Assembly (NCBI GenBank): GCA_963678705.1
Contig: OY783206.1
Coordinates: 15,325,807-15,389,806 of the forward strand
Direction: 5' to 3'
DNA: 64,000 nt
DNA from: Panorpa germanica
Lineage: Eukaryota; Arthropoda; Insecta; Mecoptera; Panorpidae
Shown here: in pieces, positions 1 through 64,000 of the stretch
How positions within the stretch are numbered: the first letter of the stretch is position 1
Layout: each line of letters begins with the position of its first letter
Translations under genes and position numbers: made by a program
Notes under the pieces: generated by a model
The model's input: only the letters and a program-made list of their open reading frames with translations
Database searches by the model: none
What the model was told of the DNA's origin: nothing

Positions 1-720
1 AGAATATGTGCTTTGGTGCTGGAAATGTGGGCGGCGGTTCAGGGGATTAAATTGAAAGTACAATAACGGGAAGGATAAGGGCTAGAGATGAGATGATTAG
101 GAGCGAACCGCTAGGCTTTCTTAAAAACATAAATGAATTGATGTAATTAGTAGGTTTACATTGAAATGAGTGAAAATTAATTTTATCAAGCATTTATCTT
201 ATCGAATAATTATTAAAAAATAATATACTTCTAAGGATGAAATTTAGTGTGTAGGTTGCCAGTAAAGTATTAATTATGAAAACTAATTGTTAAGAGTATT
301 AGTACGCAGGAGGTAAAAGCGCAAGATTGTTTAATGATTGCGGTAAAAGGGGCGATAGAACAGTGCCGTTATGTGCGATGATTCTCAGGTTGGCTGTGGT
401 GTTGCAAGTGGGCGCATTGTGGCAGAGGTGCAGAGGAATACAATTGAAAGTGCGAGAACGATACAGAGCATGGAGCCAAGAGGTGATGATTAGTATTACG
501 GGGCGGGGCAGTGGACATTTTTCAATACTGCGCTTTATTAGGGTAAATAATAATTTTACACAGAGAGGAGGAAACGAAGGATTATTTAATTATAGTGCTA
601 AAGCGGGTGCGCTGTGAATGTACTCTAAGGACCGACGATGCTCAGGAAAGAAGCGATACAGAGTGCTGAAGGAAAAAGGCGCTCCATGGCTTATGGGCGG
701 GGGCACTGGAGACTGGTCAA
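1..720. repeat. Diverged GC-richer repeat units of unknown family
   Basis: At least two similar segments stand out from the AT-rich background, around 15-110 and 375-500, with a weaker third around 600-720, giving a spacing of roughly 380 bp. Each carries a purine-rich core with a shared attgaaagt string. The same core occurs on the opposite strand at 47030-47310. The open frame at 327-617 lies inside this repeat and I do not regard it as a gene. The family is not recognised. Confidence 0.45.
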
Positions 721-903
721 TACAGTGCTTTATTACTGTAAATGAAAGAATTATAACAAAATAAAAAAAAAAAGTTTAAAAAAGATATATTATAACGAAA
801 ATTACTTAAAAATAATATTTTGCATTATTTTCAATTTAGCTAATAAATTTATTTATTCACAAATATTAAATACACGTCGCTTTGCGACGGGGCGAAGCGC
901 TAG
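721..903 (+). mobile_element. AT-rich spacer ending in a Helitron-type 3' end
   Basis: The stretch is plain AT-rich DNA until about 873, where a short palindrome (cgtcgctttgcgacg) is followed by a G-run and CTAG at 900-903, then T. A hairpin about ten bases before a CTRR end is the hallmark of a Helitron 3' terminus. Only this end is recognisable. A related end lies on the minus strand near 46859-46890. Confidence 0.5.
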
Positions 904-1847
904 TATATTATAATGTTCCAAGTGTATATTTATATGTTTGTTGCTGAAATTCGTATGGTAGAATGGAAACGGCTCCTACGATCTTTTTGAAAATTTCCTA
1001 TTTCGTAGAGAAAAAAATTCTAAGACTTTTGGCGTCCCTGGATTTTTCCCTGAATTTCCTGGAAACCCGTAATTTTGGAAAAACTAAAAAAAAAATTTTT
1101 ACTTTTTGCTCTATAACTTTTAATTCGTAAAAGATAGAAAGTTGAAATTTTGCATGTGTATTAAGGTATTCAATGCTGACATTTATCAAAAATTAGAAAT
1201 TCAAAAATTAAAAAAGGGGGGGTTGAAGAAATTCGGGGGCCCGGTAGGGAACTTTGGAGATAGTTCATATTTTGGATTCTAGAATAATTAAGTATATTAT
1301 TAATAAAAAAAAATTCAAAATTTTAAAATTTTGTTGGGGGGCACGGGGGCAGTATTTGCCGAGAGTAAAAATTGTGCTAGAAAGTTGAAATTTTGTATAT
1401 AGGCTAACCTTGGTAACTTATTTACGAATCGAAAAAAAAAATCCTTAATTTTGAAAAAAAGTTGGTCAAATAACGCATAAATTGAAAATATTTTTTATTT
1501 TGATAAAAAAAATATATTTTTTTACTCAATTTATATGTGGCAATGTATATGTGCGAGTTTATTTATTATTTCAATTTAAAAATAGAACAGTTAAATATGA
1601 AATGTAATTACGAATTATTTTAATGGATTCAAATGATACACGCCAAAAAGACGTCGCTTTGCAACGGGGGTAAACTATAGTAGAGTTAAATATGAATTGT
1701 AATTACGAATTATTTTATTGGATTCAAATATACACGCCAAAAAGACGCTTTACCACGGGGGTAAACTCTGGTGGAATTAAAATTTTTACATGAAGTTCAA
1801 GCCACACACAAAAGACAGACGTCGCTTGCGACGGGGGTAAAAGCTAG
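904..1847 (+). mobile_element. Non-autonomous Helitron copy 1, with three successive 3' ends
   Basis: The body is the same AT-rich, non-coding sequence as the next copies. Instead of one terminus it has three end-like blocks in a row, near 1650-1678, 1740-1765 and 1818-1847. Each has the gacgtcgc..cg hairpin or a decayed form of it, followed by ggggtaaa. Only the last keeps CTAG followed by T (1844-1847). No Rep/helicase reading frame is present, so any movement would need a transposase from elsewhere. Confidence 0.75.
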
Positions 1848-1859
1848 TATTCTTATATT

Positions 1860-2613
1860 CTTATATTCTTATGATCTTATATGTTTGGTACTGAATTTTG
1901 TATGGCAGCGCGAAAACGGCTCCAGGGAAGTTTTTAAAAATTTCCTATTTCGTAGAGAAAAAAATTCTAAGACTTTTGGCGTCCTCGGATTTTTCCCTGA
2001 ATTTCCTGGAAACCCGTAATTTTGGAAAAACTGGAAAAAAAGTGAACCCTTTTTTGCTGTATTACTTTTAATTCGTAAAAGATAGAAAGTTGAAATTTTG
2101 CATGTGTATTAAGGTATTCAATTCTGACATTTCTCAAAAATTAGAAATTCAAAAAGTGAAAAAGGGGGGGTTGAAGAAATTCGGGGGCCCGGTAGGGAAC
2201 TTTGGAGAAAGTTCATATTCTGGATTCTAGAATAATTATGTATATTATTAATAAAAAAAAATTCAAAATTCCAAAATTTTATTTGGGGGCACGGGGGCCG
2301 TATTTGTCGAGAGTAAAAATTGTGCCAGAAAGTTGAAATTTTGTATATAGGCTAATCTTGGTAACTTATTTACGAATCGAAAAAAAAAATCCCAAATTTT
2401 GAAAAAAAGTTGGTCAAATAACGCATAAATTGAAAATATTTTTTATTTTGATAAAAAAAATATATTTTTTAGTCAATTTATATGTGTGGCGAGTTTATTT
2501 ATTATTTCAATTTAAAAATAGAATTAAATATGAAATGTAATTACGAATTATTTTATTGGATTCAAATCATACACGACAAAAGGACGTCGCATTGCGACGG
2601 GGGTAAACTCTAG
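1860..2613 (+). mobile_element. Non-autonomous Helitron copy 2
   Basis: It starts with TC in a tcttatattctta context typical of a Helitron 5' end and finishes with the hairpin cgtcgcattgcgacg, a G-run and CTAG at 2610-2613. It repeats copy 1 at about the same length (roughly 750 bp) and lies directly behind it in the same orientation. It is non-coding; the small open frames differ only because of indels. Confidence 0.78.
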
Positions 2614-2616
2614 GGA

Positions 2617-3377
2617 TCTTATATTCTTATATGTTTGGTAGTAAATTTTGTATGGCAGCGCGAAAACGGCTTCGTCAATGTTTTTGAAAATTGCCTGTTT
2701 CGTAGAGAAAATTTTTGTAAGACTTTTTGCGTCCCCGGATTTTCCCTGAATTTCCTGGAAACCCGTAATTTTGGAAAAACTGGAAAAAAAGTGAGCTTTT
2801 TTTGCTGTATTACTTTTAATTCGTAAAAGATAGAAAGTTGAAATTTTGCATGTGTATTAAGGTATTTTATGCTGACATTTCGCAAAAATTAGAAATTCAA
2901 AAATTGAAAAAGGGGGGGGGTTGAAGAAATTCGGGGGCCCGGTAGAAAACTTTGGAGAAAGTTCATATTCTAGATTCTAGAATAATTAAGTGTATTATTA
3001 ATAAAAGAAAAATTCAAAATTTCAAAATTTTATTTGGGGGCACGGGGGCAGTAATTTCCGAGTGTAAAAATTGTGCTAGAAAGTTGAAATTTTGTATATA
3101 GGCTAACCGTGGTAACTTATTTACTAATCGAAAAAAAATCCCAAATTTTGAAAAAAAGTTGGTCAAATAACGCATGAATTGAAAATATTTTTTATTTTGA
3201 TATAAAAAATATATTTCCTTAGTCAGTTTGAATGAAAAATTAATTGTTATAATATGTAAAATTAATATAGGACGAAACTTATTTATTATTTCAGTTTAAA
3301 AATGGAATTAAATTTTGACACGAAATCCAAGCCACACACAAAAAACAGACGTCGCTTGCGACGGGGGTAAAAGCTAG
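2617..3377 (+). mobile_element. Non-autonomous Helitron copy 3
   Basis: It starts with TC three bases after the CTAG of copy 2 and ends with hairpin cgtcgcttgcgacg, ggggg and CTAG at 3374-3377, followed by T. Its 3' end is the inner border of the inverted repeat, which suggests it served as the 3' terminus when the whole array was copied to the opposite side. Confidence 0.8.
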
Positions 3378-3378
3378 T

Positions 3379-4080
3379 CCTATATTATAATGTTCCAAGT
3401 AAAAGTTTATATTCTTATTTATTTATATGTTTGGCTCCGCGCATTTTCTTGAAAATAGTCTATTTCGTAGAGAAAAAAATTCTAAGACTGTTAGCGTCTT
3501 CGGATTTTCCCCTGGATTTCCTGGAAAAACTAATCATTTTTTTACTTTTTGCTCTATAACTTTTAATTCGTAAAAGATAGAAATATGAAATTTGGCATGT
3601 GTATTACGGTGTTCAATGCTAACATTTTTTGAAAATTATTATGGGGGACTGGTAGGAAACTATGGAGATAACTCAAATTTTGGATTAGTTAATAATGATA
3701 TGTTATTAACAAACAAAATTTCAAAATTCAAAAATTATATTTGGGGACACGGGGGCGGTTTTTGCCGAGGGTAAAAATTGAGCTAGAAAGTTGAAATTTT
3801 ATATATGGGCTAACTTTGGTACCTAATTTACAAATAAAAAAAAATCATCACAAATTTTAAAAAAAAGTTGATTAAATAACGAGTAAATTCAAAATATTTT
3901 TTATTTTCTTGAAAAAAATATATTTCTTTAGTCAATTTATATGAAAAATTATTTTATTATAGAGCGAGTTAAATATTTAAATTTGAAAATAGAATTAAAA
4001 TTTGAAATAAAATTCAATTAACTACACGCCACACATACACACAAAAGACAGTCGTCGTTTGCGACAGGGGTAAACTCTAG
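3379..4080 (+). mobile_element. Non-autonomous Helitron copy 4, outside the inverted repeat
   Basis: This is a more diverged member of the same family, directly behind copy 3. It begins TCCTATATTATAATGTTCC, nearly the same start as copy 1, and ends with hairpin cgtcgtttgcgaca and CTAG at 4077-4080. It is not duplicated in the right arm, so the array has four units here but only three on the other side. Confidence 0.7.
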
Positions 4081-4239
4081 TATATTTACATTTATTCCAA
4101 TCAAATATTCAAAAAATGGTCACTAAAAGAAGAGTTCACAAGCCTGTTAACTGTATTAGTCTTGAATATGCCGGATTGAGGAGAGATTACTGTATTATCA
4201 AATAAAATTACAAAGGAAAAACTTCGAATATCAACTTAC

Positions 4240-7200
4240 AGATTCCAATTCTGCCAAAATGGAGTATACAATGGGGCACATCATGGCCGTTGCAGCAGCA
4301 TTTGTGATCCACATTGAAATAGACGTTGTAATTAAAGTCAGAGCAATTTGTAGTCTGCAAAGAACGCAAGAAAAATATTGAGATATACGAGAATTCAGAG
4401 AAATTGGCGAACAAATTTTAATCAATTTTTGTTATTTATCTACACTTGTATTGTATAACTTACCTTCTGTGACTGGTTCCAAGTAATAACATCGAACCAA
4501 GTGCTAGCCGATTATGTAAATTGGAGAACTCTATAACGACGGCAAACATGATACCGCCGACGCACATCATCGTTGTATCATTCAAGTAGGCCATGCAAGT
4601 ATCTCTGGTATTCTAAAAGAATGTTATGAAGAGTAAGGCAACCGATTTGCATCGTTAATAAATAACGAAAACAGGTGAATGTATTTCAAAGAGTGTATTT
4701 TAAACTAGTAATATTTCATGAGAAAATGCCCCTTACTAAAATCCATTTACTTAAGCTATGTGAAATATTAACAACACAACTTCGAAATTACTAGATTATA
4801 TGAAAGATATAACTTTTGGGCGCTGAGTGTACTACCTTAGAGCATATATATATATATGAAGAGTGAATGCTGGACCTGAAAGTGTGTCCAAAATGAGTGT
4901 GAGAGAGAAAGGTATATGTTCCTATTTGTTCTCTATGCGCATGCGTCGAAAGATATAATACGTGACTAGCTTTTACCCCCGTCGCAAGCGACGTCTGTTT
5001 TTTGTGTGTGGCTTGGATTTCGTGTCAAAATTTAATTCCATTTTTAAACTGAAATAATAAATAAGTTTCGTCCTATATTAATTTTACATATTATAACAAT
5101 TAATTTTTCATTCAAACTGACTAAGGAAATATATTTTTTATATCAAAATAAAAAATATTTTCAATTCATGCGTTATTTGACCAACTTTTTTTCAAAATTT
5201 GGGATTTTTTTTCGATTAGTAAATAAGTTACCACGGTTAGCCTATATACAAAATTTCAACTTTCTAGCACAATTTTTACACTCGGAAATTACTGCCCCCG
5301 TGCCCCCAAATAAAATTTTGAAATTTTGAATTTTTCTTTTATTAATAATACACTTAATTATTCTAGAATCTAGAATATGAACTTTCTCCAAAGTTTTCTA
5401 CCGGGCCCCCGAATTTCTTCAACCCCCCCCCTTTTTCAATTTTTGAATTTCTAATTTTTGCGAAATGTCAGCATAAAATACCTTAATACACATGCAAAAT
5501 TTCAACTTTCTATCTTTTACGAATTAAAAGTAATACAGCAAAAAAAGCTCACTTTTTTTCCAGTTTTTCCAAAATTACGGGTTTCCAGGAAATTCAGGGA
5601 AAATCCGGGGACGCAAAAAGTCTTACAAAAATTTTCTCTACGAAACAGGCAATTTTCAAAAACATTGACGAAGCCGTTTTCGCGCTGCCATACAAAATTT
5701 ACTACCAAACATATAAGAATATAAGATCCCTAGAGTTTACCCCCGTCGCAATGCGACGTCCTTTTGTCGTGTATGATTTGAATCCAATAAAATAATTCGT
5801 AATTACATTTCATATTTAATTCTATTTTTAAATTGAAATAATAAATAAACTCGCCACACATATAAATTGACTAAAAAATATATTTTTTTTATCAAAATAA
5901 AAAATATTTTCAATTTATGCGTTATTTGACCAACTTTTTTTCAAAATTTGGGATTTTTTTTTTCGATTCGTAAATAAGTTACCAAGATTAGCCTATATAC
6001 AAAATTTCAACTTTCTGGCACAATTTTTACTCTCGACAAATACGGCCCCCGTGCCCCCAAATAAAATTTTGGAATTTTGAATTTTTTTTTATTAATAATA
6101 TACATAATTATTCTAGAATCCAGAATATGAACTTTCTCCAAAGTTCCCTACCGGGCCCCCGAATTTCTTCAACCCCCCCTTTTTCACTTTTTGAATTTCT
6201 AATTTTTGAGAAATGTCAGAATTGAATACCTTAATACACATGCAAAATTTCAACTTTCTATCTTTTACGAATTAAAAGTAATACAGCAAAAAAGGGTTCA
6301 CTTTTTTTCCAGTTTTTCCAAAATTACGGGTTTCCAGGAAATTCAGGGAAAAATCCGAGGACGCCAAAAGTCTTAGAATTTTTTTCTCTACGAAATAGGA
6401 AATTTTTAAAAACTTCCCTGGAGCCGTTTTCGCGCTGCCATACAAAATTCAGTACCAAACATATAAGATCATAAGAATATAAGAATATAAGAATACTAGC
6501 TTTTACCCCCGTCGCAAGCGACGTCTGTCTTTTGTGTGTGGCTTGAACTTCATGTAAAAATTTTAATTCCACCAGAGTTTACCCCTGTGGTAAAGCGTCT
6601 TTTTGGCGTGTATATTTGAATCCAATAAAATAATTCGTAATTACAATTCATATTTAACTCTACTATAGTTTACCCCCGTTGCAAAGCGACGTCTTTTTGG
6701 CGTGTATCATTTGAATCCATTAAAATAATTCGTAATTACATTTCATATTTAACTGTTCTATTTTTAAATTGAAATAATAAATAAACTCGCACATATACAT
6801 TGCCACATATAAATTGAGTAAAAAAATATATTTTTTTTATCAAAATAAAAAATATTTTCAATTTATGCGTTATTTGACCAACTTTTTTTCAAAATTAAGG
6901 ATTTTTTTTTTCGATTCGTAAATAAGTTACCAAGGTTAGCCTATATACAAAATTTCAACTTTCTAGCACAATTTTTACTCTCGGCAAATACTGCCCCCGT
7001 GCCCCCCAACAAAATTTTAAAATTTTGAATTTTTTTTTATTAATAATATACTTAATTATTCTAGAATCCAAAATATGAACTATCTCCAAAGTTCCCTACC
7101 GGGCCCCCGAATTTCTTCAACCCCCCCTTTTTTAATTTTTGAATTTCTAATTTTTGATAAATGTCAGCATTGAATACCTTAATACACATGCAAAATTTCA

Positions 7201-10126
7201 ACTTTCTATCTTTTACGAATTAAAAGTTATAGAGCAAAAAGTAAAAATTTTTTTTTTAGTTTTTCCAAAATTACGGGTTTCCAGGAAATTCAGGGAAAAA
7301 TCCAGGGACGCCAAAAGTCTTAGAATTTTTTTCTCTACGAAATAGGAAATTTTCAAAAAGATCGTAGGAGCCGTTTCCATTCTACCATACGAATTTCAGC
7401 AACAAACATATAAATATACACTTGGAACATTATAATATATGATAGTTATTAAATATAACATTATATTATTGTAAAATAATGTAGATATGTATAAATATAA
7501 ATAAACTATATATAAATATAAATGTAACTGAAAACGTGAGTTCTGTTCACTCCAAATATCAATTATTGGCCGTTATCCCTACAGCGACACCTATAGCGTT
7601 CATGAGTATATGTTTTCACTGAACGGTCACTGTTTTACCGAGAGACGAGCTTTGTACCAACTAAACAAATATAATTTCTTTACATATATTTTATTTGTTA
7701 TATCTTAATAGAATATTAATATTTATTATATCTAGACAGCTGTCACTTTCGACGCATGCGCATTGAAAACAAATAGGAACATATACCTTTCTCTCTCGCA
7801 AACATTTTGGACACATTTTTAATCTATAGGATATATTCACACTCCATATACATATGCTCTAAGTATACTACAGAGGTTGCTTTGTTGTGTACAGCTTTGC
7901 CATATTTATCAGCGTTGATATACCAGATGTAGCTATTTTTAAACGAGACTGATGCTGCTACTACGCATGCGCCAAAGTTGCAAGTCCGACTGCTGTACAG
8001 CGTGAACCCTTCTCTTTCATTTGCCGGCACTCTGGTCAAAAAATTGCTAATGAAACTTATCTTTTATTGAAAGTGGCAGTGAATATTTATCACGTGCTCG
8101 GGTTTTTGAGTGGTTTAAGTGTTTCGAAGATGGCCGAGAAGACGCAGAACGTGATGCACGCCCGGGACGGTTCTGCACGTCAAAAACGATAAAAGATATT
8201 GAAAAAAGCAGTAAACTGATCAGATCTAATCGTCGGTTCGTCTCTTTATGCGATTGGTGAAACTGTAGGAATGCGTAAGACAAATTTGACATAAGAATTT
8301 TAATATGCAAAAAGTGTGTGCGAAAATGGTGCCAAAAATTCTCACAATCGAACACTTTTCTAGAAAAGTATAACCATTATTCGCTTGAGCTGACATTGTG
8401 TGACTTTTAGGGCCTTATTCTGTAACTTTTCAAAAAATCGACCTTAATTTCTCAGCGGTGGAAATATTTAATTTTTTCACCGCTCGAATAAAGTCGCTGT
8501 ATTTAAAATATCTAAAGTGGTATTCTGTATGCAAAATTTTCCATCGCCCTTATAATATACAACGATGGTATGTATAAACTGGTATTGATGACTTATTTTA
8601 AGACGTCATCAATTTTAAAAATATTTGACCAATCACGGCATTCAGAATATTCAAATATTTAAAAATTCAAACACTTGACAAGTACGAACACATGTAAATT
8701 GTTCAAGTCAATTGACAAGCAACATAACCTCACTTTCTGATATATATATACAAATACTATACATATACTGTGTATTAAAAAATTTGTACTGAAATTCAAA
8801 TTATAATTCAAATTGTTTGACAGTTTTAAAAAATACAGCGATGAAAAATTTTAAGTCACCGCTAAAGGCGACCTTATAATTTCGTCGATTTTTTCCAGCG
8901 ACAAAAATAAAATCGATGGCAATTTCTTACAGAATACCAAATAAAAAATCATGGCTTTTGTTACGTCATTTTACAGCGATGAAATTTTTTCACCGGTGGA
9001 AATACTTTACAGAATACCCCTTAAAGAAATTAGAGTTCAGACCATTGCAGTTGGAAAGACAAAACGGCCCGCGTCATAAACGAGATTACAGAAGAAGACT
9101 TCCAACCACAACAATGCTTAGCTGGTCTACCTTCGATAAATCTAAATCTAAACTGTTCTTTTTATAAAATGAAATAAAAACTGTGATTTCTCATAAGCCT
9201 TAATGTTAAATTAAAAATTCAAAGTTCAATATATTTTTACTGGTTCTCTGCAGTTTTTCTGAAATTTAACGAGATCAAAATCTTATTATAGTCTACTAAT
9301 ATAGCAAATTTAAGAAAATATTAAACGGTAACTCTCTGACCGACAGTACTACCTTAACGTCGTGTTGCAACCTATTTTATTTACATTCCAAAGATGGCAG
9401 AATTTTTAGCTAGTACAATACGAGGTTTGCTGGTCAGGATCCGAGGGCTCCCTGAGCCCTCCAGCCAAGGAAAATGCGCATGGAGCAATGTAAGAGTAGA
9501 GGTGGTATGTATATTGATAGGGATAGTATTTAAATATGTATTAATTAAAAATAAAAAGTTTTACAAAATTAGTCTCGTTTAAAAATACTAATCTATATGT
9601 AGTGAACTTAACGTTTTGTAAGAAACATCAGCCTCTGCTTTTGCCTGTAGATTGTTACTAGCCAACTAGTCGTATCTTAAATATATTCTACCAACAAATT
9701 CTTACCAATATTCCCAATACGGGAAAGGTAATTACTGGAATAAACCCAGTCACAGCAATTGGTATAGCTTCAGTGACCCAGCATGTCGCCATTATACCAA
9801 TAATGTACATACATAAAAATTTCTAAAAAATACATTAATTGTGTTATTAGAGTAATATTGTTGTTCTATCAATTCATGTTATACCCATACATGTACTTAC
9901 AGGGTCCGTTCCATTTATAATCAAAATAGGACAAAATATAATTGGACCTAACAGTGCCACTATGGTTTTCCAGTATACAGAGCAGAAAGCCTTCTTGCGA
10001 TAACAGCATTCTTTAGCAAATCCCCGCCTAGAGGTATTATACTTAATTCAATTTCAAGATATACAGTCAGTATGAAATAATTGAATATACTTTATAAACG
10101 ACTTACTCAACATCCGTGTCTCCCAT
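4240..10126 (-). CDS. SLC13-family (Indy-like) sodium/carboxylate transporter, exons 1-5 only
   Basis: Five exons read on the minus strand: 10107-10126 (start, MGDTDVE with the last codon split), 9901-10027, 9706-9822, 4464-4612 and 4240-4354. All have GT-AG borders and the phases join into 176 codons. Family signs are the FIPV core after TEAIPIAVTG, the [13 protein letters not shown] segment and [14 protein letters not shown], which corresponds to the first SNT cation/substrate motif but reads TNA here. SLC13 proteins move citrate, succinate or sulfate with sodium across the plasma membrane. Exon lengths equal exons 1-5 of the paralogue at 11970-21982. The remaining eight or so exons are not in this window. 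Introns 3 and 5 hold the two arms of the Helitron inverted repeat. Whether the gene still makes a full product is unknown. Confidence 0.85.
4829..7868. mobile_element. Terminal-inverted-repeat element split by the right Helitron array
   Basis: The 123-bp segment 4829-4951 is an imperfect inverted copy of 7746-7868. Shared blocks include a tagagcatat end and a gcgcatgcgtcgaaag inner part. They lie on either side of the Helitron array 4964-7439. Without the array the element would be about 565 bp with roughly 120-bp inverted ends, MITE-like. The precise ends and any target duplication are unclear. Confidence 0.5.
4964..7439 (-). repeat. Right arm of the 2,476-bp inverted repeat: three Helitrons
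   Basis: This is the mirror copy of 904-3379. On the minus strand it contains three Helitron units whose CTAG ends lie at 4966-4969, near 5730-5733 and near 6496-6499, each behind a gcgacg hairpin. The first CTAG is followed by T on the minus strand, as expected for Helitron insertion between A and T. The arm lies in intron 3 of the SLC13 gene, between exon 4 (4464-4612) and exon 3 (9706-9822). Confidence 0.92.
7869..8100. other. AT-rich intron sequence with no recognised feature
   Basis: This is intronic to the downstream SLC13 gene. It contains a tacgcatgcgcc motif resembling those in 4829-4951 and a few unconvincing short reading frames. I see nothing else in it. Confidence 0.4.
8105..8372 (+). 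mobile_element. Mariner-family transposase fragment (pseudogene)
   Basis: The plus strand can be read as EWFKCFEDGREDAERDARPG followed by RFCTSKTIKDIEKSSKLIRS, matching the helix-turn-helix part of mariner transposases (W.kRFk.GRe.veDd.R.GRPsTs). After an internal loss it continues FNMQKVCAKMVPKILT, matching the conserved block that ends the N-terminal half. A stop codon and frame change near 8262-8300 and the missing catalytic half show that it is dead. It lies inside intron 3 of the SLC13 gene. Confidence 0.8.
8408..9026. mobile_element. MITE with ttattctgtaa terminal inverted repeats
   Basis: The left end ggccttattctgtaac and the right end ttacagaatacccctt are inverted copies of each other. 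The internal sequence has several further tattctgta / cttacagaata strings and alternating ..cagcg..gaaa.. blocks. The length is about 620 bp and I see no coding capacity. It sits between the two mariner-like remnants and probably inserted into a mariner copy. Confidence 0.6.
9035..9166 (+). mobile_element. Possible mariner-family C-terminal remnant
   Basis: A frame read as TARVINEITEEDFQ, then QCLAGLPSINLNLNCSF, resembles the end of mariner-type transposases (R-V-xx-ITEEDFQ). It lies directly after the MITE and in the same strand as the fragment at 8105-8372, so both may be parts of one broken element. Only about 30 residues support this. Confidence 0.35.
9170..9700. other. Intronic sequence without a recognised gene
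   Basis: It contains a GC-rich short palindrome near 9442-9465 (gagggctccctgagccctcc). An open frame at 9394-9582 has no recognisable domain and its composition is that of the flanking intron. I see nothing else. Confidence 0.4.
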
Positions 10127-10738
10127 GTTTAACGAACGGCGCGTATTCCGTGTTTAAAACAAATTACCTTCATTCGAATAAAGTTATGTACAAATTCTCT
10201 CAATTGTTCTTTTTATACAAGTATGTATAAATATTTTGTTTCTTGCTGATTTACGATGCATCCATTGTGTTTTGTTTTTAATGTTCAGCAACTGTTTATG
10301 CATGCGCATTAAATAATAGTGGTCCACGATCAGCAGCTATTGCCAGCTATGAATAAATCAAAGCTCATTATACACCTATAATCTTAATAACAGTAAATCT
10401 TCCTAACAGAGTCTTACATCACGTATTCTCGGTTTTGTAGAGTTAAACAAAACTCATTTCTTATACAAAGAATAATCTTTCTTTCTTGAATGACCTTGGG
10501 CCATCTTTCTGGCAATTGGAGATTCCATGATCATAGAACTTATGGTCTTTACCAGTTAAAAATTCAGAGGAAGTTTTACCATTTTGAAGAGTTTTGTAAA
10601 CTTCGAAATAAAGGTCAATGCTATATGGAGGATGTGACATCATTTTTAATTTTCTGCGTATACAATAACTGTGTATTACGAATATATTCGATTGGCTATC
10701 ATTTTGAAGTTCCATAACATCGTTCATCGAAACGGCAC
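10127..10738. other. Spacer upstream of the partial SLC13 gene
   Basis: This lies between the start codon of the partial SLC13 gene (10126, minus strand) and a MITE. It would hold the promoter and 5' UTR, but I cannot identify a convincing core promoter. Open frames on both strands around 10461-10757 overlap each other and lack any known motif. Confidence 0.4.
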
Positions 10739-11396
10739 AATGGGCTTGTGTCCTCATTTTTTAGTGGTCGTGTTTTCAATTTTTGATTGAAATTAATATT
10801 AATAAATGTGTATTGGTGTGTCTATTTTATTAAATATCTAAATATTGACGGAGATATAGCAATTAAAATTTTGAATTGTGAATTAAAGTTTGAATTGTAG
10901 TTTTAGCGCTAGAAATGGTCGACCATATTTGTATGACGTAAAATGCATTTTAACGTCAGTTATTTGTTGAGTAGGTCAGTGCTGTGGTAATGTTCTGTAG
11001 CTGTTGGTAGTCAAATAATCAAGTCAAATCAAAGAATAATAAATTTTTATTTTATTTAACCCTGTTAGGGTAGACATATTGAAATTTTATAGTTCCTTGA
11101 AATAGCTGCAAATAATATTTCATATTTTGATATATAAATACATATAGCAGAGATTTATGAGCTGTGAGGTTGGTAACCTTACACAAGGATTGTGATGTCA
11201 AATGCACTTGGAATGTGTACAACGTTGAATCCCTTTAATAATTAGAGACAAAATGACTTTTTTAATTGTTAATATCTCTTAACATGGCATATAAGGATTT
11301 ATTAAAAAATAATTGAACATTTGAGGTTCTAGTAACCCACTTTATCAATACATAGTACACTTTTATAGAAATTAAGACATAGGACACAAGCCCATT
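10739..11396. mobile_element. MITE, TGGGCTTGTGTCCT family, full copy 1
   Basis: It begins aatgggcttgtgtcct and ends aggacacaagcccatt, a perfect 16-bp inverted terminal repeat, 658 bp in all. Non-coding and AT-rich, it contains a cattttttagtggtc block at one end and a cataggacacaagccc block at the other. Further copies are at 20725-21252, 21308-21476, 22301-22902 and 50942-51583. Confidence 0.82.
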
Positions 11397-11969
11397 CGTA
11401 AAAATGTATCTACATCGACTCAATGTTAAGAAAAAACAATATATTGTGCATAAAAAACAGAATTTATTCAAAAATAAGTTGATATTTTATGAAAAAGATA
11501 ATTCAATGACGTTAACATCGTCAATTATATTCGCCGAGTCATATTATATCTTTGTTGCTCGGTTCATCTGTCGTATGATGTATTTTCTGTTCTCTCTCAG
11601 ATATGGCTCTACAATAGGATGTATACAAAAGCAACATTTTGGAAAACCGGTTTTCGAACTCAAGATTTTCAAAAAAACCGGTTTTCGAATTCTTGTCAAA
11701 AAAAATAAAATAAGGAAAAACATTTTATTTCACTTACTAACACTTTCACAACTAACTCCAAAATATATAGCGTATAATCAAAGAGTGTACTAAACAAACG
11801 CTCTTGCTCTTGGTTTCTGTGCAGTCGAAATATTAATTATTGGTATTGATTGGTTTTGATAATTAGAGTTATTGATAGTTATGTTCATCCATATACATTT
11901 ATTAAAAATAGGATATTTTACAACAAATGATTAATTGCACCATTTTAAATAATATTATTGATGAAATAC
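11397..11969. other. Intergenic spacer between the two SLC13 genes
   Basis: The spacer follows the stop codon of the complete SLC13 gene (minus strand) and so includes its 3' UTR. It carries two copies of aaaccggttttcgaa at about 11643-11690. A 129-codon open frame at 11404-11793 has low-complexity, lysine-rich content and starts inside the MITE; I do not call it a gene. Confidence 0.4.
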
Positions 11970-14900
11970 TTATAAATGAAATCCCAAGTTGGAATTTGGC
12001 GCCATTTTCTTTAGCTGATAACTGGAGTTGATTATTGCAGCCCTCGCTAGTTTTCCTACTGTAGAATTAATTGATTCATATTCATCCAGTACAAGTGATC
12101 CAGAGAGAAGTGCCATGTGTACGCCCTCCAGCATTCTCTTAGCAGGTTCAGTTCCAGCTGCCATGTTTGTAACCGCTGTTGTCTCCGGCATAGGGCCGTT
12201 AATTTCTGGAAACACAATGGGAGCAAAGAGATGAGCCATTCCCAAAATAGCAAAGAACGTGATGACACTTGTTCCGAGTCCAGCTAATACCTGAAGCATA
12301 ATATATGGAATAAGTTATTAGTTTTTCGCTTTTGTCAACCTGTAGTTAGTTGTAGAGGATATTTAATCAACTAGTTGAAAGTGGGTTTGAGAAAAACGTA
12401 TTTAAAGCCTGCATAATTGCACCTGTGTAAACCTTTATAATTCAGAAAATGACTACTTAAATGTAAAATTTCTCACCATTTTGGGAAGCTGGATGTAAAT
12501 GTATTCCTTAACAACGGCATTTGGCGGGGTTCCTGCAGGAAGACAAAACGCCATGGATACCATCAGTGCAGCTGGTAACATGTAATATAGCGGGTGTTGA
12601 TCTATGTCAATACTCTGAAAGGAAGCACTCACTAAAAAATCGCTATTCTTTCAAAAACAAACTAGCCGGGGAAGTACATAATCGAACCGTACATTTTGAG
12701 TAGGCGGCAGTTATTTTGTTTCATCGTGAAAAAAGGTCAAACTTGTATTTAAATCCCCATTTTAACGATGAATTTCCCCGGGTAAATTTTCAGGTAACCC
12801 ATTAAACATATTTATGTAGAATTTACGTAAATGCAACATTTGTGTTTACTGCGAAATATTCTTACCAGTTGCGCTATGACTGGCAATGCAATGTTAGCGA
12901 CGGCGACATTAGACATAAGCTCAGTAAGAATTTTTATTAGTAGACAAATCAGAAACATGACAATAAAATCTCCGTATATTCCTATGACACTCAGACGATG
13001 ACCTAAATACTCCGTCATTCCAGATTCCCTACCTCCAGTGGATATGGCAAAGCCACTTCCTGCAATTAAATAAAATGTGCCTCCTTGAAAAATACAAGAT
13101 AATTTATTAACTAAGAATAATCTGCTTTACGTTTTAAATAACAACATTTTTATTATATATTTTTAGCCTAAGCTGCCCCGGGCGACATATTAAACTTTCA
13201 AGTGTGACTTACTGACATTAAGCTACGAATTATGTATTGGGGAGATTTAAACAAATTCATGCATGAGCGATTTTACTCAATAATTTGAAAAAATAAATGT
13301 CATTATTAAAATATATTAATTAATTAAGAAATTATTTTATATATTTAATTAACAAATATCAATACATATAAAGAACCAGAAGCATTTATCAAAAAAAGCG
13401 ACAATTATTACATAAAACGACAGTTTTATGTTTTCGCCTTACCACCATTGCCAACCACTTGTTTGTCGAATTTACCTTTTTATAGGCCTGACACAACGGC
13501 AAAAAATAATGGCATCAATTCAGAATTGGTTCGCCAGAATCTATTGTACTCCGTCAGAATTTCCTTTCGGCCAAAATCAAGAACATTTTTTTTAACCATA
13601 CTGCGAGAAAATATGTAATCATAATTTCTCTTCACCGAAATCAATTGTATCCAGTCACAATTGACTTCAAAGGTAGGCCACTTGCACCACTGTTAATACG
13701 GCACTGCTTATGCCGTGTGTAACGTAATGGATTAGAGCTCATTATATTTACCAATTAAGAAAATGAAGCTCCATGGGAATCTGGTGTTCATAAACTTCCA
13801 ACTCATAATACCACTTGTCACTTCATTTGGAAGTACAACTGAAAGAAATAAATGTTTTGTATGTTAATGCAATACACTAATTAAATATATTTACCAAATA
13901 AGAATTTACATATTTACCATTAGCGCATCGACAGAATCTAAGACAATGTCTCTTTCTTGGAATCAAAAACATTAAAAATACAATAAACATAACAGGTACG
14001 GCGTCCGTAACATATCTTTCTTGTCTGCAAAATATGTTTAATTAACAATCATTCATCCCTTAAGAGCAAAACATAATATCATCCTGAGTTAAGAGGAGAA
14101 ACCCTCAAAAATAAACTATTAGTTTTAAGCAATCGTATGAGGATAATCTGAAAAGTCTCCATCCGTAGCTGATGTTAGTTGTCAAAAATATTCTGTTGAT
14201 TATAGCTAACACTGAAACGGAAAACAGAAATTCAAATTTTAAATAGCTATATCTTTGCAACCTTTCAATACCCTACATAAAGTTAATTTGTATTGTTCAA
14301 ATGTGTAGTAAAACATAGTGAAAGTTTGGTAAAGATTCCCACATGTCGGTTCTTTTAAAAATAATTCTCAAACATCCTGTTATTAACACACTTACTCTTT
14401 CTGCGGTAAATCTGTATTAAACAAGACGACATAACCTGGCAGGTATCCCGGATTTCGTGTAATTAAGGCAACCACAAAAATAACAAAGAGCAGCGCAATA
14501 ATTCTTTCATGAAATGACAGTGGTCCTAATTCATCATATTTCACCCTTAATATTTTTCGAATAATATCTTTTTCTTCACGACTCATATGAGATACTCTTG
14601 CATCATTACTTGTAGGTCGAAATAGCCCCAATAATAAAAATTGTAACCAAATTGTATTTAAAATTGTTATTATTATCATCAGTGGAACATTGAAGGCCAT
14701 CCATTTCAAAAAACTTAATTCGGTTTTCGGAAATATACTGAAAATTAAGATAAAACAAATAATTGACGTCTTGTTAATTACGAGTATTAAATAACCTTGC
14801 CTTTATTTCTATAAACTTACTACTCGTAAATGCCTTTCATTGTTAAATTCGTTCCTGTTCCAACCAAAGTACCAATTCCCCCAATGGTAGAAGCGTATGC

Positions 14901-17900
14901 GGCTGTTAGGTAGTAGCACGTTGTTGAGTTTGTAGGAATTGGGCTATAAATACAGCACAAGATTTTAACTTAATATACTACATACGTGTAATAAGACAAT
15001 TCTTGTAAGATATATAAACTCCTCGCTAGACACAGTTATATGTATATGTTACATAAACAATTACAGGTTTAATAAATGTAAAATTAACAAAGTACGCTAC
15101 ATTGCCAAAGCGTTTTGGTACATTAGGAATGAAAAACTGCATCATGATGTAAAGATACCCACCGTAGAAGAGCAAGGCTTCATGCATTGACAGCTAGTAA
15201 ACATTTCTTTTAGGTTATGGTCCGAGAGCTAGCAAAGTCGAGAAAACAAGAATTTTAAGAAAGCTGAATTTTTGATATATATTTTCTTTTACTCTCTCGA
15301 ACAGCATACGGGCCACCTGGCTGCTGGGACAAAAACAACGTTTACACCAAAGAGAATATTTTTATTCCATAATTGTGTCACAAAAATGTGTTGAAAACAA
15401 CAACAAACGTGTTTTCCTTTGATCTTACCGACTCCAATGTGTTTTGTTTACTAAAACTGTTTTTAAATACAAAGATGTTTTAAGAACTGTCTCTTTGGTG
15501 TAAACATTGTTGTTTTTGTTCAGGAAAACAAGTTTTTGTTCGTGTTTTATTGATCTGTCTCTCCGGTGTGAAACCGGCATAAACATGTGAATTTAGACTG
15601 ACGCCATATTGATGACTAACATGCGCCGCCGCAGTTATGGCTATCTACAACCAGCGAACATCTTGTATCTTGACCCAAAATTTTTTAACTTTTAATTTTA
15701 ATACCTTAAATAGTTTAATGTATTCTTGTCTCTTTCCAACCCATGTATTTTGCACCTATCTCTCTCTGTAACAACCGGCATAATACCGCGGTACTTTACA
15801 ATATTAAATTCGTCTAGCTCTCGTTTAACAACCGAATTAGTGTATGGCAAATAAATTTCATATTTTTTAATATTTAAATAATATAATATCAAAATTAGCC
15901 ATTTTAAAATAGTTTTAAAAAATTTATTTTTGGTTATAAAAAATAGCTTCTGGCATGTTTTAGCAACAACCAAAATGCATGGCAATAGTAAATTTATGTT
16001 TTTAATAGTTTTTAAAAGTTATTAAAAAAATATATTTTCTTCTTAAAATGATTTAAAATTTCGTATTTTTACCTGTACAAGTGTCATGCGCAGTAGTTAA
16101 CGCAACGTCTCCCAGCAGCCAGGTGGCCCGTATGCTGTTCGAGAGAGCATAAGAAAGCTTTCAGCTTTCTTAAAATTCTTTCTCAAAAACGTTGCTAGCT
16201 CTTATACTATTATGTATGAATATGTCTATATACTTGTTTAACAGGGTCTTAATAATATGTCTTACTCTTCTTCCTCATTCTCAGTTGGATCCGGTATAAT
16301 TGCACTTTTATTTCTGTACACCTTTGCAAGTCCAACCTTTAATTATCAAATATTTGGTTAAAAGATGCTAAAGAAATTCTAGATGTAACTCATATATATA
16401 ATTTACTTACAGCTTCTAATTCAGCTAAAATTGCAAACAAAATGGGACACATCATTGCTGTTGCAGCCGTATTTGTTACCCACATGGAAATTAGCGTGGT
16501 GATGATGGTAAGGGCGACTTGCAATCTAAAATATCGTACATTATATTCATTTCAATCAGACAAAAGCGGCAATGTTTATAACGACTGCGATCTCCTTTGT
16601 ATTTGTGTTTACAGCAGATCGTTCAGAGCTTTCCCAGTTAACATTTTGTAGTAAATTCCATTTCATTTCTATTACTTTTCATAAGTTTTTTGCCATGAAC
16701 GCCCTTGTTTTCTATTCAGTCGTTCAAAGTGAATGTCTCTTTTATCTACAGACGGTGCAACGAGTGCTCACTGTTGAATAAAAGCGACTCCGGTTTATAA
16801 TTTATGACCGGAGTTATAAATTATAATTTATGACCTGCTGTGATTGGACAGAGAAATTACATTAAAATTAAGCGGGAAGTTTGAACAGAGAATTTATTTT
16901 GAAAAATAAAATCGATTTTAATTAGAAAACAATTTTATAATGAAAAAAACTCTATTACCATTAAAGAAATATTTGTTGAAATAGGATAGCATATACTTTA
17001 AACATACTGTACTGAACAAAATACTATACAAGTGTAACGGTGAAAAATATATTTTATTTGTCTAACCACATCTCGTTTCTTTCTCACTTGGCACTTTCTT
17101 TCCTCACTTTGGAATGAAAATGATTTAAACAAAATATATCCAAGTGTGAAAGAAACATCTACTACTTAATGAATGATGTTCGAAAAAGAAAGAATATTAT
17201 TATGAAAAAACAGCTAACACAAAATCTGTGACAGGTAGGGAATTAATTTAAACTAAAAGCGACTTTTGTGTACCACTTTTGAACTGTTAACGAACTTGCT
17301 TATACTACAGATATCAGTTTTTATTTCACAAAATCTTGACAGGTAGGGAATCAATTTGAACTAAAATTGACTTTCTCTATGTTGCTTCAAATTGTAAAAC
17401 GTTAGAATTGAAATGTACTATTAAATGTACATTCTATTTCACCAAATGTTTACTGGGTTTAATATAGTGATGTTGATAAATATTAAAGTAGAGCTTCCTC
17501 TGATGATAAAGTGAGCTAATGGAGAACAACTCGAACACAGCGTATGGAGAAATACGGTGTTGTGGGTAATCTTGTGTTGTCAGACTGCACCGTAAACGGT
17601 CCCAGCCCGCTGTATACATATCTGTATTGCAGAATGTATGCGCAGTTCTTTGATTTTTTTGCTCTGATTGAATGTATGTGGAGACCTCAAGACTTACCTC
17701 CGCAGGCTAGATCCAACACACCGCATAACACCCAAAGCTAAGCGATTATGAAGATTACTATACTCTATGGCAACGGCAAACATAATCCCGCCTATGCACA
17801 TCATTGTGGTGTCGTTCAGATAGGCCATGCATGTATCCCTTGTGCTCTAAAAAACGCAAATACCCAATTATTCATATTTACATGAAATAAAATAAATAAA

Positions 17901-20900
17901 CAACACACTTACCAATATTCCAAACACAGGAAATGCAAAAATTGGTATGAATCCTGTCACGCCAATGGGAATTGCTTCTATAGCCCAGCTGGTGGCCATG
18001 ATAGCGATCACATACATACACCAAAATTTCTAAATCACAAAAAATGATTATAAAGTTACGTCTGGCTGTATGGGGTTTCAGATGCATCTAAAGATAAGGA
18101 TACTGCCCAGCAAAAACAACTGCATTATTTAGTAGCGTAGGTTCATACGTGTTTTGTACCTTATATTTTAAAATTTCACTGTGGAGTTGTAATCATTGGA
18201 AAAAATATATCCCGATATTAAGTACAAAATATTACATAAATACTAAATGAGTATTTTTTTGAGACTGTACTCGGTACGTATATTTAAGCGAATTGAACAC
18301 TGAAGCATTTGGAGGAGGCATTCATGTAATCACATATATACCTGAGTAGGTGCACACGTGATCACGAGAGCATGGTAAAACTAATTGTAAGTAATATAAT
18401 TAAGTTTTGTATGAAACTGTTAAACTAAAAGATATTTAATGGGTTATATATACAGGTTGTCCCAGAAATCGACGTCAAGTTGGAAGTGGGGCATAGGCCA
18501 AGTCATAACAGTCATCAGAAAAATATTAAAAAAATTCTAAGTTGAATATTTTAAAAATTATTGGCATTTAAAAAAAATCGAAAAAATCTGCACCCTGTGA
18601 CAGTCTTTTCACTCCTGTTGCTACAAATCTCAACTTTCTTTAAAAAATATGTTTGTTATGTGATCCTGAATAATGTTTCTATAAACTCTTGCCTAAAATG
18701 TTTGGAAGATATTGGCACTTATTTTCCAACCAAATATTTATGGTAAATTCTTCGCCCGACTTTGAATGACTGTACTGAAAAAAATATGTACTATGCGAGT
18801 TTGGCAAATAACATTAAAAGTTGGCGCATTTAATAAGGACTCCAAAATGGTATTACACTTGCTAGAATATTTCTTAAATTTTGGACAATTTCTTCTTTTG
18901 CAAAGTAACCCAGATTTGAACCTATTTTTCTTACTATCTTAAAAATGGCATATGAGCCACTTCCGGCTTGACGTTGATTTCTGGGACACCCTGTATATGC
19001 AGGATTTAGGAGCTCTTTTTTGCAAAAATAAATTCTAATTAGTGAACAATAAGATATTTGTACCGGAGCCTTGTTCTGCATATAGCCAACCAGTATGAAG
19101 ATTTATAAATTCTTTATTAAGAGGAAATACACGTCGATTGCCTAAACACAATACCATGATAAAAGAGCAATATTTCGATAACACTGTAAATACTTGTGGT
19201 ATTTCAGATAGTTACGAAACACTGAACCCACATTAGGTTGTTTTTGATCTGATAGTGCCAGACCTCCAAAAAGACATTGCTATTTGATTCTCTTTGAGTG
19301 TCAGTTTGCCAGTAAGCTATAACATAAGATAACCCAGTCAAAATAAACAATAAAATAGGGGTAAATTAGCTATAATTCGCATAGAGTTGCAAATTGGTAT
19401 ACACCTTGGGGACATTATTACAAATAAAATACTAAAAGTCCTCACCGATCGCACATCTGCAAAAAAAGTTATTCAATCTCAAAGGTCAATAAAAATGATT
19501 TTTCCAATTTTTACGGTAAACGGTAAGTTTTATCATAAAAATAGATCAGACCAAAGTTGTAGATCATGAAATTATCTACAAAAGTTGTTCTTATACTTTT
19601 TTCTAAGAATCACCATTCCTGAGATATTGCGATTCTAAATCACAGAGAACAATAATATGTACGCTGACCGCCTATATGGTAATACACACCATCGGTTGTT
19701 TAATATCAGTAAAAATATTGGTTTGTGTAACTTGTAAATACAAATTATACGATTGTGAGAATATGCACATTGTTAAGAAAAATATGGACATTTCAAAGTA
19801 TTCCGAAATTACACAGTTATGCAATGTGATTTGAATTGACTATTTAAAGTGCAAGTTAAAATATTTCATGTAAAGCACTAATGAACTTAACAGATGTTAA
19901 GATATTCTCATAATACAAGAATTATGAAATCATTTTACATTCACGTGCTTAAGGATTTCTAAGATAACATCACAATAGTGTTATCTTGATTCAATAATAG
20001 TCATTTTTAATCGCATATTATTGACATTACCACAAATTAGATTAAAAAACAAATACACAACCTCACAGGTGGTGCGGAAATGTGTGCATATTATGTAGAA
20101 TACGACTTCTTCAACTTTTATAATCGCAATATCTCAGGAATAGTGATTCATAGAAAAAAAAGTATAAGAACAATTATTGTAGATAATTTCATGATCTACA
20201 ACTTTTGTCTTATCTATTTTTATGATAAAACTTACCGTTCACCGTAAAAAATGAAAAAACCATTTCTGTTGACTTTGATCTTGAATAACTTTTTTTTGCA
20301 GATGTGCGATCGGTGAGGACTTTTAGTAATTTATTTGTAATAGTGTACCTAAGGTCTGTACCAACTTTCAGCTCTATGCGAAATATAGCTAATTCAAATG
20401 TTTATTTTGACCGAGTTAAGAGTATAACTAGTGAATTCATTGTTTGCTCAATCATTCCACGCGAATTCGTTTATTTCTATTTAGTTGAAGTAACAGTGAA
20501 TTCTATAGTTTCGTGAGTGTAATAAAAACAACACTTACTGCTTCTGTCCCATAAATGATCACAATTGGAAGATAGATGAAAGGGCTTAGTAAGAGTATGA
20601 TTATCCTCCAATACACAACGAGAAAATGAAAAAAGCGATAACAAATTTCCTCCTCACAGTCGCGTCTGTTGAAATATATTTATAAATACCAACTTCAAAA
20701 ATTATTGATAGCCTTAACTCCTCTAATGGGCTTGTGTCCTCATTTTTTAGTGGTCAATGTTGTTTTCAATTGTTGATTGAAATTGATGTTAATAAATGTA
20801 TATTGGCGTGTCTATTTTATTAGATATTTAAAGGTTGACGAAGATATAGCAATTAGAAATTTGAATTGTAGTTTTAGCGCTAGATATGGTCGGCCATTTG

Positions 20901-21982
20901 TATGACGTGAAATGCATTTTATACGTCAGTTATTTGTTGATTAGGTTAGTGCTGTGGTGATGTTTTGTAGCTGTTGTTAGTCGAAATAATCAAGTCAAGT
21001 CAAAGAGTAATAAGTTTTTATTTTATTTAACCCTGTTACGGCAGACATAATATTGAAATTTTATTGTTCCTTGAAATAGCATATTGAAATAACATTTGAT
21101 ATTTTAATATATAAATACATATAGCGGAGATTTATGAGCTGTAAGGTTGGTAACCTGTAAACTTGTTAAGAGTTCTGGTAATAATATATCTCTTTTAAAC
21201 TCTGTTGTATAAAAAAAGAACCAACATAGTGGTTGTGATGTCACATATGTGACATACATATGTATGTGGGAAATAATTTAAGAATAAATATAATTAGTTT
21301 AAGAAATAATGGGCTTGTGTCCTATGTCTTAATTTCTATAAAAGTGTACTACATATTGAAAAAGTGGGTTATTAGAACCTCTAATGTTTAATTATTTGTT
21401 AATAACTCCTTATATGTTAAGAGATATTAACAATTAAAAAAGTCATTTTGTCTCAATTATTAAAGGGATTATTTAATCTTAATATATATAAATTACGTGT
21501 CACATGTTTGTCCGAGTTTGTCCGCGATGGACTCCTAAACTACTTAACCGATTTTAATCAAATTTGTACACCGTATGCAGTTTGATCCAACTTGAAAGAT
21601 AGGATAGCTTACATCTCAATTTATTTATCTTATTGCTAATTATTTGTCTATTCATTATCTGTATATGACATCTGGCGACGATGATGGCGACATCTGTTGA
21701 CTAGATTGAGTAAATATTCTGTTGACTAGATTGAGTAAATATTCAATAGATGGCGCTATGTAATGTAATATGACAAAAACGTTAGGCACAGCAACGCGTG
21801 GCCGGGACAGCTAGTAGTTTATATGTATTGGGTACAAACTCCGAAAAACAAAATACTATACCATATGGAGTGTACGTAACTTTTGAACTTAATAGCCGAA
21901 TATACTTTTGTCTAAGAATGACACTAGTGAACTATCTTTCATGTACATTTGACTTAACTTACTCTGATAGTCCTTGTTCCAT
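11970..21982 (-). CDS. SLC13-family (Indy-like) sodium-coupled carboxylate transporter, complete
   Basis: Thirteen exons on the minus strand: 21963-21982, 20539-20665, 17913-18029, 17698-17846, 16411-16525, 16266-16336, 14821-14943, 14396-14737, 13918-14024, 13752-13838, 12866-13083, 12477-12614, 11970-12290. Their 1,935 bases make 644 codons plus stop, with all phases closing. The family is shown by [12 protein letters not shown] (residues about 155-166, first SNT-type motif), [12 protein letters not shown] near 220, [12 protein letters not shown] (about 476-487, second motif, SNV) and [11 protein letters not shown] in exon 12. About a dozen hydrophobic segments are expected for this fold. 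The product probably imports di- or tricarboxylates across the plasma membrane. It is slightly longer than Drosophila Indy because of a C-terminal tail of some 70 residues. The 20-base first exon was chosen because it gives the right phase and matches exon 1 of the paralogue in length. Introns hold several MITEs and a Helitron. Confidence 0.9.
15224..16203. mobile_element. DNA element with about 110-bp terminal inverted repeats
   Basis: The segment 15293-15330 is the exact inverse of 16107-16145 (ctctctcgaacagcatacgg and so on), and homology continues outward to the gagctagcaa ends. The total is about 980 bp. The internal part has repeated cgtgttttcctttg / gtttttgttcagg motifs. The open frame 15698-15985 on the minus strand has no transposase motif. 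It lies in intron 6 of the complete SLC13 gene. Confidence 0.75.
16680..16965 (+). repeat. Dispersed repeat, plus-strand copy
   Basis: This segment, with the nested palindrome actccggtttataatttatgaccggagt and the string ttaagcgggaagtttgaac, recurs in inverted orientation at about 26490-26790. It lies in intron 4 of the complete SLC13 gene. Family unknown. Confidence 0.55.
18451..18995. mobile_element. MITE with TACAGG..TGTCCCAGAAAT terminal repeats
   Basis: The left end tacaggttgtcccagaaatc continues into gacgtcaagttggaagtgg; the right end is its inverse (ccacttccggcttgacg .. ctgggacaccctgta). The element is 545 bp and is flanked by TA on both sides, consistent with a TA target-site duplication of a Tc1/mariner-type mover. 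It is non-coding and lies in intron 2 of the complete SLC13 gene. Confidence 0.75.
19331..20417. mobile_element. Foldback element with about 305-bp inverted arms
   Basis: The arm 19331-19637 is inversely homologous to about 20115-20417; shared landmarks are ctcaccgatcgcacatctgc, the gtagatcatgaaatt block and a tcaaaataaac end. The spacer is about 480 bp. The arms differ by scattered substitutions and small indels, so it is older than the Helitron inverted repeat. Non-coding; intron 2 of the complete SLC13 gene. Confidence 0.75.
20725..21252. mobile_element. MITE, TGGGCTTGTGTCCT family, copy 2, 3' truncated
   Basis: It starts with the same aatgggcttgtgtcctcatt end as the copy at 10739 and follows it closely for about 430 bp, then loses similarity near 21150-21250 before the expected opposite end. 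Same orientation as copy 1. It lies in intron 1 of the complete SLC13 gene. Confidence 0.7.
21308..21476. mobile_element. MITE, TGGGCTTGTGTCCT family, partial copy in opposite orientation
   Basis: It begins with the other terminal form (aatgggcttgtgtcctatgt) and matches the inverted right half of copy 1 for about 165 bp until the Helitron at 21477 starts. I do not find the remainder on the far side of the Helitron, so this copy was already broken or the insertion removed sequence. Confidence 0.6.
21477..21814 (+). mobile_element. Short non-autonomous Helitron, classic insect type
   Basis: It starts with TC after A (tcttaatatatataaattac), runs through the widely shared ggactcctaaactacttaac / cgattttaatcaaatttg block, and ends cgcgtggccgggacagCTAG followed by T. 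The length is 338 bp and there is no coding sequence. The termini differ from those of the 904-7439 family, so two Helitron families are present. It has inserted beside a MITE copy in intron 1 of the complete SLC13 gene. Confidence 0.85.
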
Positions 21983-22300
21983 GGTGAAGTGTTAGAAGAT
22001 ATTTCACATTAGATTTACTTTTTTATTATTTATTAACTGTTAATTTGAAAGAAAATATAAATTTAGAAATAAATGTGTGTCAAACCAGCTTCGATTGCAT
22101 TTTGTTATTTGCTGGTTGAAGAAAATTAGAACACTTGGATAGTAGAATGTGCACTCTAGTTTAGGTTTCTAGCCTCCGAATTGTGATAAGAAAAACTTCT
22201 GTACATTATTATAAACATAAAATAATAGGCACTGGCTTAATCCACAATTTAAGTCACATACGAAAAAGGGGGCGCAACTATAATTACCCATTTTTCCTTT

Positions 22301-22902
22301 AATGGGCTTGTGTCCTATGTATTAATTTCTATAAACTCGAACCTCAAATGTTCAATTATTTTTTAATAACTCCTTATATGTTAAGAGATATTAACAATTA
22401 AAAAAGTCATTTTGTTTCTTTAATTATTAAAGGAATTCAACATTGTACACATTCCAAGTGCATGTGACATCACAACCGCTGCCAACCTTACCGCTCATAA
22501 ATCGCTGATATATGTATATATATATATCAAAATATCAAATATTATTTATAGCTATTTCAAGGAACAATAAAATTTCAATATTATGTCTGCTGTAACGGGG
22601 TTAAATAAAATAAAAACTTATTATTCTTTGACTTGACTAGATTATTTGACAACCAACCGCTACAAAACATTACCACAGCACTGACCTACTCAACAAATAA
22701 CTGATGTTAAAATGCATTTCACGTCATACAAATATGGCCGACCATTTCTTGCTCTAAAACTATAATTCAAATTTTTAATTGCTATATCTCCGTCAATATT
22801 TAGATATTTAATATAATAGACACGCCAATACACATTTATTAAAATCAGTTTCAATCAACAATTGAAAAATCGACCACTAAAAAATGAGAACAGAAGCCCA
22901 TT
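22301..22902. mobile_element. MITE, TGGGCTTGTGTCCT family, copy 3
   Basis: It is about 600 bp long, orientation opposite to copy 1, with aatgggcttgtgtcct at the left and a decayed inverse (gagaacagaagcccatt) at the right. It lies upstream of exon 1 of the complete SLC13 gene and could separate it from its promoter. Confidence 0.78.
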
Positions 22903-23631
22903 TTTCATTTAATTTGGGTTGGGAACAAAGCTTGATTTCTAGGAATGTATATTATCAGTACTTGTCGTGGCATGTTGTAATAACTAGAAGAAAACTCAGT
23001 GTTGAGTCTATTCTGTAACTTTAGTACTCTAGTTATGTTTCTATCGAATGCAAAATGAACAATCTGTATAGATAACAATACATAAGGAGCTTATTTGTTA
23101 GGCTATACTTGATTGAGAGTCGCCAACTCGCCAAATACTGATAAAAATTATCAATTAAATCCGATTTTAAATTAGTCGCATTATTGTTGTAGATATAAGC
23201 AATTAAAATAGACAGAATTAAAGAATTAAAGGGGCTCTAATTACTCTACAAAATATTAAAGAAACATTTAATGTCATGTCCATCGTTGCACTCTTACACT
23301 TTAATTAATTATTATTTTATTTATATTATTTAAATATTTTAGTTAACTTAATAGAAATTTAGGTTTTCCAATGCACGCAGTTCAAACGGGAATCTGCGGG
23401 AATCGATACCGGTTCCGACTCCGACTTCGACTCCATAGCCATTGGCTACGCAAAACCTTTGTTTTTAAATAATAATTCAGCCGGATATCTTCATCTAATT
23501 TTTTGCCGCTATGTTGATTTCTGTATACAAAAACAAAAATAGTCCAAAACAAATTTTAATTGAATTTACAATGTAATTTTATAACAACAAATTAAAAATC
23601 ACTATTAATTGTAATTTACCAAATTATCAAA
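22903..23631. repeat. Spacer with a dispersed repeat (about 23150-23390)
   Basis: The segment 23150-23390 is similar, same strand, to about 50560-50776 (shared aaagaaacatttaat and ttatttaaatattttagt blocks). A short cgactccgacttcgactcc run follows at about 23418-23440. The remainder up to the start codon at 23632 is AT-rich and should hold the promoter of the protease homologue; I see no clear element. Confidence 0.45.
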
Positions 23632-24723
23632 ATGCACAAACTTCAAAGTATATTTATTTTACATATAATTTTAATTACAGTTCTAACAAGACAATCTACA
23701 GCTGTACTGGATTATTTGAGTTCTGAAAGTTTTCTTTCTAGTAGTGATGTATCCGACAATAGTGTCGAACGTAATGAGAGGTTTGGATTTGAGAGAAAAT
23801 ATCCGGACGATAATACAAACCTAGAAGAAAATGAAAATGAAAATGCAAAGGTAGTATCGTACGAGTTTGTTGTTTGCATTTCTAAAGATAACCGAGAACA
23901 AGATACTCTTGGAACAGGTATTCTAATATCCGAGAGCTTCGTCTTGACAACCGCACAAACTGTCACTTCAAATGGAAAACACAATCTGTCTCCTAGGGAC
24001 ATACTAATACACTACGTAAACGGGGATTATGTTAGTGTCATTAATATACAAGTCCATAATAATTTTGTTAACGAAACTTTAGAGAATAACATAGCTCTGC
24101 TGTTGTTGAGAGAGGTTGCACCTTCACATATCTCTCCAGCTGTAGTGGATGGTACCAAGTGTGGAGGAAACGCCGAAATATATGACATCTATAAACAATG
24201 CACCGTTATTAGCCAAACCCAAGATCCGTATGACGAATACGTCACGAACTATGTAAGCCTGTTGAGCATGAAAAACTGCTCTGGAAGACATACAGATAGA
24301 AACCTAAACTTAAGTGTGAACAGTCACATATGTTCCTATTACGCAACACAGCCTGTTGATATCGTCTGCGATGAAACCAGTCGAGGAAGTGTGTTAATGT
24401 GTGGATCCGAAGATGAGGAAGACGTCTGCGGATTGATGACAACTGCATATAATACTATCCTCTGCAGAGAATCTAACCCGACTGTCTACGTGAAACTGCA
24501 AACATACTCTGGTTGGATCCGTGATACCATTACCGCCATGCAGAATTACGATCGTGAAACCAGAAACAACACAACACGTAATCCCAACCCAAAACCTGGT
24601 AGAATGCCACCTGGAAAGAACAAGCTTTTTCAAGGATTCAACAAAGGTCCTACGGTCAAAGTTACCTTGTCCACGATGTTCATCTTATTTGCGTTTTATC
24701 AAATATTTCAGATTAATATCTAA
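23632..24723 (+). CDS. Secreted serine-protease homologue, probably inactive
   Basis: An intronless frame of 363 codons. Residues 1-24 form a signal peptide (hydrophobic FILHIILITVL). Residues about 75-300 follow the chymotrypsin fold: GTGILISESFVLTTAQT aligns with the His motif (normally TAAHC) but has Gln109; ENNIALLLL aligns with the Asp motif (normally DIALL) but has Asn153; CDETSRGSVLMC aligns with the GDSGGP region and keeps a serine at 250 or 253. VYVKLQTYSGWI matches the usual C-terminal strand and helix. With His and Asp gone, it should not cleave peptide bonds and is better called a serine-protease homologue; such proteins act as cofactors or binders in insect haemolymph. A further tail ends in a hydrophobic stretch (about 343-361), suggesting a membrane or GPI anchor. 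Lack of introns could reflect retroposition. A polyadenylation signal follows at 24776. Confidence 0.8.
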   Translation: MHKLQSIFILHIILITVLTRQSTAVLDYLSSESFLSSSDVSDNSVERNERFGFERKYPDDNTNLEENENENAKVVSYEFVVCISKDNREQDTLGTGILISESFVLTTAQTVTSNGKHNLSPRDILIHYVNGDYVSVINIQVHNNFVNETLENNIALLLLREVAPSHISPAVVDGTKCGGNAEIYDIYKQCTVISQTQDPYDEYVTNYVSLLSMKNCSGRHTDRNLNLSVNSHICSYYATQPVDIVCDETSRGSVLMCGSEDEEDVCGLMTTAYNTILCRESNPTVYVKLQTYSGWIRDTITAMQNYDRETRNNTTRNPNPKPGRMPPGKNKLFQGFNKGPTVKVTLSTMFILFAFYQIFQINI

Positions 24724-24775
24724 TATAACTGAAAATTGTCTTGTTTTACTTACATTTTTATTCGTTTAAATAATT

Positions 24776-24782
24776 CAATAAA
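24776..24782 (+). other. Polyadenylation signal of the protease homologue
   Basis: AATAAAA lies about 50 bases after the stop codon at 24721-24723, in an AT-rich context, which fits a short 3' UTR. Confidence 0.5.
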
Positions 24783-24944
24783 ATTTGAAATTAATCTGTG
24801 AACTGAAATGTTTATTTGACCCAACCCCATTATGTTAACTTTATGGATTTATATTCAGTTTACTCAAGAAATAATCTATCAGAGGAGAGAGATAGATGCT
24901 AAACGGTATAGTACGTTCTATATAGGCACACTATGAAAAATCTA

Positions 24945-25990
24945 AGGTATAGTCAAAGTTACGATAGATCAGCGATGAGTCATACTTTTAAAAGTTCAGC
25001 TGCATAAAGCTACGACACATTAAAAAAGCATTGTCTCACTCTTATTACTATAATATATATGGGAGTGAAAGGATAAAAAAAACACCAGTTGTCTGCTATG
25101 TTAAGTATAGACTGACGTATAAACGTATGTCTGTGTTTATTTTGTAAACAAATTTAAATTTGTAAAATTTATTTATTGTAATAGAACGAACTGTCAAATT
25201 TATTATTAAATATTATAATATTTTAAGCATATAAGGTGTGGAAATGTTTAGATCTTTGAAAAGAAAAGCATTACAATATTTTGAAAATGATGGACCAACA
25301 TTATTTCAGTGGAGAATGCGTCACTAACATTTTCAACGAAGTGTCAGATATTGAATTACCATGATATGAATGCAGAGTTGTCCAAGAAATGGCTTAAAGA
25401 ACAACTTATTCCCAATTTACAAGAGCCATTCTTAATGATCATGGATAACGCAACATATATTCCAAATAATATTGGAACCTCTACCCACCTCTACCTAACA
25501 CAACATGGAAAAAAACGATTTGCTTATTTATCTTCAAAAAAATAATATCTCAACCACACCAGAAATGCTAAAAACCGAACTTTCGTTTCTTGCTAAAGAA
25601 AACCGTTTATAAAAAGTATATGAAATTCACCGCATCACAAAGAAACAGGGTTACAAAGTATGCGTCTTCCACCTTATCACTGCAATTTCAATGCTATTGA
25701 CTTAAGTCAATACATAACAGTTGGCCTTTACTAATTAGTACAGGCCAACTGTAAAGAATTTTATATTAAAAACATTGACACAGATAAAAACTGAAAAATG
25801 AAAATGTTTTATCCATGCGGCAAGAATCGTTAAACAGTGTGGATGCGGAATATTGTACAAATTGCATAAAGACTGTAGAAAACAAGATGTTGCAATGCTG
25901 AGATATTATAAAGAAGCACGACCGAAGATTTTTTTCTTATACAGATAGGAGATCCTGGCAATGATAGTGATAGTAAATAAAGAGGTCTTA
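24945..25990 (+). pseudogene. Decayed DDE transposon copy 1
   Basis: The left end tatagtcaaagttacgatag matches the terminal repeat of the copy at 56887-58678. Inside, pieces of a DDE transposase can be read: YHDMNAELSKKWLKEQLIPN then MIMDNATY, the context of the second catalytic Asp, and after a frame change MRLPPYHCNFNAIDLS, the block just before the catalytic Glu region. Several frameshifts and stops break it. The family is common in insects and is related to the Tc1/mariner/pogo group. I cannot find the right terminal repeat, so this copy is probably truncated. Confidence 0.7.
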
Positions 25991-26489
25991 TTAGTAATTG
26001 TTATTTTACATCGGTCTAGCACTGACGACTTCTTAGAATGTTTACAGTATCTATAGTGCCGTCACCTCACACATGTGAACTATACCGCTGCTTCCTAAGT
26101 TTTATTATTATAAGTGCAAGTGTGTATCAATTAAATTGTTGTAACAATCTAACAAGGAACTAAATATGAAGATACAGCAGTCTTACGTCAAGCTATGGCA
26201 CTTTGCTATGGAACTCTTTCATGACAAAAAAATCATACGCATTTTTAATATGATGGCGAAGTGACTCCAAAATGTTTACTCTGCCACATCTAAATGTATT
26301 TAATTACTTATCTACTTAATATAATAAAATATTAGTAATAGATAAAACTAAAGCTAAAGTACAAGTATATAGTGTATATTAAAGTGTATGTTTATTTAAT
26401 GTTTAACAATGTCGACTAATGTTATATTAAAAATTTATCACAAAGTAAAATATAAATAAAATATTTGCATAAATTTTTTTTTTTCATTA
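25991..26489. other. AT-rich spacer, nothing recognised
   Basis: No coding sequence or clear repeat was seen. The end of the preceding transposon copy may extend into it, but the expected inverted terminus is not present. Confidence 0.4.
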
Positions 26490-26790
26490 TAAATTTGTTT
26501 TCTAATTAAAATCGATTTTATTTTTCAAAATAATATACTCTGTTTAAACTTCCCGCTTCATTTCAATGTATCACCGTCCAATCGCAACTATAAATTATAA
26601 TATATAACTCCGGTCATAAATCATAAACCGGAGTCGCTTTGATCTACAGCAATCTACTGTGTGTAGTCGTTGTGAAATCTGTAGCTCATAAAAGACATTC
26701 CATATGAACCAATATGAACGACTAAATAGAAAACAAACGCGTTCATGACAAAAATCAGCAAAAATCTCATAAAAAGTAATACATATGAAT
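26490..26790 (-). repeat. Dispersed repeat, minus-strand copy
   Basis: Inverse homologue of 16680-16965, with the same attttatttttcaaaataa, cttcccgctt and ccggagtcgctttgatctac blocks. Non-coding. Confidence 0.55.
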
Positions 26791-26816
26791 AGAATTAAGT
26801 CCAAACTGGGTATAAA

Positions 26817-27929
26817 AGATCCGATTTTTGTAATGGTAACCTTAAAGTATTTATTCGAAATAATTCTAAATTAAATCCATATGAAATGCAAATAATATTT
26901 TCTTAGATTATCTATGTACGTTCATTTTACTTTCCTTTTAAACAAGATAATTTAATTCTTTTAATATTCTAGGGCAGTAGGCTTAAGCCTGCTGCACACG
27001 TAACGTGTTTTAGATGACGTCAGTCTAAAATATTTACAGTCAAGCTGTCAAGCTCATACACAAGACTAGCAACTGTGAGCAAATCATTTGATCATTTGAC
27101 GGGTAAAACTTTATACGCAGTGAGAGAGGAAACACGAAATAAATATACTTCCATCTCTTTCAAACCTGTTAAAAATGTTGATATCCACAAACCACCATTT
27201 TGGACGCCGTATTATAACCTAAAATATTACTATTTGACATGAGTAAATCAGAGATAATAGAGTAAATGTGTAAATTTATTTAGATACATTTTTATGAACA
27301 TGCGTTTCATTAAATCTTTTCCCGTTTTGCATCTTATATTAACAAAGCAGTTAATATATAAGTACAGTATGCAGATGAAAAATATTCCAAATATGTAGGT
27401 ACCATAACTATCATTTTTAATATATGATATTACAATGGTTTAATCTATTTTGGAAATATTAGTCCAATAATAATGATAAGAGAATTAAAAAGAGGAAAAA
27501 ACAGCCAATAATATTTTAATTTATTTATTCAATAATATATTTAAATCTATTTCATTTTAGGTATAACGCAGTATAACGTCTTAATAATTTTGAAAGGTCT
27601 GATCATGGTGTAGGATCTAATATAGGGACAACTGGTACTTTGATAACTTCAATCCGAACAAAGTATTTTATAAGAAAGTTTATTGGCTTGACTGTACATA
27701 TTTTTAGGCATACGCCATTTAATCCAGGTACCAATTCAGGAAGAATTATTTAAGTGCTCTAGAATAATAAAAAAATTAAAATATCTTATTTAAAAGGAAA
27801 GAAAAATCAACAGACATAGAAAATCAAAGAAACAAATATTTATATTTGCCTTTCATGTTGATTTTAGTTATAATTATTTCGAATAAGTACTTTAGGGTCA
27901 CCATTAGTAGAATTGGATCTATTATATTA
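26817..27929. mobile_element. Element with about 235-bp inverted terminal repeats
   Basis: The segment 26817-27053 is inversely homologous to 27693-27929 (shared cttattcgaaataatt / atttattcgaaataatt, tttccttttaaa, attctag and tacagtcaagc blocks). The total is about 1.1 kb. The two arms differ at many sites, so the element is old. Its inner part near 27600-27690 has an inverted relative at about 33730-33805. Confidence 0.6.
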
Positions 27930-29072
27930 AGTATAGACGTAATTAATTACATTTTTTTACAGATAAAATTAGGAAATGTTGTAATGTACAAATAATAATA
28001 GGGTTTTGAGTCTTTGCTTTAGATTACTTTGAGTATTTTAACAAAACAACTGTGCTTTTAAAGAACGCCTTCAATGAAACTTCTAAATACGCCTCTTACT
28101 AATATACAAATTTATCTTAGTCCTCTGACGTCATATTTCCGAGCATCTCCGAGTGATCTCCGAGTTTTATGCATATGGCTGCCGTATTGTTGTATTTCTA
28201 AGTGATTACTGTTTTACTTTCAATTAAAAGTAATAAATAGTTAAAAAGTGCAAATTTAATTGAAGTTTTTCGTATATTATACAAATAGCGATAAGAAAAA
28301 TAATAGTTGGCAGGTAAAATATTAATAGTTGTTATTATCTTAAAGCAAATACACTAACTCTAACAGTGGCGTCATTGTTAATTATATATAACATATTATT
28401 ATTTTATTAGACTTTATGATACTTTTCAGGACTGCATATTGGGGCCAAAGCACTATATATTGGGAGCTGCCAAAGAAATGTAAGAGGCAATTGGGCAGCA
28501 GATGAATTAACTAGCTAGCTAAACAACTACATCATCAAAAATCAAGAAGGACTTTGGTTTATATACAATTACATTAATTAAATAATTTAATATTTTTGTT
28601 TTTTTAGGAAGAATTTTTATGTATATACAAATACATTAATTACAATAAACATTGTTAACTAAAAATTGCGGTTTTTTTTTTATTTATAAAATTTTTGATA
28701 TTTATAATAATTCAAACATCTACTCATTCCCGCTTTTTTTGTGTCTTGCAAGAACTTCACTCCGAACAAAGTCAGAGATCTTGGCCAATACCATGAATAC
28801 ATCAAAGTACCAAAGCTTAACATGGGAGTGAGCTATCTATAGTATATATATTTCAGTAGTGAATATATTCTTACGGTGAGAGTCGCCTCATTTATATATT
28901 TTCTGTTAATAAATAAGTTTATTAAACATTTCGTACTTCTGAGGGTACTCTTTAAATACTCTTTAGGTGAGTGTTATTTCTATATTGTGTTATAATTTTA
29001 AAAATATTTCTATATCAAGTAATTACTTTACAGATTTTTTGATCATTTTTTTTTTTTGCTCGAAGTAATAAG
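27930..29072. other. Spacer upstream of the P-like transposase
   Basis: No gene is recognised. A short direct repeat (tatatacaattacattaatt / tatatacaaatacattaatt) is near 28560-28640. The last 200 bases would hold the transposase promoter; I could not identify the left terminal inverted repeat of that transposon by eye. Confidence 0.4.
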
Positions 29073-31981
29073 ATGCCATCGTATTGTGCTGTATGTCATA
29101 CATCTAAGAAGGGGGTGTCTGTGTTTATTTTGCCTAATCCAAAGCAGCAGCAACGTCATGAAATATTTGATAAATGGGTGAAGTTTATAAACAATCCTAA
29201 GTACAATAACTTAACTCGTGAGGAATTATTCCGGAAAAGGCTTGTAGTTTGTAAAAAACATTTTCATGAGCACGAGGTGGTTAGGGATTTTGCTAAAATC
29301 TATGTAAAGTATGACAGTTTTCCATCGTTGTTTCCAGCTATTGGTAAGCATTTCCAACATTTTTGTATATATATGTAACTGTAGAAATAAAAATATTAAC
29401 TGAGTACTTTTAATAGATGAAGAAATTAGCGGAGATCAGGTTGAAACATTAGCTGTTAATGTGAGCACATCAAGTGAAATACGAAATTCCCCTAAAAGTA
29501 CGCCGGCCGCACGTTTAGTTATAAGAAAACATAAACTACTGGCGAGGAAGAATAACGTACTGAAGGAGAGATTGAGAATGGCGAAGAGTTTATCAACCAA
29601 TGCCAACTTTAAAAAGAAGCTGCAGATGTTAACTCCTGAGGGCGCTCAATTTCTGCAATCACAATTAAGATTAGCAGGTAAAAGTAGACAGGGCCGACGC
29701 TTTAACTTTGAAGATAAAGTAATGGCACTGTCTATTTATAAGCAGGCTCCTAAAGCCTATAGACACTTCGCCAAAATGTTTGTCTTGCCGTCAATATCAA
29801 CACTAAATAATTTGCTTAAAAAATTACCGTTTACAACAGGTATGTCTAAATATTCTTTATTTCGATATTAGTGTATTTTTACAAATATTACTAATATAAA
29901 TTATTATTTGTAGGTATAAATGATTTCCTGGTTAATTATTTGAAGGATCTAGTTAAAGGTTTGTCACTTCAAAACAGAGCGTGTTCCATTCTATTTGATG
30001 AAATGTTTTTAATGCCAGGTAACTGCAACTTATTTATCATGTTATACGAGAACTTATTTAGCAATAACTTAATTTTTATTTTCAGGTTTGAAGTACCATG
30101 CGAGTAAGCGACGTATATCTGGTTTTCAAGATTTGTCAGATGGTATTGCTTCTTCGCGATTTTCTGACCGTGCTTTGGTGTTTATGGTAACTGGACTACG
30201 AAGTAGTTGGAAAATTCCATTTGCTTACTACTTTTGTGAGACCAGTACCAAAACACCTGATCTGGTCAGAATAATAAAAGAAGTTGTGAAGAGCATTGTA
30301 TCGACGGGTCTTGAACCAGAAATACTTGTTTGCGACCAAGGTTCCACAAACATTGCCGCAATTAAATATATTAAGAATGAGAACAGAATGGATGCGCTCA
30401 GAAACGATATCACATATAATGATAAATATGTGATAGTCAGCGGTCGGCAGTTACTACATACCTTTGATGTGCCACATTTGATGAAAGGAATAAAAAATTC
30501 CTTCATCAGTAAAGACATCATATTTAAGTTGGATTCGAATGGCACCGAAAAAAGGGCATCCTGGGATAGCATTACAAAACTATACGATATTGACATTCAA
30601 AAAAATATTCGTGTGGTACCCAAACTTACCGAATACCACGTGAGAGCAGGAAAAATAAAAAAAAATAAAGTATTGCACCCAGGTGTTCAGCCAACGTGTC
30701 GCGTCGATGTTGTCTGTCTACGTTGACGAAGGTGATTCAATTCACCGTTATATTTTTCTATTTTTATCAATTATATTTAATTAATAAGTATGCCACAATG
30801 ATATATTTCTGAATTTTAGGTTCAGTACGCGTTGGAAAATATGCATCGGGCACTGCAGAGCTGCTGCAACTTTTGGACAGTTTATTTGACTCCCTGAACA
30901 GTAACCAAAAAACAGGTGGTGGAAGTAAATATAAGGGGGCTCTCCAAACTGGTTCAGGGCATATAAAATTTTGGAAAGCTGCAATAAAGGTCTTGAATTC
31001 TATGTATTACATAGATAAAGATTACATAGAGAAAGCTAATGATATAGATACGGAAAAATATAAAGGTTTGGTTAAAATCCCGTCAATAAAGAATTTTATT
31101 ACTAGTATAAAAAGTTTTATATGCCTCTGGTTTAAATTGAAAAATGATAAGAAATTTGAATACTTTTTAACCAGAAGGGTGAACCAGGACCCACTCGAAA
31201 AATTTTTAGGTGCCATTCGAACATACGGAAGATTACATACAAGGCCAACACCAACGGATTTTGAAAGTTCCTTCAAAGCATTAGTTATCAATAACATGTC
31301 TTCAAGACATTCTATTGATGCTAACTGTGAAGAGGACAAATGTGTTGGCCTTGTATCAAATATCAGACATTTATTAAGTCATGCGGAAGACAGTGAAATT
31401 GCAGAAGTTGGGGAGAGTGTTTCGCAAGTGCGTGCAACTGTACATGAGCTGGTGCTACAGCAACTCAACTAAATAAAATTTGTAACCTAGATATAGGTTA
31501 CTTTGCTGGATACGTTTTAAGAAGGTGTTTCACACTTCTTAAGTTGAGCGATTGCGACATCTGCAAAAACACGTTAAGGGCAGAATCTCCAACTTCAGTG
31601 CATAAACTGATCGAGAAAAGAGAATTTAAGGATCTCGAAAATAAAAGTTTAGAGTATCCAAATGAACAATTTATAGACTTAATAAAAAATATTGAATGTA
31701 CTGTATTTGAATTACTGCCACAAAAGCACAATAGGGTAGATGAGATTGTGGAAACAGTACGGCATGAAACAGATTTCACTCTTTTCGTATGTACAGATCA
31801 CAGCATAGAGTTAAAAGAGACATTACTTAATTTGTCAGTGAATCTGTACATATATAAATGGGTGAAAGATATTAATCAATTGCTCTCTGGAAGATTATCG
31901 CTCTCATCTTCTATGAAGAGCGATTCTATTAAAGTGGCAGCACAGCAGAAGAGGCAAAAATTATTTATAAAACGTAAATAA
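29073..31981 (+). pseudogene. P-element/THAP9-like transposase, five exons, two frameshifts
   Basis: Exons: 29073-29343, 29417-29839, 29914-30018, 30086-30731, 30820-31981. Exon 1 is a THAP zinc finger: CAVCHTSKKG near the start and VVCKKHF later supply the C2CH ligands. Exon 2 adds a basic coiled segment and a helix-turn-helix. Exons 3-5 carry the RNase-H-like core: ILFDEM (first Asp), ILVCDQGSTN (second Asp), FDVPHLMKGIKNSF, and NQDPLEKFLGAIRTYGR (Glu), followed by IGYFAGYVLRR..CDICK near the C-terminus. These are typical of P-element and THAP9 transposases. Two breaks disrupt it: a single-base shift near 30670-30680, where QVFSQRVASML continues in another frame, and a second near 31460-31475, where the frame stops but NLDIGYFAGY continues in another. 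Otherwise it is well kept, so inactivation looks recent. Confidence 0.85.
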
Positions 31982-32008
31982 TATTTTATTTTTAATTGGA
32001 CGACCTAG

Positions 32009-32743
32009 GCGTTCTGCACCTGATGCAGATGATACTTCCAAAAGCTCTACTAATCAAGATGAAGAATATAATCAGTTCGAAGATTTGTTTACAGCTGTAC
32101 GTTTGTCTATATAGTTTATTGCCACTTTCATGTTATTTATTTATTAATTTTATGTATCTTTTTTCAGGTAATGACAGCTACGGATACAGATGATCATCCT
32201 CTTCACACTGTCTTTCAATTACTTCCATCAAAAAAGCGATACCCGAAATATTACGAAGTTATTGACAATCCAATTGATTTAAAAAATATTGCAACAAAAA
32301 TACAAACTGCATCATACGGTTCATTAAACGATATGGAAAAAGATCTTTTGTTAATGAATAGAAATGCCTGCCTTTTTAATGAACCTGGTAGCCAAATTTA
32401 CAAAGATGCTAAGGCTTTAAAAAAAGTAATTACTTATAATAATTATGTTAAATAATTGTTTAAATTTATTCATTATAATATCGTGTTTTTTGTTAAGGTT
32501 ATAACAAGTAAGAAAATTGTAGTTGAACATGGTAAATTTACACCAACTGGTAAAACAAGTGAACGAATTCGTAATAAACGCATTCGAGGAAGTCAAAGTC
32601 TTTCAGCTATAACAGCAGCTCTTCGTGAAGGGGATTTAGACAGTGATGACGAACCTAAAGATAATACAAGTCCTAGTGATGGAGATACTCCGCAATGGCA
32701 GGTGTTTGATATTGTTAGGTCAGCTGTTAATGCTCAAGGTTAA
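32009..32743 (+). pseudogene. Polybromo bromodomain-2 gene fragment (three exons)
   Basis: Exons about 32009-32095, 32169-32428 and 32498-32740 read in one phase. The first gives NQFEDLFTA, the second VMTATDTDDHPLHTVFQLLP .. KKRYPKYYEVIDNPIDLKNI .. FNEPGSQIYKDAKALKK, a complete bromodomain 2 of Polybromo (PBRM1/BAF180, the PBAF chromatin-remodelling subunit that binds acetylated histones). The third gives the linker GKTSERIRNKR..GSQSLSAITAAL and the start of bromodomain 3 (PQWQVFDIVRSAVNAQG), then stops. The full protein has about six bromodomains, BAH domains and an HMG box; none of those exons is nearby. No exon for bromodomain 1 precedes it; the P-like transposase ends about 30 bp upstream. 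The exons have no stop codons inside. It could be a partial duplication, a captured fragment, or a gene cut by insertion. Confidence 0.75.
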
Positions 32744-32809
32744 CATTTTTTTAAATACATTCTAACAATAACATTTTGTTTATGCTAATGTAAATATATT
32801 TTAAGAATA

Positions 32810-33480
32810 ATTATTTTAAATTCTAAGGAATGATTATAGAAATGTAATAAATTTGGATACCTATGAACTATATAAGCTAGAATTTAATGATTCCAATATT
32901 TATATTATGCTAGTGTGTAATGCTGTTTTTGCTTAAAGACAAAAGTGATTGTTTTAAATTCTGTAAATTGAGTATAAAAATTCATTAAATTTGAATACCT
33001 TATAAACTTCATAAGTTAAATTGATGTTGATGACAATGTTTAAAAGTAAGAGTAAATATTTTAAATTCTAAAGATTGAGTATACAATTTTAATAAATTTA
33101 AATATCTCATTAACTATATAAGTTAAAATGATAAAATTCTGTTATCTACTACAAAATTACCTCTATATAATTCCAATATTTATTTTATGCCAAAGTGTAT
33201 GGTTGTTTCTGTTTAAAGGCATAAGTGAGCCTTTAAATTCTGAAGATTGACTATAAAAATTTGTTAAATTTAAATACCTCTATATAAGGTAAAATTGTAA
33301 AAATTTTGTATGCCATCAAATACAAAATGACATTCATTTTATTCCAATATTTAATTTTTGCAAAAGTTTTTATTTTAAATTCTAAGGATATATTATAAAA
33401 ATGTATTAAATTTGGATAATTTATGAATTATATAAGTTAAAATTTTGTATATCATGTTATACAAAATGACCTCCATAATA
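32810..33480. repeat. Degenerate AT-rich tandem repeat, period roughly 105-175 bp
   Basis: About five imperfect units start with ttttaaattctaag/gaag near 32813, 32953, 33057, 33229 and 33373 and share aatttgaatacct.tatgaactatataagtta and ttgattccaatattta blocks. The units differ in length through indels. It follows the Polybromo fragment directly. Confidence 0.6.
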
Positions 33481-34033
33481 AAATTCAAATAAAATTATTA
33501 ATATAAAAATACAATAAACATTTTATTTATGAATAATTTTAATTTTAACAATAATATATGATATGCGGGTTGCATTCTGTATGCTATAGGCGCATCCTGT
33601 AATCCCCTGACTTCTCATAGGGTAAAACGTCTCACCCAAAATTATTATCGACTGAAGTTTGTACTGAGTTACGAGTCTATGGTTTGTGAGCTCAGAACAT
33701 CAGAGACAATGAGAGATAATATATAACATTTCTTATAAAATATGAAGCATTTTTTGGTTCAGATTGAAGTTATCATAGTACCAGTAGTACCAATATATGA
33801 TTTCCTATACTCCTATCATCTCTGCCTATACTCTGTTTGATTGTGACATTTCGAAGTTATCCGCGTGCTTTAGTGAGTTTTACCTTGTGTCTATATTTTT
33901 AAGGTTATATCAATTTTATGTAGTTTTGAGAATAACAGTTAAATTGAAATGTTTGTATCAGAATTTATATGAACTTAAATGAACATTTATTATTATAAAA
34001 TACTAAGAAAAAAATCTTTTTGTTTTTAGAACC
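33481..34033. other. Spacer and probable 5' UTR intron of GNL2
   Basis: The segment 33730-33805 is inversely similar to 27600-27690. Near the end, tttttag at about 34023-34029 is a likely splice acceptor just upstream of the GNL2 start codon, so an upstream non-coding exon is expected. No other feature is seen. Confidence 0.4.
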
Positions 34034-37000
34034 ATGGGTAAAGTGCGGTCGACAACTGGGGCCCCCCGTAAACAGGGCTTCAATAAATCGAACCATTCTA
34101 TGAATCCTGAAAGACCAACTGAGGGTTTAAAAGGTGTTGGAAAAGTCCGTACCAAAGCAACTATTAAACGACTGCAAATGTACAGAAACTTCAAAGCCAA
34201 AAGAGATAAAACCGGAAAAATTCTAACACCAGCTCCTTTTCAAGTAACTTAAATTTAATAAACATATTTCATTAAAAATGTTTTCAATATACATTTTCTT
34301 TTTGTATATTCTTCAGGGTCGTTTATCTAGTGGAACTGTAGCTCGTGTAGAACCGAGTCAACGTTGGTTTGGCAATTCCCGTGTTATATCACAAAATGCG
34401 CTGCAAAAATTTCAAGATGAACTAGGAACAGCTGTTAAAAACCCATACCAAGTTATTATGAAACCTACTACTCTTCCTATAACTCTTTTAAATGAAACTG
34501 CTAAAAATGCTAGAGTGCATTTGCTGGACACAGAAAGTTTTGACAGTGTTTTTGGAAAAAAGAAGAGTCGTAAAAGACCAAACATTAAAGCACTAGATTT
34601 GGAAAATCTTTCAAAAACTGCATTAGAATCGGGAGATTGTTACAATGGTGAAAAAGATCATGACCGAGTTAAGGAAGACGACGGTAATTTATAACAATTT
34701 ACTTACTGAAATACATTATTTGGACTATACTGCATATTATATTTAGTACAGTACAATTGGAATTTTACCTCAATATAGGGACTATACAAGGAACTATATA
34801 GCCTTTCAATAAGTTAGTAGGAGCATTTTTTTTTATAATATCTTTGTTTCTGTTGGTTTTACGACTATGAAAGTTATGTAACAAAAGAAAGTTAAAAACA
34901 TTTATTACCAGGTAAAGGTTCTGGTATATAATATGCTAAGGCAATAGTCGAGTGCGTTGAGGCATTGTAACTGGTTTACTTGTACTCAGTTTCAATATTA
35001 AGACCACTACTATATTTATTTGGTTTAATTATTGTTTGATTCAATAATTATATGCAGAATGTCAATTTGAACTTATCGATAAGGTAAGGTATCGATCCTA
35101 CTTTTTACCTATTCAAAAATATATGGTTTTTGCCAATATTTTACAAAAAAAATTCAATCATGAACATTCTTATAATTAATACGTATCTTATAATATAAGG
35201 CAAACTTCTTGTCCATTACGTAACCGAATTATATACTATTTTATCAAATTTTCAGGAAAACCATTTTGTACTAAACTTTTTTGTAGTAAATTCATTTATC
35301 TTTCTTTTGTTATATTACTTTTAAGGTCGTAAAACGAATAGAAACGAAAGACTAAAAAAGTGCTTCTTTCTAACACTATAAAAAAGTATACGGACAATAT
35401 ATCAGTAGGAACTTCATTTACTGCTTTCATCTACTTGAACGTTGAAATGAACAAGAAAAACAAGAAAGAAACCAACCCAATAAGTTATTATGGGGTTTCA
35501 GCGTGTTTTCCTTTTAATGTACAGAACTAATTGCTATATAATCGTATTCTAATTTTGTGAAAACTTTTTTTTTTGTGTATTCCAGGTGTTAAAGATTCAG
35601 TGAGAGATTGGGTATTTGGAGCTGGAATGAGCAAACGTATATGGAATGAATTATACAAGGTTGTGGACTCTTCTGACGTATTACTGCAAGTACTAGATGC
35701 AAGAGACCCACAAGGAACACGATGTCCTTTTATAGAGCAATTTTTACGAAAAGAAAAACCTCATAAACATCTAATGTTTATTTTAAATAAAGTAGATCTT
35801 GTGCCAACTTGGGTTACACAGAGATGGGTGGCTATTTTAAGTGCTGAATATCCAACTATTGCATTCCATTCTTCATTAACACATCCATTTGGTTTGTTCC
35901 TTTATCACATCTATTTTGAAATATGTCATACTAGTGACCGGATTTATACGCATTTTGCATATTTGTACATTTTTTAGGATAATGTATACTTTTGTACATT
36001 TATCATGCTTTTATATAATCCTGTTGTTATTTATCTGTTTCATTTTAGGTATTACAATTACGCCTGAATTTCACTTACTTTTTTTACTTACATATTTCCC
36101 AAAAATTTGTGTACATAACACATATTTAAGAAGTTTTGTTGCATATAAATCTGGGTCCCAGTAATAACTTTTCTCAGTTATTATTTTTGTAAATATTAAC
36201 GTTAGTAAGCCAAATATTCTAAGATCTTACAATAAATCTATTTTGTTTTTTGTAGGTAAAGGTTCACTTATTAATCTTCTTCGTCAATTTGGAAAACTTC
36301 ATATTGATAAAAAACAAATCAGTGTTGGATTTATTGGCTATCCTAATGTTGGAAAATCATCTGTTATCAATACTTTGCGATCTAAAAAAGTTTGCAAAGT
36401 GGCACCTATTGCTGGAGAAACCAAAGTGTGGCAATATATTACATTGATGAAACGAATATATCTAATTGATTGCCCTGGTGTGGTATATCCTTCAGCTGAA
36501 ACTGATACGGAAAAGGTTTTGAAGGGAGTCGTTCGAGTTGAGCTTGTGCAACAACCAGAAGATTATGTTGCACCTGTTCTAGAGCGAGTACGTCCAGATT
36601 ATATTAAGAAAACTTACAAAATAGATACTTGGACCGATTCTATAGATTTTTTGGAAAAATTAGCAGCGAGAACAGGTAAATTGTTAAAAGGTGGTGAACC
36701 GGATGTTGCTATTGCCGCAAGAATTGTCCTTAATGATTGGCAGAGAGGTAAATTACCATTTTATGTTGCACCTGCTGGTTTTGAAAAACCACTTTCTAAT
36801 AACAATGAATTAGAAGCGGAAGTGAAATCAAATGCAGAAATAATCAATACAAATAATACTAATAGTAACGCTGAAGACAAAACGAACGAAATATCTGAAA
36901 AGATTCCATCGCTAAATCTTAAAGATAAAAAAGAAGAAGATAATATTGAAAACGAAACAGATTCCAAGAAGAAAAACAATTTTGGTGTAGTCCAAGATTT

Positions 37001-37451
37001 TAACAAAATTCGTGTAGGTTTAGATTTTGATTCGGGAGATATTAAAAAACTAGAACCAATAGAAAAATTAGAAAAGAATGAAAATAGTAAGAAGAAGAAA
37101 GACAAAGCAATTAAGAGGAAACTAGAGGTTGAACAAGAAGATGCCGATAGCTCCGATTTTAGTGACTTTTATTCTAATAGTGATAATGAAATTTCTGAGG
37201 AAGATATACCAGTTAAAAAAATATGTAAAAAGAGTAGCTTACAATCAGCTAGTGGTGATTTTAAAGTCGAAGAGGTTTTGATAAAGAAATCAAGAAAAGA
37301 AGATGATGGTCGAATAAAACCAGAAGGGACAAAATTATTATCCAAGCAACGGCGAGCACTTGAACGTGCAAATAAAAGAAAGAAAATTGGGAGCAACTTT
37401 TATGAAACAGCAAATGTTAAAAATAGAAATAGAAATAAAAAGCACGTATAA
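34034..37451 (+). CDS. GNL2: Nucleolar GTP-binding protein 2 (GNL2/NGP-1)
   Basis: Four coding exons: 34034-34243, 34317-34683, 35586-35891, 36256-37451; 692 codons plus stop, close to human GNL2 (about 731). It is a circularly permuted GTPase of the YlqF/YawG family: DARDPQGTR at about 230-238, the G4 motif NKVDL (260-264) precedes the P-loop GYPNVGKSS (322-330), and G3 is DCPG (366-369). The N-terminus ([20 protein letters not shown]) and the lysine/glutamate-rich C-terminus are as in the family and hold nucleolar signals. The protein acts in the nucleolus in large ribosomal subunit assembly and export. The start has a good ATG context (accATGG) and follows a splice acceptor. Intron 2 contains a repeat at about 34780-35530. 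The nearby Vha68 and eIF3f genes are also growth genes, but each has its own promoter. Confidence 0.96.
34780..35530. repeat. Dispersed foldback-like repeat in GNL2 intron 2
   Basis: Blocks at 35265-35520 (agtaaattcatttatctttc, aatgaacaagaaaaacaag, ccaataagttattatggggt) match, same orientation, 44890-45062 in eIF3f intron 4. The left part near 34795-34870 resembles an inverse of the right part. Family unknown, non-coding. Confidence 0.5.
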
Positions 37452-37839
37452 TATAATTACATTATATAGTTATTTGTGTAATATATGTTTTATTATAAAT
37501 ATATGTTTTAACTGCTTAGTTGAATAATTGAATTGGTCTTTCTTTACAAAATTTATGATAAAATAAAATTCCAAACAGATTTTCAAATTTCCACAAAGAG
37601 ACATCTGATGAAAGGAATTTAAAATAAGTCTAAGAAATGATAATAAATTTATATAAAGTATATATTTATTATTATATATCTAATTTCCCTTATTCTTTTT
37701 TCAATTTTTTTCTTTTTAGTGTTGACAAGGTTTAATTATTAATTGATGTTTAAATAACTTATATTTTTCTATATCCTGTTGCGCACGCAATTAAAAATGA
37801 GATAACAAACATTATCTGACTTTCGTAGTTCCAATTTTC

Positions 37840-37909
37840 TGTGCAGTCTGTGTCAGCTGACAGTCTTGTGATAGCTTTGGAGAGCTAGTCGGCGCACTTA
37901 GTATCTGTT
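37840..37909 (+). promoter_or_regulatory. Probable 5' UTR exon and promoter region of Vha68
   Basis: A short GC-richer stretch (cagtctgtgtcagctgacag .. gctagtcggcgcacttag) ends in ctgtt followed by GTAAGT, a strong splice donor at 37910. A matching acceptor, ttttacag, lies at 38650-38657, 18 bases before the Vha68 start codon. Vha68 genes of other insects have such a leader intron. The exact transcription start is not visible. Confidence 0.5.
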
Positions 37910-38675
37910 GTAAGTTCCAAAAATATATAATATTTAATTTATCATATTTTAGGTTCTACATTATTACAAGTAGGCGTAGGTTCTACGTTATTACAGGTAT
38001 TTTGAAAAAAATTATGAATTTTTCTTACATTTCTATATTTTTCCATGTATGTACTAAAAATCGACCTACATTGCGCATATCGATAACTTAGTGTTGTAGT
38101 ATATATTCTTATAAAGAACTCTATCTGAACTTATTTGTATTAAGTCTATAATATTTACAAGAATATATACTGGATATCTTTGATAAATATGCCTAAAAAT
38201 CAAGTTTAAAATGTAGGCGTGACACCATTTTATACCATAAGATCTGTCATGTGACTGTTTTCACCAATGTTTTTAATAAGAGTTTTATCAGTGTTACGTA
38301 GACGCCTAGAAAATGTCTTTATTCAAAAAACTTACAATTCTTACAATTCATTAATAGTTTTTTTTTACACATCACGAGACTAAGATCATATGATAACCAT
38401 GTCATCTGATTTTTAAAAGTTACACGTTACTTATTCTAGCCAATTCGATATTAATATTATCAATTAAAGTAAATAAGAAAATAAACCTAAATTTTATTAG
38501 ATCTATGTTAAGGATTTGTATTTACAACATTTATATGTATTTTACAATATTTAAATTATCATGAAGAACTAGTTCTGAAATAATGGATGAATAGTCGATA
38601 TTATTGGTATATAATTTTTCTCCCATATAGAAATGTTTCATAAAATTCATTTTACAGAATAAGTACTAATTCAAG

Positions 38676-41823
<3,148 letters not shown>

Positions 41824-43330
41824 CTTGTATTTAACAATTCGCGCCAAGCATTTTTACAAATCAAAATCATTGTAAAATATTTAAATCGATATTGTTAGTA
41901 TTAAAAAATAGGGTCGCCCTCTTGCATTCCAATTTGAAAAAAATATTAAGTTGCAGAAATTAAACAAAATGTGTCAGTTAATTTTGTTTATAGTAGATAT
42001 TCCTATTTAATAATGTAATGTAATATTTTGCAGATATTTAATTAACAATAAATTCGAAAATATTACAAGTTAACTGCATTGATTAAAAAATCTTTTTGTG
42101 ATTTTAAAGGAAATTTAGATTATTTCGGTGCTTGGCATAATTAGAAATTGCAATAACTTTATTTTTAAGACACGTTCTTTGGTATATTTTAATACCAATC
42201 TAAAAACAATTTAACACTATGTTCTGGTTTAGATCGATATCATTTTACTTGTAAATTATATTTAAACAATTTGAATGTCATATATACAATTATATGCAGT
42301 ATTAATTTTAACTTTGTTAATTATTTGACATTAAAATTTTTTAAACAGTCATGTATATTATTACTAACGTTTAAAGAGTTAATGTTATTTTATTTTCAAC
42401 AAAAATATTCCAAATATATATTTGTGTGTTAACTGTGTACAGATGTAACTAATTACGTAAATATTGTATCTATCAAATAAAATCTGAAAAATATTTAAAA
42501 TAGCTGTATAAAAAGTGATAAAAGTTACAATAAATAAATGTTCATTAGAATTTATTTTTGTTCTTTTAGCAATAACCTACGTTGAAGTGAGATTATTAGT
42601 TCAGGTATGCATTGTCGTAAAAAGAGAGGTACAGCGTGGCCACAAATCACAAGTGTGTCTCAGATGGTGCAATCATACTGGAGGAGGTTATTTTATTACC
42701 GTACATCGAGTTCATTACTTCTAATTTTTGGATACTTTTTAATTAGAAATTCAAATTTTTTATCTTTCCTCCATGATAAAAGTTATAATATAATAAAAAA
42801 ACTCCTCGTAATAATATAAAAACATATATCATTAAAAACAATTTTTACGTCCTACAACTTTATTAAAATATATGTATCTTTAATAAAATAAATAGTGCAT
42901 ATAAATGTATATGAAGAACCGCCAACCACGAATATTTTCTCTATTAAAACAAAAACGTTTGTGTTCAAATACCGAATGTTTGTCATGTAAACTTGTGTAC
43001 GCATATACGCTTTAGCATCGCGCACGATCAATCATGTTTAGTTTAAATGTACTCTAATGACTCAACCTGACACAAGCACAAAAGCGTATTTATCTAAGAA
43101 TAGCAGAATAGGTACAGATTTATAGAAATTAAGCAGATTCATAACCATTGTTTATTACCCAGTTTGTTAATACTTTTTTCAAATTTTTATAACTACCGCT
43201 CCCATTACTAAACTTACTATATAACAAGTTATATACTTGTTGAACTACTAGTTTACTCTGTGTCTCGTCCAGTCTCGTCAGCCTATTGGAGAAGGTTCTG
43301 CTCGTATATTATTTTTTCTTTTATGTCAAA
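41824..43330. other. Vha68 3' UTR and spacer to eIF3f
   Basis: Likely polyadenylation signals for Vha68 are aataaa at about 42050 and at about 42475. The rest is AT-rich. The open frames at 42515-42819 overlap each other and show no domain. The last 70 bases before 43331 (ctcgtccagtctcgtcagcc) are richer in C and G and probably hold the eIF3f start site. Confidence 0.45.
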
Positions 43331-45595
43331 ATGGCTCTCAATTTAACCGTACGGGTTCATCCCGTTGTATTATTTCAAATTGTAGATGCTTATGAAAGAC
43401 GAAATGCAGATTCGTTGCGAGTAATTGGAACATTACTAGGTAAGCTCCTATTATATTTTTATAACATTCTAATTTTTTATAACGTGTTTATTTATCCCCA
43501 TATGACTTTTAGGAACTGTAGATAAAGGTGTCGTAGAAGTAACAAATTGTTTTTGCGTGCCCCACAAGGAGCACGCTGATCAAGTTGAAGCAGAATTAAA
43601 CTATGCTCTAGATGTATACGATTTAAATCGACGAGTTAACGCTGCCGAAAGTATTGTAGGTTAGTTAACCACCATCTTGAATTTGACAACTAGCAACTAA
43701 ATATTGTTTTCAAGAAATACATTTTATTTATTATATTTTATAGGTTGGTGGGCAACTGGAAATGAAGTAACAAATCATTCATCTGTTATTCATGAGTATT
43801 ACAGCAGAGAATGCACAAACCCTGTGCATTTAACACTAGATACATCTTTGCAAGGAGCTCGCATGGGGCTTAGAGGTTACGTATGTGTCGCACTTGGAGT
43901 TCCTGGTGGACGACCAGGATCAATGTTTACTCCAATAAATGTTGATGTAACATGTTACGAACCTGAGGTATTGCAATATTAATTGTTTGTTTATACGATA
44001 TAAATGTTTTTGCAAGTGAACTGAAAATATAATGGATGGACGCTTGCTTCTAGGTGGTTGGCCTTCAACTTTGCCAGAAGACAATGTCTACATCTGGAGG
44101 TCGTGCTAGAAATGGCGCTGGCACGGTTCAACCAATGATGGATTTAGCACAAGTAGCTGAAGCCTCTGCAAAATTGCAAGGACTTTTGGAGCAGGTATAA
44201 AAATCATTTGTTTCCAACATGCAGAACATCACATTAAATATAGAGTTTCAACTTTTAGTACAAGTTAATTCATATTTTTTACTTTTGTATTGTTTAATTG
44301 TATACTCTCTGAATTGAATTACCAAGTGTTATTATTTGCTGATATATGAAACTAACTGAAGCACTTTACTTTGCACGCAGAGTAAAATTAATTTTCTATA
44401 ATTAAATTCTATAACATGAGTTCATTCTCTGTTATGATATTCTGTATTTTAAGCTACTGTAGCAAATTTTCCTTATTACGCTTCATTTCATAATTTTTTT
44501 TTATCACCCTTATGTTGTATCATTTCCTCTAAAACGAACCCAATGTTAACTGAATCAGCCATAAGGATTACATGGCTTGCTTTAAATATCGTTATGAGTT
44601 ATTTTAATATAAAGGAGACAACATAGGGTTGATTGACTAATTAGAATTTGACCTCAAAATAGTTTATTGATTTAGTTTATTTGTTTTTCTTGCTCATTTT
44701 ATATAAATGGACTATGAATAGTCCCTACCGAATATTCCCGCATATTATTTACAACGTTAAAAAGGAGTTTTTTTTTTAATGATGTCTTCGTTTCTATTAC
44801 TTTTAAGACTAAAAATGTAATAAAACCATTTTATGTACAATTATTTAAGTTTTCGTGAAGACCATTACTTGTATAAAAAAAATGAATTGAACTTTTTGTG
44901 TAGTAAATTATCTTATCTCTCTTTTGTTTTATGACTTTTGTAGTTTTTAAACCATAAGAAACGAAGAGCTAAAGGAACACTAAAACATGTATTTCTGTAG
45001 AATGTTCAAATGAACAAGAAAAACTAAAGAAAAATCCTTTCAATAAATTATTTTGAGGTTTTTAACGTGATTTTTGCCTAATTATACTGCATTTACATGG
45101 TCACAACTATATTTCTATTTATAATTATAGTTCAAATTACGAGAGTTCTGAGGTAACTCATACTTAAAAGAGGTTATAAGAGCCGTATAAATCTATGATA
45201 CGATAATGAATTTTAGCTGATTCCTTTCTATATAATTTTTAGAAAAATAAGTGAGTCAGTGCGATTTCGTTGTATTAGCAGCTTATACGGCACAAGTTCT
45301 TTTAAGTACGAGTCGCCGGCGAACTCTCGTAGTTTAAACTATATCATTAATATTAAATTATTTTTAGGTATTAGCTTACGTAGAGGATGTGCTACACAAC
45401 CGAGCACAACCTGATAATGCAGTAGGGCGGGCTTTGTTGGATCTTGTTAGTTCAGTACCTAAGATGACTCCAGAACAATTCAATCAAATGTTTAATTCAA
45501 ACGTTAAAGATTTACTTATGGTTGTTACTTTGTCTCAATTAATTAAAACTCAATTACAATTGAATGAGAAATTAACATTGTTGACCACTCTTTAA
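43331..45595 (+). CDS. eIF3f: Eukaryotic translation initiation factor 3 subunit F
   Basis: Five exons: 43331-43439, 43513-43659, 43744-43967, 44054-44194, 45368-45595; 849 bases, 282 codons plus stop, in line with about 280 residues in Drosophila. The N-terminal MPN domain begins at [20 protein letters not shown] and includes [20 protein letters not shown] and the [20 protein letters not shown] strand; like other eIF3f it lacks the metal-binding JAMM residues of active deubiquitinases. The C-terminal helices end LTLLTTL. The protein is a structural subunit of eIF3, which brings the 40S subunit to mRNA in the cytoplasm. Intron 4 is over 1.1 kb and is filled with two repeats. Polyadenylation signal aataaaa lies near 45652. 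Confidence 0.97.
44650..45062. mobile_element. Foldback repeat in eIF3f intron 4
   Basis: The left end cctcaaaatagtttattgat with tgtttttcttgctcattt is the inverse of the right end aatgaacaagaaaaactaaa .. caataaattattttgagg. About 410 bp, non-coding. Related to the repeat in GNL2 intron 2. Confidence 0.6.
45128..45347. mobile_element. Small MITE in eIF3f intron 4
   Basis: About 220 bp with inverted ends: caaattacgagagttctgag .. tcatacttaaaag .. gccgtataa at the left and ttatacggcacaagttcttt .. gaactctcgtagtttaaact at the right. Non-coding, and its right end is only 20 bp before the exon 5 acceptor at 45361-45367. Confidence 0.65.
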
Positions 45596-46137
45596 GTTTC
45601 TACTGACTACATTTCTTTATTTATCTTCATAAGTTGCATTGTGTTGATAGAAAAATAAAATATAAACTATAAACAATTATAAATTTGTGTATTATAATCT
45701 TGTAGTAGTAGATAACCTGATTGAAAATATAAAGCGACGTTTACTCTTATATAACGTAATATAAATTATAAAACTCAACCATGTCTGAATTTCTATAAAA
45801 CTGTGCCATATTGATATTGTTAAAGTTGGATACCAAGACCTCAAATGTCCAATTATTTTTTATATCGCTATATTTTAAGAGATTAACAATTAAAATAGTA
45901 TCTCTTTAATTATTAAAGGGATCGTTATAGAAAATTCCAAACATGTGACGTAACGTTTTGATATATGTATTAAGAGAGTTCTTCATTAAGTATGCTATCT
46001 CTTTTCTACAGCAGAACGTAAAATAGATATAATAACACACTTAACACAAAACACTCATATAAAAAAAATTGAAACTTATAGCCTTTTTCACATCTGCATT
46101 CAGCGGCATTTTAAAACTTTTAAAATTTATAAATCGA
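45596..46137. other. eIF3f 3' UTR and AT-rich spacer
   Basis: After the stop codon a polyadenylation signal is present near 45652. The segment 45830-45930 has wording similar to part of the TGGGCTTGTGTCCT MITE (cctcaaatgtccaattattttt, aattattaaagggat) and is probably a decayed copy without ends. Confidence 0.4.
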
Positions 46138-46855
46138 CTAGAGCTTACCTCCGCCGCAAACGGACGTCTTTTTAGTGTGTACGATTTGAGTCCAACAAAT
46201 TGTAATTTAATTACTAATTTTAATTCTATTTTCAATTAGAAATATTTAACTTTTTCAATAATAAAATGATTTTTCATATAAATTAACTAAAAAATATATT
46301 TTTTTAGACAAAATATGAAATATTTTCATTTTATTCGTTTTTTGTCTTTCAAAATTGGGATTTTTTTTTCGATTTGTACCCCCAGTTACCCCATATATAA
46401 AACTTCGACTTTCTAACTCAATTTTTACCATCGGGAAAAACCGCTCCCATACACCCAAATGAAATTTTTGAATTTATTTTTTTTAATAATATTTATTAAT
46501 TTAACATTATTAAATAATCCAAAATTTGATTTTTTTTCCAAAGTTTCCTACTGAGTAATTTTCTAATTTTCTCAGCGTCCCTTTTATAAAATTTTCAAAT
46601 ATGTTTGCATTCAATAGTGTAATACACATGCAATATTTCACCTGTTTATCTTTTACGAATAAAGTGTTATACAGAAAAAAGTGCCCATTTTTGTCCAGCT
46701 TTTCCAAAATTACATGAATTCCAGGAAATTTAGTTAAAAATTCAAGAACGCCAAAAGTCTTAGAATTTTTTTTTCTACAAGATAGGAAATTTTTAAAAAC
46801 ATTCCTGGAGGCGTTTTCGAGCTACCATATAAAATTCAGTACCAAACATATAAGA
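46138..46855 (-). mobile_element. Non-autonomous Helitron, minus strand, diverged
   Basis: Same family as 904-4080. On the minus strand it starts TCTTATATGTTTGGTACTG near 46855 and ends with a decayed hairpin and CTAG at 46138-46141. Many substitutions and indels separate it from the inverted-repeat copies, so it is older. Directly beyond it, at 46859-46890, a second 3' end (CTAG with a gtgacggggcgatg stem) marks the remnant of another Helitron. Confidence 0.68.
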
Positions 46856-47029
46856 ATACTAGTGCATCGCCCCGTCACAAAGGCTTGTATATAATATTTG
46901 TGATGAAATTAAAGTTATTTGTTAAATTGAACATAATGCTAAATATTATTTTTAAGCTATTTTCGCTAAAATGTATGTTTTTTTAAATTTCTGTTCATTT
47001 TTTCTGCTCTAAATCTACCACTTACCCTA

Positions 47030-47420
47030 ACTAAGCCGAAGTTTGACTTGAACGTTTCCGCACTTTCAATTTAATTCCAATGTATCTCCGCTGCAGAGCG
47101 GTAAATACCAGCACCACGGCACACGTTCCACAGTCATTTATCGCTTCTGATCTGAGCGTCTTCGCCCTGTAGAGCACAGCTTCAGCACCCCGCTCCTGCA
47201 CTTCGAATAAAATAACCCTGCGTTTTCGTTCTCTTGCATACAAATCTCTTAACAATTCATTTTCAAAATTAATTTTTTTCTGTAACCCTATATAATAATT
47301 TTCATCCATAAGTGTACATTGTTTTTAAATAATTATTCGCTAAGATAATGTTTGTTAAAATTTTCCCGTTCCCGTACATTCAATTCAATTCCACTTCCAG
47401 CACCTAAGAACTAACTAGCT
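47030..47420 (-). repeat. Dispersed GC-richer repeat related to 1-720
   Basis: On the minus strand this segment reads much like 327-490: both give AVVL..AL..R..GI.LKVR in one frame, and share nucleotide blocks around caattgaaagtgcg. The 92-codon frame has no known domain and the two copies differ by indels, so I treat it as a repeat. A partial second unit follows at about 47370-47420. Confidence 0.5.
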
Positions 47421-47560
47421 CTGCAGCGCCTCTCCTCACAGTGTTACCATCCCTTAACGTAATTTGCGCCCCAGCGCATTTGATATTTCTTGGTTTTGGC
47501 CATCGGCGCACGCCGCCTTTATGATATCGATGACACCCCCCTTAACCGATACTTCTCATA
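47421..47560. other. Unusually GC-rich block of unknown nature
   Basis: This stretch (cgccccagcgcatttgatat .. ggccatcggcgcacgccgcc .. gatatcgatgacacccccc) is markedly richer in G and C than its surroundings. No reading frame of length, no tRNA-like fold that I can draw. It may be the end of a retroelement or SINE. Confidence 0.35.
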
Positions 47561-50559
47561 CAATCTTATATTAAACACTATTTTACAATACAGTTATCTG
47601 CAGTTAGAAAAAGGTAATCTTGCTTTCTGATGAATAGATTGACTCTGTATTGCTCTGTATATAGTTTCAATATATATAAAAGACGGTTTGTACGGAGTCA
47701 TGGCTTCGACATTTTGCATACTAAAGTATAAGAATATGAATAATAAAGTATTAAGAAGTTGCGGTGGCATAATGTGTCCATAGTCAATGCGGTCATAATT
47801 AAGACCATAGATCGTACCTTTTCATTAGTAACGGTAATTTTTTATTTGATAATTTTAACTTTCTTTAAATTACGGAATACATTAAAAAATGCATTTGAAA
47901 TATACCTCATTTTGAACACGAAATATTCTAGTATTATATTACTCCGTAAAAACAGATGGTTTGTGCCGAGTTCTGTATTCTATACAACACTATAGTTAAA
48001 TTTCCAAATCGAAAATAATTCTTATAATTCTATACTATGTGTTTCTACGATTTAAATGATTTTTTTTTAATAAAAATGGTGAAGATAATTAAGTATAAAT
48101 ATTAATGTCATTTAAAATCTGCTTGAGATAAGTGAAAATATTAAAGCGCAGCCATATTGTATTCTTTTTGTCAAATATACATTTAATTGTTCAAAGTAAA
48201 TTTCACGTTCAATTAAAAAATTTATGATTTAGTAAATAATATATTTTAGTGACAGTATAAAGAATTCATTTATTTATTAGGTGGTATTTAAAAGTAAGTG
48301 TTAACTGGTGCGAGGTTTACTGTGGGGACGTATACATATCACCTGTGAAATATTGTCCTAATTTCTCTGTAAGTAACTAATTTCTTTACGTAAATTATAA
48401 TTTACAACAAGAGCAATTCATTGTAATTATTAACAACCATAATATATCCTAAATAGCATATATTTGTGTACCATACATACAAAATATCTGTCACTCATCT
48501 GAAACATCTGTCAAAATATAAATCTGTAGTTCATCTATGACTGCTATTTATATTATTACAATTATTATTTTATTAATGATAAGTCTATTATTTAGAATTG
48601 TTTATTTATATTAATAAATATTACAGTTCGAGTATTTTCTTTCCTTATAAAAAAGAAAAATGTACTAGCTTTTTTTTAGTAAGTCAGTGAAGGTTGTAGT
48701 ATGAGTCATATTTTATGTCTTCATTTTTTACATTAATTATAAAAATCAAACCTTCTCCTTGCATTGTTGTTCCCGTAATTATAGACTAATGATCTCTATC
48801 GATATGTACAAAGTATATCTGTAGAATTCTAACCAATGTTAAGAACATCTTATTAGAATATGTGCGGCTTAAATGCTTTTATTATTTCGATATACGAGTA
48901 CTTCCTATATTTTAGAATAGAAATATCAAAATGTATTTTTTTAGGCACCTACATTACAAATAGAGTCAAAAAAATTCAAATTATCAAAAAAATGTGTGAA
49001 AATTGAAATTATTTTGTTATTGAATGAACATTTTTAAGATTGAATGATGCTCTGTATTAAAAACTATATATTCAAGTAAAATATTACAATTAGTAGTTTA
49101 AGAGAAATGAAGGTGCACTATTTATTTTACTATTTAAATCAATACCAAAAACTCGACAAATGTTATGATACAAATAGGGCCGATAATTCACTTGTAAATA
49201 ATTCTAGGCAATAATAGATAAAATTTAAGAACTTTCGTAAACATACTCTCAAATATATGTTTAAGCAAATGTGCATCCGGATTCTCGACAGTATTATTTA
49301 CAAATAAAGTTCTATCCAGAAAGGAATTACTTGTTAGAGATAATGATAGTTGAATGTATAATTTTAATTATTTTGACGATGCCACCTCCCATTTTTTTAA
49401 TTTTAAAATTATTCATCCTTTTCATGCCGGCATTAAATTGTGTTGGCTAGGGTAGCAGATTGCCGGATTTTTTTTTAAATTTTCATGTCATGTTTGAAGG
49501 TTTTGTACTTTTTCATTTAATATACATATTACTATTGAACATTTGCATATATCCTATGAATTCGTATTTTAAAAGAAATATTTATAGTAGTTAAATTTTC
49601 GATATTCAAAAGCAGAAATGTATTTTTAAATAAGTAGCTTATTTTAATTAGCTATTAATAAAGCTAATAATGAGCTTATTTGAAAGAGATTTTGGCAAAA
49701 ATATATTTATAGTGTGATGTATTGTAAAAAAGCTAAAGCGTGATTCTCACGACGCAGTTGAGAAGATCGGTAATTGTGTATTCAATAAAAGTTGAATATT
49801 ACCTAAATCTGTTCTAGTACAGTCATAGACTGTGTGTCTTTAAATCTGTTTCAGGCAATATTTAACTTTTGTTGAAGAACTCGGCTTGTGAGAACGCGGC
49901 TTAAGAAAAAAATAGTCAACATAAATGATTCTGAAAAACACTTAATTATAAAAATATTGAAATATATTTTTAAATTTATGTGACTTTTGTTAGAGGATCT
50001 CAAAACTGTGAATCTATAATTGAACTTAGAATCTGGGCTGCGGAGTAAAAAACGGCTTCGGATAATTTTAGCAATTCGACCAAATTAAATACTAAAACAT
50101 TAAGTATCGAGATTAATTGAAAAAGGAATATATATATAAAGAAATTATTTAAAATTTGAGTAGAAATTAATGTTCAAATGAATCTAAATTTGTACTCTAT
50201 CAAAAACAGAAATACTAAGCATCCGCAGATTCCATTTTACCCTGGGCGAATTTGTTACAAACAGATTTGTAGATTCTATTTTAACCCGTGCACAATTTTT
50301 CACAGTTTCTATTATAGTTCAATATTAATCTAGATAATAGATTTCATTTTATCCAACGAAAATGTTTTATATTAATTCAGTGTTAATTTGCTATAATGCA
50401 GCATACATTTGTTAAAAGTTTTGTAGTTCCTCCTTGAAGCGGGGGACATCGTTCTATTGCCAATTTTTAAGAAAGGAAAACACACTTTAATTTCAGTTCA
50501 CAATAACTAGAATTCTAGAACTGTATTGGTATACTGATAAAGTTAACTCCTATGACCGC
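47561..50559. other. Gene-free AT-rich region
   Basis: About 3 kb with no recognisable exon on either strand, no splice-bounded coding segment and no clear repeat ends. Open frames here are short and low in complexity. Confidence 0.45.
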
Positions 50560-50776
50560 AAATGTCATTTTTTTCACAATTAGTAATGAAAATAGTCAAT
50601 TAAAGAATCAGCACGATTAAAAGAATAAATAACTAAAAAAAATTAAAGAAACATTTAATATTATGTATTGTACATACATACACCTTAGTTAAATATATTT
50701 TTTATATATATTATTTAAATATTTTAGTCCAGTTGATAGAAATTTAATTTTTTCTCTGCGCGAAGTTCAAAACTGA
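50560..50776 (+). repeat. Dispersed repeat related to 23150-23390
   Basis: Same-strand similarity to 23150-23390 over about 220 bp. It ends against aatgggcttgtgtcc at about 50777, a lone terminal end of the MITE family found in full at 50942. Confidence 0.5.
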
Positions 50777-50941
50777 ATGGGCTTGTGTCCACGGTCGCCA
50801 TGTAGAACGGCTGAAAGAATGTTTTGATCGTTGTGAACGCTTAGTGGAGCGTCTTAGTGGAATGTCTATTTTATCGGCTACAAATGGCGAAATGACTCCA
50901 CCTGTCTGAATACAAATGAAGCTAAAGTTGATGCGAACTAT

Positions 50942-51583
50942 AATGGGCTTGTGCCCTATTTCTTAATTTCTATAAAAGTGTACTATAAAGATAAAGATAA
51001 AGTGGGTTACTAGAACCTTAAATGTTCAATTATTTTTTAATAACTCCTTATATGTTAAGAGATATTAACAATTAAAAAAGTCATTTTGTCTCTTTAATTA
51101 TTAAAGGAATTCAACGTTGTACACATTCCAAATGCATGTGACATCACAACCGCTGGCAACCTTACAGCTCTTAAATCTCTGCTATATGTATTTATGTATC
51201 AAAATATCAAATATTATTCTACAATACAATACAATGAACAATAAAATTCCAATATTATGTCTGTCTTAGCAGGGTTAAATAAAATAAAAACTTATTATTC
51301 TTTGGCTTGACTTGATTATTTCGACTACCACCAGCTACAAAACATTGCTACAGCACTGATCTACTCAACAAATAACTGACGCAAACTGACGTTAAAATGC
51401 ATTTCACGTCATACAAATGGCCGACCATATCTAGCGCTAAAACTACAATTCAAATTTCTAATTCCTATATCTCCGTCAACATTTAGATATTTAATAAAAT
51501 AAACACGCCAATACACATTTATTAATTTCAATTTCAACCAACAATTGAAAAATCACCACTAAAAAATGAGGACACGAGTACAA
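50942..51583. mobile_element. MITE, TGGGCTTGTGTCCT family, copy 4
   Basis: It begins aatgggcttgtgccct and runs through the same internal blocks as copy 3, ending near 51583 in a decayed inverse end (gaggacacgagtaca). Orientation as in copy 3, about 640 bp. Confidence 0.75.
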
Positions 51584-54500
51584 TTTTTCGTGACTCCGAG
51601 TCACTGATAGCGCACCTAATTTTTCATTACTAACCTTTATTTTGGCAGTTTAAAAATGTATCAAACAGCGAAAACAAAAATAATTAAGTTAAATTTTTAT
51701 TTATCCTAAAAAAATTTCAACATTTATCATTTGATTTTACTTTATTATTCAAAATATAATCAAACATTTATTAGCCAATGGTGTAGTTCACATATATGAG
51801 ACATCCACATTTCTGCCAACATTTGTAGAAGGTCCTCGGTATGGTCTTCTCTGACTGTGTTTGTACACACATGAAATGTCTGATTGTAAAACTGATTTAT
51901 GTATGTGAATTACAATCTAAATTGTATCTGATCGTGTAAAATACTCTTGCATGAGGTGCGGAATTCATTTAATGTTTAGGAAGAATGTTAATGTTTACGT
52001 ATTTCCTGTTGCGCCTGATAATGAAAAAATAGTTTATATAAATTAAATGAATGCATTGAATAGAATCCATTTCATTGATTAAATATTGATTAGTTACCTG
52101 CAGAAAATCGGGGATCATGTTCGGATAACAAACGCCATTGACTTAACGACTTTAATCATTATACTCATTGGGTTATCGTCGTATTCACCGTAAATTTCCA
52201 AAAATTCATTTAAATCCTTATGTAGCTTCTATAAAACACTAAATGATAAACTTTATATTATTTCTGATTAGCAAAAATCCATCCTAAACGTTTAATACTC
52301 GTATATCTGATTCGACAGTAGATGATATTAATTTAATGAATAATTTCGCAAGGTTTTTCGGTTGCCTGTTGAATATTATTGGCAATTTCACTGATTTTGA
52401 AGCTATTTGTGTTAAGAAAAGTATTTTCAATATGTTAAAATATGTTATGATAAGAAGAACAATTGGTTAAGTTTTTTCATGTTAATATATTATAGAGAAT
52501 TTTCACACTGTTGCATATCTGCAAAAACCTAGTTTTTTCAAAAGAAAATTGAATTTAAGTAAGTAGAATTTTTAATTTTTATTCTTCCCAAACCTGTATA
52601 ATAAGTATTAAAAGTAGAAAAAAAATTATTTTGGTTGAAAATAATGTGCATTTAAGGATTATATTTGGATTATATTATATTATAAGGGTGTTTGGTGGAT
52701 ATTTGGTGTTAGATGCAGAAATTTTAATAAGTATTTTTGTAAATACCCATAAATTTTATTGTATTTATTTATTTTATTCTACTCTGAAATATATTTTAAG
52801 TTTGTAACATTGCCATTTATTTTCCATTTGCATTTTTAAACACTAGCACCCTTGTGTAAATTCTTTCAATGTTCGCGACGCTCCAGAAGGCCTATTGCGC
52901 AAGTTCGATTATTTTAACATCGTCGACAGTCAACACCAAGCATAGTGGGAACCTACATCTTACGCGCTGAATACCATTGTACATATGGGCGTCGTTTTTA
53001 TATGAACGTCAGTCCGTTATTCAATTCTAAAAATCTTAAAATAAAAAATGTTTATTTTAAATAATATGCATTTATGCCCAGTGATATTTTACAGTTTTTA
53101 AATAATGTTCACTTTATTTGTAGTGGTAAATATTTAACGGAAGTGCTGTGATTATTGTTACTGAAAAAGAAAATATGTCAAAAACTATAAATGACTACCG
53201 AGTGTAAGTTGTAAATATTGTAAGTTGCTTCACTTGCTTTTGTGCTTTCAATTTCCACTTTAAAACAGAAATATATTTCCGGATAATAAATATGCTTTCT
53301 TTCGCCAATTGCGGTTATAGCTAAGGATATGTAGTCTGTGACTCAAAAGTTAGTCATCTATAATAATATATACGTATATATATATATACATGCGAATCTA
53401 TATCAGCAGAACGTCTAAATATCCCCTTTGTGACAGCATACCTTGCTTACTCTTACTTTTGCTACTTCTTCGTTAACACGATCTTTATTTGCTTGTTTCA
53501 GTCGCAAAGGTCTATTAACATAACCTTAAGAAGAGTAGTTTTCTCAGAAATAGTTTGACATTTTCAAAGAGGAAATATTCACAACAAATAAGATAGTCTG
53601 ATTATTCGATGCGGGTCGTGGGAAAATATGAGAAGGCGCATACTTGCGGCAAGCCTGCGTCAAGATAAAATTGTTAGCGTTGTCTAGCGTATATAATGTT
53701 TTATTCAACCTTGAATAAGAAAATTAAATACTCGATATTCTTACTTGAAAATAATTTATCACAACGGAGTGTTTGTAACGTTTTTTTAATGAGAAGAAAA
53801 CCAGGTCATTGCTTTGATCGCTTAGTAGATGCAATGCTATAAATCTATTTGGTGTAAAATTAGCTGTACAGTCTTCAGGTCAAATCATTATAAGTAGACA
53901 GAGCGGAACCGATTTCTGGACTGGTTTGCCACTTGTAATCTTTATATTTCTTAAGGGGAAGTTGTTAAAAGTGCTGCGTCATAAACTGTGTTGTTTTTTC
54001 AAATACTTTTGATAGAAAATTAGATTATTAGAAGATTAGATTTTATTTACAGTACAATAATATTATTGTATTATCATGTTAAATATTTAAAAAAATAAAT
54101 AAATAAAAACATGTTACAATGCACTCATTTACTCTCAGAATAGAAAATTTCCACCGGGACCTATGAAAATTTAAATAAGGAAATTATTCCTTTTTTTTCT
54201 AAAAACGTACTTTTTGTACGATGTGTTTGATTTGTTTGATTTCTATGTTGTGTTCTGTGTTGTCATAGTGTTCGCGTGTGACGCCAAACTAAAGCAGCAC
54301 CAAAGACCGATCAATAAAATATAGAGGCGATTGAAGCCACGATATTACCAATCCCTTTACTTACCACGTTGCGATGAAACTCTATATTTATATTTATGAC
54401 ATCCCGTACATATTGTATTTTACGGTAAATTTTTATTATTAGTTGGATTGGAGCAAATGTTCAAATAAGAAATTCATTCTGCTTTGTTTATTTTTTTAAA

Positions 54501-55282
54501 TTTTTTATTATATTCGGATTATATTTTGCCGTGATTATGTTGTGTTTGTCTTGGTTATTTGTTGCAATGGTATATTTATGGTTGAATAAGAAGGCAAAGT
54601 CTAGACGTCAGCGGACTTTTAAAATGATGTAGTTCTTGTCCTTGTAATTTCCATGTCCCTTTCAGTTGAGTTTTTAAATTGCTAATATCCTAAATGAGAA
54701 CAGTGTTCGTAAGGTTGCACTGACCTTGTATGTTAGATGTTATTCATTTTGTCTAAAAAATTAAAAAATACAATAGTATAAATGATTTTCTGCTCACAAT
54801 ATTATGTTAATACATAATTTGATGTTAACATTTGTAAGCGAATCTGGAAACCTTATTTGGAATTAAAATGTTCAGACATTTTATAGCTGGCTATTGGAAT
54901 CGTACGGAGTGCATAGTCTGGAGAATAAAATCGATGCCAGCATATGCTGCGGATAAATCAAGTATTAAAAGGGGAATGTTTTGTTCCTTTGTGTAATTAA
55001 ATAACACGTATAAATAAGTAAAATACATGGGTAATAATTGAAACTACTATCAGAAAAATTAAGTGTAGATATTATAAATGTCCAGTTACAATTTGGTAGA
55101 ATCAAAGAATTAAATATATAGTTGCAGTAAAGAAGTCCGTGACCATAGAGTTTCTCAATTAAACAAGTGGCAACTCTAAGTCAGAAAACCTTTGCAGTTC
55201 AATCATTATCTATCTACCTATTATAATGTTCGTAGTTGTCAAACTGTTCCACCGTTTATATGAAAAACCCATAAGAACGCAT

Positions 55283-55285
<3 letters not shown>
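51584..55285. other. Gene-free region, possible Klc leader exon at 52860-53205
   Basis: No coding exon is recognised in this 3.7 kb. The segment 52860-53030 is GC-richer (acgctccagaaggcctattg, cgtcgacagtcaacaccaag), and gagt followed by GTAAGT lies near 53200. It could be a promoter and non-coding first exon of kinesin light chain, whose first coding exon begins at a splice acceptor at 59915. This is a guess from composition and strand only. Confidence 0.25.

Positions 55286-55352
<67 letters not shown>
55286..55352. repeat. (TA)n microsatellite
   Basis: An uninterrupted run of about 33 TA units. It lies directly in front of a diverged Helitron copy. Confidence 0.95.
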
Positions 55353-55354
<2 letters not shown>

Positions 55355-55369
55355 CGTACACGTCTTATT

Positions 55370-56060
55370 TATAATATCCCATGTGTATGTTTATATTCTT
55401 ATATGTTTACGCGATTCGTATGGTGGCTCGAAAACGGCTATGTCAATGTATCTGAACATTTCCTATTTTGTAGAGAAAAAAAACTTTTGGTGTCCTCGAA
55501 TATTTCCCTAAATTCCCTGGAAACCCGTAATTTTGTGAAAACAGGAAAAAAATAATCACCTTTTCCTGAATATCTTTTAATTCGTAAAAGATAGAAAGTT
55601 AAAATTTTGCATGTATATTACGGCGTTCAATGCTGACATTTTTAAAAAATTAGAAATTCAAAAATTGAAAAAGGGGATTCCGAGTATCTTCTAAACGGCG
55701 GCTACAAAGTTTTTTAAATTTTGGTATTTTTTAGAGGACAATTTTCCAAGACTGAAATTTTCACTGAATTTCACGGAAAAAGCGAGCGTTACAAAAATTA
55801 GAGATCTCTATTCAAAAAACTCAAATTTTGGGTTGTGTAACAATTTAAATTCTAAAATTTTATTTGGGGGCACTGGCGGTTTTTGCCGAAGATAAAAATT
55901 GTGCAAGAAAGTTGAAATTTTATTTATAAACTAACTTTAGTACATTGTTTACAAATTTTAAAAAAATCACAAATTTTTAAAAAAAGTTGGTCAAATAAAT
56001 ATTATATTGAAAATATCTTATATTTTGTTAAAAAAAGTACGCTCTGCGACGAGGATAATT
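55370..56060 (+). mobile_element. Non-autonomous Helitron, plus strand, strongly diverged
   Basis: Shares tatattcttatatgttt, cgattcgtatggtggctcg, ggaaacccgtaattttg and attttatttgggggcac with the 904-4080 family. The 3' hairpin has decayed to ctctgcgacgagg near 56042 and CTAG is gone. Non-coding; the open frame across 55226-55555 is TA microsatellite plus Helitron sequence. Confidence 0.65.
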
Positions 56061-56886
56061 TATGATTTAATAGTAATATGTAATTTGTAAATCATTCTTT
56101 ATTTAGCTATTAAAGGTTACACATGTGTTTGAGGTTATTTTATTATAGTTTCTAAGTTTCTATATATTGCTAACTTTATATTGTTAAGTAACATGGAAAA
56201 AAGTGGTCATTTTACCTTCTGCTCATGTTACAATAGACTACAAATTACCCTCAAAATTTTACTCTCTATCGAATGAACAGGTGGAAACATAAACGAGAAA
56301 CAAAAGGTTTCATTCAAAATAAACCACTACTGCTATTTTCACCATTTTCATGAAAGAGATTTTTGGTTAAACATATTTAAATAATTACAAAAAAGAATAG
56401 TTAGTTTATAAGATTAGTTTTACTAAGCGAAAAAGTTTATCCAGAGGGTAAAATTCATTTCGACAAGAAGTAAATGAAAAAAGAAATGCCATACTGAAAG
56501 TTTACCTGGCGAAGTGACACTGTTTTTAGTTTTAATATTAAACAGGGGTACGAAATATTAGTTTTTATGTGCTTTAAGGTGTTAAATAAAAATATTAGTA
56601 AAATTAAAAAAAGGTATTTATCATTTATTTTAGAACCGGCATAAGTCCGACACTTTCATGTTATCTTTTCTCATTGACAATTTGAGTCAAAGCTAAATAA
56701 TCCATTATACAAACATTAATAACATTTAAACCAATCAAACTGCATACAAAACTTATTTACGCCAATATTTTTTTTTTCACTGCGAAATTTTTTTTTGTCT
56801 CCTGTAAAATTACCGTCACTGGTAAAGCGGGTTTCTCAAATATACGATTCAATTGTATTAGGAGTATGTATTTCCTGTAAGAGAAT
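56061..56886. other. AT-rich spacer, nothing recognised
   Basis: No gene, repeat end or splice-bounded exon was recognised in this stretch. Confidence 0.4.
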
Positions 56887-58678
56887 TATAGTCAAAGTTA
56901 CGATAGTTCCGCGATGAGTCATACTTTTAAAAGTTCAGCTGTATAAAGCTACAGCACATTAAAAAAAACATTGTCTCACTCTTATTACTATAATATATAT
57001 GGGAGTGAAAACAATAAAAAATTCACCAGTTGTCTGCTATGTTAAGTATAGACTGATGTATAAACGTATGGTTGTGTTTATTTTGTGAACAAATTTAAAT
57101 TTGTCAAATTTATTTATTGTAATAGTACGAACTGTCACATTTATTGTCAAATATTGTAATATTATAAGCATAAGCATATAAGCATTTAAGGTGTGGAAAT
57201 GTTTAGATCTTTGAAGAGAAAAGCCTTGCGATATTTTGAAAATGATGGACCAACATTATTGCTGTTAACATTTTGAATTATTATTCAAATATTTCTTAAA
57301 GCCGCAATGGAATTACAATTCCGAATTGGCTTGAACACCAATTAGTCTGGATAATTGAAATCCTACAGTACAAACATTTTCTATACGTGTAGAAGACAGC
57401 AGAAGCATGTAGTATAGGAGAAAAATTACTGTGAGTGTCAAAAAGTGTGTAGTTGATGCTGGTTCAGGAGTATCCATTTCTCCACAGAGAACATGTAATC
57501 GTGTCAAAGCTAAGTCAGAGGATGTAGATGAATTTTTTAAAGATGCCGTAATAAGCGTTAAATTTATGAGAAGAATTTTCAATGTAAGAATATGTTTAGA
57601 TGTATGCACTTAAAAAGTATTTTGAAATATTAATTATTAAATATTAATATTTTCAACAAAGTGTCAGATATTGAATTACCATGAAATGAATGCGGAATTG
57701 TTCAAGAAATGGTTTAAAGAACAACTTATTCCCAATTTACAAGAACTATTAAGAATGATCATGGAGAACGGAACGTACATTCCAAATAATGTTGTTGTAA
57801 AGAATATTGGAACCCCTACCTAATACAACATGGAAAAAAACGATTTGCTTATTTATGTTGAAAAAAATAATATCTCAACCATACCAGAAAAGCTAAAAAC
57901 CGAATTTTCGTTTCTTGCTAAAGAAAACCGTCTATCAATTGTATATGAAATTCACAGCATCGCAAAGGCACGTAGTCATGGAATCAAGTATTGCATCTTC
58001 CATCTTATCACTGTGATTAAAATGCTATTGACTTAGTATAGGTCAACTGTAAAGAATTTTATATCAAAAACATTGAAAATGAACATGTTTTATGGAGCAA
58101 AATGGAGAAATAGCATAAAGTGCACTGTTGAAAACAAGATGTTGCAATGCTGGGATATTATAAAAAAACACGACCGAAGATTTTTTTGTTATACAGATAG
58201 AAGATCCTCACAATGATAGTGATAATAATTAAAGAGGATTTATTAATAATTGTTATTTAACAGCGTCAAGCATAATTGCTCTGAGCTACTCTGCCATCAT
58301 TAATAGTATATTACATTATAAACAAATATATAAAGAAACATAAATTGAGAATTCATTTTAAACTGGGTTATTTGTTATTTACAAAAAGTATATGCGTTGC
58401 AAATATTTCAATATGTATAAATATTATTTAATAAATAAGAAGTGCATGACAACTAAATCTTTAATAAGTTAATTTAGTTAAAAATAATTAATTTCAATAT
58501 GAATAATTTTTAAACATCTCGTACATATAGTTTTTTTAAATTATTTCACAACAGATCTCATAGATGACGCTGTTATAAAATATATTTTGCTGTATAATAA
58601 GCGAAATACGTTCATCAAATCTTAATTCAGGCATTCCCTATCCATACATCACCGCCGACCTATCGTAACTTCGACTAT
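56887..58678 (+). pseudogene. Decayed DDE transposon copy 2, with both ends
   Basis: Left end tatagtcaaagttacgatag and right end ctatcgtaacttcgactata form the terminal inverted repeat; total about 1.8 kb. Inside, KAKSEDVDEFFKDAVISVKF matches the linker of this insect transposase family, and EMNAELFKKWFKEQLIPNLQ .. MIMENGTY matches the second catalytic block, with the catalytic Asp changed to Glu. The C-terminal part follows at 57830-58036 with frame changes. Homologous to 24945-25990. Non-functional. Confidence 0.72.
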
Positions 58679-59915
58679 AAACAATTATTTTAGTTATTAT
58701 TATGATAAGATAGATCAATGCAGCAATGTATTTACACTTTTTGCTTTTATTATAAACGCAATCACATTTAATTTACCACATTGTACCGCACACATTGTAC
58801 CGCACTAATGTCAAGTATAAAATTATAGGTAATTAAATTACATTTATATTAATATTTATTTACAATTAAGAATATTGTTTAAGATTGGTGGCTTTGACTG
58901 ATACTTTCCTAATGATGCGTGAATTTATTAAATTTGTTTGTTATGTGATATTTCGTTATATTCTTTTATTATTTCTTCTATATTCTGCAATATCTCATAA
59001 CATACTGACCTATGGCTAGATTCACGTGGCGGAGTAAGAAGGGTTGGTAATAAATTAGGCGCAGCAAAACGAATCACACATCTGGTATATATATAATACA
59101 TCTCAGAGGTTTTACACTTTACTAATGACTGTGGGTGAAAAATAATGTTATTTGTTATAAATAAGAGTAATTGATTGGGATCCAGTTTCTATAAAATTTC
59201 CATTTTACACAAAAGTAATTAAAATATAAATTACATAAATAATTTCGAATATAACTATTCATTGTTTTTTATGCTTTTATTTCATGAAAATCTTCTTAAA
59301 ATATTTTATTATTATCTAATCTAATTTGTACTTGTTTTTTAACTAATCGAAAAACAATCAAAAATAATGTTATCTAGCTATTACATGTAATAATTTTAAA
59401 CAAAAATTAAAAATATATAAAAATTAAATCACAAATTATTTTGCTTTGCGCACGATCCAAGTGTATGGTTGCAGTAGGCACAGCTCACGATCGTATAACA
59501 TGTCTAGAAAAAGGAATACTTTTTTAGTGGTGGTGACTTTTTATTTGAGGCTCTGCCTCTAGAAGATCCATTTACTGATGATCAGAAAAAAAGCTGAATT
59601 AAAATAATTGTTGATTGACCTGATGTCATGTTTGCTATTGTAAAATATGTATTGAATTATTAATTAAAATGAATCTAAAAATGGTTTAATCTTTAAAAAT
59701 TGTCGAAAACAATAAGTAACTTTAAATTATTCCTTATTTTCAAATTATTCACCAACTGAATATAAACACATGGTCTTTGTATTGTTTCGATTTTCAAATT
59801 CATCTTTGCTGACTGAATCAGAATGCCAAATGTATTCCTTTATCATTTTAATAAACTTGAATTATGTTTTTTTTCTAAATATTTATATTATATTAAATAT
59901 TTCCATTTTTTTCAG
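58679..59915. other. Spacer upstream of the first coding exon of Klc
   Basis: No gene recognised. It ends in a pyrimidine-rich tract and CAG at 59913-59915, the acceptor for the first Klc coding exon, so this is probably the 3' part of a leader intron. Confidence 0.4.
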
Positions 59916-59940
59916 TCGAAAGATTGAAGCACTGGGTAGA

Positions 59941-63572
<3,632 letters not shown>

Positions 63573-64000
63573 CTAGAGTTTACCCCCGTCGCAAGGGATG
63601 ATTGTGTTTTATATGTGAATTGAATTTCATTTAAAATTTTAATTCCATTTTTGAATTAAAATAATTAACTCGTTCTATATCAATTTTTTTTACATACATT
63701 AGAAATTTATTTTTTTCAACAAAATATAAAATATTTTTAATTTATTCGTTATTTGACAAACTTTATTTCAAAATTTAGGAATTTTTTTTCAATGTGTAAA
63801 GTAGGTACCAAAGTTAGGCCATATTCAAAATTTCAACTTTCTAGCACAATTTTTACTCTTGGTAAAAACCCGTGTTCCCAAATAATTTGTTTGAGTTTTG
63901 AATTTTTTTTTTAATATGATATTCAATTATTACACAATCCAACATTTGAGCTTTCTTCAATGTTTCCTACAGGGTCCCCAATTTTCTCAGCGCCTCTTTT
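63573..64000 (-). mobile_element. Non-autonomous Helitron, minus strand, cut by window edge
   Basis: CTAG (63573-63576) on the minus strand behind ggggtaaactctag and a decayed cccttgcgacg stem gives the 3' end; the body resembles 904-4080 in reverse (tcaactttctagcacaattt, tatttgacaaactttatttc). It runs off the right edge within Klc intron 4. Confidence 0.72.

Follow-up and report, generated by a model that had tools for sequence, protein, structure and literature searches.

The window, a stretch of 64,000 nucleotides from Panorpa germanica (C3:15325807-15389806 in a 464-Mb assembly of 249 contigs), carries on its left side a head-to-tail array of Helitrons, in which the end of an element X is followed by units A, B, C and D. 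Beyond the array lies a repeated element that is split by a second, inverted copy of A, B and C (Table 1). B and C are units of one element, BC. The terminal motifs of the family are 5' TC(A/C)TATATTATAATG and 3' GACGGGGGTAAAAGCTAG.

Table 1. Features of the Helitron array and of its inverted copy, in window coordinates
Feature	Position	Strand	Remarks
Helitron X, 3' part	1..903	+	Ends GACGGGGCGAAGCGCTAG; full element of 2,568 bp from C3:15324142, left of the window
Element A, left copy	904..1847	+	Lacks its initial TCA, found upstream of X
Decayed internal 3' end of A	1650..1680	+	Ends CTATAG; hairpin broken
Decayed internal 3' end of A	1741..1771	+	CTGG at its end; no longer forms the usual hairpin
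Intact 3' end of A	1820..1847	+	Hairpin, CTAG at 1844-1847; bypassed in the composite
Unit B of BC	1848..2613	+	Without the 48-nt 5' stub of BC; intact hairpin and CTAG (2610-2613) at its end
Unit C of BC	2614..3377	+	CTAG at 3374-3377 is the 3' end of both BC and the composite
Unit D	3378..4080	+	Helitron of this terminal family (TCC...CTAG) that is more diverged and follows C without a gap
Target repeat, left part	4834..4965	+	Belongs to a repeated element that has terminal inverted repeats
Composite Helitron ABC, right copy (product)	4966..7442	-	5' TCA at 7442, 3' CTAG at 4966
Target repeat, right part	7443..7863	+	Carries the other terminal inverted repeat

We found that the arm at 904-3379 is the reverse complement of the arm at 4964-7439 at 2,475 of 2,476 positions (coordinate sum 8343), which bears out the original prediction of a near-perfect 2.48-kb inverted repeat. 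In a repeat search the arms were recovered as the longest inverted repeat, at 2,486 nt, with 10 extra nucleotides inward that include mismatches; pairing breaks off abruptly beyond 904/7439 on the outer side and 3379/4964 on the inner side. The inner border had been placed two bases past a Helitron end, and indeed CTAG (3374-3377; 4966-4969) is followed by T and C in both arms. An A|T target accounts for the T, and the C has two separate sources, the TCC of unit D on the left and the TCACG of the target on the right. The outer border had likewise been assigned to a Helitron terminus: CTAG at 900-903 does immediately precede 904, but it belongs to the later insertion of X. We therefore rejected 904 as the original 5' end, since the TCA of the left copy sits beyond the 2,568-bp X. 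With this TCA counted, the left and right copies are 2,477 bp each and differ at a single base, position 1757, which is G on the left and A on the right. Because G is also found there in 10 of 10 other A copies, the difference is derived in the right copy. Within the array, units A, B and C are 88-92% similar to one another and D resembles them at 81-84% over ~300 nt, a much greater divergence than that between the two arms.

The ends of these elements are those of Helitron1. The 5' TC is present in both A (TCA) and BC (TCC), and the 3' CTRR with a hairpin ~10-12 nt upstream is represented by CGTCGCTTGCGACG, 10 nt and CTAG at both 3377 and 1847. BC is abundant in the genome, where it occurs alone or within other arrays, and eight copies among the 20 loci fetched are 98.4-99.4% identical to the BC of the window. 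Its stand-alone copies L014, L015, L017 and L019 read A|TCCTATATTATAATGTTCC...CTAG|T; three of them (L014, L015 and L019) have common flanks and were counted as one insertion. The 12 A loci fetched comprise the two window arms and 10 others, all of which end at the 1847-type end (with GTAG replacing CTAG at L040), and one stand-alone A copy is 100% identical to the A of the window. On sequence grounds, element A is mobile by itself. TCA precedes TATATT in the right copy and at five of the 10 other A loci (L034, L035, L038, L041, L042); it is missing at L037, has CTAG in its place at L031, L036 and L039, and is lost by truncation of the 5' end at L040. In the left copy, TCA is located beyond X.

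The sequence preceding X reads GAATATATAA|TCCTATATTATAATGTTCCAACTGTATGTTTATTTTCTTATATTCTTA|TCA, in which the 48 bases that follow the first bar correspond to the BC 5' end. Such a stub upstream of A was found at the left locus only. When X and A are removed, the stub joined to the sequence that starts at 1848 restores a BC 5' end of normal form, with four TATTCTTA units (one to five units in 12 other BC copies), so A lies inside BC, at an A|T site within its 5' microsatellite (TATTCTTA|TATTCTTA). A second nest is present at L034: behind an X-type end, A is embedded in the 5' portion of an older element resembling BC. At the left locus, X splits A between TCA and TATATT, 3 nt inside the composite 5' end. 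A copy on C7 shares 99.67% identity with X over 1,500 bp and likewise ends against TATATTATAATG of another element; farther upstream the two are 98.8% alike over 863 bp, and the likeness ends at TCTTACTATTATAATG. As the BC stub is found at the left locus alone, the composite would most simply have been born there, with the left locus as the donor from which the right copy was derived.

It has been previously reported for FoHeli4 (excerpts of PMC5148889) that one Helitron inside another yields a new composite, one FoHeli4 being inserted 2 bp upstream of the 5' part of another. In the scheme outlined in those excerpts, the outer 5' end is combined with the inner 3' end, giving two 5' ends and one 3' end, whereas here the inner 5' end is combined with the outer 3' end. 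FoHeli4 is furthermore of the non-canonical Helitron2 type, unlike the elements described here.

The right copy has the 5' end of A and the 3' end of BC and lacks both the stub and X; with these ends and no stub, it departed as one composite. It lies 1.6 kb from its donor, in opposite orientation, and joins the 5' end of one element to the 3' end of another with an internal 3' end kept, as in composite Helitrons. A search with its right flank gave 40 scored places, the window and 39 further copies of the target repeat, and a search with its left flank likewise gave the window and 39 other copies. Of the target repeat, 11 copies were aligned, and 10 of these have the site uninterrupted, six in the orientation of the window (ATACGTGACARTTGTTAAATAT) and four in the opposite one; in the remaining copy (L052) the site is rearranged, with no Helitron there. 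The window reads ATACGTGA[element]TAGTTATTAAATAT, and comparison with the uninterrupted copies shows that no target base was duplicated or lost. Without 4966-7442, the intact target sequence would be ATACGTGATAGTT. Read on the element strand, the site is AACTA|TCACG; before the bar, where the window has A, G is found in most other copies of the repeat (G|T vs A|T), and we infer the exact base present before insertion. The Helitron1 mode of insertion, at A|T without target duplication, is thus seen both in the right copy and in A inside BC.

Taken together, these results are in our judgement very probably best explained by a composite ABC that was born at the left locus and copied to the right site before X arrived. 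Non-autonomous Helitrons of one terminal family would stack at 5' ends and then be copied as composites. Copying would have been initiated at the 5' end of A (A|TCATATATT), run past the A end at 1847 and the B end at 2613, and halted at the CTAG of C at 3377. The 2,477-nt composite would then have been inserted, inverted and 1.6 kb away, into an A|T of the repeated element with terminal inverted repeats, and Helitron X would later have entered at TCA|TATATT of the left copy. We infer that these were rolling-circle steps, with a helper protein acting in trans, and that the order was D, BC, A, the copy to the right, and X. D was presumably present before BC, as the CTAG of BC directly abuts the TCC of D, which we read as an insertion of BC in front of D. 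Because TCA is joined to TATATT in the right copy, this copy predates the interruption of the left one by X, or stems from a copy without X. The central claim of the original prediction, that the array moved as a unit from one 5' end past internal 3' ends, is supported by the nested donor with its stub, the exact ends and the uninterrupted targets.

Inverted repeats are able to convert each other. The insertion appears recent from the identity of the arms, which gene conversion could also keep high, and an old insertion with arms kept alike in this manner would account for the single difference in 2,477 bp. We regard this as unlikely; no observation demands it, and it would alter the age of the insertion, not its origin. 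Still less probable is a third ABC locus from which the right copy or both copies came, such that the left locus was not the direct donor. Copying to random sites, as described for the Helraiser system in excerpts of PMC4778049, would favor such a source, as would the scope of our whole-arm genome search (92 matches; best 40 of 8,201 candidates scored). However, among these best 40 of 8,201, the only end-to-end matches at ~100% are the two window arms, and the next and sole other one is a 93% match with a different A-B junction (L003/L009). In addition, the BC stub is still present at the left locus, where the composite could have been born.

Segmental inverted duplication instead of transposition would fit two arms that are near each other and inverted, but we consider it highly improbable: both borders lie exactly at Helitron ends, the right copy joins TCA to TATATT although these are no longer adjacent at the left locus, and the target repeat is split without gain or loss of a base. 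A chance segmental inversion, which the original prediction had thought not to be expected, is disfavored on the same grounds. Large near-perfect inverted repeats are difficult to assemble, yet an assembly artefact is equally implausible for copies that differ in their flanks, in X and in one base, the right one lying exactly within a repeat that is uninterrupted at this site in its other copies.

For the composite copied from the left locus, we examined the 3' ends that were passed. A has three stacked 3' ends, of which those at 1680 and 1771 are decayed and that at 1847 is intact. The decayed pair, together with an 1847-type closing end, is present in 10 of 10 other A copies examined, so the intact ends that were bypassed are only 1847 and 2613, the latter being bypassed in every BC copy that continues into C. 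Two internal 3' ends had been expected to be bypassed; four were passed in all, and two of them are intact. The proposed reason, weak internal hairpins, does not hold: the predicted hairpins have -4.7 kcal/mol at 1847 and -6.9 kcal/mol at 2613, which were bypassed, compared to -4.7 kcal/mol at 3377, which was used, and weak internal hairpins were therefore rejected as the reason for bypass here. The decayed end at 1680 folds at -1.3 kcal/mol, and 1771 has an unrelated fold at -3.4 kcal/mol. Compared to shuffled sequences, 2613 has a z of -4.1, and 1847 (z -1.7) and 3377 (z -1.2) are only modestly better. Since 1847 and 2613 were passed despite their CTAG and predicted hairpins, intact-looking ends are passable in this family, which runs counter to the simple account that requires a lost or weak hairpin for bypass.

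End bypass as described for Helraiser in excerpts of PMC4778049 has in common with our case the 5' TC, the 3' hairpin with CTAG, the A|T target and the use of a later 3' end. That work links bypass to an absent or unrecognised hairpin, whereas here the ends that were passed keep hairpin and CTAG, and the end newly used is the regular terminus of an older Helitron. Furthermore, the excerpts report no local hopping for Helraiser, and the 1.6 kb between donor and product is unusually short. Composite rolling-circle transposition is mentioned in the part of PMC4067079 available. Nesting and chimeras, head-to-tail adjacency and end bypass are thus already published, and the present case is unusually complete; a partial literature search, judged by titles and abstract openings, yielded no comparable donor-product pair. 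Composite Helitrons are mostly inferred from end products, and here donor, product, uninterrupted targets, separate parts and insertion order are all readable in one assembly. Of wider interest are the intact-looking ends that were bypassed, the bias to older 5' ends described below, and the short distance between donor and product. This genome would allow tests of the frequency with which transposition runs past an intact 3' end and of any tendency of Helitrons to aim for one another's 5' ends.

Stacking of these elements is common. Genome-wide, the pattern GACGGGGN{3,12}CTAGT has 5,685 matches (reversed control, 31) and the pattern GACGGGGN{3,12}CTAGTATATTATAATGT has 481 (reversed control, 0); that is, 481 of 5,685 family 3' ends lead directly into TATATTATAATGT, a number that counts duplicated arrays and is therefore not equal to independent insertions. 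At L012, L016, L022/L023 (mutual duplicates) and L024, BC splits an older element after its TCA and before its TATATTATAATG. The BC copies of L012 and L016 are 98.9% alike and their older downstream elements 92.4%, which shows that the same position was entered by separate insertions. The corresponding figures for L012 and L024, 98.4% for BC and 99.5% for the downstream elements, do not show a separate insertion, and these two loci may be one composite at two sites. Among the 20 BC loci, taken from the top of the match list, in nine a Helitron 5' end lies no more than 5 nt from CTAG, compared to 3 of 18,278 sampled window positions, so older Helitron 5' ends are clearly overrepresented locally as targets. 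At L025, TATATT stands behind CTAG and a single TCA is found at the 5' end, a misfit to a simple split. The 5' ends may be actively targeted, rather than AT-rich ends simply being easy to enter. We tentatively suggest, with less than even confidence, that 5' ends (TCA|TATATT, the TATTCTTA microsatellite) are preferred landing sites, that arrays grow from the head, and that leaky stopping at intact 3' ends launches composites, some of which become abundant (BC) or re-enter (ABC), perhaps near the donor. If true, Helitron growth and end exchange would stem from self-targeting and not from host-DNA capture.

Head-to-tail Helitrons of maize (excerpts of PMC2267711) are alike in that CTAG abuts the next 5' end through separate insertions, and insertion near other Helitrons has been reported (Yang and Bennetzen 2009, as cited in the available part of PMC12477314); in contrast to what these excerpts describe, the junctions are here counted genome-wide and one stack moved as a unit. 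Bats have tandem arrays (Pritham and Feschotte, cited in excerpts of PMC2267711 and PMC5876387) that are likewise head-to-tail and were read as possible rolling-circle tandem repeats, whereas here the neighbors differ and split older 5' ends. A tandem rolling-circle multimer was rejected for the window, with units 88-92% alike, D at 81-84%, a different X, and A starting inside the 5' end of BC.

A pair of A loci on C14 (L036/L039) is 99.3% alike over 1,788 bp, 8.5 kb apart and different in its flanks. As it lies inside a large array with other local duplications, it is only suggestive of a second local composite. Among 16 A places, two pairs within 10 kb were seen compared to 0.005 expected, a biased comparison, as it counts L036/L039 and the window pair, which was found as a pair. 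The 1.6 kb between donor and product in the window was obtained from one clean case.

A Rep-domain search of the genome reported 150 matches; those listed are above the cut-off, many of them in open frames of 1,119 residues. At six of six Rep loci, neither end motif of the family was present in the 1.5-kb flanks examined, so these yielded no autonomous Helitron with the ends described here, and the exact 3'-end pattern had 0 matches in viral contigs, in a search from which near records may be omitted. Six open frames of the window were also scanned: three gave no Pfam family, and the other three gave trypsin, a TNP-like RNase H domain and an MMR_HSR1 GTPase.

Many Helitron Rep domains in the P. 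germanica genome score identically, and the open frames that contain them are 1,119 residues long; this suggests that autonomous Helitrons have recently been active there. A large Helitron array was found at C14:15916600-15929100 (loci L036, L039 and L061), a contig of the same assembly. Within this array another composite, in which F is joined with A (the element that is also mobile alone), occurs twice. The two copies are 99.3% alike over 1,788 bp; both of their ends lie at Helitron termini, and their flanks differ.

The right part of the TIR element, a repeated element that composite ABC splits in the window, has at least 39 other scored copies (~87-91%). A second stack of X end plus unit lies in the window at 46128-46990 (-): the unit stands directly behind a 3' end of the type of X, a separate 2,568-bp Helitron, and its start falls inside its own 5' microsatellite. 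A long TA repeat immediately precedes the start of the plus-strand further unit copy.

Repeated and transposon-derived features in the window
Feature	Position	Strand	Remark
Repeated TIR element, ~0.55 kb	4834-4965 and 7443-7863		two parts
DNA transposon protein, broken pieces	29404-31981	+	Pfam scan
Further unit copy	55366-56060	+	more diverged
Further unit copy	63571-64000	-	more diverged

One transposon-protein piece matched TNP-like RNase H (PF21787); two others matched no Pfam family. At L027 (~700-2015), the middle of an X copy is replaced by other sequence, which, judged by eye only, reads like part of a reverse-transcriptase element.
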